Made by a program: the position numbers and the translations under genes. A DNA stretch of 64,000 nucleotides from Lepraria neglecta (taxonomy: Eukaryota > Ascomycota > Lecanoromycetes > Lecanorales > Stereocaulaceae). Numbering within the stretch: the first letter of the stretch is position 1; each line of letters opens with the position of its first letter. The notes below the pieces were generated by a model. The model worked only from the letters and a program-made list of their open reading frames with translations. It searched no databases and was not told the DNA's origin. Of the stretch, positions 1 to 64,000 are shown piece by piece. The stretch covers positions 3,782,001 through 3,846,000 of the forward strand of contig CM065652.1 in NCBI GenBank assembly GCA_033220425.1, in the 5' to 3' direction.

Positions 1-627
1 CAGCTTGCACTTCAGATCACACAGAGCGTCAAGTACTTCCACACAGCAGGTTGGCTACACAAGAACTTAAGATCTGAGAACATCATGTTCTGGGACACGC
101 AGAAAACTGAGATTCATGGGGGTGGGCGGGACATAGAAGACAAAAACCGACTACCAGAGCCCGTTCTTGTAGGCTTCGCCTTCTCGCGGCAAGACTCACC
201 AAGCGAAATCTCAGAGCAGCCATCTTCGGACCCCCAGCGTGATATCTATCGTCATCCCGAAGCAATGGGCGAACCTTCCGAATCTTTCACTGCAGCCAAA
301 GATATCTATGCTTTGGGTACTGTTCTTCTCGAGATTGGAGAGTGGCGCTCTCTTAGGAGTTTGGTTGAAAAGGTAGTGGACGTCAGCAAGCCGAACGTAC
401 CTCTGGATCAGCTGGCGAATGTGAAGCCATTCCTTCTTGATGAGGGACCAAGGGGTGGATTGGGGATGTTGAAGTATCGCATGGGTGAAATTTATGCCAG
501 GGTCACGAAGATGATGCTATCTGGAGAGATTCCACCAATGTCTCAAGCGCAGAAAGAAGCAGGCATCATGTTCCGCCCAGGTTTATTAGACATAGCTATT
601 CATGAGCTAGGACGCTGTGTCGTCTGA
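1..627 (+). CDS. Pseudokinase-like C-terminal part (5' end outside window)
   Basis: The reading frame is open from base 1 to the stop at 625-627, so this is the 3' part of a longer gene. It contains a degenerate protein-kinase core. The catalytic-loop region reads HKNLRSENIMF, where active kinases have HRDxxxxN, so the catalytic Asp is Asn. The following DFG position is occupied by GFAF. An APE/F-helix-like part follows (YRHPEAM, then DIYALGTVLLEIG). This layout is usual in fungal proteins that join an N-terminal HeLo (prion-inhibition) or related domain to a kinase-like domain, but the N-terminus cannot be seen here. From family knowledge the likely role is signalling in cell-death or recognition proteins without phosphotransfer; that is inference. 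The kinase-like fold is fairly sure, the rest is not. Confidence 0.7.
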   Translation, partial: QLALQITQSVKYFHTAGWLHKNLRSENIMFWDTQKTEIHGGGRDIEDKNRLPEPVLVGFAFSRQDSPSEISEQPSSDPQRDIYRHPEAMGEPSESFTAAKDIYALGTVLLEIGEWRSLRSLVEKVVDVSKPNVPLDQLANVKPFLLDEGPRGGLGMLKYRMGEIYARVTKMMLSGEIPPMSQAQKEAGIMFRPGLLDIAIHELGRCVV

Positions 628-918
628 TTATCGCACCACCCAAGAGTGGAAGCTGACGATTCTCCCCTAGCGCTTCATGTATTCGTAAGGCCGCATATCT
701 ACGTTAGCATGACTACTTTGATACCTTAAACCCTTTTAAGTATGTAAGTTTGATATTTCACTAACTTCAGCTCTCGCCAAAATGCCCTTTCGCTTGCTTG
801 GTTGCCCGCGGAACTCTGACCAGCTTCACTCACTATGCATGGCCTTGGCCCATTCCACGACTTTAATCTCTCTATTAAGCATCTCTCTAATCTAATATGT
901 AATTCACGAATCAAAGTC

Positions 919-2177
919 TCATGTACAACCCCCCGGATTCGCCAACACACTCTCCACCTTCTGAAAGAAACTATCCTGATCAATCGCCGTAACATAATGC
1001 ACACTCCGCGTATGACTCGGCGCAAACTCCTTGCTCCACAAATGCGCCCGCCCCAAATCCGGACAATCAAACGCGGTGTTAACATCCATATACGCCTCCA
1101 CACTGCTGGTCACAAGTTCCGGATACGCCATTATTGCCGCAGCCGTCTCGTCCCATAGCGGCAAATCGATCTCATAATCACTCATAAGTTGCGCGTAAGC
1201 GTTGTCGCTTGAATTGGTAATTTGATTGAGCTGGGACTGGGTGAGATATTGCTGGTTCGCGACGTTTCCGGCTATTGTTATTGAGGGGAAGGGGGCTGTG
1301 ACAGCTATGTGGGCGGCTTCGGGGTCGACGAGGAAGTTTATGTCTGAGCCGATGTCTTGGGCTAGGGAGGAGGTGAGCTGGTAGAGGTTTAGGTCTACGA
1401 AACCGCCCATTATTATTAGTTCTTTTGCTGTGGTGGCGAAGGAGGAGTTGACGCGGATTGCGGTTGCGATGTTTGTTAGGGCGCCCTTGGCCGTGTCAGA
1501 TTAATCTGCATATGTTAAGGCAGGTGGGAAGGAACTCACTGCGCTGTATATTGAGACTTGGCCCGGATACTTGAAGACTTGCTCAATCATAAATTGGGCA
1601 GCGTTCTCTCCCGGAAGTGCGGTTGTGTTAGGGTATCCTTCCAGAAAAGCAGGTTTCGATATCTGGGATGGATCATCTCCGGTTGGGTCACCGCCCGCGG
1701 CTTGTGCGGTCAAGTTCGTCGGTGCAAACACGCCTTGCCATTCAAGGCCTCCCCATAATTGCTGATAGATCTGAAATCGCTGGTAGGTTTGAACAAGAGG
1801 GTATGTTTCGCCTTTCGCGACGGGGATGCAAGAGGAGAGATTCCCTCTCTCCAGAAGAGCGAGCTAAAATTGGGTTAGCCGGCTGGTACCACCACCTTTT
1901 GAGATGGCATCATTACCCCATGCAATGTTGTTTGGTCGACCCAGCTGTTCGAAGTGTCGCTAACGAGTCCAAGTATTTTCATGCCACCGCCTAGGGCTAA
2001 CAGAAATGGTATGAATGCTGTTGAGCCCCAATCATTATCCAAAATTGCATATCGTGTACCATTGGATGGCGTATTGGCTGGCGGGTAGTCGCTTGTGGCA
2101 TTACGTGGAAACAGTCGAGACTTTGCCAAAGCTCCGCCTGTAAATAGGAAAATGGTAAAAAGAGTGTAAGTTCTCAT
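919..2177 (-). CDS. Secreted nucleoside hydrolase (IU-nucleoside hydrolase family)
   Basis: Three exons (2177-1917, 1863-1540, 1485-919) joined by introns of 53 and 54 bp restore one 383-aa frame. The N-terminus has a hydrophobic signal peptide (MRTYTLFTIFLFTGGALA). The Asp-rich ribose/calcium-binding motif appears as DNDWG at residues 47-51, the form usual in fungal secreted members rather than DTDPGxDD. Family blocks follow in order: a WQGVFAP-type segment, the GALTNIA segment at the second splice junction, and MGGFVD. Family members hydrolyse the N-glycosidic bond of nucleosides, giving base and ribose. Outside the cell this would serve purine or pyrimidine salvage. Length matches the family. 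An upstream in-frame ATG at 2249 exists, but starting at 2177 puts the signal peptide first. The second acceptor (AAG) is unusual but is the only one that restores GALTNIA. Confidence 0.85.
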
Positions 2178-2885
2178 GTTTGGAAGTGTGTGCTGATGTA
2201 AGAGAGTATAAAAAGACATGAGAAACACGAGAAACGGTTGCATTGCCATGTTTTTCGGGACTAAATTTTAATCTCCGATATGCGAGTACCACGTCGTCAT
2301 TGTGGTACTTACCCCTACAGAAGGCTCCGTCAACTCCGTCAGACAAGGAAAATGCACGATCAATATAGTAACCTCCTTCCTAATAGGCGTTAGTGTGGCA
2401 GGTGTGGTTGGCTCGGGAGGGTGACACGGGTCGGGTGTGAGTGCGGCACGGCTTCCGGTAGGGTTAAATATGACGAGATCTTTGGACTTTTCGTGAGGCT
2501 CAATGGTGCTTGGTAATAGAAGCTCTGCAAGATCGAAGGACGAGATTGACGTGCTCTCATCAAGATTGCTGTCTTTTCAGGTCAGTCATAGGTTGCTGTT
2601 TGTTAAGAAATGTTGTCACGCAGGAATGAGTCGTCAAAGCAATAGACAAGCACGGGGGAAAGACCGGTAGAGATATTTACCGACGGAGCACGGATGTTGT
2701 TAAGAGGCGTATGCTTGGTTGGGCGCATTGACTTGAGCTAGAAATTGCAATTGAACGGACATACCTCCGATCCTGCACTCTAGTACACATCAGCAATCCA
2801 TGGAATCGTGGTGTATCACAATGATTTCCGAAAGACGCAATGGTTAGATCGGAGCATTCCCGGATGACCAACTCGTTACATGCAG
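2178..2885. other. Intergenic, no supported gene
   Basis: Only short overlapping frames without domain-like composition are visible. The part next to 2178 should hold the promoter of the nucleoside hydrolase. Confidence 0.5.
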
Positions 2886-3800
2886 TTAGTCGTTCCGACT
2901 GCCCTTTATATCACCACGAATCTGATGCCACCGCTCCTTCAGCCCATCGAGGTCATCTTTCGGTATCGGTCCCAGAGACGTCAAAATTACAATCTGTCCA
3001 TAAGAGGCGTTCTCATACAGATCTCGCCCTCTCAAAAACAGCGTAACAGTAGTGTCACTCGAGCTGGCCCACCACATTGAAAAGAGTGGGATGCTCTGAC
3101 TCCGGTACTTCCATCTCATTGTACCCATTAATAGTTACAAATGTCCGATACCACTGTTTCTCTTGCACTTTGTAGTAGAGTCTGCCCTTAAGTCTATAGT
3201 ATTCTCCTTCTACTATCGGCTGTCCACGTTTGCCCTCTCAGGATTCACATGGAATTCGAGCGAGTAGAGTGTCCTTCTCAGCCAATGTCAATACTTTGAG
3301 AGTCATGACAGGTAGTCGGAATCTTTGTTGCCGTAGCCATCGTCATGGAGCAAGGGTTCGAGGACTGTGCCTCCGAAGATCATTCGGGCTGGAGAGTCAG
3401 GCATGTCGAGGGGGCGAATGGCGACATTATTGCATGTAGCCCAAGCTTAATTGACGGGTAATTTCTATGGATGAGGCTGAGAAGCACGCACCAAGTCAGG
3501 AGCGCTCTCCGGATACACTTGAGGACATCGAAGCCAACGGCCAATCAAGCTTGGACAATCAAGATGTCCGTATATTTTTAGCGAAGCGAGTCCTCGGCAA
3601 TGTTTCCCGATCTGGCTGGCTCGTTTCCCGTTAGCCGGATATTTTAGCGTGCCAGCACTTTCTGTCTTCTTTCCTCCCTCGACTCCATTGAAATCATCAC
3701 GCATGTTCTGCTCGGAGCAGTGCCTGGTCTGGGATAAATGTAACCGTCGCCCAGATGATCTTACCTTGTTCACGAGCTTGTATTCCGTCATGCTATGCCG
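2886..3800 (-). pseudogene. Decayed unrecognised gene
   Basis: On the minus strand several protein-like stretches follow one another but do not share one frame. From 5' to 3' they are a segment near 3790-3700 (DGIQAREQGKIIWATVTFIP), one near 3450-3310 (PARMIFGGTVLEP, then DDGYGNKDSDYL), one near 3300-3070 (LKVLTLAEKDTLLARIPCES, a TGA, then EGEYYRLKGRLYYK) and the last at 3065-2886 (TVTLFLRGRDLYENASYG, ending GDIKGSRND). I count at least two frame changes and one in-frame TGA that could be a mutated Arg codon. Introns might explain some breaks but not the TGA. I do not recognise the family. The alternative is chance similarity to coding sequence, which the run of charged, non-repetitive segments makes less likely. 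Confidence 0.4.
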
Positions 3801-4545
3801 GACATACGTGGCTTGCTGCGTGCAATGCGTTACGCTGGGGACATGATCTACCTTTAGTATGAACCATTCATATGGCTCTAATCATATCGAACTTCCTCCT
3901 AGTCCTTAGCAACGTCGACTAGCTCTTATGATTGTGAGATTCTTTACAACCGCGTCTGTTTTGGTACATGCTGTGCCTTATTTCTTATTCGTTTTCTAAG
4001 ACTTCGCATATTACGTAACTTCATGATATTATCGTTACTACATCTCCTTCAAGCTGCACTGGGGCACGCGTTCCTATTGGCATCAATCATAGACACATCT
4101 ATTGCCACACTGGATCGTATATCAATGATGCATCGGAAGACGGGTCGCATAGCTACCTAATTATGCACAACAGAAGCGGGACGGGATTCGCGGGACGGCT
4201 CAGAACGACATGCTTGTACGATGCAACCATAGCGGCCCTTTCATCTTTCAATCAAATTGACACCTGGACACACGTGGGCTTAATAATTCGCTGTCCTCGA
4301 CAATCCTTCAGCCGCTTCGGAGAATTGTTTTAGCGCTCCAGCGGAATAACCATACTCTTTGAAGTGAAACTTCACGTGATGTGTTTCATGATCGACCATT
4401 GTGCTGTTATGTGGCGCCCCCATCGGAGAAGTTCCTGCATATGGCTTGACTGTTCCCACATTTCCTTGCATCATGAGATCTCAGTCGACGGAAAGTCTTT
4501 CCAAAACACAAACGCACCCTAAAATTGTGAATTTTATGACCAGAG
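3801..4545. other. Intergenic, no supported gene
   Basis: AT-rich sequence with only short chance frames. The right end is the upstream region of the MFS transporter. Confidence 0.5.
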
Positions 4546-6582
4546 ATGGTGCTGTGGCAGGAAGCGGCGTATACACGAACAGATGAGAATGGATCGCCCG
4601 TGTCTTTTGTGAGAACCACGAATACAAGGCAGCGGCTCCTTCGAGACCAATACTAACCAAAAGCTCTACAGGAAGAATACAAGGAGCGCGAGCAGAAAAT
4701 CGGTGGAAGATGGAGATTGATGAGCAAGAGTGATGCTCAATTATACTCCGTCACAGGGTCAGGATCATCGAGTTGCATGCGAATATTCATTCAACTAAAT
4801 TACCCGCAGCGTTGGATTTTTCCTAGACTCCTACGACTTATTCATTGTCAATCTGGTAACGCCAATATGGACCTACTTGTGAGCAGTCCCCGTGCGGCTT
4901 TGTCCGAACTCGCAGTCCCTGCTATTGTCATGCTTACTGGCTTGCTTCATGCTTATTATTCTCTGATGACTGCAGATACTGGGGAGGGCTGCAGGGGAAG
5001 ACCCCACACTACCCCTCGCTCTTGCGTGGGCTGGTGAATGCAGCCGCCAACATAGGAAACATCATCGGACAGCTCACCTTTGGCTACCTCGGTGACATTT
5101 TCGGACGCAGATTTGTTTACGGCAATGAGCTCATTATCGGAATTGTCGGTCTTGTGCTTTTGATCAGTCTGCCTAACAGCATTCCCACGCCAACTTTGAA
5201 AGCAGTCTGGATCTTCTGCTGGCGCTTTGTGCTCGGCATAGGTGTTGGAGGAGATTATCCTATTTCTGCTGCGATTGTAGCAGAAAGGTCGCATTTGAAA
5301 AGACGTGGGCAATTACTAGGGTGGATTTTCTCGAATCAAGGCTGGGTAAGTCTTGGCAAAATTTCAGATTCTACCCTTGCAATGACACTGGTTGACCAAG
5401 CGCTCCTCTATGTAGGGAAACCTTGCAGGTTCTATCGTCACGCTTATTGTGCTGGCATGCTTCGGGCACGCCCTGTACGGAGAGGGCAAGTATCGCCAGC
5501 TAGACGGCGTATGGCGAATCCAAATCGGAATAGCCCTGATTCCAGCACTTGCCACGCTATGGCCACGCATCACAATGCCTGAAGGGCGCAAATTTCTTGA
5601 ATCCAGGGAACTGAACAGATATGAGCGCCCAGAATCAGTCAACAGTCGCCTCAGTCGGAAAAGCCGTAAAAGCCATGGAGAAGAAATCGAATTGATCCAA
5701 TCCGATGGAACTGGTCTCCAAGAAGAAATCGATGCTGCGCGCGCTGAGATCGAGGACCAAGGCCGCAGACCTAGGCTTGATGTTTTCTTTGTTTACTTCA
5801 GTGAATGGAGGCACTTGAAGACGTTGCTTGGGACCATGTCTTGTTGGTTTTTACTCGATGTGGCCTTTTATGGGACGAATTTGAATCAGTCTGTTATCCT
5901 GCAGGAGATTGGCTATTCGACCGGCAAAAACGAGTACGATTTTTTGAAAAGAAATGCGATTGGAAATCTAATTATTGCTGTGGCGGGATATGTGCCGGGC
6001 TACTTCGTTACGATTTTCTTTATCGAAAAGCTGGGACGAAGATGGATACAGATTCAGGGGTTTCTGGTTACGGGGTTGATGTTTGGCGTTATTGCTGGGG
6101 GTTATAACCACATCGGTACCGCCGGGAAATTTGTCTGTCTTGCAATCGCTCAGGTGCGCCAAGCCTCTCTCCCCAAAACCCTCCACATTCAACTCTAATA
6201 ATCACTCTCACAGTTTTTCTTCAACTTCGGCCCCAACTCCACTACCTTCATAATACCCGCCGAAGTCTTCCCCTCCCGCGTCCGCGGCTTTGCCCACGGC
6301 GTCAGTGCCGCAACAGGCAAACTCGGCGCCATTCTCTCCGCACTGCTCTTCAACTATCTTTCTGGGCCCAAGATCATAGGGCTGGCTAATGTCTTGTGGA
6401 TTTACTTTGCTTGTAATATACTTGGTGCGATAATCACGTATTTTGTCATCCCGGAGACGAAGTGGAGGGATGCTGATGTTACGGATTATGAGGAGTGGAT
6501 GGAGCGTAATGTGCTGGGGAGGGCGGAGGGGTGGAAGACGCGGGAGGGCAGGTGGAGTTGGTTGAGGGGAAAGGGATTATAG
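4546..6582 (+). CDS. MFS transporter, phosphate:H+ symporter (PHS) type
   Basis: Six exons (4546-4608, 4672-4757, 4810-4878, 4976-5345, 5416-6153, 6214-6582) give a continuous 564-aa protein. Introns are 51-97 bp, several with a clear CTAAC or CTAAA box. TM1 reads [16 protein letters not shown], as in Pho84-like carriers. The MFS loop motif appears as [10 protein letters not shown], followed by [17 protein letters not shown]. After a long charged central loop come EKLGRRWIQ and the late signature [20 protein letters not shown]. Family members import inorganic phosphate, or related glycerophospho-compounds, with protons across the plasma membrane; the exact substrate cannot be told. The first exon (from ATG 4546) is the least certain part. 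The donor at 4758 (GTCAGG) is weak but restores TG-VGFF exactly. No stops interrupt the model, so the gene looks functional. Confidence 0.85.
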
Positions 6583-7989
6583 CACTAGTGGCCATTTCAA
6601 TTGATGAATTCGCTTATCCCGTAAGATGATATTATTATGGTTGCATCTAGGTACCATTTTATTGAGTTTGGGCGCAGCTGTGGCGCAGTTTTTGTACGGC
6701 CATTGCAGGTGGGCGTGGCGAAGCATCTTAAGGACCACAGCTTTCAAAAAATCGGAATCACATAACCACCTCCTCCAAAGCCTTTTGAAAACGGATAAGG
6801 CCACTTTTCCAGCGCAAGCCTAAAACGACATCATTGAAGCCTACACCTGTTATTTCTTTCAGGTAGCGGAGCGCATACGCCGTGAGCTGACCGAACGGGC
6901 CATCGCTGTTGAGAGAATAATGAAAGTGGCATCGGTACAAGAACAGCAGCTTCTCTCTCTCGCTACCTAAAAAACTCCAAAATGCTCCTAATAAGCCACT
7001 TCCTCTATTCCAAACCCCTTAAAGCCCCCGAGCATTCTCACAAGCAGAAGAAGTGGCTGAAGAGGAGAAAGAATACCAATGTAATTCCCATCTTCCACCT
7101 CAAGCATCCTCACTGTCGCCATCGGGCGGCGTAGCATGCATATCCCCACTTCCCAACACTGTCCTAGGATTTCCAACGAAATTGACCCTAAAAGCTAACT
7201 CAATCGGTTCCCACCTCTGCACCACCGCGCGTATAGCTACGATCCTCATAGCCCGATCTTTTCTCTAAAATGAGCTTCAATCGTCGCAGCTCCACTACCT
7301 TAAGCACCTGTTCGCCATGTGCATTCAAGTCACCGAGCGATATGCAACATGTCGTTGCATCTATCACAAGCATCAGAAAGAGATAGGTACATACCCAAGT
7401 TATCGAAGGAGGGGGCATATGGTACAAAAGCGCGAAATCCTGGTGGGATATTCATGGTCCATACACAGCTCATCGAGCTTCTATTAGCCGGATCGCCTTC
7501 AGCCTCGACACAAAGGGTACACTGCATCATCCATTCGATTACCGGAGTTCGATGCAGTAGAGAGCATTCAGCACTCTACGGCTCATGAAACGTCTCCGTC
7601 GTCACTTCGGGAGCAGGACTAGGCCTTGCTGAGAAACCTACAAACCCAGTTTGCTGCAACGAAAGTTTGGGGTGATTTGCATAGTCACCAAGAAATGTAT
7701 CGAAGCCATACGGCAAATCTTTTCGGCGCCTCAACCCCAAATCAGTGCGTCAATTAAAGCGGAGAATGCAATTCATTGGCACGAGCCTGCTAAGGATAGC
7801 TTACCAACGTAGCTGGAATTAGAGCCCTCTCAATCGACTTCTGAGGGCATTCATGAAGAGAACAGTCGCTGCGAAAACGCGCAGGCCACGTATGCCGCGT
7901 TCGCTAGCCTCACACTAAAACAACCCCCCGAATGATCCTCCAGTCAGAAATACTCGAAGATCATGAACGCTTTACTCGCCTGTTGAAGA
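6583..7989. other. Intergenic, no supported gene
   Basis: About 1.4 kb downstream of the transporter. Frames on both strands are short and overlapping, and I see no domain or repeat. Confidence 0.5.
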
Positions 7990-8778
7990 ACTGCCAGGCG
8001 CTTCTATGCACCAAGTTCGAATCTACTCCCTAGCCCACCTAATCCTAATATTGCCCCGCTCCAATGCAAAATTTACTCGATTCGGCATGCCGTTGTATTC
8101 CCATATTGAGATCGTCATTCCAGGCCATAACAATTGAAACCCGTAGTCACCAGCGTCATCCTAGGCATTTTCATCTGCAACCTCATCCCGAAGTCTCTTC
8201 AGCGCGTCCGGAGGTCCGAATGTTGTAAGACTCAGCAGCGAGAAACGTTGTAGGAGCGAACGCAGCATCCGAGCTGTCTGGTTGCTACCAATCAGATCCT
8301 TAGTGGCAGGTAGATATCTTGATTGGCGAGGATATGTAGATGTAGGGTCCGCAGGTTGGGGCAATTGTGTATGATATGCTAGAATGCTACTGCGATCTTG
8401 GCATCAGCTCTCTCAGTGCGCTCCGTCCGTGGATGTTCTCGTGTGAAGTAGATACTCAGATGTCTCATGAGAGAGAGGTATTGGGGAAATCGATCTGAAG
8501 TGCGCATGTGTCCGTTGGTCCTTATCGAGAAGTGGAATGTGTTGTGGCTGTAGAATACGGGGAGAGCTTCTTCGTAGAATATCCTGCAAGTTAAGAGGAT
8601 GCTGATAAATTTTAAATGTGAATTGAGTCGGAACAAGATTTCCATTGCGATTTCGTCGAGGGGTCAACTCGTGCTTGGATCGAAGAGTCTTTTTGGTGGG
8701 TGTGTGAAGCGCCAATGCGTAGATTGAGAGTCGGATTTCTGGAGGCAGACTCAGGAACGTGACTAGTTTGGAGGCCAT
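7990..8778 (-). pseudogene. Decayed 2EXR/F-box-like family protein, copy 1
   Basis: Starts MASKLVTFLSLPPEIRLSIY, the hallmark of the fungal 2EXR/F-box-like family (LPPEIRxxIY). Next comes the family block TCRIFYEEALPVFYSHNTF, reached only after a one-base frame change near 8600. A TAG follows the segment AKIAVAF, then NCPNLRTLH, another frame change, SLLSLTTFGPPDALKRLRDEV, a TAG, and WPGMTISIWEYNG. The paralogue on the same strand at 9532-10471 has matching blocks in the same order (CKTFYNEAAPLFYAHHTF, NAPNLRTLN, LTVFGPLVALRDFRNG, WPGMSISDWEW), which supports the alignment. Members of this family are mostly of unknown function and may recruit SCF ligases. With at least two stops and two frame changes, this copy cannot encode the full protein. 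Confidence 0.7.
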
Positions 8779-9530
8779 GGTGAGTCTAATTGATGCGAAT
8801 ACCACGGTTACAGGAATCGTTGTGAACGTATTCAAGTAAGAGATTACTGATGCTTAGATCAACTTATGGGACCCGTGTGTGTCTTGAATGTGTGTTATTG
8901 CCGTGTTGTGTTTCGACATTGGTGTGCATAGGGAAACACTTCGATGAAGATGCAGCCACTGGCTAGGTGTTGTTCAATCGCTTCCTGACGTTCTTGGTAA
9001 GTATAGAATCAGCCGCAGGGATGATAATTCCAATCCTTTACGAAGTGCTTTCTTGAGAAGCGTAGCGGGAGGAGAGGGGTTTAGCTCATAATAAAAGTTT
9101 GCATGCCTTGAGTATATTAGATCTAGGAGTGATAGAGTCGTGTTGGAAATCTCGAATATTCTGCTCGACATGTACATACGGCTAATGTATATTTCCCTTG
9201 ATTTCCCTTGACTCTCAACAACTCGAGTTTTGTCTATCAAAGACAATAATCTCTCCTGATAGATGCTGTCGTAGCAGCCCATTCATCTGATGAATTAATC
9301 AAGGAATATAGGCAGAAAAAATCTGTTCGTCCTCCTCGAAGATCAAAGCATTGCATTCTTGATTATCTAAAGTACAACCTTCCGACTCCCATTGCATGCA
9401 AGGATCTCATATGAGCATACAATTCACTCTTAACGAAGGACAAAAGTCGCCTAATATTTCGCCAAATCACTCCATCTGTCAGCCTAGCTGATGCCACGTC
9501 CATCATTATCCGAAGACAACACATGCTATC
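8779..9530. other. Spacer between the 2EXR-like copies
   Basis: A minus-strand frame at 9282-8974 (102 aa, IFEISNTTLSLLDLIYSRHAN) and one at 9587-9363 could be remnants of the C-terminal parts of the flanking decayed genes. Neither shows a recognisable domain. Confidence 0.35.
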
Positions 9531-9531
9531 C

Positions 9532-10471
9532 CTAGCGTTCCAGACTAGACCACACAGGAACTTCCGATGGGCCGACATGCCAGACACGAATGCGGTCTAC
9601 ATAACGATGCATCTGAGTGCGAGGGAACATGAAGATCCGGATATAGATTATGCCGCGGCGGCTCCAAATACCTTTCCATTCCCAGTCAGAGATGCTCATC
9701 CCTGGCCACCAAGTTGAAGTAGACCAGGCAGCAGAATGAGCAATAGTCCCCCATTGACTATCAGGGACGTTCACCAAAGGCCGCCAATTTCCAGAAAAAT
9801 CAACACTAGTCCATCGATTCGCTTGTGCGATGCCGTTTCGAAAGTCCCTTAGGGCGACAAGAGGTCCAAAGACTGTCAATTTCAACTCGTCGAGGCTTGG
9901 CAGTGTTGAGCGAAGCACCTCTGCAGTATGTCCGTTCTCGAGTAAGTTTGAGTAGGGTATGTGTCGTGATTGTGCTGTTAGGATTCTAGATTGAGTGTGC
10001 GCAGATTGGGAGCGTTGAAAATCAGGTACAGTAGCTGTTTTGCGATTTTGTCGTCTGCATCTTCGGAGTGTTGGAGTCGTGGGAACACCAGTCTGCCTGT
10101 CATGGAGACTAACATGAAAGTATGCTGGCCTTCCTCACCCTCGCATATGTCCGGTGCCGAGAATTCCTGCTGGAAATAGAGGCTTAGGTGCTCCATCATG
10201 GCAGGTTCTCTCCGAATTGGGATGGCAGGGTCGAAGATCCTGTCGCACATGTCGTATAGTGGAAGGTGTGGTGAGCGTAGAAGAGTGGGGCTGCTTCATT
10301 GTAGAACGTTTTGCACACTGAAAGTATGCTATTGTCATTGAGTCTGACGATTGTAGAGACTGTGCTGCCATCCTTATCTCGTGTAGAAGAGAGCTCTTGC
10401 CTGGAGCGAATGACCTTTGGGTCTAAGATGTCTTCGCATATCAAAATTCGGAATTCTGTTGGCAACGACAT
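9532..10471 (-). pseudogene. Decayed 2EXR/F-box-like family protein, copy 2
   Basis: Begins MSLPTEFRILICEDIL and continues through the 2EXR-type block CKTFYNEAAPLFYAHHTF. The frame then changes near 10240 (after HYTTCATG) to IRREPAMMEHLSLYFQQEF, and again near 9978 (after NLRTLNLES, where TAA follows) to LRSTLPSLDELKLTVFGP and WPGMSISDWEW. Each block has its counterpart in the copy at 7990-8778, so the two are tandem duplicates of one ancestral gene in the same orientation. Two frame changes are seen. Splice signals that would explain them were not found, so a pseudogene is the simplest reading; sequence error is possible. Function of the intact family is unknown. Confidence 0.65.
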
Positions 10472-10538
10472 GATCGGTGGTTATTTGAGGTTGGCGGAAC
10501 ATGAACTATGATTTGACGGATTAGCGAGAGCGACAAAG

Positions 10539-10919
10539 CTAGTGGTTGGTGTTCGGGACTGTGACACCTTGACCGGTATCTTTGTAGCGAGAGACATTAA
10601 GGGGATCATTGACTGAAGTCGAACCTCTTTGTGCTTGAACGTTGAGCCGAATAGCTATGTCAAGCAACCGAGAGAAGTTGGCCGTGCCAGAGGATAGAGG
10701 ATCCACGATGGAAGAGTGCAACTCCTCGATAAGGTTGAGGACTCCGATAGCAGCGTTGTAGGATTCGAATTTCGTCGGTGCTTCGACTTCCCACGTGTTT
10801 TTGGCTAGTCGGGTCACCTTCGTGCATTCCTTAGTGCTAGTAGTGAGTGGCAAGACGGCCGCCAACTTAGTAAGCAGTAGCCGGAGGCTCAGGCCATTTT
10901 GCGAGGTGTTAACCTTCAT
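10539..10919 (-). CDS. Unrecognised 126-aa open frame
   Basis: An uninterrupted minus-strand frame begins MKVNTSQNGLSLRLLLTKLA and is followed by helical, non-repetitive sequence (NAAIGVLNLIEELHSSIVD, LLDIAIRLNVQ). No domain, signal peptide or conserved motif is recognised. It ends 68 bp upstream of the decayed 2EXR-like gene, so it could be a fragment of a larger lost gene. Composition looks protein-like, but the length alone does not establish a gene. Confidence 0.3.
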   Translation of the reverse strand: MKVNTSQNGLSLRLLLTKLAAVLPLTTSTKECTKVTRLAKNTWEVEAPTKFESYNAAIGVLNLIEELHSSIVDPLSSGTANFSRLLDIAIRLNVQAQRGSTSVNDPLNVSRYKDTGQGVTVPNTNH

Positions 10920-11360
10920 CCTTAGACTCCAAGCGCACTCTTAGGGATCCTTACCCTCATTCTGGCACTTTAACGCTCCCGAGATCCATCATTTGGTACA
11001 AGCTCCGCTCCGGAACAGTGTTTTGTCCCCCATAACTGACTCTTGGGCCATACCATTTGGCAAGAACCATGCTCCCAGAAAACTCCATATGCCGTTGTTC
11101 TTGCTCATAAAAGTCATTTTTTGGCTCAAGTCTATCTCTTAAAGGTTAATAATACGCACTGAAATCTGAATGATCTACATACATGTTGGGAGGCAAATTT
11201 TGTCAACATGAGCTACGAACGTAGGAAGTAGTCACTCATGTATGCATAAGAGGTGTGAGTGATAGTGATAAGAATTTGATTCAAAAATTCCAGACCCATT
11301 CTCTAATACTCATCGTGATCTTATATAATACAAAGAAAATAAGCACCTACCTGCATCGCC
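10920..11360. other. Intergenic, no supported gene
   Basis: AT-rich stretch of about 440 bp downstream of the three-exon minus-strand gene. No motif noticed. Confidence 0.5.
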
Positions 11361-12339
11361 CTACAAAAGGACATTCCACTCAAAAGCATCGCCATCCTTA
11401 TTTCTAAAGTGACACTCGGTCCCAGTAGGCGTGAGAACTGCCGAAGACCTCTCCTTCCCTTCCCGGTTACATTCATAGACGTCAAGGAATTGGCGATCGA
11501 GAGTGAGTGAATCGAGCGTCAAAGGTGAGATTTCGCCATCTGCTGCCAGTTCTGCTGGTGGCCCAACAAAGATGTCGCGAGATATAATAGCATCAGTAAA
11601 CTTGAAGTCCGAAAGGATATTGAGCATGAGTTTATTGAACCTTATAGATTGGAATCTGACACCTCGAATGCATCGTCGAATAGTGATAGTGCGCAAGAGG
11701 TGATATCATGAGCTTCGCCACAGCCAGCGCATTCAACAACGGTCACGGATGGAACGGATAGCTCGTCGACTGAATCCTCCGTGGCTTCGCTTGGACGCCT
11801 TGGTAATTTGTCTTCGTTCTCTGCAATGTCGAGTTCCTTCATCAGGTTGCCACCGAGATAATGAGGACTTCTTTGTCATTACCGTAGATAGGATCATCTT
11901 TCTCCGGGCTTTTCTTAGCACTAAACAGATCATAGAACTCATTGAGCTCATTTTGGAATGCCGCGTCGCTGGCTCTAGCGCGGAGCAGATCCTTAATCTC
12001 TGCGAACTGATGATGGAAGGCTCTATCGTGCACGATCATATCAGTGAATTGTTGTTCTCTTAGCTGGAAAGCTCGCTTCTTGGCCTCGAGACTAGCTCGA
12101 GCCTTGCGCTTCAACTTCGCTTCTATCCTTGAGAAGTCGGAAAAATATGCTATGGCGAATGCTGACAAACGACGGACTTCTGCTGGCGTCAAAAGAATCG
12201 AGCTGATTTGGCTGCAGTTGAAACACATTTCTCCTGGTGTGACAGGGGAGCAGGATTGACACTGGGCTTGCGAGTTGTGATAATGGTATATAATAGGAGG
12301 TGGGGTGATGGTGGATGGTCGATTGGCGCGGTAAGGCAT
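11361..12339 (-). CDS. Hypothetical protein with Cys-pair motifs and a basic coiled coil
   Basis: Three exons (12339-11883, 11820-11663, 11600-11361) with two 62-bp introns give an uninterrupted 284-aa protein. The N-terminal third has paired cysteines (CQSC, then CFNC 13 residues later), a possible zinc-binding knuckle. A strongly charged helical stretch follows (RIEAKLKRKARASLEAKKRA), likely a coiled coil, then an acidic segment. A second Cys cluster (ECAGCGEAHDITSC) precedes a short C-terminal domain ending AFEWNVLL. The first donor GTAATG and acceptor GCAG, and the second donor GTGTCA and acceptor CAAG, were chosen because they keep the frame. I do not recognise the family. It looks intact and expressed as a normal gene; a DNA, RNA or protein-binding role is only a guess from the Cys pairs. 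Confidence 0.65.
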
Positions 12340-12505
12340 TATTGCGATGAAAGATGAGTTGCCTCGTAATAAATTTTGATTATTTTATTTCGTTGAGTTG
12401 TTGTAGCTCTGTGTTTATTCGAGTTGCGTAGATGTCTGTAAAGTGTGAATATGCGTTGGGAAGAACATATTTATGGGTACCAGTCCATTTGTCAAGCCCA
12501 TTTAG

Positions 12506-12740
12506 ACAATGGCATTGACTGTGAATCCTCCTTTGTTGAACACAATGGCAACGCGGTCAAAGAGAACGCACGTACAAGGACTTTGTTATCGGACAATGCC
12601 TATTGAATCAATTCACACAACGCCATTGCCAACGGACGGGACAATACCATTGTAAAAACAAAGAAATTCCTTGAGCTTGTCTCCATTATGGAACACTGGA
12701 CAAAGAAAAATAGCCGTCTGAGTCTGCTTCACAAAGAAAA
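12506..12740. promoter_or_regulatory. Dense cluster of HMG-box-type motifs
   Basis: Within 235 bp there are ACAATGG at 12506 and 12542, CTTTGTT at 12531 and 12581, ACAATGCC at 12593, its reverse form CCATTGCC at 12623, an inverted pair ACAAT-n3-ATTGT at 12641-12653, and three ACAAAGAAA boxes at 12658, 12700 and 12731. ACAATGG and CTTTGTT are core sites of Sox/HMG-box proteins. ACAAAGAA is the reverse of TTCTTTGT, the TR-box core bound by fission yeast Ste11. The cluster ends 234 bp before the start of the short gene at 12975. Binding by a fungal HMG-box factor such as a MAT-type protein is inference. Confidence 0.45.
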
Positions 12741-12974
12741 TCCCGCAGGGTACTGGACAGTAACTCAGTGCTCTCTGAGACAGGCTAGGGTATTAAAGGC
12801 CTACGACTCTCCCTGACTCCTCTTCTCCACTTACCATACCATCAAACCATAATATCAAATACTCTCGAAGACGTATAAATACAGCAATTAAGCAAATCAC
12901 CTCCAAAACACCGCCAGGACAGAGACGCGATTCCTAAACCATATCAGGGCACCGAGCCTTCCCGTGCCAGCGCC

Positions 12975-13181
12975 ATGATGCCACGTGAGCCAAACAATCA
13001 AGCTGCTCGTCTGTTTGAGAGAGAAAAGTCAGTGAGTAAGTATAGAACTGCAAATCGCCTTTCTTGGGAGGGCCGCGCCAACAAAGCCAGCATTACCACA
13101 ACGTTCGAGCAGTTGGCGGCGCGTGGAGTCATCGATAGGGATGCGTTGAAGCGTGGCAGCTATATGCCTCCAAAGCATTGA
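12975..13181 (+). CDS. Short protein, 68 aa, unrecognised
   Basis: A single open frame starts MMPREPNNQAARLFEREKS and ends ALKRGSYMPPKH. It is charged, with no signal peptide or membrane segment. The upstream 150 bp is pyrimidine-rich and A-rich like a fungal leader (CTCTCCCTGACTCC, then CATACCATCAAACC), which favours a real transcript. The second Met may be the start. A GTGAGT/GTAAGT pair lies inside the frame near 13031, so an intron there cannot be excluded. Its upstream region holds the HMG-type motif cluster at 12506-12740, which suggests regulated expression. No function is assigned. Confidence 0.45.
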   Translation: MMPREPNNQAARLFEREKSVSKYRTANRLSWEGRANKASITTTFEQLAARGVIDRDALKRGSYMPPKH

Positions 13182-15541
13182 GAACCTTCATTCGCTCAGC
13201 AGGTTAATGGTTAAAGCTGGTTTCCTTGTTTGGTAGGTCTCATAAATAGCAAAAATGTCAATATCTTGCCTTGAAAGACCTTTATTTGCCTTGTAATGTG
13301 ATGTAACCCTCAATCCGAAAAGGTCATAAATCCGTGAGCAGGTTGTAGTAGGCCCAGCAGACCCACATCTGAAAGGCCGCAAGCTAAATATTACAGTGGA
13401 GAATTTGTAGTCACCGTAAGGTAGATACTGCCTCAGTGCTGGAAAAAGTTCCACGCGTCAAGCTTGTGAGAAGGCCCATAAGGCTGAGCTAGCAGTTCTA
13501 GCGCGGATTATGTAATCAGGGTTTGAGACTTCATCCTGTTTCATCCGCAACTCCATCAGATGCTCTCGCGTGACTTTCCAAGATCACGATGCAGTATGTA
13601 GTATAGTCATATGAACACATTCAATATGCTATCCATTCCTCCAAGATAAAGTATTCGCCACCAAGCCACCCAATCATCCAGAGTGGCGAATCATTTTAGA
13701 TCCCAGTCATTGGCTCGACTTTACCACCACGCTGGATCACTCGATTAAGCCAATGGCTTCGGTTTTTGTTTTCTTATCTGCTGAGGGCTCTGACTTTACG
13801 GTCCAGTGGATTTAGAACGGTGACAGTACTGTGCAATGAAAATCTGCTTTCCTGTCATCCCGCGAGTCATTGCGTGTCATTGCTCTTTCATATTACTAAA
13901 TTCGCCGATGCTCATGTTATTCGTTTAACCGCTTGTTCTGTCTAGCGAGCCTCCGTTTATAGGTGTCAATCTGACCACGATCCGTTTCCGGACGGAGCGA
14001 CTTTACGGTCAATGTTACTAGCTTAGACAAGAACCTTCCACGTGGCTTGCAGACGAGAACCACAGGAGTGACGAATGCAGTCAGATGTAGCAATCCACAA
14101 TTCATCATTTTCGCATTAGATGTTTTTTCGATTGGCGTGCTGTTGGAAGTTGGCTGTGAATATGAGTCAAGCAGCTGAGGTTGGCTGACATTCTCATCCT
14201 TCACACAAGGGCTGACTAATTGTTATTATGTTCTTAGAATCACACCGCCCCATTCCTTCTGCGAAAAGCGCAGTCCTGTCGCCCAGTTTCGGTACTACAC
14301 GGGTGGATTCAATACCCCACCCAGAAAACCTGGGCAATTACGTCAGCTCTGAGGGCTCTATATCTGGTACCTTACTCATGTTGCAGATAAAGAAGTTAAG
14401 GGGGTCGCTCAATGCAACGTCTCGCAGCTTAAAAGTCAATGATGCGATCGTTTGCTGCAATCCCCAAGGTGGGAGTGCGGTAGACTGCAGTTCGCCCGAG
14501 TACCAAGCACATGTACCACGCTCTGCGGATACTAATAAAAGACTCCGAGGCTTAGTTGCGGAATGATTGGGTGGTTGAAGGGATATTAGGAGGATTTACG
14601 TGGGGTTCCAAATGCGCAGTCGGTCAAGACCGACACTGAGGATCCGCAACAATTTCCCGATATCTCTATAGGCGCGCTAATCGCCAGCTCAAAAACTACA
14701 ACGTGTCCTATTTCTTTCTGAGTGAGCACGAAAAGGGTCCAACTTCACCATACCTCCACCACTTTGCAACAAGCAGACAAGTCCAATGACTCCGCACACT
14801 TCGCAGGCTACTACCTCTCTGGACCGCGCACTCCGCGTCAGACCTACCGCTTGTGGACGTGTTTCCGGCTTGGAGCTATGATAACTTACTCTCAGCGACA
14901 AATGGACTCTAGGCCAAAACGCATGTGCTTATCTCTTCTGCTTGTTTCCCTTGTCCTTAGCTTGACCTTCAGTTGACTGCCTCAAGCGCCTCTTCTGCCA
15001 CACCAACAGCCTGTCAAAGAATGAATCCTCGTCCCAGGACATGGGTATCATGTATCGCAGCTGTCCTCGAGTCATGCACTACGATCACTTCGACAATGAC
15101 ATCAGCTTCATTTGGATCATTCTGCTATACCGTCGCTGCGACCGAGGCCGCCGTGAAATCAGACCTCTTTTGATCCTCTTCGTAAGGGTTACAAATCTCG
15201 GTCACGCCATTGATCAGCTGGCACACCTTCGGGCGCGGGATATTCCTGTTGGATTATATGTGAATTATCTCCACTATGGGTGCAGCACTGCATATCTCTT
15301 AGATCGATGCCTTGCCAACCTCCGAGTGCTGGATTCTCCAGGCCACCTCCGGTAGATCCTCAAGCGCTCAACTCGCTGTGGATGCATGCTGTCTATTATG
15401 GAGCTCAAAATCCTCCCAGGCTCCCATTCGACCATTCTGAAGATGATATAAAGCTCTATCGTCTCACACCGATGTCCAAACCATGACACTCAACACTCAC
15501 CAGCCTTCGGAGAAGTCCCCACACCGAACGATATATTCGCA
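13182..15541. other. Long intergenic stretch, no supported gene
   Basis: About 2.4 kb with only short frames. Minus 14204-13917 and plus 14228-14566 are about 100 aa each and show no domain. A Ser/Thr-rich frame near 14973-15170 could be a remnant, but nothing fixes a start or exon. Confidence 0.4.
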
Positions 15542-16951
15542 ATGCGCGCATCCTCAGGGATATTCACTCTGGCTTGCTTCACGACTCTGCGCTTCGCCGT
15601 CACCTTCCCAGTCAGAGAGAATTTTCACCTAACTAGGCAGGCGGACGATTGTACGGACTCTCGTTTTGACTTCGATTCATTATGCTGGTCCACGCTTAAC
15701 TTGAATACCTATCTCACCAACTGGAACACCACAACTTGTGTTCGGAACGGTGACCCTACCTGCTGCCAATCGAATGAGCTATGGTCGAGCTGCTTCATAC
15801 GTCTGGGAACAAATGGAACCGACCACGACGACTGTTCTCAGGTTGCTAACGGTATTTGTGCCTCCGAACCAGGATACAATCCAAACATTGCTCCAGCGGT
15901 GCGCTATATTATACACAACATATACTGTAAGTGACAATACCCATCACCCAAGCTGGCCACGCCTCGCGCTGACTAGCTAGTCCTAAATACTTTCTTCAAC
16001 AACTGGTACAATGCATTACCGATTGCCATACTAGATACCTTACTCGAGAACCAAGCCCTCATCAACGAAATTGATCCAGTTCAGAACACCAACTTTATCC
16101 TGAGTGATATTCTCACCGCTCTCTCGGCCGGTTTAGCCTTCATTGGCGCGCCCGAGGTTGCACCAGAGCTAAAAGCTACACTTGGTACGGCTTCCAACGC
16201 ACTATTGAACGGCATACAACAAACACCGGGCGTTGCGAAAGCGATTTGGCCAAGCGGGACGACCGACTCACAGTCCATTCAACTAGGCCACCTCGATAGT
16301 GACCTTAACGAAATCTACCAGAACTTCACACAACAGATCGATGACACTCTGTTCCTACTTATGAGTGATGTACTCTCCTTCATCGCCTTCGTCTCAACTG
16401 GCGCTTTCTCGGGCCAAGCCAAGCTCTCGTTGCCGAGTGACGCGAATATCACCGGCATGGCACTACGCACTTTTGTCCTATCTACTGCAATGACGTCAAA
16501 CAAATGGCACGCGAATCTACAATTTAATGGCAAGACAAAAGAGCAAATCACACAAATCCAACTTGAACGCGGTGGCGCCAACTGCACCTTCGGCCCCAAC
16601 AACATCTGCACTGATACCGACCACTCAATCAATATTTGGTACAGCGACGCCACCTCTCGTGCATATCAACTCCAAGTCAATCGCGAGCCTAATGCCTCTG
16701 GACCCAGCCCCTTTCAGCTCATGACTGATGTCCTCAGTAACGAGTGGGCTACACTCGAGGTACTGTTCGACGGCTCGTACAACTGTACTGCGGCGGGCAA
16801 TGCTGGCCAGCGTCTCAATTTTACGAGGGATGGTACGGTTGATTTCTCTTGTGTGTCGCAGTTGGAGAATTGTATTGAGCGTGGGTATGCATGTCCTGTT
16901 GCTGAGATTGACGGGAATTGTCCTTTTGGTATTTGTGCTCATTCTGGTTAG
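15542..16951 (+). CDS. Secreted Cys-rich protein, DUF7872-like
   Basis: Two exons (15542-15926 and 15981-16951) with a 54-bp intron give 451 aa. The N-terminus is a signal peptide (MRASSGIFTLACFTTLRFA) and no membrane segment follows. The first domain carries closely spaced cysteines in the order CTDSRFDFDSLCW, TTCVRNGDPTCC, SNELWSSCF. The rest is a helical domain followed by a beta-rich part, ending in a second Cys cluster (NCIERGYACPVAE, GNCPFGIC). There are several N-glycosylation sequons (NTT, NGT, NCT). The pattern of SLCW, CC and ELWSSCF matches my memory of the fungal DUF7872 family of extracellular proteins of unknown function; this is recognition by eye. No stops interrupt it. A role in host or substrate interaction is possible but unproven. 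Confidence 0.75.
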
Positions 16952-19900
16952 TTGGGTTTGAATTCTAAGTTGGCATTACTTCACGGTTTTCTTTCATTGC
17001 TAGCATGGACCGGACGTTCAATTCACTATCTGTTGAGCTGGGTTCATGTCACTTTCTTCGTTCACAGCGTGCCCCTTGGACCGTGTCATTGGTTTTTAGC
17101 TCCTTCATCATCTTTGCTTCTCTACCCTCCTTGATTCCTAAATATGTATTTGCACAATAGCAATCATCCTCACTGCTGGTGTCATATTCTTTCCCCAACG
17201 GTTCAATTCTCAAATGCCCTTCCTAGTCTGGTAATTAGTGCTCTAGTGAAGAAGCATACTACCAAGGCAACTCGTGTCCACAAGGGCATCAAGTCTCACA
17301 AGACAAAGTGTTCATCCTAGGCAGACTTTGGTGGTGTGATTTAGAGCATTCAACGGGGTCGCTAGATTTCTAAAAAAGCCTAGCTGCCTTTCTGATCTTT
17401 GCCTTGGTCCTGCTCCACAACTTAAACGACCTATTATGTCTTGCATCCAATTTGTTACAGGCGAACCAATAGGCACAATCATCCCGGCATTTTTAGGCAT
17501 CACCCTGCCGAAATCAAAATGGAAGACCAAGGTTATTACTCACAAACGCAATTGGATGACATCAATGAGATCAGGATTTTCTCGTTCGTCCTTTGGCCCT
17601 GGACTAAGCGTTCGCGAACAGACCTCAAAGATTTACATCTACGGACAAGGCTGAGCGAGATGAATTTTGAGAGTAAGAATAGTCCCGGCATGATCTTCTC
17701 GCTACAGAACCGACAATGCTTCGACACAGCAGAACGTCGGCAACTCCCTGATCCAAGCACAACATGACAACTTGAAGCCGCGGTATTCCAACGCTGCGTG
17801 AACACACCAGGTCATCAGATCTTTACATACCGTTACCTAATCATCCACTCTCATCCACTCTCATCAACAGCTTCATCTACAGCTTCACCTACAGCTACAC
17901 ATCCAGCGATCTGCTTTACGGGCGGCTGATTCTTCTTCGTATGGGATGAGGCAGCTTCAACAAATAGCTTGTCACTACCCGCACAAGCACGCGCAAGCGG
18001 TGCAAAGACTAGCATCCTACTCGGCTGCAACATCACCTGATCTCAAGCCAGTAAAGCTTAAGATGTACAGCAGCGAAGCATGGCTTCTACAAGCAACATA
18101 AGCAGAGAGAGCTAGCGCCGTGCAATTAACAGGCTTGGATCGGGGAATGTAGGAGTGGAAGACCGTGTGAAACTGTTCGCTGAATCATTTTCCAATGTCG
18201 CGCTCCACTACCAAAAATTTACCACTCATTTGGAAACCATGTCGGGTGGTAGCCCACAAAAGTGTGGAAAAATCAGGCTCAGAGGTCCGAGTGAGTCATA
18301 GCCCGACCAATTTCCCTATTAAGTTCTTTGCCTTTGGTAAGGAAACTTTTCCACGAAAGACATCACAACGATCTCACAGCTCAGCGCCAAACAACTTTCC
18401 TCGAGCTCAAGGAGCACTATGCCTCGAAATGCCTCCCAAATCCACGCAGAAAGACTTTATGTCGAGAATGGTATACAACGCATAAAAAATGTCTTCTCGA
18501 AGAACCACGATTACAATACTATATCGACAAGATCTCTCACAAACTGGCAACTAAACGATGTGGCTCAATACTCGCTTTGACATTCTTCATGACTGATATC
18601 CCCAAAGATGAACTTCTCATCTTTTACCACCGCGGCGGCCATGGAAGACGTGAGATAGGGCTCGTGCTATTGATCACCACCATCGTTGTCATGCTATACA
18701 CAGGAACTGTAACTTGGTGTGAAAGTCGTTCAGGAAAAAGGGAAAATTCCGTGAAGATCAAGGGAGAAATCTTGATAAGGCGAGAACACCGCGGAGAGAA
18801 TAGCTGACATCACCGCAACCATCAGGCATTCCTTCCTTAGCCTTTTCTTCCCATCGCCCATGGAATCGTGTCATAAGTGCACACGCACTATCTGAAGAGA
18901 AGGGTAGGCGCTCTGCTCAGAGAATCATCTTCAACGCTATTTAGCATCGATATCAAGCAAACTAAGACTCGGGTTCGAAAGGTCCTAACCTTATCTTGTC
19001 GCAATTCGTATGGCCCTCTTTCCCGGGTATGACAGATGATGAAAACGAGACTCTCGCTTTGCAAAGGGAAATCATACACAAGTTGGCGAACACTTTTGAT
19101 CGAGACGCAAAATCAGCTAAATTACATGAAAAGTCAATCGACCACAGTTATACAGGTTAGATTCCCAAATTTCTACACAGTGATCAAACTGTCTTCCAGC
19201 CTCTGCTGGTGCTTAGTACTGGCTTCACTTGGTCCACAGAAGTAAATGTCTCAAAATCGGAGAGGAAGACCTCGCGGCGTGTCAGCACTGTTAACCACTC
19301 GGTGACCCTTCCGCCTAGTTCTACCTATAATAATAGCTAGACTTTCAACTCAGGAGTCTGTGTCACTTTTATTTCATAATGTTGGAGCTAACCTTCTCGA
19401 TCGCAGTATTCTCTGACGTCGCTGCGCGGGGCCGAAATCCACGTTGACTGGATGAATAATCCAACTATCTTATTTACTTGCCGTGGACCTCATTTGACTA
19501 CTGCGCTACCATCTTGAATATATCAAACCGTTCTTCTGCTGAATCTTTATCGTTTCCACCAGTGACGAGCATTAAAGGCGAAAGGTTGTAGACATTTAAA
19601 ATGTAATGTATTGATTTACACACCTGGGGTTTCAAGAAGTCCACTAAACACCTGACGGCCCCGCTCTCTGCTAAATTCGATTTCAAGGGATCTCTCATAC
19701 GGTCTTACTGACCCGAAAAATTTCTATACTCACAACGAATTCCAAGATCATCTCTCAGCAAGTCTTCATCGCTGGTGTTTGATCCATGAAGGACACACGT
19801 TCACAAAACTCTCAACTCACCAGCCTGACTTGCAAGCGTCACATTCGCGAATTCTACCTTCATTCCTACTCACTGTTCTTTCAACTCAAGAAATTTATAC

Positions 19901-20446
19901 ACAGAATGTTGTCCCTTCCAAAATTTGGCTTCTTCTCATCGCTCTTTCTGGTGTCACTTTCATGGAGAAGCATTCATTTGGAGAGACAGTTCGAGAGGCT
20001 GGAAAGCGCTCGACGATTTCTAGGACATATTATTGTTCGACTGTCATGAACCCGTTCCGAGTACTATGTCTTTGAGAACGGTCTATCAGAGCGGTAGCAA
20101 GTCCCATCAGTTCGGCCATCAGGGTCTTGAAATGACGATTCAATCCGTGATCGCTTGCCATTCTATTTGCCTTGGATCTCGATGACATGAGTGATTGACT
20201 TCGAACATTCTGTTCACCTTAAACGATCAAGGGAATGAAATCTCAATCTCGCTAGGGTGGAGAATCTCATTTCCCATGTGGATTGTGAGTATTTAAACAC
20301 TACTTCACCCTCACTTCCTTTTTTCTTTCCAATGAGCTCCCTTTTAGGGAAACCTACCTAAAATCTGATCCAAAAGTAAAGGTCGCCCGCCTTGATCGAT
20401 CCCTCACGGGACAAAAGGCCCACTTACGCTCCTCTCTTTCAGAGCG
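16952..20446. other. Long stretch with no supported gene
   Basis: About 3.5 kb. The longest frame (plus 18328-18807, 159 aa, LFHERHHNDLTAQRQTTFLE) lacks a recognisable domain. The frame at 19786-20049 (HIREFYLHSYSLFFQLKKF) is short. A small imperfect tandem repeat of CATCCACTCT and CAGCTTCA/CCTACAGC units lies at about 17841-17900. These may be relics of older genes, but none can be delimited. Confidence 0.4.
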
Positions 20447-21645
20447 ATGAAGACTGCACCGACTGCCATGGGACTTGCTATTATTATTTGGCTTCTCCCA
20501 GTACTTCCGGTCATTGTGTCCGGAACTTTGTCCGTCATCGTGGAGAGTGAACGGAGTCGTCATGTCACACCTTGTGCTGTTCCTACTTTTGGCTTAGGCG
20601 GCCAAGCCGGTATGGTCAACTCTACTGAATTTGATCTTACCGAGTATTCCATATTGCCCATCCAAGCCCCCTCCGAGTACATCGAGAACCTTGTCAACCG
20701 AGTCTTACTTGACCACGAAATTATTCCATTCTCATCCCCTTGTAGATCGAATTGCTCGTATTCAATAAACTTCATTGGTCCCGGACATAATTTTACCGAG
20801 TGGCCAAACTAGTTCATGTCGGTATTCAACGGAACCGTGTAGTTCGACCAGACTTTAACGTTCAAGGAGCTACCTAAGGGATGAATCTCTCCTGGGACTC
20901 CTGGATTCAACGGTCCCCAGGAAATGCCATTCTATGCAGCCACGTGGGCCGATATCACCAAGGAACCAACCGCTTTCTGGGTCCAATATATGAATAACAA
21001 TAGTGTACACCATATACCCGATTTAGCATCTCCGATTTCGCAAAATAAGACTTGGAAGATGATCGCTTATACTTCGCAAAATGTTTCATACTCGGTAAGC
21101 ACTACCTTTACTGACAGAGATATCATGGACCTGAATAGTACACAGGTTTCGGCTACCCTACTGGATATACCTGCGATTGACACTAGCCTGTGGCTGGACG
21201 GCTTTGATGGGGCATTTTTTGACGCTTTCATGGGACCTATGTACGCAATGCTTACAGTCTTAGAAGGGAGTGTGTAGAGTGTCTTACCTATTTGGAACTT
21301 CTCGGAATCCGGACTCAATTTATCCTGACCTACTTGCTCGGCTTCCTAGCGACAATTTGCTGCATCGGCTTCACACTGTACGCCCTTCGAGACAACGGCT
21401 TTGCTGCTGGCCATATATTCTCTCAAATCTTGGCTACGGCTAGAAATTCGGCACTCGATGAAGCAGTCTTGGCAGACGAAAATAAGACTATGAGAAAGGA
21501 CAAGGGACTTCTCGACAGAGGAGTCATGTATGGAGAGCTGGTCGATGACCGTGGGGGCGGCGACGGAGACGGGGGAATGGAAGGGACTGGAAAGAGGGCG
21601 TTCGTATTTGAGGGACAAATCATACGGCTTCGGAGGGAATTCTGA
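20447..21645 (+). pseudogene. Broken membrane glycoprotein gene
   Basis: The plus strand keeps one recognisable protein through several breaks. It has an N-terminal hydrophobic segment (GLAIIIWLLPVLPVIVSG), an extracellular-like part with CAVPTFGL and SPCRSNCSYSINF, then TAG, TAG and TGA stops between 20812 and 20884. The same frame then runs MPFYAATWADITKEPTAFWV to a TAG at 21275. After a frame change comes a C-terminal membrane segment (TYLLGFLATICCIGFTLYAL) and a Gly/Asp-rich tail. Fungal membrane proteins with a CxVPTFGL and SPCGSNCSY-type ectodomain followed by a final membrane helix are common and of unknown function. Three to four stops and at least one frame change mean it is not functional. 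The stops could be transition-derived, but no intact paralogue is in view to prove it. Confidence 0.6.
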
Positions 21646-22732
21646 GGTGTGAGAGTTGATAAGGAGTAGTACGTCTGGATAAGGTGTTGAACTTCAAATG
21701 ATTTGAGTGTTCTTCAACGCTACCGAGAGCGGATATGAATTTGAGCAAACAACCTCTACAGCGAATACACCTACTCTGGGAAAGCGCAACGCTTTGCAAG
21801 ACCCTTATTCCAAATGGGACGGGATGTATCTGGGTTCAACCCGTGATTTACTGAGATTCTTAGTTGGCGTATGAGGCCATTTGTGAAGCTCAAAATCTCT
21901 TGCTGGAAATTGCTTAGTCATGCTTAGTCAGCACTGTCTTCATTAAGGATGTATGCATGCAAATAGCTTCTTCTTCTTTAATCAACTCAATGAACAACAC
22001 CTTCTGCCCCATAATTCATCAGTTCTTCTGGTAAACCAAAGTTCTCGAGGTAGTTGCTTTGCACATCGATCCGTTGCAATCGCCGGCTTTCGAGCTTGTA
22101 TCCTGATCAATCAAGAACTTCACTAGTCAAGCCTTACAGCTCACTCACAGACAACTTGAGTGAGAAGTACTGAACTGTGGACTGGAAAGAATTCAAAAAC
22201 GTGGACTTTGGCGGCCACGAGGAGTGTTGTGCTTGGTAGATTCACGGCTCAATTCTCTATGCTTTTCACGCTTTCGACGTTTAGCTGAATTTTTTTATTG
22301 GATCTTGATATGTAGACACCCCCCTCTTGAGACCTCCGGAAACATCCTAGGTGGATGTCCAATATGATAATCCTAGCCCCTAGCTACTAAATCTACCCCT
22401 AAATGCACCTCGAGCGGCGGAGGGTATTCGTGGAGAGCCATCCTCCTAACCCGAAGCTCTAGGATATGGCGATGGTCAGTGTATCGAAAGTGTTGTCAAC
22501 GTAACACAATCATTTTCACTGATTCTTTTTGTTTATTGTATCAGCGGCGTGCGGTATTTTGCTTCTCGACATATGTCTCCAGTCATCTCTGTACTCGTAC
22601 GGGTGTATACTCACAGCATCCGATGTAAAAAGCCTCTAACCAATCTTTTCTCACTATTCATGAGATCTTCCTCTCTTTTGCTTCCTCGTACGGAGCAAGT
22701 AAATGTCATAGGCTTCCTGATCGTATCAAGCC
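21646..22732. other. Intergenic, no supported gene
   Basis: About 1.1 kb between the broken membrane-protein gene and the 3' end of the NLR gene. No repeat or motif stands out. Confidence 0.5.
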
Positions 22733-25700
22733 TCACTCCCAATACGGCGGTGGAGGCTCTGACACAGACGTCGTGCGAAGTGGCATTTTCGATTGAGGAG
22801 CTGTCCGCAGCTCACAAAATTCCATATGCTTATCCCGCAGCCTCTTCATATACGGATGAGCATGCCCACCAAGCGCAGCCAACCCATCTATTGCCTGACC
22901 GCACATATCAATAGCCTCACCGAGCCTACCCTGCAGCTGATAGCACGTCGAAAGAAAATCCAACGCTTTCACTCGATCAGGATGCTCGCCCTTATTAGCG
23001 ACGCTCATGTTTCGATGTCCTTCGGCGACTTCGAGGAGTATTTCTTCCGCATCGGCAAGACGTTCTTGCTTGATGAGAATATCGCCTAAGTATAATTTTC
23101 CGAAGAGTGTGCCGATGTGTGTAGGGCCCAGGTTCCGCTCTGCTATCTTCAGCCCGGCAAGCATGTCTGATTCTGCTTCGGCTATGTATCCCTGGGTACA
23201 TTTGACGCGAGCGAGGTTGGCGGCGGCCCAGAGTGTGTAGGGGTGTTCCTTTCCCAGTTTAATTTCGCGGGATTTGATGACTTCGAGTAGAAGTTGGTGA
23301 GCTTGCTGTAGTTCCGATTCGGAACTGTGTGCATCTCCTCCATATTCCATATATGTCATCGCCAGGTTGTTCACGGCGGTCAAGGTCTCAAGATGGGTGG
23401 GGCCAAGCTTGCTGTTCATTCGCATTCCGGCGGCGGCTTTGCTGTGGAGTTCTCTTGCCTTTTCTGTACGCCAGTAACTTGCATGGGCGCGACCTAGGTT
23501 GTCCATGGCTTTCAAAGTGTCCTCGTGATCTGGTCCGAGGACCTCTGTCATGCCCTTCAGGGCTCGCTCGTGGAGCTTTTCGGAGTCAGTGTATCGTCCT
23601 TGTTGCCAACGACTCTCGCCCAAAACGTCCATCACTTTCAATGTATCTGGATGATCATCGCCTAACGAAGCAGTATAGGCTTGTAGGACCTGGTTCTGTA
23701 GCTCCGCTGCTTCATTTCCCTGGCCTAATTGCCAATTGGTACCAGACAGTGCCAGCTTGATCCTCATTGTTGAGGGGTGCTCGTCTCCAAGCATTTTTGA
23801 GCAAAACTCCTTGACGGTGAGCTGAAGTACCTTTGCCTCATCCCATCGGCCGCCTTGAGCGTATACACGGCTAAACCTTGCCAATTGTATTACCTGCGTT
23901 CTGGTCATTGTCGGTTTGCTTAGAAGCAGGGTTGTTTTACGGGACTTCTGCGCCTCGTTGATTCTTTGACCAATCTCCCTCTGACGCTCGCGAACATGGT
24001 CTATGTGGGGGAGAAGCTCGTGGCGAAGTCGTTCATCGGCCTCTCCACTGGCGAGTGGTGGTAGTAGGATACACTGTGCTAACGCCGTTATTGCAGCTTG
24101 ACACCATACTGCTTGCTCTGTCGCAGAAAACTCAGGCCTTTCCCTTGCCCATGTGTGAACTACTGGGTGCATAGAGTAACTGTCATTGACTTCGTTGTAG
24201 GTAATGAGAGACAGTTGAGTAAGCTCATTCAAAGCTGCTCGCAGTCGGAAATCCCCAAGTCGTTCGAATTCGCTACTGTCGCGAAGGAGATGTGGTAATA
24301 CAGGTGGTGACCTATCTTTGTAAATAAGCATAGCCACTTCAAGAGCCATGTCCCTGAAAATGGTTGTCCAGGATCTAGTCTTGGCGGTTGTTGAAATTGC
24401 TTTCTGCTTGGCTTGCTCTTTCTCCTGTTCTTCTCGTTCAAACTTTGGATTTGTTGCAGCTTTGATCAAGAAATCCATCCGGATGTTCTCGCGGTGGAAG
24501 AACGAAAACATCTGTAGCAGCTGTATCGCATCTTGAGCTTCTGTCGTGCCCTTGCTTTGGAGGCCTCGGAAATTTATCTCGAAGCTTGAGTATACATTCA
24601 TGTATATATTATCGCCTTTTTGAAAGCCATGGAAGTCGCAAGCACGGCGAACATTATCCTTTTCTCTCTGGTAGTATTGGAGGTAATTTTCCAGCGTGCA
24701 CAGTCTTTTCATGATGGCTTTGCCAGCATGTAGAAGTGCGAGGGGTAAGGAGCCCAATACCTTGGTGATGGAAGCTGCGAATCCCTGACTAGATGTGTCT
24801 CCTGGTACCGGCTTGGAGGCTGCTTTGAGGAGAAGCGTTTTGGCATCATCATCTTCCAAGCCCTCGAAATGGAGATACTGGGGTCCAACAGTACCAAGGG
24901 TTTTGTTGGACGGAATGCGCGTGGTAATAAGGATGTGACCTCTCTCCCCATCAGGAATATAATCATCCAATTGTATCTCAAAGTTGTCTGCATTGTCGAT
25001 TATAAGAAGCCATTGAGTCTTCAGATTGGATAGCCAGTACTTTGCTGCACGAACGTTGTCGCCGACTCCACCAACTTTAGCAATGTCTTGGTATGTCTGT
25101 TTAGCTAGCTCATCAGAGCTTGCGTTGATCCAAAAGATCCCCCAATAGCTATAGAACTTCTTAGTTCTTCCCGGTGGAATGACAGACTGAGCGTGGAGTG
25201 TACTGAAGGGACTCTAAGGTACTGACCTGTGCCGATAGCGTTGAGCATATTCGCAGCAAAATTGCGTTTTGCCCGACCCACCCAACCCATAGATGACGAT
25301 ACGTTTCTGGAACCGGCCTAGAGCTGGTTCGGGGGTACTAGCCGCGAAAGCGTTCTTGACCTCAGCTAATACATTCGATCTTCCAGTGTATAATTTCTCA
25401 GCCCCGTGTGGAACGGAGAAGTGCTCGTTGACAGATGCTAGTGATACCACTGTTTCGGCAGAGCCAAGGGAATCGTGCAGCTATGCGGAGTCAGAAATGA
25501 TGCCGCACGAAGGATATGTTGTTCGCTTACGCTTTTAGCATCTTGCGATGTGATTGTGGACTGTAAAGAGACCAAAGAGCTTTTGATCTCTTGCAAAGAC
25601 TTGCCTGTTATAAACTTGAACTCCCCAAGGGATTCTGTTGCCACAGAATGGGTTTGCCGAGCATGAGTTCTGGCATTGGTTAGTGTGGCAGGGAAATAGA

Positions 25701-26194
25701 GATGAGTCAGCTTACAGTATAACGAGGTCTAACATCAATTGAAGCGTGTTCTGGTAGGTGTTTAGTCGACTGCGCAGCTTGTTGAAGTCACCCTCTTTTG
25801 ACTGCTTTCTGAGTTGCTTCCTGAAGCCATCGAGCTTCCTTGAAAATCTAGAGCCTTTATCCTGCGTTTCCTTGCCCAATATAACAATAACCAACTGCTC
25901 AAGGTCTTCTACTATGATACGGCAGTCATGCAAATTCGACCTTATGTTGCGCCAAAGATTTGCCTTTTGTGTCGGGATTGATGCATCGGCGCTGGATGAG
26001 CTTTGAAACTCCTTGTAACTTGCTTGAATAGTCTCGTTGACAGACGTGAGTGCCTCGATCTCACGTGACAAACTTGCGATCTCGTCCTCGATCTGAGCAG
26101 CTCCTGCTTGAACGTTATTGAGATACGCACCAAAGCGCAAGCAGACGTCGATCAATCCAACCGTCCCAATAATAATCGAGAAAGGGTCCGCCAT
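22733..26194 (-). CDS. NLR: HeLo-like N-terminus, NB-ARC, TPR repeats
   Basis: Four exons (26194-25716, 25669-25531, 25480-25227, 25148-22733) with introns of 46, 50 and 78 bp give an unbroken 1095-aa protein. Residues 1-160 (MADPFSIIIGTVGLIDVCLR) match the helical fungal N-terminal domain of STAND proteins. The NTPase core has P-loop GLGGSGKT at 271-278, Walker B WLLIIDNAD at 337-345, ILITTR shortly after, and SLPLALLHAGKAI near 425. A winged-helix part ends in MHPVVHTWAR near 617. From about 712 to 1065 there are seven or so TPR_10/12-type repeats with LGxxHPxTL spacing. The tail is proline-rich (SEPPPPYWE). In fungi such proteins act as intracellular receptors in non-self recognition and cell death. 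It is divergent to the P450 gene with a 592-bp spacer. All key NTPase residues are present, so it looks functional. Confidence 0.92.
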
Positions 26195-26786
26195 GAATGA
26201 TCCCTGTATTGTGCGACCGGGGCAAGGAAGCAAGCGTGCATTCTCAATCCGAAAAGATCTAAAGCTGGCGCATGGACACGCCAACGCCTTTTGACAACGT
26301 TGCCACCGGTAAGGTTATTAAAATAGCTCGAAGGATTCGTGACTAGTAGTGGGGCAAGAGGGCTGATGCATGAAAGCTTGGCCCCAACCAATGAGCGCTG
26401 CAGCGAAGGTCCTCGTTCTTGGGGGCGAAGTTGCAGATCCCGAGCCGTTCACGATTAGAAAGCTGTTTCCCTCCACTGATTGGGTCATTGCAGGGTTGTG
26501 GCAGCGCTTGCGATTTGCGGGCTCACCTACACGCAGCCCACCATCAGCGGTCCTTCCACGCTTCCACGAAATCATGAAAGTGCTCTGCGTAGCTTACATT
26601 TTTGCTTGAAGCTACGCATTGCAGATACATATGGTTTTAGCGAGTTGTACTCACCTTCTATATTGTTAGCCATTCTCGTACAGTTCGTTCCAGCGCTGTA
26701 TCTGAACCTTGTCGTCGCTCTTATTGAGATCGTATGCGTGCTGCTTGGCGCAAAGAAGTAGAAAAAGCCTGCCTTATCCTTATACC
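26195..26786. promoter_or_regulatory. Divergent promoter region, NLR / P450
   Basis: A 592-bp spacer lies between two divergent starts. No gene or strong motif is visible. It should hold both promoters. Confidence 0.4.
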
Positions 26787-28620
26787 ATGTTCCATCAGCA
26801 GATTCTGGAAGCGCAAGGGCTGTTCAGTAAAATAGCCTTTGCCCTCAGCATCCCTCTGTTATTTGGATTCTGGAGGTTGCTGCTACGACGACGGGAGGCT
26901 CAGCGTCTCGTAAGCGTTTTGGACGCTGTTAGAGACGTTGCTAATAGCTGGATAGGAAGCTAAATTCGCTATTGAGCACAGGTGTCAGCCACCCCCAATC
27001 TTGAAGGGAAAATGGCCGCTTTCACTGGATCTTCTTGTTGAAGTCGGCAAGGCCGACAAAGCCAAGCAGATTTTGCGCTTCTTCATCTCGGTCCTAGAGC
27101 GTGCAGGCTCCACGCACGCGCAACTTCTGTTGGGCTCTCGTGCGATAAACACTGTAGATCCGGAGAATATTGAAGCTATCTTGAGTACTCAATTCAAAGA
27201 TTTCAGTCTGGGTGCCCGTGAACAAAACTTCCGGCCTTTGCTTGGTCATGGCATTTTCACCCAGAATGGTGCCTCATGGAAGTACTCTCGAGACCTCTTA
27301 AGACCAATATTCAACCATCAGCGGACGGAGTACTTTACGTACATCCAAAGCGCAGTCGATAACTTGCTAGCTCGTGTTAAAGAAGACTCTAAACAAGGTT
27401 TCGTAGATCTCCAGCCATTGTTCTTTCTTCTCACTCTCGATGTGACAACTGCAGCTATCTTGGGAAAGTCAACGAATAGCCTCCAAGACCAGGGTGGAAA
27501 GATTGGGTTGCAATTTGCCAGCGCCTTCGATGAAGGACAGCACTACCTTGCCATTCGAGGACGACTTGGTGATTTCTACTGGGTCGTTGGTGGAAAGAAG
27601 TTTAAAGGCGCCTGCAATTTTGTCCATGGATTCGTGGACAAAATCGTTGCGGATACGCTGGCTCAGGAAGCACTATCCAATAACGAGGAGTCAGTGAAGG
27701 AAGGGTACCTTTTCATAGACGCCTTGATCAGGCAGACTAAGGACGCCAAAGTCATCCGTGACCAGCTGGTGAATGTTCTCTTAGCTGGTCGAGATACCAC
27801 TGCCTGTCTTCTTTCGTGGGCTTTGTGAGTTCCAGCGCATACTTCTTTGCGTCATTGGCTCGAGCACTGAAAATCCATCACAGTCGACTCCTGGCCCGCC
27901 ATCCTGATGTTCAACAACGCCTGCGAGTTGAGTGCTTGGAGCTATCCAGCTATCAGGACGGCGATCTCCCAACCAAGGAGGAGCTCAAGGGTATGAAGTA
28001 TCTGGGAAGGGTGATCCATGAAGGTATGATCCCTGAATACAGACTCTGGACGGAACGAAAATCTGGACTGACGATTTTTCTCCCGTAGTTCTTCGATTAT
28101 ATCCCTCGGTGCCCATCAATATGCGTCAAGCTTTGAAAGACACTGTTCTACCGGTAGGCGGTGGTCCGGACGGCAAGGCTCCGATTCTGGTACGCAAAGG
28201 TGAAGCTGTGTCATATTGTGTCTATGCCATGCAGCGGAGGAAAGATCTTTATGGAGAAGACGCAGACGAATTCCGTCCAGATCGCTGGGACCCGGATCAG
28301 AAAGATGGACGAGATCTAAGGCACATCAATTGGGGCTACCTTCCTTTCAACGGCGGACCAAGGGTCTGCCTCGGACGTAAGTTATTTCTCTTCCCTCTAA
28401 TAGTTTCAACCCCGTGGGTCGCTTGATGTTAACATTATGTGGCCGTCTAGAAGAGTTTGCTATCCTAGAAGCTTCCTATGCAATTGTCCGCCTGTTGCAG
28501 ACGTACAAGATGATTGAGCTTGCGGATGAAGAAACGCCAGATCAGCAGGCTCATCCTAAACATACAATAACGTTAGTAGTGGCGAGTGCCAATGGGTGCA
28601 AAGTGCGGTTGGTCTCTTGA
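26787..28620 (+). CDS. Cytochrome P450, CYP52-like
   Basis: Five exons (26787-26909, 26956-27824, 27884-28023, 28089-28376, 28451-28620) join into 529 aa without stops. An N-terminal membrane anchor ([19 protein letters not shown]) is followed by the linker [13 protein letters not shown]. The I-helix reads AGRDTTA at about 318-324, the ExxR motif is EVLR at 377-380, and the heme loop [10 protein letters not shown] at 464-473 carries Cys471. The AGRDTT helix and the RCQPPP linker are usual in CYP52-type enzymes, which oxidise the terminal carbon of alkanes or fatty acids in the ER membrane; substrate assignment is by family only. Length and every catalytic element fit a working enzyme. The short first exon ends in [11 protein letters not shown] across the junction, as expected. 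Confidence 0.9.
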
Positions 28621-29102
28621 TCAGGTCGGGAACAATGGTAGTCTTTTTCGACTCGATCTCTAGCTATGTGTTGGTCAATATAGAAGACCTAGGTGGCCTT
28701 TGGAAAGGATAAGAGAATGATGAGGGTTGTAAGGACCAGAATGGGAAAGTACCTTCGATTGCTGTGAACGATTTTGTTGTGTCGAACGGTTTCTAGGCCG
28801 CCTTTGAGAAGTCACATAATGTCAGCATAGGTACAATAGGTAGACCGTACTTCGCTGTCACATAGTAGAATCATACTGCCATTGTTTGATAAATATGATG
28901 TAGAGCAAAGTTAATGAAACGAAATGTTTCAGTGGACACGTGACTGCCATCCGCCCTAGAAATTCCACATTGGCCCTCCTGCAGCGGAAGGAGCTCCCTC
29001 TCATTCAACCAGGCTGGAATGTATTAGCTGATGTACCAGCAATGACAGGGATCCGTACAACAGGGTCGCACTGCCCACCAAGCCCACCAAAATACCCATT
29101 CC
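28621..29102. other. Intergenic, no supported gene
   Basis: About 480 bp between the P450 stop and the HeLo-ankyrin start. Nothing recognised. Confidence 0.5.
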
Positions 29103-30818
29103 ATGGACCCCCTCTCTATCATCACAGCAGTGGTCACCATCGTGAGCGGCGCAGCTGCTTCATATAAAGAGATCACGAGCTTCATCGATGCCATTAGCCG
29201 GGCTCCAAAAGAGGTGGAAGACATACGCACAGACTCTGGGAACATCTACAACATCATATCCAATCTGCGAGATGCCTTACGTGATCAGCATCGATTACCT
29301 CGCTCAAAAGCATGTCAGAGACCTAGAGGAGCCGCTATTCTCACCAAGGCGACCTTGGAGAAGGTAGTCGAGAAATTGCATGAGCACTTCAGAGCTTCGG
29401 GCCGTGTGGGAGAGCTCAAGCTTCGATTTCAATGGTGGAAGGCGCGAGATGATTTCCAGAAGCTGCAAAGGCAACTGGGGCAGAACATGGCGACACTGAG
29501 CCTGTCAATGGCTGGTCTCAACACGTAGGAGCTGTCTCTCATTTGGTCACTTCAGCAATGCCAGCATTTCTAGCTGACTCTCTACACAGGTTCCATACAC
29601 TACGCATCCTAGGCGAGCGTGCAGGGAACGGCTTTAGCACAGCCTCTGGCGTTCTCAAAGTAGATCCGCCGACAAGTCTCAGAAGCTACGCAGGATCGGT
29701 ACTCGAAGACCTAGAGACCTCTCGAGCAGCTTCTTTGAATGATGTCTTTCCAACACGAGTGTTCAAGGCTGATGAAGGCACAATAACTGCGTTCAGGTCA
29801 GCGCTGAGCCTTCTTCCCAAAGGGACAAAGAAGCAATGCAGGACATCATCAGACAAATGCAGGACTGGCAGCCTGCTCTTATCAGAGCAGCTATAGATGT
29901 GGATGATATGAAGATGGCCTGTCTACTGGGAGAGCGGGCTGACCCAGATTATGTGGAGCCGTTGGAGAGAAAGGCACCCTTGCACTTCGCCTCTGAAGAT
30001 GGACAGGCGCAAATTGCTCTCATGCTCCTTGCACATGAGGCAGACGTTAATCACGTGGATGCGATTGAAGGCAAATCACCCTTGGTTACCGCCTCTCGGT
30101 ACGGAAACTTACAGGTGGCTCGAACTCTGCCTGATCATGGAGCCGACCCAGAGGCCCAATCGGATTGGAGTTGGTCGAATTGTGGTATAAGATCTCTGCT
30201 TCATTGGGCTGTAGTGGGCGGTGACTTTTTTGGGCATCATGGAAAGGTCAAGCATCGAGAAGAGTTACTGAGGCTACTGCTAGATCGTGGTGTGGATGTT
30301 AATGCAAAATGTTGCATGATCCACACCCCGCTCCAAGCGGCAGTTGCAGCCGTCGAGGACGAGGAAGACCCCTTAGCTGTTATACAGAGCTACTGCTCGA
30401 AAAGGGCGCTGTTCTCGATGTCTGCGACAGACAAAGTCATACGCCGCTCTACAATGCGGCGGGCAAGAGCTATAGGGTGGTACGAATCCTACTCAATTTT
30501 GGAGCATCTGCAGACGGCATGAATCCACTAGTAGTGCCTCGCCAAAATCCACTAATAGAAACAATATGTTCTGGGTCAGACGCTACCGTGCGTACCCTCA
30601 TAGAGCATAAAGCTGACTTCAACGTCGAGTTCGAGGGTTGCACATGTCTCCATTATGCGGCCTGTTACAACGGACGAGTAGTTGTTGACATGCCCATTAA
30701 TGCTGGAGCTGATACCAATGTTACGTTGGTGATTACTGATGACCGCCGTCTCAAGGTGGCTAAACTTAGGCTCGGTGCAATCTTGGACAAGAGAGTAAGC
30801 CTCAGGGGCTCGGGATGA
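29103..30818 (+). pseudogene. Broken HeLo-like / ankyrin-repeat gene
   Basis: The start MDPLSIITAVVTIVSGAAAS and the helical sequence up to LSLSMAGLNT match the HeLo-like N-terminal domain of fungal STAND-type proteins. A 65-bp intron (29525-29589) leads in frame to FHTLRILGERAG. At about 29797 the frame must change to reach DKEAMQDIIRQMQ; a GT...AG segment of only 26 nt fits but is shorter than known fungal introns. About five ankyrin repeats follow (RKAPLHFASEDGQ, GKSPLVTASRYGN, LLDRGVDVNAK), with another frame change near 30380. Beyond it the repeats continue (LLLEKGAVLDVCDRQSHTPL, GCTCLHYAACYNG) to the stop at 30818. Intact relatives act as recognition or adaptor proteins. One or two frame breaks make this copy probably non-functional; sequence error is the alternative. 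Confidence 0.7.
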
Positions 30819-31429
30819 TCTTTATGGATTCCATGTTTCTATAATTTATGTATAGCCTCTTTACTCAAGCAACTCTGAATTTATGAGTTGACTCTCGGTT
30901 TGCGATCCGGTGCACTCGTTACAGATTGAGTGAATTTTGACACACCAACAGGTCTACTCATGGTGATGAAAACAATATGGAGATTTGCTCTTTGCAAGCT
31001 ATTCTTTTGTTGGGTAGAAATGCAGATCAAAGTAGAGGGCGTTCTTGTTGCCATGCTGAGTTCATTATGACCCTGTTGAGGGGCTACAAGAACGGCAAAG
31101 GAAAATGTCAAAGTTGCCAGAATTACGGCGCTATTTCGGCTTTGGCTGTCATCTAGAACAAGATATGCTTGAGCGGGCTTATGTCTGTAAAAGCGTTCTC
31201 TACTCTGCCAAGTTCTAGGAAATCAGGTCTCAATACAAGGAGAGTCAGACAGAGCGCGTCACGGAGGGCCCTTTGACACTACCCAACTGTCACCAGCAAG
31301 ACATTCCAGATTCTGGGTCGTTGCACAAACCAGTCACGTGAGTCAATTTCTAAACACAGTCCTGATGCGCTCTCGTATTCTTTCAAGCATTCCTTCCACC
31401 GATCCTACATACACATCCTACAACGAGCT
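30819..31429. other. Intergenic, no supported gene
   Basis: About 610 bp between convergent 3' ends. Only a 76-aa minus frame is present, without features. Confidence 0.5.
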
Positions 31430-32355
31430 CTAAGCCAGCTTGCTCCCACTTTCCCCTTCCTGCACGCTTCCAGGACCTTCCTTCTCCACCTTCTCCGGAA
31501 AGTAATAATTGAAATCATCCCCAAGCACCCGTCCTCTTCTGTTACTGTCAGCCTTCGTGTCAAAAACGAGCATATAGTTGTCTGCCAACATTAGCAATGT
31601 GATGATTTATGGATGGAAGGGTGAACAACTCACTGGCATCGCCGGTCAGCTCTTCTCTTATAAGGCGAAAAATATCACCCTCCTTGTAATCTGTCATCAA
31701 AAAGCCCCCTGGCTTTGCAGTGGAGTCTCTCCATGCTCGAACGAATTCGTCTTTTCCAGAGGCATTTGGCAGGATCTGCGATGCTCTGATATTAGTCAAG
31801 ATCTAAGGTATTTTTGTGTCGTCGGTTTCATGTGTTTCTGTTCAGTTGAGGCATGGTCCACACTGATATTTCGCTTATAGTGTATGGAAGTGCGAGTGAG
31901 CCCTTTGCTTACCCTTGTATTTTCTAAAAGGGGGAACTCTTCCTCTAAGCGATGTGGTTTTGTTGCCGACCGAGGTTGCTCTTCATGCTCACCGTTCCCA
32001 GACTCCCAAAGGCGTGGATCATATCGCCTTCCTCCTGAGGTGTTGGCTCCCACCACATCGCATCACCGGAGGCTTGGTCGGGGATAGCGAGCTCGGGATG
32101 AGGCGTAAATGGTGGTGCGTGGACTGGTCGCCGAGTCCAATAATATTGGCCAGAGGAACTGCCGGGCACTCCTTCCAATCTGTGCTGCGGTTCTGACGGG
32201 TGAATGTGACCCTTACTTGCACGCTCTCCCGGTGGGGTGATATGTTCTATTCCGGCGTCTTCTACCAGTGGCGGTGATTCTGTCATTGAGAGAAGATCAG
32301 GGAGTTCTTCGCTGAGTTGGTCTTGATTATAATTGTCGTTGGGGTGGTCGTCCAT
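31430..32355 (-). CDS. Hypothetical protein, exon structure partly unresolved
   Basis: The 3' half is clear. An exon ends at 31913 (PLLENTR, donor GTAAGC); a 137-bp intron leads to exon 31775-31634 (ILPNASGKDEFVRAWRDSTA, then GGFLMTDYKEGDIFRLIRE); a 52-bp intron leads to exon 31581-31430 (NNYMLVFDTKADSNRRGRVL), stop at 31430. The 5' part is a disordered, Pro/Glu-rich region starting MDDHPNDNYNQDQLSEELPD at 32355, but its frame differs by one step from that of the PLLENTR exon. A further intron or an indel around 32000-32100 is needed, and I could not place it. The family is not recognised. The conserved-looking C-terminal 100 aa suggests a real gene. Confidence 0.45.
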
Positions 32356-33760
32356 ATTTGAGGAAGTGGCGTGTGCAGAGGTGTTGTCTGCGGCAGGTCC
32401 TCAGGTACTCTGGTTGGTGGTCTAGGGTGTTTTGGGGGAGACGAAGGAGGGGGAAAGCAAATGACATAAAAGATACATTGCCAGTTTCGCACGCGGCAGT
32501 CTCGTGTTGAGAGTCTTTGTTCTCGTACAATCACCCGGCAAAATGCAAGGCGGGCTGTAGCCTGAAGATGGGGTTTTCGCAAACATGTTATCATTTCTGT
32601 TTTCCTGTAGGCAAATATCTGCTAGATTGCTCATTCTTTATAGACATCAGCGGTGAACAATGCCAGATTGCGATGTTTGCCAGAGTATAGGACAAGAAAA
32701 TCAATCCCTCAGACTTCCTTGACATCCAACATACGATGTGGGCCCCAGCTCGACACCGAAACAGCTCTAGAACACGCGTTAATCATCCTAACTCCAGCCA
32801 TTAATCAGTGCTAACTTCGAAGCTGATTCTGGAGGACTGGTTTTAGCCAATCCTCTCCTTGGATTTATTACAATCATACCATTGTCGCAGACCAGCATCA
32901 TACCATTGACAACGTTCCTACCACGTAACACATTATTTTTCGCACTACTTTCGTGAGGTTTCTTGCTTATTACGTTGTCTCCTTCCCTAATCAGACTGTA
33001 TTTCTTCCAACTCGTGATCCACCGAAGCTTCTTTGGTGATGAGTTGGCTCAGGAAAGTTGCTCGGTGGTGATTTCTAGGGCTACACACCCCTCCTTAACG
33101 GTAGGCCAGGCTCTCGTAGCATTCTGAATAGCGTTTCTGGGCTAGGACCCTTCTTAACTGACCAACGGGGCTCTCATACTGCACCATTTGGGCGGTGGCT
33201 GGCTCTCTTCCTTTTCAATCTCGACCACTCGGGAGCCTGCCGCTCGCATCTGCTGCAAGTTGCGGATAATGCGGAGGAAGGTTCTAGCAGAGGTGTAGTC
33301 TTGTCGACAGCCGGGCACATGTTTCTTGGCTTGCGGGTGCGTTTGGATTGGTCATTTCAAGCGAGGTCTAGAGCGTTATTCATGTCGATTGCGGAGTTAT
33401 CGCGGAGGCGTTTTACAGGTCTTGGGTCTTTCTCGGTATGCTTCTGAAGTCAGCAGCTCAGCGCGATCTCTCCAGACACCAATCGCCCCGTCTGTCTCCT
33501 AGCAGATGCGACGAGTTCCCAGACATAGCTTCTTCCGCGTCAGACAACATACTTTGTCTTCGTCGGTGGTGAGCTGACCGAGAATCCTTAGGGATACATC
33601 CAGCTGTTGCCGGTCTGCCTTGGTAATGTATGGATAGAAGCAGAGACTGGCTTTGAGATGTTAGCAATCATATACTAATGAGTGATATGACTCACGAGGC
33701 TGAGGTCCCGTCACTGATAGATATTACCGAAGGCGTGGCTGAGACACAAAAAGGGTCTTT
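32356..33760. other. Intergenic, no supported gene
   Basis: About 1.4 kb. Only a 69-aa minus frame at 33667-33458. No repeats beyond chance noticed. Confidence 0.5.
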
Positions 33761-35681
33761 TCACCGGCGACGCTTTTTGGAGGATGCTATTGGACGCGTG
33801 TTGCACGTAGCCGCCGCTTGATAGCACTGATCAAGTTCACAAATGACGTCTTTATAGAAAGCCTTTTGCAGGTCTATATTATCGAGCTCCGGCTGATCCA
33901 AGTCCATGTCAAAGTCACATAACAGACACCGCTGCACTACCATTTCATACCTAAGACTTTCCACTCTATTTACAGCTTCAGAGAGCCGAAGTGCAGTCCT
34001 AAAATTGGCATCCAAATCTGACCCTGGGAATGCCGAGGGCCGAGACGCTTGAGATATAGAGTCCTCGGGCATTTGGAGCTCGCTAATTGGACGCCCAAAC
34101 GCAAGCTCAACCAAGATGATGCCAACGCTGGCAAGCAATGCGTTGGGGGCAAGCGCTGGGTTAAGACCCCCGCCAAGCGGTGGTTGACTGTGCTTACTGG
34201 GCTTTAGAAGAATTCCACTGAAGTACGGTGCCCGGAGTCTGTCCCTATTAAGATCTTGTATACCAAAGAACACAATATCAGAACTCTGTAAATATCGGGG
34301 GAGCCATGGCGAGGGGTGAAATTGTAACACTGCCATCGAAAGAACTTTAGCCAAGTATAATCGGTCTACACGCGGGAGGCCACCTGGCAGTGTCTTTACA
34401 TCACGTAATGCTTTTGCGAGTGAGATCGAAGTGTGAAGGTGGGTATGCTTCCGATTGGAGAAGAGGAAGTGCTTGTATGTAGGCGATCCAATACCAAGAC
34501 AAGGAGGCTCATAGTCGGAGTCGATCCGCCGTTTCCGCTTTAGCCCCTGCTGTTTTTTGATATCAGCGCACACATTCCGTGTCGAAAATAGATCTTTCGG
34601 ATCCCTTGCTGAGGAGACGGAGCTGTTTGAGGAGGGAGCAATGCGAGGCGTAGGTGCTGCTCCCGGAGAAGAAGGTTTCCTTTTGGAGGGTCTCAGTACA
34701 GTGAGAAGCCTTCGAGCGGAGGTGTTAGGCTCCTTGTTGACATCGTGAGCAGAGCCGCCTTCCATTGCCGGGAACGACTCCACTGCCAATGGAATTGGCC
34801 CTTCCGAGGCCGTAACAGCGTCACTAGGCAACGAGCACGACCACGTAATATCAAAGCCAATCTTCCCAGGTGTAGGTGTTGTTGGACCTTCTGAAACGTT
34901 ACTCTCAAGGGAGATGTTGACTGTATGTTCTGCTGGGCATGAGGACAAATCCGATAGTGTCTCATGTAGGTTCTTCGACGCCTCTTGTATCTCTCCGTAA
35001 TATATGACCTCTATTGGCCTGTCTGCTATGGGCGGTGTTTTTGCTCTTTTCAGGGCTTCGATCTGTCTTGATAGTACCACTAGATCGCCATTGCCTTCGC
35101 GTAACCGTTTCATTGTGTCATCAATGTCGGGTTTCGAAAAGCTGATCTTGGTTCTTTGCCTTAGGTGTGGTAGGACATTTGTTGCTTTTTCGTCCTAGAA
35201 AAATCAAGTCTTAGCATTCATGCCTCTCCGTTCGATCCCAGCGCTTTGGATATCACCCAAAACCTAATTCGCGGAAAGGACTTGCCTGACTCTGATCCAG
35301 TAATATGTGCAAGCGTCCATAGTTCTTGACAATGTGTGACAATGTCCGCTCCACAAGAATCACAGCTGCGATACAGCCTTCGAAAGCATCTCCCAAACGA
35401 GCGTGTAGTTGCTCGCCGAAGTCCTGGTCTTGCCATAGAGGGTGTTGGTAGTTGTGAAACATCTGACGGACTTCATTCTGGTGTTCCGCCACCGAACGTA
35501 GCAGAATTTGGCATTCGTTGGCAAAGACTTCCTTCTGCACTCGGAGAGCTAGTTGAAAGTTATCAGCTTCTTTTGTGTAATCTTTGCTGAAGATTCGAAG
35601 TGGCCGAAGAATTCTCTCGTAGTTCTCGAGAGCAGAGAGGATCAGGGGAGTGACACCTAAAGCTAATCCAGCGACTTCCAT
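33761..35681 (-). CDS. HeLo-like / DUF7580-like protein
   Basis: Two exons (35681-35286 and 35194-33761) give 609 aa. The N-terminus (MEVAGLALGVTPLILSALENYERILRP) is the typical start of fungal proteins carrying the DUF7580 domain. It continues with HEP-like helices through LSHIVKNYGRLHILLDQSQ. The middle is disordered, Ser/Pro-rich and basic (RPSKRKPSSPG). The C-terminal domain has the expected LAKVLSMAVLQFHPSPWLPRYL, SSDIVFF, ASVGIILVELAFGRPI and a DLQKAFYKDVICELDQC ending. The only intron (35285-35195) has a GC donor, GCAAGT, with a TAG acceptor; both sides are in phase 0. DUF7580 proteins are kinase-like remnants associated with HeLo-type domains, with no proven function. Its start lies 224 bp from that of the divergent gene at 35906. 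Confidence 0.85.
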
Positions 35682-35905
35682 TTCACAAATGGAAACGCCG
35701 CGACTTCCTTACTGATATAGGACCCACAAAGTTTCAGCCGGGCAAGTTGTCAGCCGCATGTTGGTTCAAACGGTCAACCATAGCTAGTCAGGGATTCTAA
35801 CTCTTTCGTCTCTAGCACTGCCGGCTAGCGTGCTTGCGCATACGATATCTTCAATGCCAATTTTCCAATTTCATTCTCTAGCCACACGTTGGGTTTCTGG
35901 TACTC
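35682..35905. promoter_or_regulatory. Shared divergent promoter, 224 bp
   Basis: A short spacer separates the starts of the DUF7580-like gene (minus) and the 507-aa gene (plus). It is pyrimidine-rich near 35860-35905 (CATTCTCTAGCCAC). Spacing this tight suggests the pair is co-expressed. Confidence 0.5.
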
Positions 35906-37429
35906 ATGGCTGACACTGCTGGAACTACATCATACCCATTAGACTCCGCAAGTAAACTTAGAGATGGAGAACGGAGTCTTGCTGGCAACTTGGTTTATTG
36001 TTGCCTACATATGTTCGAAGAACTGATCCAATCCGAGACAAGCGATAAAGCTCCGCGAGGTAGTACAGACGGCGATCTTGTCCGACGCTTCTCGCAGCTC
36101 CGGCAGGGCAGGACCGATGCGCCTGCCCCTCACTCAGAGGGTCCTGGGAACGCCGATCACCAGCTTCGCATCCAAGCTCAAAGATTCATCTCGTGGTGTG
36201 AGCAACTCGGCGCTTTGCAAGGAGCCCTAGACGATATTATTCAAAACTCAGATAGCTTAAGGGAAACGCTTTTGACGCTACTCTGTACTCTTGGGGAAAC
36301 GGTGGCTGGATTAGGACGGCAGAGTATCAATAAAAATCTTCATGTGCCTAAGGCTTCAAATAACCTGATTGGGGCTTGTGACTGGTTTGGAAGACTCAGA
36401 GAACAAGCTTTAGAGGTGATCAAGAAGACCGGCGATACGATCTCTAATACAGGCCACATCATGGACTCGGATCTTTCGACGCAAGTATCGCTTTCAAAAT
36501 CTTCTAAAGACCCATTCGGAGACTTGAGGCTGTACAACGATTTACTTTTCGACCTTATACCCTCCCTCAGATATACAAATCAAGCAACATCGTCCCCACG
36601 TCCCCCAGCTAGCCAATTGAAGGCCCCGGGGACAGTACTCCCTGAAATCCCGGAATACTTGAGCTTCATTGCCAAATTCGATTCTTTGTCTCCAAATTTT
36701 CACGTACAAAGCCCAAACGTGACGGGACGAGGTTGGTGGCTCCCGCCAACAAAAAAGGATGCTTACGTTGTGGGAGAATCTTACACATTCTGTTGGATTG
36801 GCGGCAAAATGACTCAATTGGCGGATGACAACCCTATTAGTAAGACAAAATTTAAGAACCTAAAGAGATATGCGGCGGCTACCGTCTTCACCCAACGCCC
36901 AGATACTTCACACTTACTTGCGGTCAACTTTGATGCCCGGGAAACTTCTGTTCATTCAACCGAGAAAGGCTGGAGGACTCTTAGCTTCAATTACGGACGA
37001 ATTAACAATACAATTACTACTTACTCTGCCCTAACGACAGTAGGCACATATGGGCAAATATCAGCTCCCGGCCCTACGAGCCAGATCCCTCAGCTTTTGC
37101 CTGAAATCTACAATTATCACCCCGAAAATGACGCAAAGGGACGGCCGATTCCCTCTCCAAGAAGACACGCAGGTCTTGTTGGCCATCTATCTTTACTCTT
37201 AGCTTTGCCTGTTTTCTCCGCTCCGAGAACCGCTCTGACGGCTGTACTTCGCCAATGTCTCATGCCAGGAGTCTGGCGGGCCCATTCATTTCTGCCACCA
37301 GCGGGTCATGAACGGTTCCGTGGCGCAGTTGTCACGGTGTACCTTGATCCCACCAATCCGCAGTGGTCTACGAAAGAGAACCTTGATCGGCTACAGAACG
37401 GTGAATTTGGGCCATTCTACGGACCTTAA
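35906..37429 (+). CDS. Unrecognised 507-aa protein divergent from the DUF7580-like gene
   Basis: One uninterrupted exon starts MADTAGTTSYPLDSASKLRD. The N-terminal 200 residues are predicted helical (LVYCCLHMFEELIQSE, LQGALDDIIQNSDSLRETLL, LREQALEVIKKTGD). A central part follows with aromatic and beta-rich sequence (RGWWLPPTKKDAYVVGESYT, SFNYGRINNTITTYSAL). The C-terminal 120 residues contain RRHAGLVGHLSLLLALPVFS and end TNPQWSTKENLDRLQNGEFG. No signal peptide, no membrane helix and no known catalytic motif were seen. The tight head-to-head arrangement with a HeLo-like gene suggests a joint role, as seen for paired fungal recognition genes, but this is inference. The long clean frame makes it a confident gene of unknown function. 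Confidence 0.75.
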   Translation: MADTAGTTSYPLDSASKLRDGERSLAGNLVYCCLHMFEELIQSETSDKAPRGSTDGDLVRRFSQLRQGRTDAPAPHSEGPGNADHQLRIQAQRFISWCEQLGALQGALDDIIQNSDSLRETLLTLLCTLGETVAGLGRQSINKNLHVPKASNNLIGACDWFGRLREQALEVIKKTGDTISNTGHIMDSDLSTQVSLSKSSKDPFGDLRLYNDLLFDLIPSLRYTNQATSSPRPPASQLKAPGTVLPEIPEYLSFIAKFDSLSPNFHVQSPNVTGRGWWLPPTKKDAYVVGESYTFCWIGGKMTQLADDNPISKTKFKNLKRYAAATVFTQRPDTSHLLAVNFDARETSVHSTEKGWRTLSFNYGRINNTITTYSALTTVGTYGQISAPGPTSQIPQLLPEIYNYHPENDAKGRPIPSPRRHAGLVGHLSLLLALPVFSAPRTALTAVLRQCLMPGVWRAHSFLPPAGHERFRGAVVTVYLDPTNPQWSTKENLDRLQNGEFGPFYGP

Positions 37430-38140
37430 CTCTTAATTTATCAATGATCGACGGCCCAATTGCCGGTAAATGATCTGCATTCTCCAGCAGATTCCCTTCA
37501 GACAGGTAGCAGGTCTCGACATCTTTGTTTGAGTCAGAATGTATCTTGACCTCCGTAGACTACAGCTAGGCGAGTCCTTGCGAGAACCCAGGGGGTCAAC
37601 CGGATTAGTTGTTCTTACACATGCCAAGGTTTCTCATGTCCCGGCTGGTCGAGTATATGCACAAGGAAAAGATAATGGATGTGAAGAGCATGTGCTCGGG
37701 GTCGTAGGGTTCTGCAAAGGCTCGACACCAAATTAGAAAACCGGTGTCCCTCACTGCTGATGGTAGAGGAGCTTATAAAGCTTCTACATGAGAGGTAAAA
37801 AAGAGAAGTTAAAAGGAGAAGCAAAACGTTGAATTAGTCTGGAGCCTTCTTGACTGAGTACTCAAAGTCAAGTAGGGCCATGGCTGACCTAGCTAGCTAT
37901 ACAATCACCACTCCGTTTAATACCCACCCCAACCAGTGCTGAAGGCCATTAGTGGAAGGACGTTGCACATTCGGATTGATGGGATTCGAAGGGAAAGCCC
38001 GAAATGCGGCCAATCAGTTTCTTGACAATTGCATGGATCAATCAAGACGTCAATACCAACGATGACTAAATCTGTGATTTTGTTTGATATGCCCTAGAAG
38101 CCCGATTGCCATTCATCCCATTCCGAGCCTGTGAGACCCT
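37430..38140. other. Intergenic, no supported gene
   Basis: About 700 bp. Short frames only on both strands. Confidence 0.5.
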
Positions 38141-38311
38141 CTACCTGCCAGCCGGATCCTCCACAAACGCTGAAATCAGAATATGCAGCGCTAAAACGTC
38201 CCCAAGATCCACCGCCTCCCAAACATCCTTCTGACGAATCCACCGCGCGAACTCCATAGAAAGAACCCATTTTCGTCTAGTCCCTCTTGAGCCCGACCCA
38301 CGCGTATACTC
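38141..38311 (-). repeat. Extra C-terminal coding cassette A of the HExxH family
   Basis: On the minus strand this 171-bp open segment encodes a diverged copy of the family's C-terminus: EYTRGSGSRGTRRKW, SMEFARWIRQKDVWEAVD, ALHILISAF, ending in TAG at 38143-38141. It aligns to cassettes at 38530-38365 and 38755-38561 in the same order and frame. Confidence 0.7.
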
Positions 38312-38364
38312 TTTCATCCTCTCACTAGCCTTTCAAGAACTCCAGCTGCCGGCCAGCTACTCTC

Positions 38365-38530
38365 TCTAATTAAGGAGCTCCACAAAAGCTTGTACCGGAA
38401 TGTGAAGCGCTTCCATGTCTTGAGAATCCACCGCAACCCAGAATCCCTGCTGATGAAGCCTCCGCACGAACTCCATAGAAACAACCCATTTTCTTCTAGT
38501 CTCCCTCGAGCCCAACCCACCCGCATACTC
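38365..38530 (-). repeat. Extra C-terminal coding cassette B of the HExxH family
   Basis: Minus strand, 166 bp, encoding EYAGGLGSRETRRKW, SMEFVRRLHQQGFWVAVD, DMEALHIPVQAFVELLN, then TAG. It lies between cassette A and the C-terminus of the broken paralogue, which reads RRLHQQEFWDAVD, VRALHIPKSAFQEFLN at the same place. The units are spaced about 220 bp apart, so this is a tandem duplication of the gene's 3' end. Confidence 0.75.
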
Positions 38531-38560
38531 TTTCCTCCTCTTACTGCTCTTCCAAGAACT

Positions 38561-39673
38561 TTAACTGCCAGCCGGGCCCACTCTTGGATTGAGAAACTCC
38601 TGAAATGCTGACTTGGGAATATGCAATGCTCTAACATCCTGAGGATCCACCGCATCCCAAAATTCCTGCTGATGAAGACGCCGCAGGAATGTCATCGGCA
38701 CCACCCATTGTCTTCTAGTCGTCATAGAGTACGAGCCACGCGTGTACTCGTACTCCGAAAGGAAGCTAGGCCATTCCTGCACGCAGGACGGCATATCCAC
38801 TTCTCCGAAATTCCAGTCGACGTAGCCGCCGAACACGTGGCTTTCCCAACTGCGGCCCAGCTCAGCAATGTCCTCGTCTTCGATGTAAGGCTCCCGAGAC
38901 GTCATCTTGAGCATGTGTAGGACTTGCTCTGCCGTGTAACCGTTCATTACCATCGTTGCCAGAGTGAGGGCCCTGTTGTTCACCGCGTAGTCCAGTGCGT
39001 AGGTGAGTTCACGCATAAGGGTTTTCGCCATTTGAAACCGGACTTTAAGGATCTCGTTGCTGTTGTTTTCAGCTCAAGCGTGTAAGTCTCGCAGAGTTGT
39101 TAAAAACTTGATACTTATATGGATGCGGGATGGAGCGCCACGATAGCGGTTGTTCTCCATGATGTTGATCGGACTCAATTCTTGATAGTTCATGTCCGTT
39201 ACACCCCATAAGTCTTCCATAATCCGAGCGTCTGCATCGGTAAACGACCATTTGAGAGTCAGCGCAAGGCGTTCCAGTGCAGCGTTGACTCTTCTCGCTG
39301 TTTCTGCGTGGCCATTAGAATACGTCTTTGCAAACCTCGTTGAGGAGTCAGGGTGTGAACTTGGCTCCTCGAATTCCCCGCGAGGACTGTACAGGATGTT
39401 GTAGAAATATTCAAAGCTGGGTGGGCTCATCGCTATTTTCGTTGCCAACTGGAAAACAGAGTATAGGAAGTACAGGAATTGGTCCTTTGGCTGACCCGCC
39501 GGGAACGTCCACGAGGTCTTTTGGAGGCCTGGGACCTCGAACTCGAAAATTGTGTGGATTGCATTTGTTAGGGTCCCCTCGGTCGGCGCTACTTCGTCCT
39601 GATCCAGGTACCCAAGCTAATCCTATTGTGCTTGGCTGATGCTACTAAAACTGCGTCTGGTATCAGGATCCAT
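38561..39673 (-). pseudogene. HExxH-family paralogue 3, broken by in-frame stops
   Basis: One frame runs from ATG 39673 (MDPDTRRSFSSISQAQ) to 38561 with three in-frame stops and no frame change. Two TAGs lie just before LGYLDQDE, and a TGA at 39076-39074 lies after LTTLRDLHA. The sequence aligns with the intact neighbours: SPPSFEYFYNILYSPRG, NAALERLALTLKWSF, DIAELGRSWESHVFGG, CVQEWPSFLSEYEY, HQQEFWDAVDPQDVRALHIP. Where the intact paralogue has HEIAH, this copy reads RELTY, so the putative metal site is lost as well. The first TAG aligns with Trp in the paralogues, and the TGA could come from CGA, consistent with transition mutation. It was a full-length member of the tandem family before decay. 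Confidence 0.75.
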
Positions 39674-40232
39674 TTTGGCTGTGAAGATTGAAGAAAGAGA
39701 AGCGTACCGGTCTATATATATATATTGAAGTGGCTGGGTTTGAACGCCAGTGCGGGGTCATGTTTGGAGTTGAATTATATCAAATGTTAACGGGACGGCA
39801 CTGAATGCGGTAAAGTCTTCCTGTGTAAGCATGTCTCATTGGAGGCTTTCTGTTAACCTTGAAACATCATCTGACTGAGAAAGTGTTCTTGTTGATGAAT
39901 ATTCGGGGGCCGCTCCCCTATCATTTCCATAGTGTTGAGTCGGTAGTGAGCCGAGGCGTATTGATCTCGAGACAAAGAAAGTCGTCATTGGGGTGGACAT
40001 GGTGTTACAAAATGTATGGCAACACCCCGCCACAGCCTAGAAGTTGAATTACTTGCAGATTAGAGGCGGTTAATAAGTGTTCGTAGTCTATAGAATTATG
40101 CGTTGATGTCCGGAATCTCGACAATTCCTCAGCACCCGAGAAGCTGTAACTTTTAGGATTTTCTGGATCCTCGCAGATGTTTCCTTCGAAGTAGTGCTTG
40201 CCCTGACCGTCCGGCTCTGTGTCTGCGGATAC
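39674..40232. other. Spacer between HExxH-family paralogues
   Basis: No gene seen in 559 bp. It includes a short TATATATATAT run near 39716, likely upstream of the broken paralogue. Confidence 0.5.
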
Positions 40233-41495
40233 TCAGGGATTCAAGCCCACGCAGCTGTGCTGGTCGAACAGCCTTTCAAGCGTTTCCCTTGGCCTTTCAT
40301 TTGCCAACGCAGCAATCTCATCTTCATCCCCATCGTTCCTTAGCACGCGTGATGAATCTTCGCTTTCGGTTGGCCACGTCCCCTCACTGGACGTACCCGG
40401 ATCCCAGTTGCGGTCAAAATTGTTGCCCTGGTATTCGCGTCTAAGTCCAACGAACTTCCGTATCCGCAGCGTGTGATGGCTAGGAGCTCGACCTCTGACC
40501 GCATCCCAATATTCTTGTGATTGGATGTTTCGAATGTAGTAGAGCGAGATCAGATACGTGGTTGAAAGTCTTGCTGGAAGCGTACGTTCCGGGTTCATTT
40601 CGGCATTGCGTGCAAGGAACGAAGGCCATTCGTAGACAAAGAGAGGGCTGTTGAGGCTCTCCCTGCTGGACATGATGACACCTCCGAATACCTCATTCTC
40701 CCAGCATAATCCAAGTTCGGCCACGCGCTGGTCTTCGACGAATGGTTCTGTGAAGAGGATGCTTGCTCGTTGATCGGGATAGGCTGCGTTCCGCCTGTTC
40801 AGAAAGTCCAGGTCAACGGCAAGATGCATGGCATGTGCAATCTCATGACATAGTGTAACGGCCAGCTGGAAGTTGAGGCTAAGAAGCTGATTCTCGTTCC
40901 TGTCTGGCTGTTCGTATAAACGTCTGAAATCGTTCAAGTAGTAGACACTGATTGCGACAAAACTCGCGCATCCGGTGAGCTGGTTATCCTCTTGAACACT
41001 GATACCAAGTGGATAGGCAAGGAAGTCGGGACCTGTCGAGCCGAGCGAGCCTCCGTGGCCTGAGAGATCTCCAAAGGCAAAGCTGATGGACTCAGCTAAT
41101 CTGTTCAGTGCTCGAGCGATCGTGATTATAGCCGATACTGGGGTCGCTTGTAGACTGATTTCGGGGACGGCCAGATCCTTATAGCGTATTAATGTCGGAC
41201 TTCGAGGGCTGTACAAGATTGAGTAGAGTAGACGTATGCTTGCAGGGCTCCAAATCATTTGAGTTGCGAGACGAAGTGGAGGAGTCAGGTACTCATAGTC
41301 TTGCTGGGTTAGAGTGAGCCATCTTCTTGTACTGGTGGAACCCGGCAGAGGTCGGTCTCTGTTATAGCCGAATATGGGATGGACTGCACCCGTGAGAGGG
41401 GAATGTGTTATTGAGTCATTGGACTCTAGATAGCCATGGCTTTCCCAGTCGCTCAGAGCAAGCAATGGGAAATCTTGTCGACAACTGTCATCCAT
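40233..41495 (-). CDS. Putative HExxH metallopeptidase-like protein (paralogue 2)
   Basis: Single-exon 420-aa protein starting MDDSCRQDFPLLALSDWESH. It carries CHEIAHAMH, with HEIAH at residues 217-221, the zinc-binding and catalytic motif of zincin-type peptidases. A conserved AELGLCWENEVFGG follows at about 259-272; its Glu could be the third metal ligand, as in gluzincins, 39 residues after the second His. There is no signal peptide, so the protein should be cytosolic. Other blocks shared with both neighbours are LRLATQMIWSPAS, LYSILYSPR, ALNRLAESISF, FVYEWPSFL and the C-terminal QSQEYWDAV. The family has no name I recognise. Only this copy of three retains the motif. Peptidase activity is inferred from the motif alone. 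Confidence 0.75.
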   Translation of the reverse strand: MDDSCRQDFPLLALSDWESHGYLESNDSITHSPLTGAVHPIFGYNRDRPLPGSTSTRRWLTLTQQDYEYLTPPLRLATQMIWSPASIRLLYSILYSPRSPTLIRYKDLAVPEISLQATPVSAIITIARALNRLAESISFAFGDLSGHGGSLGSTGPDFLAYPLGISVQEDNQLTGCASFVAISVYYLNDFRRLYEQPDRNENQLLSLNFQLAVTLCHEIAHAMHLAVDLDFLNRRNAAYPDQRASILFTEPFVEDQRVAELGLCWENEVFGGVIMSSRESLNSPLFVYEWPSFLARNAEMNPERTLPARLSTTYLISLYYIRNIQSQEYWDAVRGRAPSHHTLRIRKFVGLRREYQGNNFDRNWDPGTSSEGTWPTESEDSSRVLRNDGDEDEIAALANERPRETLERLFDQHSCVGLNP

Positions 41496-41849
41496 AGTTA
41501 GGTATAGTTGAAGAAGATGTATGTATTCCGGGGTTTAACATACCGGGCCCCTAACACTTGAAGACAATAAGGATGTGGCGAACAGGGTTTTATTCATCCA
41601 GGGGTAAAACGCTAGCATGCACTAGGCCTCAGGTTTCAGTACATGCAGATTAGGATGCAGACGAGATTAGAGATCATACCCATGCGCTGTTCATCTTTTA
41701 AAGAGTTTATATATGTATAAGTCCCGTTACAAGTCCATGTTTGAGTACAGATCGACGTTATCCGGTCCTGCCTAGGAAGATCTCGATTAAAATTCCAGGT
41801 CGCATGTTCGTGGAGTGTTGTTTCTGAAGGTATGCTCGAGTCTGGTTAT
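41496..41849. other. Spacer between HExxH-family paralogues
   Basis: A 354-bp stretch with no gene seen. It carries the upstream region of paralogue 2. Confidence 0.5.
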
Positions 41850-43244
41850 TTAGAACGTAGCAGCTGAGTCTCCATCCTTTCGAACCTTCTGCAACCTCTT
41901 CCTCGCGTTCACAGCTTCTGAGTTGATTTGATTCACAATGTGAAGTTTTCCAGCACGTATGGACTTTCGATTTTCAAAAACTCTTTGAGTCCGTTCGGCC
42001 AATGTCTCATTAGCACTTGAAGCCGAAGGATCTCCACCTCTATCTCCAGCAACTCGGAACGAGTCAGGCCCATCGCTGGGTCCTTCGCCTTCACCCGAGC
42101 CATTGGCAAAGCCTGACGCATCGCTCTCTGCGTCTGGATTGGTGACAAGAATGCCGACAATTTCCTTGATATGTAGTGCCGTGGCATCATCCGCTTTCAT
42201 GTTATCCCAGAAGTCCTGCCGGTGAATGTTGCGGAGGTAGTGCAGTGGCACCACATATTGGGTCGCAGTCTCCTTGTACTTTGCTCGTCGCGGGTAGTCG
42301 CCATCGGTAAGAAATGAAGGCCATCCGCTGAAGAAGAGAGGGTGGTCGACTTGATTCGCCCACTGGATGCTTCCGCCAAGGACTGCATTCTCCCAGCAGT
42401 AGCCCAATTCTGCAACACTATCATTTTCTAGAAATGGTTCGTTGCTCCCCACGCGCTCTCCAGTCCGTTGTGTTTTCTCAAGCTCCGCAAGATCGTGAAT
42501 TGTGGACTCCATGATTGCGTCAAGGAGCAAAGCGAGATCAGTCGCGTGCCCAACTGCATGGGCTATGTTGTGGCAGATGCTGACTGCGAGTTTAAATTGC
42601 AGGGTGAGAATCTGCGAAGTCTTGTCGCTGCCGCTCTTGAGAAGCATAGTGAGCTTAGAAAGGTGATTACGATTGATGTGGATCAAAGAGGCAATACCTC
42701 GCGGAGTGCCCGAATCGTCAGCGATGTTGATTCCATAGGGGTGAAGGGCCAGTGAGTGCGCCACGATGTTATCGCAGTTCTCTTTGCCATCCTCTTTCGG
42801 ATTCTCTACTAGAAAGCTCAAGGATTCGGCAAGACGGTTGAGCGCTTTCCTGGCCATGTTGCGTCGTGTCTCGTTCGATTCAGTTCGCTCAATTTCAAAG
42901 ACTGGCTGCCCTTCATAGTCCATATGTATGGGAGGAAAACGGCGTGGGCTGTAGATGATCTTGTAAAGAAGATCTAAGCTTGCCGGACTTTCGAGCATTG
43001 CGGAAGCCAGACGGAGTACTGGATCCAGTTCGAACCCCAGCTTTTCATATTGGCTTCCTGAGTATTGCGTCCATATCACATGTTCTACAATTGGTGTTGA
43101 GTGATGTTTGTGATGGGAAATTGGAAGCTTAGCGAGATTCAAGTCGAGTTCGTACTGGTCGGAGCTCGGGTGGTCGAGATAGCCAAGGTTCGCCCAGTCA
43201 TCCTGCAAGAACGTTGAGTATTTGTCCCTCGTGCGAGCATCCAT
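41850..43244 (-). CDS. HExxH-family paralogue 1, catalytic Glu replaced
   Basis: Single exon of 464 aa from ATG 43244 (MDARTRDKYSTFLQDDWANL); an in-frame ATG three codons upstream exists, but this start aligns with the starts of both paralogues. All family blocks are present (LRLASAMLESPASLDLLYKI, ALNRLAESLSF, EPFLENDSVAELGYCWENAV, LFFSGWPSFL, IHRQDFWDNM). The metal motif reads CHNIAHAVGH: both His remain but the catalytic Glu is Asn, so peptidase activity is not expected, while metal binding might persist. A longer charged C-terminal tail (SGFANGSGEGEGPSDGPDSF) distinguishes it. The frame is clean, so selection may have kept it as a non-catalytic protein; that is inference. Confidence 0.75.
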   Translation of the reverse strand: MDARTRDKYSTFLQDDWANLGYLDHPSSDQYELDLNLAKLPISHHKHHSTPIVEHVIWTQYSGSQYEKLGFELDPVLRLASAMLESPASLDLLYKIIYSPRRFPPIHMDYEGQPVFEIERTESNETRRNMARKALNRLAESLSFLVENPKEDGKENCDNIVAHSLALHPYGINIADDSGTPRGIASLIHINRNHLSKLTMLLKSGSDKTSQILTLQFKLAVSICHNIAHAVGHATDLALLLDAIMESTIHDLAELEKTQRTGERVGSNEPFLENDSVAELGYCWENAVLGGSIQWANQVDHPLFFSGWPSFLTDGDYPRRAKYKETATQYVVPLHYLRNIHRQDFWDNMKADDATALHIKEIVGILVTNPDAESDASGFANGSGEGEGPSDGPDSFRVAGDRGGDPSASSANETLAERTQRVFENRKSIRAGKLHIVNQINSEAVNARKRLQKVRKDGDSAATF

Positions 43245-44405
43245 CGCGAACACGTGGTGAGAAGATGTTTGCTGTTCTGTCTCAAGCTACAAGTACCGTC
43301 ATTTGATCTTTTGAGGTTCGGGACAGTCTTGTTCCAAGGCCGAATCTGGAACATTCCGGAGGACGGATTCAGCGTAGTTGGTTGAATCAGATTGATTCAG
43401 TGCCAGGAGACAAAGAATTTATAACTCCCAAAACGGCGCGAGTTTTGAGGATTCATAATTGCAAGGTCAGTGAACTGATCCGTGAAATGGAATAATTTGT
43501 CACTAAAGAAGAGGCCTGGTGTGATCAGGTAGCTTTGAGACAATTCACTTCCACGTGTTTCCAGGCCACAAAGAATTGCACGTCGGTGAATTGAGGATAG
43601 AGAAGTGAGGAGACGCTCCATATTAATTCTATTCACTGTAGGAGTGAACAAAACCTTATGTTTACTGTATCTTCCCTTTCCGCCTTGGAGATACATCCAT
43701 GACGACCTCCAACAGAGCAATGCATATCCAGAGAAGATGCCTAACTAGGTAGGCTCCTGATCCCAAATCACTTACATTTGCTCTTGGTCTGGCAAATGGC
43801 ACAAGACTGCCGTGAAACGAGCTTAGGTCAGCTTCACGTTTGCAAGGCGGCTTGCTGCAATCAGCACCCGCTGGATGACGAGCAATCCTAGTGTCTACTA
43901 ATATTCGCCATTCTTCCAGACTTAGGCACTCGCCCTCCCACAAAGGCTACCGCCGCATGACATCTTTCGCTTCGTTTCAAACAAAGCGGGTAGGAGCACT
44001 CATTTTGCTTCTTGCAATCGTGTCTTGGCACCAGGTCCATCCTTTCAGGTCCGGAATACTAATAATGTGACTCTCAGATAGTTAGGAGAGTTTTCAAAGA
44101 CAATATGACACTCATCAGTCTCCTTCAGGAAGCACAAACCAGTTGAGATGGAAACAGAACGAGCAATGAGCGCCTGGTCGATACCGCTAATGCGCGCCAA
44201 GACCTCTAGCTTCTCCCCTCTTTCGTAACCTCGAGACCTTCTCCAGCTTTGCCAGCACCAGTGTCGCTAGGAAGTTCTTGTGCCAACGCCCTGAGATGCA
44301 GGTACTAGGCGACATGGACCATGTCCTGTTCCAAGTATTGTACTGCCACCTGCTCAAACGTGGTCTGCTCCCGAAGGATGCGGACCGCCTCGATCCTTCA
44401 GCCGG
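43245..44405. other. Intergenic, with a coding-like stretch next to the transposon
   Basis: Mostly featureless. From about 44192 to 44405 the plus strand keeps an open frame without a start (LFRNLETFSSFASTSVARKF, then VLGDMDHVLFQVLYCHLLKR) that ends exactly at the transposon insertion point. This may be part of an older gene cut by the element. It is too short to identify. Confidence 0.35.
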
Positions 44406-44407
44406 TA

Positions 44408-44495
44408 TCGTAGATCCGAAAAACCTGTTGTAGCGTGGTTTTTTAGTTATCGATTGGCGCGCGCACACACCAAAATCTGAACAAAGTCGGCTTTT
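44408..44495 (+). repeat. Left terminal inverted repeat, 88 bp
   Basis: It starts TCGTAGATCCGAAAAACCTG and ends AAGTCGGCTTTT. It is the exact reverse complement of 48366-48453 and is preceded by TA. Confidence 0.95.
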
Positions 44496-44591
44496 TACTA
44501 GATCTCCATCACCAGTAGTCAGAATCGTTCCTAAATGGGCAAAAGTGAAGCTCTTGGCATAGTGTTGCTTTTGCCCCCATAAACGGAGCTC

Positions 44592-45681
44592 TTGCCCGCG
44601 CTGTCGCTGCCTACCACCCTCGCCGCCGCCAAAATGCCACCCCCACTAGGCTCTCAGACACGTTTCGATATCGAGCACTATCTCGACCGCGGTGATACAG
44701 TCAAAGATATAGTAGACCGTACTGGTGTGACTCAACAGCAGATCTCCAAGATGAAGCGGAACCTGGAGGCGTGGGGGACGGTCGTTGCCCCATATATGGT
44801 GCAGGGCCGTCCCCGCCTTCTCACTGAAGTAATGGAGAAAGCCCTGACTGATTGGCTGGATGAAAAGCCACTGTCTTATCTCTTTGAAATGGTATATTTT
44901 CTATACGATATGTATAGTCTGACGCTCGGCGAGTCTACTATTCATGACACCCTGCGGCGATGTAATTGGTCACATAAAAAAGTAAGCCTCGCCTCCCATT
45001 AATATAAGGTATAGCCTGACTTACTTATTAACGTCTGGACAGGCTTCCCACCGAGCTTCTCAGCGAGACCAGCGCGAGCGCGATGAATGGAAAGCAAAGC
45101 TATGTAGCTGGACCGCAAATCAGCTGATATTTCTGGATGAGACCGCGTCCCATGAGCGTACCGCTGATAGGAAGTTTGGCTGGTCTCGTCTTGGTGCAGA
45201 GGTAGGGGTAAATACGCTATTCAAAAGATCAAAGAGGTGGTCAGTTCTTCCTGCATATACGGTGGATGGATATATTGCCTGGACCACTATCCATGGTTCT
45301 CTCACCGAGACTTTATTCAATGATTTTGTACGCAATAAGGTTCTCCCACAGTGTACCCCTGCAGCACTAGGAGGGCCTCGTTCAGTGCTTATCCTTGACA
45401 ATGCATCTATCCACCACTCGCAGGAATTAGTGGATATGTGCGAGGCTGCAGGCGTTACATTAGCTTATCTTCCACCGTACTCACCAGACTATAACCCCAT
45501 TGAGACCTCATTTGCTATCCTTAAGGGGTGGCTTAAAAGGAATGGTTATCTTATTGACGTATATGGTCCTGAGCCGGCAGACTTTGAGAGATTTTTGAAT
45601 GATGCGGTAAGGGCGCAGGGCGACCTTGCTGACCATGGGGCACTATTTCGAGCAGCGGGCATATATTATGAAGGGCGGTAA
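44592..45681 (+). CDS. DDE (DD34E) transposase, Tc1/mariner superfamily
   Basis: Two exons (44592-44981 and 45043-45681) with a 61-bp intron give 342 aa, or 328 aa from the second Met at 44634, which may be the true start. The N-terminal part holds a helix-turn-helix (DIVDRTGVTQQQISKMKRNL) for binding the terminal repeats. The catalytic triad is visible: D162 in LIFLDET, D249 in LILDNASIHHS and E284 in YSPDYNPIETSF. The second Asp and the Glu are separated by 34 residues, the DD34E spacing of Tc1-type enzymes. The enzyme cuts at the element's ends and joins them to a TA target in the nucleus. All catalytic residues and the frame are intact, so the protein is probably active. Confidence 0.93.
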
Positions 45682-45799
45682 AAAATAGCTAAATAGCAGA
45701 GAGATCTATATATAGACGGCGGGCTTAATGGAATTGCAATTAGAAAAGTGCTTTTGATTGGTAGTTGGCAAATAAGATATATATATGTGTGCAATTATC

Positions 45800-48289
45800 T
45801 TATTGACGTCGATATGACTCGTAGCCTGCTTTTTCTCGCTCCCACTGCTGAGTCTCGATACTCTGTATAATCGCATTCTCGCTAAGGGGCCGCTGAGTCT
45901 CTAGCATATCGTCGTCGTCGCTGCTACCTGACTTATAATCGTCATCTGCTCCATAGTTCTTTGGCGCATAGTACTGCGGCGATAATGGCTTCCCCGTCTT
46001 ATCCTGAGTCGTTGCTTGAGACGCAGGTACCTGGACCTGAGCAGATGGCGGCGGTGAGGATGTTATATCAAACGGTGAAGCTTTTGTAGTACCTGCTAAA
46101 GTAAAGATATTAGCAAAATTAATTGATTGTGCTCTATACAGCCTTCTCCAACTGCCAAGCCAAAAAAACACGAATTCCAGCGTATTATTTCACCTAGTTG
46201 CAGATCACCCGTGTATTTAATAACTAAGCACTGCCAAATCTTATGTAATAAAACGATAGCGCAGAAGCTAAAATCTGTAATATTTAGCGGCGGAGAAAGC
46301 CGCACAGCTAAAAGATTGCCATATATTCAACCGCCAAAATACCACTTATAAATAGAAATTAACGGTGGAATAAAAGCAGAACGACTGACATTGACGACTG
46401 GCAGATTTCTGCTTCTCATAAGCCTGATATTTACTGGCAAGTCGAGCGAGATGATGCCCAACTCCAGGTTTAATATCCATAGAATCCCAATAAGCCTTAT
46501 GCCCTAAGCCCTTCATTTCCTGTTGGATAGACTGAATCGATATATAAGCTTCTTCTAGAACATGTCCAGCGTGCTCAAAAGCTTCTTTTTTTGCCCCTGT
46601 CCAGGTGTTTTCTATATTGCAAAGCCATGAGATATATCCAGCCCAATCTTCAGTAGTCACAGGGCTACTTGGCCTTAATACGTCAGCGTCAGGAAGATGC
46701 GATAAAGCGCGCGACCTGGAAGAAGACGCCGTGTAGCAAGGACGCGGTAATAGTGGAGGAGATGGCGTACGAGCAGGCGTAGGCGCTGGTGCTGGCGCTG
46801 GCGCTGGCGTTGGCGTTAGATGAGGTGTCGGTGAAGCTGGGATATCGTCGCCAATGAGCTTTCCCATAAGCTTCAGCGTTGCTAGCTTAAAAGCTCTGTC
46901 CATATACTTCTCATCCATGACGTCTGTGGCTGCTGGGGCAGGTGTTATTGGCGGTAGGACCTCCTCCTGCTTCTTGCGATCCTTGGTCCCGTGGGGAATC
47001 TGACGTCTCAGCCTTGCGTTGATATGGAAATTAGGAGGAGGGGTGCTTGGTGTAGCAGTGTTGGTGTTGATACATTGAACCCAGGCACGAATGTGAGGTC
47101 CATCGAGAGCATAATGCTTGCCATCCTGCAGTAAGCACTGTCCACCGGCGCTATTTGGACAACTGGGCGAAGTGCATTTGTGGGCTGCTATCAACGCAAG
47201 CTCATGCTGATCGACCAAAGCTTGTTGTTGAGTCTTGAGTAGATCTACCCGCAGTGTTTTAGCCTGGGACTGCTGTGCCTTTATTTGCGACTGTGTTGGA
47301 GGTATAGACGGTAGCATAGACGCTGGAAGAATACCGTTATGAGTACGAGCAAAGAAGAATTCAACACCGACTTTAAAAGTCAGTATTGCATTCTTCTTGG
47401 GACGACTTTCGTGTCTGAGCTGCATCAGACTCAGGACCTTCTTTTGCCAAATGGAGTCCAGCTCGCCATCTTTCATATTTATGGTACTAGTAGATTTGCC
47501 AGCTGTATTACCTACCTTCAAATCTGCCCTGATTGCAACCGTATAGCAGCTCTTTCCCTCGCTATCTGCATGCTCCCGACCCATTGGATGAAGCCTGTTG
47601 TACCAGGCTTCCCAATCCAGGCGTCCCGCGGCTCCCATAGTATGTGTAGTGGAGTCTCTGAATAGCTCAATCTTCTCGAAATGGACCCACCATTCCACCG
47701 AATAACCAACTGCTTTGAATTCGTCCCATATAGCAGTGCGAGCTACAGCTGCTCGTCTTGATTCTTCCTCAGTACATGCCTTCTGATAGCGCTCCTTCCC
47801 CCCAGGCGATAGCTCTAGAGAGCTGAGTTCTCCAGAGGTGTTTTGTGAGTCCATATTCAGGGTATGGTAGTATTTCTCATAAAAGCTCTGGTGCTCCAGC
47901 CTGCGGGCTTCTTCCTGCGCAGCAGCTATAGCGTCTTCTTCATTATCCTGCTCAATCTGAGCGTCCCAGTATCTCTGTCCAGCGGCGGCGACAGCGGTAG
48001 CGGATTTAGATAAGGGCGCCTTTTGTAATTTGGCTAGTGGGGGCTTCTTTGGTTTGGGCGCTTTGCTTGGACGCCTGGGGGCAGGCTTGGGGGCAGGCTT
48101 TTTGCGGGCTGCTGGGGGCTTCGGAGTCGCAGAGGGTGGTGCTGTAGACGGCAGTGTGGGGAGACCACGGCGGCGAGTCGTCATGGGGGGGGGGAGGGTG
48201 GTTTCTGGAGGCATAGTGGGGGTCGACAGCGAGGTTGGACGTCGGCGGGGTGGCAGATAGGGCTGCAACCCTGGGGGCGACAGCAACAC
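45800..48289 (-). CDS. Transposon-borne accessory protein, 730 aa, unknown
   Basis: Two exons (48289-46390 and 46092-45800) join across a 297-bp intron to 730 aa; internal Met codons (residues 26 and 36) are alternative starts. The first 90 residues are Pro/Lys/Arg-rich (KKPAPKPAPRRPSKAPKPKK), likely a nuclear, DNA-contacting tail. A charged helix with WDAQIEQDNEEDAIAAAQEE follows, then a globular region (WDEFKAVGYSVEWWVHFEKI, AILTFKVGVEFFFARTHNG). A Cys/His cluster is laid out C372, C377, C385, H392, H399, C406 (KCTSPSCPNSAGGQC), resembling a zinc-binding module. There is a PAPAPAPAP run near 500 and an Asp-rich tail (SGSSDDDDML). I do not recognise the family. Its place inside the inverted repeats, convergent with the transposase, says it travels with the element; a role in transposition or its control is inference. 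Confidence 0.8.
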
Positions 48290-48365
48290 TACGCTAGAAG
48301 CCTCACAATTGCCTGTTTAGGAAGCTTTTTATATGTATATTTGGTGCGATAATCGATTTATATGC

Positions 48366-48453
48366 AAAAGCCGACTTTGTTCAGATTTTGGTGTGTGCGC
48401 GCGCCAATCGATAACTAAAAAACCACGCTACAACAGGTTTTTCGGATCTACGA
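48366..48453 (-). repeat. Right terminal inverted repeat, 88 bp
   Basis: An exact inverted copy of the left repeat, followed by TA at 48454-48455. Confidence 0.95.
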
Positions 48454-48654
48454 TAATCCCTCATTCCATTGGCTACTAGATACTCTACGACTCGAGGAGC
48501 TGAGCTCTTGGAACAGTGGGCTCCATGATATTCCGTGATAGGTACCTCGTGGAAGCCTACACATAGCTTCATATCCCTGCCCATTCCTTTTATTGCCTAC
48601 TTCTCTTAGTTGCTCTGAAGTTTGTTCCTTGTCAGCACGTTAACCTCTTTGAAG

Positions 48655-50120
48655 ATGGAAATCCACATGTTACTATGTTTCCTGTTCGTCTGCTCGACCG
48701 CTGCTGTTGTTGCTTGTAAGTCTCTGCCAGTCGACAATCCAAACTACATATTGGACGCGCTCAACTCGACCTCTCATGGCACAATACCTTCACCCTAGCG
48801 CATGGTCCTAAAGCTTGATTGCCCAGGTTGCCCAATATACGATCCGTTATGGGACACCGATGAGACGGCACTAGTCAGTCGCTGACTCTCCTTCAATGTG
48901 CCGTACTGACTTGGCCAAAACCTACAGGTCTAAGACTTCACAATCAATGGCTCATCACCCCAAATCCTACTGGATGACGGCATCTTCTATCCACCCGGCA
49001 ATCAATGAGGCTTTACCCCTATCACTGCGCACGTGGCTCCACCTGTCCCTTGGACCACCACGATCGACTCCTACATCGACGCGCCTAATACCTACGAAAA
49101 AGTAGGCTTAGGCGGCATTGTTCAGACTTTCCCAGTCCAGAATGAGCATGGGCGGAATCTCACGAGTATATGGTTCACGACTATATCGTATGGGACTACA
49201 AGGAGGAATCAATTCGACAATCATTACTCGAATATAAGCATTATGCAAATGTTCCTCTTGCAGACACCGCACGAGGAGAGCAAGTATTTGAAGAGGGGAA
49301 TGGATGGCACGGAAAAGATGGACTGGACGCTGGAATGGTGGCAGATAATGCCGATGTCAATGCTTTTCGATATGCAAAACCAGACCATGCCAGAGACCAT
49401 GTCGCTGCTGTCAGGGTTGAAGAATAAGCTACTGGGGATAGAGGAACCTGAACGCGAAGGTGTGAAGCCCGAGACTAGCATTGGAGAGAGGTATGGTTTC
49501 ATGAGCGATTGTTGGGGCTTAGCGGTAGTCGTTATCTCGCTACAGTGGGACTGTGGGTTAGTGTGTCTCATGATCAGGCGCTGTTTCAGCCATGCGCCAT
49601 GACCATGGGCCATAGCGAGAGATCCGTGCTTCCTGAGAGCACTATTTGTATGAGCATCCCACCAGCAGTTGGCTCTTCAATCGAATTCATCTCTTTCAGA
49701 GCCATAGCAGTTCTTTCCCGCCCACCCGCACCTTATACATAGCCTATATATAGCCTATCTACACTCCAGGTCTATGCCGCCTAGGCATGGGAGTTTTCTA
49801 GCGCTGGGGCACCTGTTATGGCCTTTCTAGGCTTGCTAGCCCTGGCGTTGGACCGCCCAAGCATCTATTTACATATCCACTTGTGCCGGTGTGTATAGCT
49901 TCAGGAGTGAGAACACTAACTTGGATTTCTCATTGCAATCGCTGCTGCTGCTATTGGTGTCTGTCTTGCGTGGCCTATGGTCTTGGCATGGTCATTTATA
50001 TCTAGTCCTGGCGATTAGACAAGTAAGGCGAAAGAGGATGAAGAGGAAGGGCCGCTGCTGGAAGGTGAGGATAGAGAAATTGAGTAAGCATAGTGCGGCA
50101 GACGTCCTTCGTGGGTGGTG
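48655..50120 (+). pseudogene. Decayed single-pass membrane protein, DUF7728-like
   Basis: A signal-peptide-like start (MEIHMLLCFLFVCSTAAVVA) sits next to a GTAAGT donor. After it comes the Cys motif LKLDCPGCPIYDPLWD, typical of fungal DUF7728-type proteins. Then follow a TAA, DFTINGSSPQILLDDGIFYP, a TGA, and the long segment HVAPPVPWTTTIDSYIDAPN to IGERYGFMSDCWGLAVVVIS. Further down (49920-50090) are a membrane helix (AIAAAAIGVCLAWPMVLAW), a TAG and an acidic tail (EDEEEGPLLEGEDREIE). At least three stops interrupt the order of domains even after allowing introns. Function of intact relatives is unknown. It begins 200 bp from the transposon. Confidence 0.55.
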
Positions 50121-50818
50121 AAGCGTACATCAAGTTCTGTTCTTTCCTAGCTCACCCAATGGCCCAATCGAGTTTCTTGTCACGCATGTAGTGCTGAGAT
50201 TCCCCTTTGTTGACCTTTTGTGCGTCAATGTAATGTATGTTTCTTGATTTGGCTTTGTGTTCTCACAATGAGCCTATTGTTCTCAAGTTATTCAAGTACA
50301 CGCAATGTCCACGGCCCATTAATCTTCTCGTAAAGCCCCTTTTCACACCAAATCACCTCTGCTAAGCTACTAATAGATCGCTAAGTGCATATACCCCCAA
50401 TCATAGACGCACAATCAGACTTGTTAGCCATTCTTCAACCTTCAACCATTTTGACTCTGCCATAGGACTTTGGCAGACAGTGCCAGCGCTGCTCTTGCAC
50501 CCCGGACATGTCCGTCGAGGACCCGAAGATGCCGCTAGCATTGTCAAACCCCTTTGATCTCCTCAAAACTATCAGAAGCCCTGGGCCTTGAAATTTGGCA
50601 CGCTTCCAGCAAACATCTGTCAATGCTTGGTCTGTTTCGGAGTAAGTGCACCATTGACAATCTTCACACATTATTCCAAACGCTGGAAGCATTGCCCAAG
50701 TTGCAAACAATCAAATTGAACCCTGCACCAATACCTCAAAGAACACGAGATCCAATTTGGGTATCCAAACACACACCAGATCGATGACCTTCCGGACAAT
50801 CAGGAAATTGCAGACAGT
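50121..50818. other. Intergenic or decayed 5' part of the next gene
   Basis: A frame at 50554-50787 (LEALPKLQTIKLNPAPIPQ) looks protein-like and may belong to the decayed gene that follows. No start is supported. Confidence 0.35.
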
Positions 50819-52235
50819 ATGGATAGCGACATAGAAACATCCGCAGTCGCAGGCTATCTTGCCAATTTGAAGAGGGTCATCGATGGAGGTAGATTCTCGC
50901 TAATATCAGTTGATAAAGGCCAAGATCACCCTTCAAAGCCTCGAGACTATTTCGTTCTTACACGAAAACGCCCTGAAATAATTCACCAGATTGCGTCCAT
51001 TAGTTGGAGTCCGGTCTGGAGCTGGAACAATTTAAATCATGCCATAGAGTGGCTTGCTGTCTTTCACAACAATAACAACCTCTCGGCCACCTTCACAGAT
51101 ATTCCAGAGTGTCGCAACTTGTTCCAGGAGCTTGCAAGAGCAAATTAGCCTGTATCTTTGGAGCTGCGTAGCCAAGCTGGCTGGCCTCAGCATGGCGCTT
51201 TCATTGCCAGGCGCTGGGATGGTAGCTACCCGATCTCTACCGACAGTGATGACCCGGATGAGGAAGGCTATGAGAGCTCCAATTACCAACAAAACAGTGT
51301 CAACGAAGATGACATGGATGGAGGCATACGATGATATGGCCGAGGACATCCTCGATGCTGACGGCGATATAAGACCGAATTTCCTACCTCTCGCGGACTG
51401 GCCTTCACCTGATACATTGCCTCGAATATGTCAACAGCCTATCGTAACGCAATTCCCAGCAGTATAGGAGCAGCCAACTGCGATTCAACAGTAGATTACA
51501 TCATTTCTATAAAATTTTGTAGTAGCGCAATAGCAAGAAGTGTTGCAACCGCCGCAGAAGCGACGTCGGCCCAGCTATAGCAACAGCGGTGACCATTCCC
51601 CTGACACTGAGCCTGACGACGCAGGACAAGAGATACCCCGGTCTATATGGCGATTGAACGACATCGGAGACCTTGTAGACGACCTCCGCATAATCTGGAG
51701 CGAGTCCTTCGCCGAAACCGTCGAGATAATGCACAACTGTGAGCAAAACTGTTATCGTCACCACAACGTCAAACACGCCGACGCCCAAAAACAGTACCGA
51801 ATCAATCTACAGACGCGCTTATATAAAGAAGCTACATACATATCCCTCTTCTTCCGCCGTATAGCCATCGAATTCCCGAAGCTAACTCGACTGGCGTCGT
51901 TCATTCCTGTGGCGCTGTATCCTTTACAAGATCAGATATTTATAGATAAAGTACTCCCTGGGACAGGGTGGCGTGTCAAGCATTACGGCTCTGGTGGTGG
52001 CGATCCGGAGAATCGAGAGGGTGATTATGAGGAGGAAGCGTATCGAGAGCTTAGTAGTGAGCTGTGTCCGTTCATACATCGCATTTTTGCGAGGTCGTAT
52101 CCGACTGAGGATCCGGCGTGTAGCGTTGTTCATGATGAAGAGTGGCATGTCACGAAACGACCGGAGGTCGATCTGGGTGGTGATGAGTATTATAGTGTGG
52201 ATGAGAATTTGACGGTGCCTTTGCGAAAGGCTTGA
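50819..52235 (+). pseudogene. Decayed unrecognised gene (possibly F-box-like)
   Basis: Two substantial protein-like parts lie in different frames. The first, 50819-51148, starts MDSDIETSAVAGYLANLKRV and continues SISWSPVWSWNNLNHAIEWL to a TAG, after which the same frame remains protein-like up to NEDDMDGGIR. The second, 51540-52235, has no ATG at its start and contains RRIAIEFPKLTRLASFIPVA, GTGWRVKHYGSGGGDPEN, CPFIHRIFARSYPTEDPACS and a clean stop. The lack of a start for the 231-residue part, plus the upstream stops, suggests one gene broken by at least two stops and a frame change. An intact shorter gene in the second part, beginning at an internal ATG, cannot be excluded. No function is assigned. 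Confidence 0.45.
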
Positions 52236-52908
52236 GCAGAGGGGTTTTGAGGGTAGAGTGGTGAGCTTGGGTGGTGAGCTTAGATGGTGAGAATGCTTCA
52301 CAGTGGCCTGAGATGGCTTGTGCAGAGCGGATATGTCCCAAGGGTAGCGAGTGTACTACTCCTTAAATTTATTCTTTGACACATTCTCTGCTCCGATAGC
52401 CAGTACTTCGGAGGATATCGAACTCAGTTGCCTGTGACAATGTCAAAGACCTAAAGCACTGTACCCCAAGAATGGTAGATTCGCATCCTGACGAGAGCAG
52501 AAAAGTGAGACAGACACTGATGCTTCTGAACTCGCGTCGTACGCGTCCTTGGGATGTCGAACCTCCATGACGCTATTGCTGAGCTAGTACAATCTCCTGA
52601 GTCTATAATGCCTTAAGGATAACACGGAGTCGTCCAATGCTAGTAAGCCTGATATCGTGCAGCCTCAAGATTCTTGAACTCCTTCGATTCCAACGCCACC
52701 CAGAGATGCATGTCTGACCAATATTCAACGTCACTGCCATGCTAAATATGCTCACAAATCAACGCCATGAGACATCCGTCACTAGCCAAAGGTGCCTAAT
52801 ATAGTGTTGCGAAACTCCAATAAAATCATGGGCTAAATGGCCACATTACACGAGCCCTCGATACTCCTCGATCCGATCTTCTCTTGATGACTGTATGTCA
52901 CAGTTAGC
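52236..52908. other. Intergenic, no supported gene
   Basis: About 670 bp between convergent 3' ends; nothing recognised. Confidence 0.5.
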
Positions 52909-54223
52909 TCAGACGCTTCTATCAGGCAAGGCAGATAAAATCACCGGCTCCCAATGCGTCGAAAGATCATGCTGGACTCTTATCTTCTGTCCATCAGCAG
53001 GATCATGAAGCGGCAACAAGTCTTCATCTTGGTTTTGCATGTTGTTGGTCCCATGCACGCTTTCTCTCCCAGTCCCCCCAATGTACGTTCTCATGCCTGT
53101 CAGGGTTGCTCCAGGAATAGGTAATAATTCGCAAGCTTCTTTGCCGGACGATTTATTCGTTAATGATGCTTTGACTCCCACGTACCAAGATCTTTTCGGT
53201 GGGGACTGATCACGCGAGTTGTGTTGGATGAAGAATGAACGGAAGGCCGATAGGCATACTATGATGATGGCGACCATGGCTTCCACGTACTGCCAATAGA
53301 TCTCCCACACCACGTCGATTGTACTGGAACCAGGGACATGAAGTCCAGAGATCTGGGTGATCACAACGGTAATTATAACAGCTGACAGACACAGAGAGAG
53401 GCCGAGAAAGATCTTCGTCCGAAGTTTGATCTGGACTTTCCTCAGAAAGGTCACGGGTATAGCGATGACTAGAAAACAAGGTCAGCTTGTGTCATCTATC
53501 CCCGAACAATGATCACAATTGCCATACTTGCTAAGTCAGTGGTAACGTCCAAGAAGGCCAGGATACCATAAAGGGCGATGGTGGTCGCATTTACGTCGCT
53601 GGCACAGCTTACTGTGAAGACTATCAGCGACCATGCTACTTCAGACCAGGGTATCCATACAAGCTCTCTCGTCAAAATAAGCACACGAAGCATAAATGCC
53701 CACAAAGCCGGCAACCCATGTGACCGCCGCCACACCCACCACACACCACCAATATATTTCCAGTTTTCGAATTCGACGGATAAGCTGCTTGAAGAAGGAC
53801 AAGAAACTAAACTTGATCGCGAAGACGATGGTGAAGGAAAGAGAATTGAAGACATCGCTGTACAAATGGAATTTTAAAGTCGCGGCGTCAACTTCTTCCT
53901 GTGTCGTGCCAGGTGGTACACGGTCCTCGAGATGTGCTTGCAGGAAGAACACGGAATCCAAAAACTGGACTAACAACCCGATGCACACAGCGGCAAGCAG
54001 TACTGCAAATAGGAGGAAGCCATCATCGATGAACAGCCGCTTTTGGTAATGTACCCGGAGGATTGTGCGGGTGATAGCTGTAAGGATAGCGATAATGAAT
54101 AGCGCAACGGAGGAGGCCTAAAAAGGTTAGCTAAGCCGGCGTCGTTGAGATCTGTGGCTAAGAAGGCACACTTACGAGAAACGCGTCCTTGGGTATCCTG
54201 CCATAGTCATATATTGAGAGCAT
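52909..54223 (-). CDS. PTH11-like (fungal rhodopsin-type) integral membrane protein
   Basis: Four exons (54223-54176, 54117-53661, 53611-53528, 53468-52909) give a clean 382-aa protein. Introns are 58, 49 and 59 bp. It has seven hydrophobic segments: one after the short first exon (VALFIIAILTAITRTIL), FLLFAVLLAAVCIGLLV, FSLTIVFAIKFSFLSFF-like, WWCVVGVAAVTWVAG, TTIALYGILAFLDVTTDLAI, IFLGLSLCLSAVIITVVI and VWEIYWQYVEAMVAIIIVCL. Family hallmarks are the DDGF motif after TM1, LIRRIRKLEIYWW, DVTTDLAIIAIPV and the cytoplasmic tail with polar sequence. PTH11-type proteins are plasma-membrane, GPCR-like sensors, some needed for surface recognition in pathogens. Exon 3 was fixed by the join into LAIIAIPVTFLRKVQI. 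The ligand is unknown. Confidence 0.88.
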
Positions 54224-55748
54224 GTTCAGTGTGCTTGGAGAAAACCGTCAATGATGCTAATTGAAACGACATAAAGAAGCCTGGTCGGTACGGATAAAGT
54301 ACTCTTTGAGTGCTTACACGAATAACGTTTCGTAGGAATCGTAGGAACAATAAAGATACTCTGCATTGCGCACTCATTACGTTTGTCACCCTCACCATTG
54401 GCGCCTTCGGCCTATTTAGCTGCATGCAACATAACCCACACGTACTTTCTTGGCACCAACCCCCGCAGTGCACAAGCAGGTAAAGACAAGCCCATGCAAC
54501 GTTTTAGGAATCAGAAGTCCAATATGAGCCAATCATCGCACGCCAAGTATGTCCGCCAGATCCAGAATCCGCAATGAATCTGCACGACAGCATCCTTTGG
54601 GATGATCTGCAGGAAACCTGCATCTGGTGCATGAAATATGAGGCGCAGCCAAATTCAGCTGCGCTGCAACTAGAAAGAAGATAGACGAAAATTTATGGTG
54701 CGCATGTATATCGACTTTCCACGAGCGTATCAGATGAGGTTGATGGATTCTAAGTCAAAAGAGGAAGGTGGATGGTGGTTGGTTCGGATAAAGATGCCGA
54801 GTCCTGGAATATCGCATGCAGAACTCTTAGCCTGGGCGCGAGCTACATTTCTATTATTCTATGTGCCTAGATGCAGGCAGAACCATATAAAGAATCGTTA
54901 AGGATCATGAAAGTGTATCCTGAGGAGCCTCGATTCTTACACATGCGGATACAAACGAGGCATGTCACAGTCCCAAACTAAGAGGATCCAGGCTTGTGAT
55001 TAGGGCTGGTCTTGAGCGGCACATTTAGCATCATTCCTGGCTGGAAACTTGCAAAATACCTCCCGTCTCGACACTCGGACTCTGATACATATTTGCTCAG
55101 GACTTTCGTCAGACAAAGATGGCAAAACCTCAAGCGGGGAAAACGGCGGCGGATCGTCCCGGATATTAACCAATGCTGATTGGCTGGCGCAGGCCTGTGG
55201 ACAAGAATATCCCATCATCTTTACTGCCATCTCCAATTGAGCCTGCAATACTAAGAAAATCGATGTGAGTTCCATTGTGTATCTTCTTTAATGTTCCGAA
55301 CATCGAGTCCTCTATCATCCGAAATCGCTGTAAGTGCAACTCCCATAGAGGAGCCAAAGGGCTCCCCTCACACACACTCGTCAGGGTCGTCATATCAACA
55401 GAGTGGTATAATCATCACTTTCGACCAAAGAGAGCGGCGTCCCATTCTTCTTCACCTGCCAAATGGTGATAACGTGGTCCGAGGCAGGATTCAGAGAATA
55501 TGGGCACAGCCACGTAGCTGAAATTAAGCGCCTTGGCAGCGCGTTTCAGACCTCACCCAAAGCGGATTTCTGCCTACGCATAACCTCCGATTAACTTCTA
55601 TATCAATCTGTGGGTTGCGAATATTCTTCGTCCAGTTCATAAGTTTGGCCTGTTGAGTTTTTGGATCGTCAAGACTTCCACGCGATAGCAGTGCAGATCT
55701 CCCTTGATAAATATCAGCTCGAGGGGTAGCGGGAATAGTTTCTCAAAA
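54224..55748. other. Intergenic, no supported gene
   Basis: About 1.5 kb. A 91-aa minus frame at 55275-55000 (MELTSIFLVLQAQLEMAVKM, with several Cys) is possible but unsupported. The right end is the promoter of the secreted protein gene. Confidence 0.4.
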
Positions 55749-56576
55749 ATGCGCTACTCCCTGTTTCTATCATTGATTCTATCCTCTGCTCTACTAGTTC
55801 ATGCGGCGTTTCCTATTCCAAAGGCTCCTGACGCGCCAGATGTCGCGCCTGAGCCAGTCGTCCCCGAGACTCCGAGTGATCCCGCCTCTGATCCAACTCC
55901 TGAAAGCGGTCCCAAGCCTGAAGGCACATCACCCAATGAGCCAAACCCAATCGGCCCTCCAGCAACTGTTCCCGACGAACATCCAGGCGAAGACCCAGAA
56001 AGCGAGGCAAGCGACGTTGGCGAGCATCTCTCCGAAATTCTAGATGCAATCTCATCCTTAGTATCTCTGGCAGTCGGCGGTACAACAGCAGCAGGAACAA
56101 CCATCACTTCGGCTCCGTCGATACCTACGGCAGCATATCCCTGCTCAAGCGCAGAGGTCATCTACAACTCATGCTCGTTACAATTTCCAGGTTTCGATGT
56201 CTCGCCACAGAGCGCGCAAGCGAGATGTCTTTGTTACGCAGGCCAGGGTAATTATGCCACTGCCTGGGCTCCATCAATTTTCGATGGATACATCGGCAGC
56301 TGTAACAATTATATTCAAGCGCAGACGCAGCTCTCGACTTTGCAGGGTGTTGGGGGCGATTTGGGACTATGTTCGAGTGCTGGGCAGGTCGTAGCGGCGC
56401 TTTCGACGACAGGTGCTCTGGCTTCGGCGAGTACTAGGACAGGGTCATCATCAATTCCGGCAGCTATTAGTGCACCGAGTGTGCAGCCACCTACCATGGG
56501 AATGGCAAGCCAGTGTGGAATCAAGTGGTCGGTGAATTTGCTGGTGGGGATTATATGTGGCGTTCTTGCGTTATAA
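55749..56576 (+). CDS. Secreted, GPI-anchor-type cell-surface protein
   Basis: Single exon, 275 aa. The start at 55749 puts a signal peptide first (MRYSLFLSLILSSALLVHAA); an in-frame ATG 45 bp upstream would not. A 70-residue Pro/Glu/Asp-rich spacer follows (PEPVVPETPSDPASDPTPES), then a Thr/Ala-rich helix. The Cys-containing domain reads YPCSSAEVIYNSC, ARCLCYAGQ, GSCNNYI and GLCSSAG, giving six or so cysteines. A Ser/Thr-rich stretch leads to a C-terminal hydrophobic tail (WSVNLLVGIICGVLAL), as for a GPI anchor. Such proteins sit in the plasma membrane or cell wall; the precise role is unknown. The gene is intact. Confidence 0.8.
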   Translation: MRYSLFLSLILSSALLVHAAFPIPKAPDAPDVAPEPVVPETPSDPASDPTPESGPKPEGTSPNEPNPIGPPATVPDEHPGEDPESEASDVGEHLSEILDAISSLVSLAVGGTTAAGTTITSAPSIPTAAYPCSSAEVIYNSCSLQFPGFDVSPQSAQARCLCYAGQGNYATAWAPSIFDGYIGSCNNYIQAQTQLSTLQGVGGDLGLCSSAGQVVAALSTTGALASASTRTGSSSIPAAISAPSVQPPTMGMASQCGIKWSVNLLVGIICGVLAL

Positions 56577-56845
56577 CAGTGATTCTGCTTTAACATTGTT
56601 GCGCCTACCCTGTTATCTCCCGTTAGCTGTATCCGCTAGCTGTATCACTCGAAAGCCGGTCGTGCCCGAAGTCTGGTGCTCGGTGGGACTCATTCCTGAC
56701 ACATGACCATGTTGTCACATATTGCGCGTATAAATGGATATATAAGGTGTCTTTGCCCCAAGATTCTTCTCAGTCTTTCATTCAAATACACGAAAGAGCC
56801 TCACAATCTCAACATCAATGCAAAATCCACACAAAAACCCACACC

Positions 56846-57485
56846 ATGCATCTTCACCTCGCCCCCTGCGATACCGCGGACGCCGCAACCATCGTCTCTC
56901 TCGAATTTCCAGACAACGATCCCTCGTTACAACTCCAGTTCGGAAAAACTTCGCCTGCCGACATTCGTGCTGACTATGAAGGCCCATATACGTCTCTCAT
57001 CACGACAGCGCAAGCGGGAAACACTCAAGAAGTGTATCTGAAAGTCCTCAGCGATCGCAACGAGATGGTTGCTTTCGCCGAATGGGCGCTACCCGCGACT
57101 GATGGCCTGACGCAGCTAGTCTAAGAGACCCGCTTTATCGAGAGGATGAGTAGAGCGTAAGGGAAAATGCACGAGCGGATGCTAAAGGGGAGGTCCTGCT
57201 ACGGTAAACACTTCTCATGTCCAAGGTGCAAGTCCATACACTAATTCCATGATTCTCATCCCAATAGAGCTTAACGTTCTAGCTACAGAACCGGCCCACC
57301 GACATCAAGGCGCGGGCAGCATGCTTTTTTCATGGGCGTTCGAGCGCGCAGACAAAGAAGGCATTGTCTGCTATCTTCAAACTGAGGCGGACAATGAAGG
57401 CACTATTTCGCTTTATAGGAGGCTAGGGTTTGTGAAGTGGATGAGTGCTCTGCTAGTCTGGGATTGGTTAGTAGCACAGGATTAA
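56846..57485 (+). pseudogene. GNAT N-acetyltransferase, broken by two in-frame TAA
   Basis: The frame starts MHLHLAPCDTADAATIVSLE and contains family-typical sequence (VYLKVLSDRNEMVAFAEWAL). It is stopped by TAA at 57122 and, in the same frame, after ERMSRA near 57160. The frame then continues KMHERMLKGRSCY to a GTAAAC donor at 57202. After a short intron ending in AATAG at 57268 it resumes as ELNVLATEPAHRHQGAGSML, the acetyl-CoA binding motif A of GNAT enzymes (normally RxxGxGxxL). It ends NEGTISLYRRLGFVK and a stop at 57485. Both TAAs could come from CAA by one transition. Intact relatives transfer acetyl groups to small amines or peptides. The rest of the gene is preserved, so the breaks look recent. 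Confidence 0.65.
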
Positions 57486-58291
57486 ATACGCATATTGCTA
57501 TGGTTAGAAAACCTAAGGCTAGTGGGCAGGGAGTCACGAAGGAAGGAGGAGACTGAGCAGAAATTTTGCAATGGTCCCGGATGCGTGCGATAATTGAATA
57601 GTGCAATCAGATCAATCATCTGGCTGTTTAGAAACTCCTCTTCAGGGAACCGGAAGACTAAGATTTAGACTTTTGCGTACACCACGATTGCGGTGTCAGC
57701 GAAGCTGTATGCCCACAGCACGATGCCAGAGAAGTATTCGCTTGCTGATTTCTATGTCAGGCATAACACCAAACAAACACGTATTGGTGGCATGGTCATT
57801 CATCGATTGAAAACCATCAATGACCTCCTTGGCACGGCAAACTGTGCAAGTTGCATAGAACAGCCATCGCCTTACCAGCCTGAGGTTGACCGAGACTACA
57901 TCGTCTTGATAAAAGGTAAAGCCTACAACAGACGCAGGATGACTTCGAACAAACCTCAGAGCACTGTTCCCAGAGCCTATTTAGCACTCTCCGTGTTCCT
58001 TCTTTCCATCGACATGCCCCATCACATCTTGCTGCATTCTCAAATAACTGCTACATTCCCTCTGAGAAGTCCTCAAGGCATTTCAATCTCCATCACCCAT
58101 CTCCGGTCTTATTCCTGAGACAGTCGCGCTGCTAAACTTGCAGGTCACAGAACTGGTGCCTTTTTGGCTGTACTGCGGCTTCAACTTGGCTCAGGATCTA
58201 GAACTTCGCTTCAACCTTTCATTCCCCATTCTGATCCTCCCAAGGCTCTGTCCTACCTCTTTTGCTTCGCTCAGACACCACTTCCAATCCA
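57486..58291. other. Intergenic, upstream of the Argonaute gene
   Basis: A 141-aa plus frame at 57693-58118 lacks any recognisable feature. Otherwise nothing is seen. Confidence 0.4.
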
Positions 58292-61200
58292 ATGGCTTCC
58301 AAATATTCTTCCAACAAAGGCAGCAATGGCTCCTCACCTTCCAGTTCAAAGCCCTCCAGCACCTCTCCCAACGGATCTAGCAAAGTTATTCCCCGTACTC
58401 CTACCGGCCCTTCATCCAAGGTCCCTGGCAAAACTACTACGTCTTCGACTTCGTCGCCTTCTGGAACTTCCTCAAAGGGATCTGATAAAGCTAATCCAAC
58501 TTGCAAACCGACTACCGCGGAAGCTTCTACCAAGGGACCAAGTAGTAAACCAACTCCGTCCCAAAACCCAGCGCTTTCTGGAACTTCTCCCAAAAATTCC
58601 GGTCGAGTTGTCCCGGCTCCCATCCAAGCAAATCCAGCACCGTCTTCCAGCGAAATGAGCAGAACCACTTCTACGTCACCCACCCTAGTGAACTCCGGAC
58701 CTCCCTCTGGAAAATCCAGCGATGGCACACCCAAGAGTTTCGACTCCACGAACGAGCAACATCTGGCTCTGCGTCCATCATATGGAACCAAAGGCACATC
58801 CACAAAGGTTCTCATGAATTATGTCAAGCTCAAGTCCACCATCAATCAGTCGATTTTCATGTACAGCTTTGACTTCACGAATGGTCCAAATGCTGCCAAG
58901 TCGGACAAGGTTCGCCGCCTCGTTGAACTTTCCTGGAGGAGCTGGCTCTCAAAGGCATTGGGCCCATTGCTACCGACTTCAAGAAATCCTTCATGACTGC
59001 GAGAACACTGCCATTCGATAAGGACTTCCAGAAGTTGGATGGAGTGAAGATTGGTCCCGTATACTTCTACAAGGATTCCGACCCCAAGCCAGATAAGACT
59101 ACGAAAGATGAAAGATACGATGTTGACATCAAATTACAAACGCAAGATTTCCGTCTCGGAGCTGTCCCGATATCTTTCGTCAATTCATGGTAGGACTGAA
59201 CCGAAAATGGACAAAGCTTCGCCGACACAAGCTCTCGCCATTTTCACGGGCCTGAGATTCAGCAACCCGCGGCCTAGTATCTTTGCCTTTGCAAATCGTA
59301 CCGACTTTAGTGACTGGGTTGCTGGACCTTATAAGAATCCTTGTTTGGGGTTGGATCCCAAAGGCTTTTACCCCAGTGTACGAACTTCGACGTTGCAGAT
59401 GCTTGTGGACAGTCAGCACGCTGCATCGGCGTTCTACTATCCGGCAGGATCGCTCTCGAAATTGATAGATACGTACGAGAAGTGCTTCAACTTGCAAAGC
59501 TTTCTCTCTGGGCTGAGAGTTTCGTACAGCTATCTCAAGGATAAAGTTACCAAGAAACCGGTCACGAAGTTCAGAAAGGTCAGAGGTATTGCGCCAGGTC
59601 GGCTGAATAGTGAAAAGGTCACTTTCGATATCGATGGGAGGGAGGTCACGGTGGCAGAGCACTTCAAGAGTAAGTCCAATCTGTTCCTAGTCTGTCATTC
59701 CCTACTAATCGACGTTTCAGACCGGGAGATTATCCTCAAAGCACCCAGACTGCAGTTGTTGATCTTGGTCTCAGAGATGAACCCTGCTGGGTTCCACCCG
59801 AGCTGTGCACCGTGCTGCCAAATCAGATGTACGGGCGAAAGCTATCCGGCGATCTGAAGCGCGAGATGGTTAACTTCGCGGCGGGAAATCTGGAGCTGAA
59901 TGATTCAAACGAAATTGCGAAGGCGCTGGATAAGTTGGGCTTATCACGAAAGAATAGCACTTTGGTGAGAGATCTGCCGCCTCTCCTTTTCGTGCAGCTG
60001 ACGTTCTTGAAGGCATCTTTTGGACTGAAGACTAATCCAGGTGGATTGGCAACTAACCCAAATATGCTCACGGTGAATGGGCGTGCGATCGCCGCCCCAA
60101 GATTGGCCTATGCCGAGAACCGGTCAGCAACACCCAACAACGGGGAATGGAGTCTGCTGGGTAAGCAGTTCGAAGACGCGAAGCAAATGCCTCGATGGGC
60201 AATCCTGAGGGCTGGGGTGTCCGAATCCTACGAACCTCCTGTGGCCGAGCTCACACAGTGTTTTCAAGAATGCGGGTTAGATGTGAAGGACCAGCCTGCT
60301 CTAAAGAAATACCATGTCGACCCAAGGAACGAAAAGGTCCTCGAACAGGAGTTGCAATCCATTTCTAAAAGAGAGATAAGCCTCCTGTGGGTTATCTTGC
60401 CCACAGCAAAACGCCGAAGTATACGCTCGTATCAAATCTTTGGCAGACAAGAAAAGTAAGTATCGTGGATCTCTAGTGGATATAATGCTGCTGACTCCTT
60501 CCTAGGCATTCACACAATCTGCTCTGTTGAGAAGAACTTGGAGGAAGTCAAGAAGAACACCGATGAGAAGAAAAAGACGACACTGAAGTTGAGCCAATTC
60601 TGCGCAAACCTTGCCGTGAAAGTCAATCTCAAGTCTGGTGGAGCCAATTGGACGTTGGTGGAGAAGCCCAAACACCTGGGCGGAAAGACCATTGTGGTGG
60701 GCATCGACGTGGCTCATCCGCCTAAGGGGTGTGTTGAGACTGCACCGAGTGTGGCCGCTGTCGTTGCCAGTATCGATGATAAATTCGCACAGTGGCCCGC
60801 CAGCATTCGAACGCAGGCCGCTGCTGGTAAGAAGACAACGGCCTATGATAAGAAGATGCGGGCTTTCGAGAGAAAGAAACAAATCGCAGCCAAGGGCACC
60901 GACTCTCTTTGCAAAGAGTGCCAGGGACCCGAGAAAGGCCCCGGAAAAGTCCCACAGCCCCCAAACAATGATACAGTAGACGACCTTCAAAACATGATCT
61001 TTGAGTGCCTTGAGCTGTGGAAGACCCACAACAAAAACGAGCTTCCTACGAAGGTCCTCATCTATCGCAGCGGCTTACCTTCGGCACACTACACAATAAT
61101 CCCAGGGAAAGAGCTTGGTCTCATCAAGAGCGCATGTAAGGCCATGTATGAGCGCGAGCACCGACCGCAGCCAAAGATCTCCTACATCGTCAACGGCCAC

Positions 61201-61678
61201 CACACCCGCTTCTATCAAACCCAGGACGGAGGCATGAACAACGATTACCATAAGCTGGGCACGGTTGTCGATCGTACTGTGACCTTGGAACGCAGGTGGG
61301 ACTTCTTCCTCGCTGCGCAAGGTGGCAATTTGGGCACTGCTAAGCCGGCTCATTATGCTGTCGTCCAGGACGGGATCAGCATTGGCATTGATGGGAATGA
61401 GGAAATCCTAAGTCTCCATCAGATTCGACGGGCAAAGTGCCAAAACTGGCTTCGGTACTGACTTGTGTGTGACACAGACTCATAATTTCAGCTATCTCGT
61501 TCCACGATCTACCAGGTCTGTGTCGCTCTGTGCGCCGGCATACTATGCCGACCTTGCCTGCACCCGTGTAAAATGTCACCTCTATGAGGCTTGCCATCCC
61601 ACCTCCACCACGCAAACCCGTCAACAATGGAGGATCAACGTGCATGAAGGTCTCAAGAATACTATGTTCTACATCTGA
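58292..61678 (+). pseudogene. Argonaute (PAZ-PIWI) gene with several frame breaks
   Basis: The start MASKYSSNKGSNGSSPSSSK opens a 170-residue Ser/Thr/Pro/Gly-rich tail, followed by Argonaute N-domain sequence. The frame then changes near 58932 and again near 59150. Linker and PAZ-region sequence follow (TQALAIFTGL, YPSVRTSTLQMLVD, RKVRGIAPGRLNSEKVTFDI). An intron at about 59671-59720 joins imperfectly to GDYPQSTQTAVVDLGL. The MID region has VILPTAK, a frame change near 60415, AEVYARIKSLADKK, and an intron ending at 60506. PIWI starts GGKTIVVGIDVAHPP. The slicer tetrad is altered: Asp is kept in GIDVAHPP, but YRDG reads YRSG at about 61063-61074; His in PAHY is kept. The C-terminal block (TRSVSLCAPAYYADLACTRV) follows near 61517. 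Intact Argonautes bind small RNAs in gene silencing. Four or so breaks suggest a dying gene, barring sequence error. Confidence 0.75.
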
Positions 61679-62362
61679 GCTTCGAGCTTGTACAGATCGT
61701 TGGGAGGGTCTGTTGACATGACCAGCATGAAAGCTGCCTTCATCCACTCTTTTTAGCTTCTGATTGTTGGTTTTAGGCATTTCCCGGTCACCTTGCTTTG
61801 GTCGATTCAATAGGTGGTATCATTGTGGATTTCATAGACGAGAGACGGCGCATGGGTTTTGGGTTTGGGCGTACATGGAGATGAATTTGTGACAGCTGCT
61901 TTGACGACGATTTTGCAATGGCTTTCACTCAGCAGGTTGTTTTTTTTTAAGACGTAGACCGATAATTGCGATCGTTTTCGAAATAGACATTCGTTATTGG
62001 AATAGAGCTCTCGCATGCTGAATTTTCCAAGTGAGAGCGGTGATTCGACCATTCTTACCAGGACTTAGAGCGATAAATTGTGAGCCATGTGATAGAATGG
62101 AGCTGTAAATGGTCCTAAATATAGCCCATCACGGTAGATAACTGTGTCAAAGATGAAGGTAATTGAGCACAGTATTCGTCAAACAATAAGTTTATGGAGT
62201 AGCACACTCGCTACTCTAGGGATATATCCGCTCTACAAAACCCATCCAAGGCTCTCGCAAACACCAAACGCCCCCCATGACCGTCTACATCCCATTAAGA
62301 ACGCCAGTTGGTATGCCACTAAAGCACCTGCCTCCGACATTGAGATCCTAAGATCTTGTCCT
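61679..62362. other. Intergenic, no supported gene
   Basis: About 680 bp between convergent 3' ends. No motif noticed. Confidence 0.5.
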
Positions 62363-62578
62363 TCACCAAATCCCCATCTCCTTCTTCTTATCTCTCGCCT
62401 TCTCTGCCCTCTTCTCCGCCGCCTTCCTCATGGCTAATATCTCTGACACACTGCGAGCGGCATGTGTGGTTCCGTCTGGCACTGCTAGGGCATCTGCTGC
62501 TGGTATCGCTGCCGGAGCGGCGAGGATTGTGGTTGTGAGAGTGAGGAGGAGGGTTAAGGCGAGAGTTGGGAAACGCAT
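62363..62578 (-). CDS. Small secreted protein, 71 aa
   Basis: A single-exon minus-strand frame starting at 62578 begins with a clear signal peptide (MRFPTLALTLLLTLTTTILA, then APA). The mature part is about 48 residues: an Ala-rich stretch, a charged helix (ILAMRKAAEKRAEKARDKKK) and EMGIW at the end. It has no cysteines, unlike most effector-type proteins. An upstream in-frame ATG at 62698 would bury the signal peptide, so the shorter form is preferred. The family is not recognised. Secretion is a fair inference; function is unknown. Confidence 0.6.
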   Translation of the reverse strand: MRFPTLALTLLLTLTTTILAAPAAIPAADALAVPDGTTHAARSVSEILAMRKAAEKRAEKARDKKKEMGIW

Positions 62579-63487
62579 TTTGGTGGAGGGAGAGGGGAGA
62601 TTGAGCACCGGGGTGGATTTGTGGTACGAAAGATTGGTAGGGCACTGGTTTTGGTCTCGTGTGGGATATTTTTGGATAGTGTGAAGAAGTGTCGTCAAAG
62701 GATCGTGACCTCGATTTAGTGTATTATCGACAAAGTGTTGGGTGGCTTCGAGAAATTAGAGGATTCGCAGTGCCTTGCGGCTATGTGATATCGCTATATG
62801 CGTAGAAAGATCGGTCCGCCTGCGGATATATGGGACGGTAGTACGAGTATGGGCGTGAGAAGGATTTTGCGGATTTGAGAAGGATGAATATGGCTGTGCA
62901 CTGCAGGTCCCACTTCCTCTGCGGGTGCGGCATGATGGAAGGGGGTACTTATTCATCTTCTATCACACTCTCCACAATCTTCACAGGGCACAGCTGAAAC
63001 CGTAGAAGCGTCCTATCACTCCTTCAGATAAAAGCCGGATACAGAAAAAGGTCAGCGCGACCCTGTTTGCGAAAATGCCCCGATGGAGTGGCACGAGAGG
63101 CATAGCTGTGGGCGCTAACTGGAACCAGTGCCGTTGGCTAGGCTGCATCGGGGATGGTTAAGCACCCGCCGTGCTTTGCGACGTTTCAGATTTTTATAGG
63201 GGTCCAGTCTTCAGGCAAAGTCTGGATGACTGGCGAGGGGCTGAAACGCTGAGGCCAACGGCTAGGGTGGGGTGGATAAATGCTCGACTGTATCATCACG
63301 CTTGGCTTTTTGACGCCGGGGGATACTGCCATGATGTCATTGTTTTCTTCAAGTAACCTTCTAAGGCTAGAGTTGATATATCCATGGTAGTTATCGTCTT
63401 ATGTTATGATATGTTGTACCAATAAGACACTCTGACAATTGTGTATCTTATCAGTAACCCTGTATAAGACACCTATGATTAGAAATT
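62579..63487. other. Intergenic, no supported gene
   Basis: About 900 bp with only short frames. I checked for tRNA-like A and B boxes and saw none. Confidence 0.45.
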
Positions 63488-63869
63488 TCAAGATCGATGG
63501 CTTTTCTGCATACTCCAGATATCAGGCATAACAACCAACACATTCATCAGCCCAACTAGGTACAATGATAGAGTAAAAGCATTCTGCAGCTCACCAGGAT
63601 GCCCACACAGCCAACGCACAGCGAATACTAAAGGCCCAAGCTGCAAAACCGCCAGCGCAACCAAGACTTTCAAGAAAGCCCAACTAGGTACAGCATGCAT
63701 ACCATATCCCACCGCACCAAACCTGTGCTCGAGCTTACCCTCAATCTTCTTGGGTATACGGTCAAATATGTCAGTAACATCTTGAGCGGTGCAGCCTCGC
63801 GGATTGTGAAAATGGTGCATCAGGCTGGTTTCTAGTGTCCTCAAGAATTGGTGCCGCGGATCAACGTAG
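63488..63869 (-). CDS. C-terminal part of a membrane protein (5' part uncertain or off-window)
   Basis: The minus-strand frame carries YYVDPRHQFLRTLETSLMHH, a charged linker (DVTDIFDRIPKKIEGKLEHR), two hydrophobic segments (LKVLVALAVLQLGPLVFAVR and LSLYLVGLMNVLVVMPDIW) and a stop at 63488. Upstream the same frame stays protein-like (GSEDLPDPETNAEY) but meets a TAG near 63871, which may be in an intron or be a break, and the window ends at 64000. This looks like the end of a fungal polytopic membrane protein of unknown function. The start cannot be seen. Confidence 0.5.
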
Positions 63870-64000
63870 TACTATTTATATTCTGCATTGGTCTCTGGGT
63901 CGGGGAGGTCCTCGGAACCGCAAGCAACAGCTCTTCAGTGCGATGGGCGCGCTCAAACTGCGCACCGATCAGCCATCGATCTTTCGCCGAGTGGAGACCG

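Follow-up and report, generated by a model that had tools for sequence, protein, structure and literature searches.

Three tandem genes differ at an HExxH motif

What becomes of an HExxH motif, and of the function that it may serve, in a family whose neighboring copies do not all keep it? The question is raised by three genes in the 64,000-nucleotide stretch of the Lepraria neglecta genome that we analyzed as a whole (the window). ORF calling and translation place three paralogs in tandem, all on the minus strand, which we call c1, c2, and c3. A search of the genome itself (42.0 Mb) with c2 recovers c1 at E = 3.0e-50 and c3 at E = 5.6e-34. This homology is far above chance and bears out the original prediction of three neighboring minus-strand genes of one family.

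The middle gene, c2 (40233..41495, minus strand), is an intact paralog of 420 aa, supported by its ORF and by the own-genome search. Its translation reads CHEIAHAMH, followed by EPFVEDQRVAELGLCWENEVFGG, in agreement with the motif and downstream Glu block expected for this copy. Both the motif, HEIAH (residues 217-221; 40833..40847, minus strand), and the block ELGLCWE (Glu260 to Glu266; 40698..40718, minus strand) lie in conserved columns, and we propose Glu260 as the third ligand of zinc. For a protein of the length and composition of c2, the chance expectation of an HExxH is 0.016.

The first gene, c1 (41850..43244, minus strand), is an intact paralog of 464 aa by ORF, translation, and homology; it starts with the ATG at 43244, and the ORF list begins it at GTG 43253. 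Its motif region reads CHNIAHAVGH, as had been claimed, with the motif HNIAH (42558..42572, minus strand) read from the translation, both histidines and the ELG..WE block kept, and Asn at the general-base position. A frame that is open across 464 codons, with Glu replaced by Asn at the catalytic residue, matches what is expected of a pseudopeptidase gene, still intact but changed at a catalytic residue; the label presupposes a peptidase family, itself a putative assignment.

The third gene, c3 (38561..39673, minus strand), is a broken paralog, as judged from the own-genome search and translation. All three of its predicted in-frame stops could be located in the frame that starts at ATG 39673 (TAG at 39623-39625, TAG at 39617-39619, and TGA at 39074-39076), and two stretches, of 180 and 170 codons, remain open. 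By translation and alignment, its motif site reads RELTY (38999..39013, minus strand), as predicted, in the context MRELTYALDY; the two histidines are gone, and the motif Glu and the downstream Glu block are retained. The frame closes at TAA 38561-38563, inside a tandem array of 219-bp units from the c3 C-terminal block (38179..38720, minus strand; TRF, repeat search, and codon-position counts). The array comprises about 2.5 copies, 70-76% alike, which carry decayed copies of the c3 LRRLHQQEFWDAV..ALHI block, with substitutions spread evenly over codon positions and no codon-position bias. Position 38141, where the locus was originally taken to begin, is an in-frame stop just beyond the last array unit. 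A C-terminus shared by all three genes therefore holds in part: c1 and c2 have a common tail, which is absent from c3, where the repeat array stands instead. RIP was rejected as the process that inactivated c3 (TA/AT of 0.73 vs 0.71 for the window, no signature), and a PKS_DE match on one c3 piece (E = 0.014, below cut-off) was taken as chance.

Motif loss recurs outside the tandem

The genome has at least three more members on other contigs, L010, L013, and L016. They carry the F..A..L(H)E..(H) block of the tandem copies and also LG..WE...FGG, which is partly eroded in L010 and L016. L010 reads LVHEVAHAVY..EPYVNTQFVSELGRAWELWTFG and shifts frame after the WE block, L013 reads LVHEL^AHSIEG..SELGRAWEETMFGG, spanning a GT-AG intron, and L016 reads LVRELVWHVF..DALNSAWEIFMFGG in a clean frame. 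Scored with a profile built from c1, c2, and the c3 pieces, they reach 33.9, 36.2, and 15.2 bits, respectively, against 7.8 bits for the best of 15,000 shuffles. With a profile of c1 and c2 alone, L016 scores 3.8 bits at rank 17, among the shuffles, and the single-sequence links are weak (E = 0.052 for L010, 0.018 for L013, and 0.125 for L016). In a FastTree analysis of one block and six rows, c1 joins c2 (0.93), and the window copies stand apart from the other three (0.73). Two weaker matches were dropped, L009 for its four stops and L011, a long frame, because no family motif was seen in it.

Searching the genome for WExxxFGG gave no excess, with 20 matches vs 24 for the backward control; four of the 20 are the known members c2, c3, L013, and L016, and in 15 of the 16 remaining loci the 600 nt upstream contain no HExxH in any of three frames. 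The other locus, L036, has one HENGH upstream, amid stops in the frame printed. Among 53 candidate genome-contig and 100 viral-contig stretches, no relative was confirmed; these collections hold no fungi, so that restriction to the species is not implied.

HExxH is intact in three of the six members (c2, L010, and L013), in the same alignment column, with a chance expectation of 0.016 to 0.037 per protein, and it is lost in three different ways in c1, c3, and L016. The claim that one of three copies keeps the motif is thus right for the tandem and incomplete for the family. Since L016 lost the motif in a clean frame on another contig, motif loss is recurrent. Most simply, the alignment would imply three losses among six members, which suggests a family in birth-and-death in which some motif-less copies are kept. 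Glu218 is kept in five of the six members, including two His-less ones. Glu260 is likewise kept in five of six and is Ala in L016, which also lacks both histidines; such a loss, seen solely in His-less L016, is expected if these residues are ligands of one metal and points to Glu260 as the third zinc ligand. In c3 both histidines are lost yet Glu260 is kept, so the two losses are not always coupled.

DUF4344 is the nearest known family, below its cut-off

No Pfam family matched over the cut-off, nor did any NCBIfam entry when c1 and c2 were scanned, and the description of the family as unnamed stands on this profile search. The nearest family is DUF4344 (PF14247), at E = 0.14 and 12.4 bits vs a cut-off of 29.6, from one of seven alignment rows, the other six having no DUF4344 match in Pfam. 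By hhalign, DUF4344 reaches 55.5% over 24 columns around HExxH, with the Glu block outside; reversing the profile lowers this to 0.6%, and none of 12 column shuffles exceeds 0.2%. The likeness consists of an HExxH helix with similar neighbors (L..HE..HA....L) and an acidic block downstream. However, DUF4344 has GREEDAAD about 11 residues after HExxH, where our family has EP........ELG..WE...FGG instead, a region that is reduced in L013 and L016. We take a GREEDAAD-like block at this distance to be the mark of DUF4344: HExxH lies upstream of such a block in 77 of 80 loci examined, which were selected by the block, and all 10 tested loci of the DUF4344 profile exceed the Pfam cut-off. Searching the L. 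neglecta genome for DUF4344 gave no match, and neither did 14 controls.

Peptidase_M78 (PF06114; hhalign 11.3%, 12 columns, reversed control 0.8%) and Peptidase_M48 (PF01435; 2.2%, 17 columns, reversed control 1.4%) have the HExxH helix in common with the family. Both structure models are poor (pLDDT 35.1 and 40.9), too low to judge the fold, and PDB matches at E = 0.47 to 1.1 were taken as chance. PADLOC returned nothing, nor did Rfam on the window. The prediction of a metallopeptidase-like family is supported in part, HExxH being conserved in two distant paralogs outside the tandem; the peptidase fold and the catalysis by c2 are putative.

Interpretation and alternative explanations

On balance, we favor as probable that c1, c2, and c3 form one local tandem within a fungal family that is unnamed, evolves fast, and is in birth-and-death, its proteins soluble, probably intracellular, and with a zincin-like (HExxH) core. 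In a sequence scan, neither c1 nor c2 showed a signal-peptide core, a hydrophobic N-terminus, or a membrane stretch. In such a family, c2 would bind zinc via His217, His221, and Glu260 and, using Glu218 as general base, would hydrolyze a peptide or protein. Keeping the three ligands without the base, c1 may bind zinc or substrate without cutting and act as a pseudopeptidase in the role of partner, decoy, or sequestering copy, and c3, with both histidines lost, would be a pseudogene.

That c1 is instead a copy heading for loss, its frame still unbroken, seems to us rather unlikely. Copies do decay here, as the broken c3 and the frame change of L010 after its WE block attest, but c1 has 464 open codons, keeps the conserved blocks, and shows no sign of relaxed constraint. 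Over 322 aligned columns, unique residues number 32 in c1, 42 in c2, and 54 in c3 (binomial p = 0.30 for c1 vs c2 and 0.26 for c3 vs c2), and the c1 branch in the one-block tree is shorter than that of c2 (0.47 vs 1.31). Because c1 evolves no faster than c2, it looks retained; third positions are 29 to 31% identical among the copies, a saturation that places them beyond the reach of dN/dS. The original view of one pseudoenzyme-like and one dead copy is consistent with these results. It is very doubtful that assembly errors or introns account for the c3 stops and that c3 is a live RExxY pseudoenzyme: its two open pieces and the RExx variant persisting in the clean frame of L016 would fit, but the stops are three and separate, inspection by eye shows no plausible GT-AG intron around them, c3 has more unique residues than either other copy, and a decayed array stands in place of the tail.

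A zincin-like core that is no peptidase, its HExxH metal serving structure or other chemistry so that loss is cheap, is a minority possibility that we take seriously. The Glu at the Glu218 position is the base in peptidases, and its retention in five of six members, two without His, speaks against this reading, as does the closest profile, a putative metallopeptidase (DUF4344). In its favor, the motif is lost in half of the members while the F..A and WE...(F/L)G blocks stay, and oxidative HExxH enzymes exist, according to the part of PMC12636437 drawn on here. Highly improbable is a chance HExxH in an unrelated fold; the fold is not confident and the database matches are weak, but the motif occupies one column in c2, L010, and L013, at the low chance expectation given above.

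Beyond the reading that we favor, a bolder one appears distinctly unlikely: a new fungal zincin-like family, situated among other fast-changing genes, whose active sites are lost repeatedly as a selected outcome, with active and dead copies kept as pairs of enzyme and regulator or decoy and c1 holding zinc, or the substrate that c2 cuts.

Relation to known systems

If our favored explanation is true, these genes represent a further protein family, one that went unrecognized by Pfam and NCBIfam here, with a series of HExxH, HNxxH, RExxY, and RExxW within one genome that serves to ask what roles zincin-like proteins have after catalysis is lost. The pseudopeptidases FtsHi, ADAM, and alpha-MPP, in the part of PMC11266112 drawn on here, are paralogs without base or ligands (FtsHi4 has REAAV and ADAM7 HQLGH); those families are defined and characterized, whereas ours is known from sequence alone. 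In the portion of the HExxH survey consulted (PMC3650047), CLCA and other families have intact and substituted members side by side, about half of the surveyed domains have occasionally broken motifs, and the first His is often replaced by Arg. Our Pfam scan gave no match to CLCA. The change of the first His to Arg in c3 and L016 is as often seen in those surveyed families, whereas the Glu-to-Asn change of c1 is absent among the frequent changes that this portion names (PMC3650047). Altogether, intact and motif-less copies in birth-and-death form a pattern that is already known in kind.

Tandem paralogues differ at the HExxH site

A genome search placed the window at C7:3782001-3846000, C7 being one of the 11 contigs of the 42.0-Mb genome. 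Its gene content (a gene with an intron, a transposase, an NLR-like gene and an Argonaute-like gene) suggests a filamentous fungus. Within 38141-43244, three minus-strand copies, c1 (41850-43244), c2 (40233-41495) and c3 (38561-39673), read HNIAH, HEIAH and RELTY, respectively, at the motif site. In own-genome searches, c2 matched c1 at E 3.0e-50 (35% identity) and c3 at E 5.6e-34 (30% identity), all in the same reading direction, confirming the originally predicted tandem of related copies with differing motifs; translation likewise bore out the three in-frame stops of c3 and its RELTY. The copies have in common an initial MD...R, then GYL and LRLA blocks (the latter FQLA in c3), SP.S....Y.I.YSPR, the HExxH site, EP(F/Y).E....AELG..WE..V.GG, WPSFL and an LRNIHRQDFWD-like block. 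The C-terminus, proposed to be shared by all three, is common to c1 and c2 but absent from c3, where a repeat array stands instead.

In this array, a 219-bp (73-codon) unit from the last block of c3 is repeated about 2.5 times, with units 24 to 30% different from one another. When the array was compared with itself at a shift of 219 (372-nt ungapped overlap), mismatches at the codon positions numbered 35, 29 and 38, each out of 124; this even spread is what sequence free of coding constraint would show. No RIP bias was found.

Over the 322 columns aligned in all three copies, c1, c2 and c3 carry 32, 42 and 54 copy-unique residues, respectively (c1 versus c2, p 0.30; c1 versus c3, p 0.02; c2 versus c3, p 0.26), and by this measure c1 shows no sign of looser constraint than c2. 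With 29 to 31% identity at third codon positions, the copies are saturated there, so that dN/dS is unobtainable from them.

The wider family and its conserved residues

Own-genome searches found three further members on other contigs, with weak single-sequence links (E 0.052, 0.018 and 0.125). L010 (C2) has HEVAH followed by an EP..SELGRAWELWTFG block. Directly after WELWTFG it switches frame, and Q..EFWD follows in another frame (L010 1690-1860) without the stretch that precedes it, so L010 may itself be defective. L013 (C5) reads HEL, a 59-bp GT-AG intron, then AHSIEG and SELGRAWEETMFGG. L016 (C6) is a clean frame of 532 codons with RELVW and DALNSAWEIFMFGG; an insert between its motif site and WE block (L016 1250-1470, minus strand) contains the internal repeat GPEPP(D/E)RSKV(Q/R)YQ. 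A profile of c1, c2 and c3 pieces scored L013 at 36.2, L010 at 33.9 and L016 at 15.2 bits, whereas none of 15,000 shuffles exceeded 7.8. With c1 and c2 alone, L013 (29.6 bits) and L010 (27.2 bits) were still top, and L016 fell within noise (3.8 bits, rank 17). Because a consensus query of the genome missed L013 and L016, the family has at least six members.

Agreement of at least four of the six members defined 67 conserved columns (c2 numbering). Leu205, Phe209, Ala212, Leu261, Trp265, Glu266 and Gly271 are among those common to all six; Glu218 and Glu260 are each kept in five, and His217 and His221 in four (c3 has Y at 221). L016 lacks His217, His221 and Glu260 together, as expected if all three bind one metal. 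Given that c3 retains Glu260 despite the loss of both His, Glu260 is only a candidate third ligand. The presumed base Glu218 is missing from c1, which retains the positions His217, His221 and Glu260. A tree built from one block pairs c1 with c2, places c3 next and leaves L010, L013 and L016 outside (supports 0.93 and 0.73); on this topology, the motif losses in c1, c3 and L016 would most simply be independent of one another.

Relation to known metallopeptidases

No family passed the cut-off in Pfam for the family members or in NCBIfam for c1 and c2, in line with the original view of the family as unnamed, and sequence searches of the PDB gave no credible match. The one lead was DUF4344 (putative metallopeptidases; E 0.14, c2 alone). 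Bacterial genomes were scanned with a DUF4344 motif, yielding 119 stretches; HExxH stood just upstream of the motif in 77 of the 80 inspected, and all 10 tested were DUF4344 over the Pfam cut-off. Against the fungal family, hhalign gave the DUF4344 profile (76 sequences) 55.5% (reversed profile, 0.6%; 12 column shuffles, at most 0.2%), a match limited to 24 columns around HExxH; the M78 profile (15 sequences) received 11.3% (reversed, 0.8%) and the M48 profile (30 sequences) 2.2% (reversed, 1.4%). On the same scale, pairs among these three bacterial families gave 17.7, 75.3 and 94.9%. These comparisons indicate that the HExxH helix of the family is zincin-like, a likeness confined to that helix and below named-family cut-offs. 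As c1 and c2 have neither a hydrophobic N-terminus nor a membrane stretch, we take both to be intracellular, judging from sequence. Altogether, the original prediction of a metallopeptidase-like family with one catalytic copy, one pseudoenzyme and one dead copy is partly supported.

Neighbouring genes

Just beyond the c1 start, two frames at 44592-45681 (plus strand), one with DDE_3 (E 8.6e-21) and the other with weak helix-turn-helix matches below cut-off, are in our reading Tc1/mariner-like. On the minus strand, 22733-24970 encodes a protein with a TPR tail (TPR_12, E 4.6e-40), which we read as NLR-like, and 33761-35681 is a DUF7580 gene (E 1.6e-14), with a separate upstream frame (35253-35681, minus strand) resembling its N-terminal exon. 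An Argonaute-like gene at 59051-61461 (plus strand) matches Piwi at E 1.5e-42 and, under the cut-off, ArgoMid at E 3.2e-5; it reads RSG (LIYRSGLPSAHY) in place of the PIWI motif RDG. A catalytic Asp thus seems replaced, and the gene may therefore encode a non-slicing Argonaute or be decaying.

Comparison with known systems

Judged by titles and abstract openings, none of the papers listed in literature searches describes the family. In kind it is ordinary, a case of birth-and-death with probable pseudoenzymes; the new aspect is a family without a name in the libraries searched. Glu-zincins are defined by Glu as third ligand (PMC3890501). Pseudopeptidases named in PMC11266112 include FtsHi4 (REAAV), ADAM7 (HQLGH) and, as a helper of its active partner, the MPP alpha subunit. 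According to PMC3650047, the motif is occasionally broken in approximately half of HExxH domains, and a change of the first His to Arg is about twice as frequent as in the average protein; c3 and L016 show this same change of the first His to Arg.
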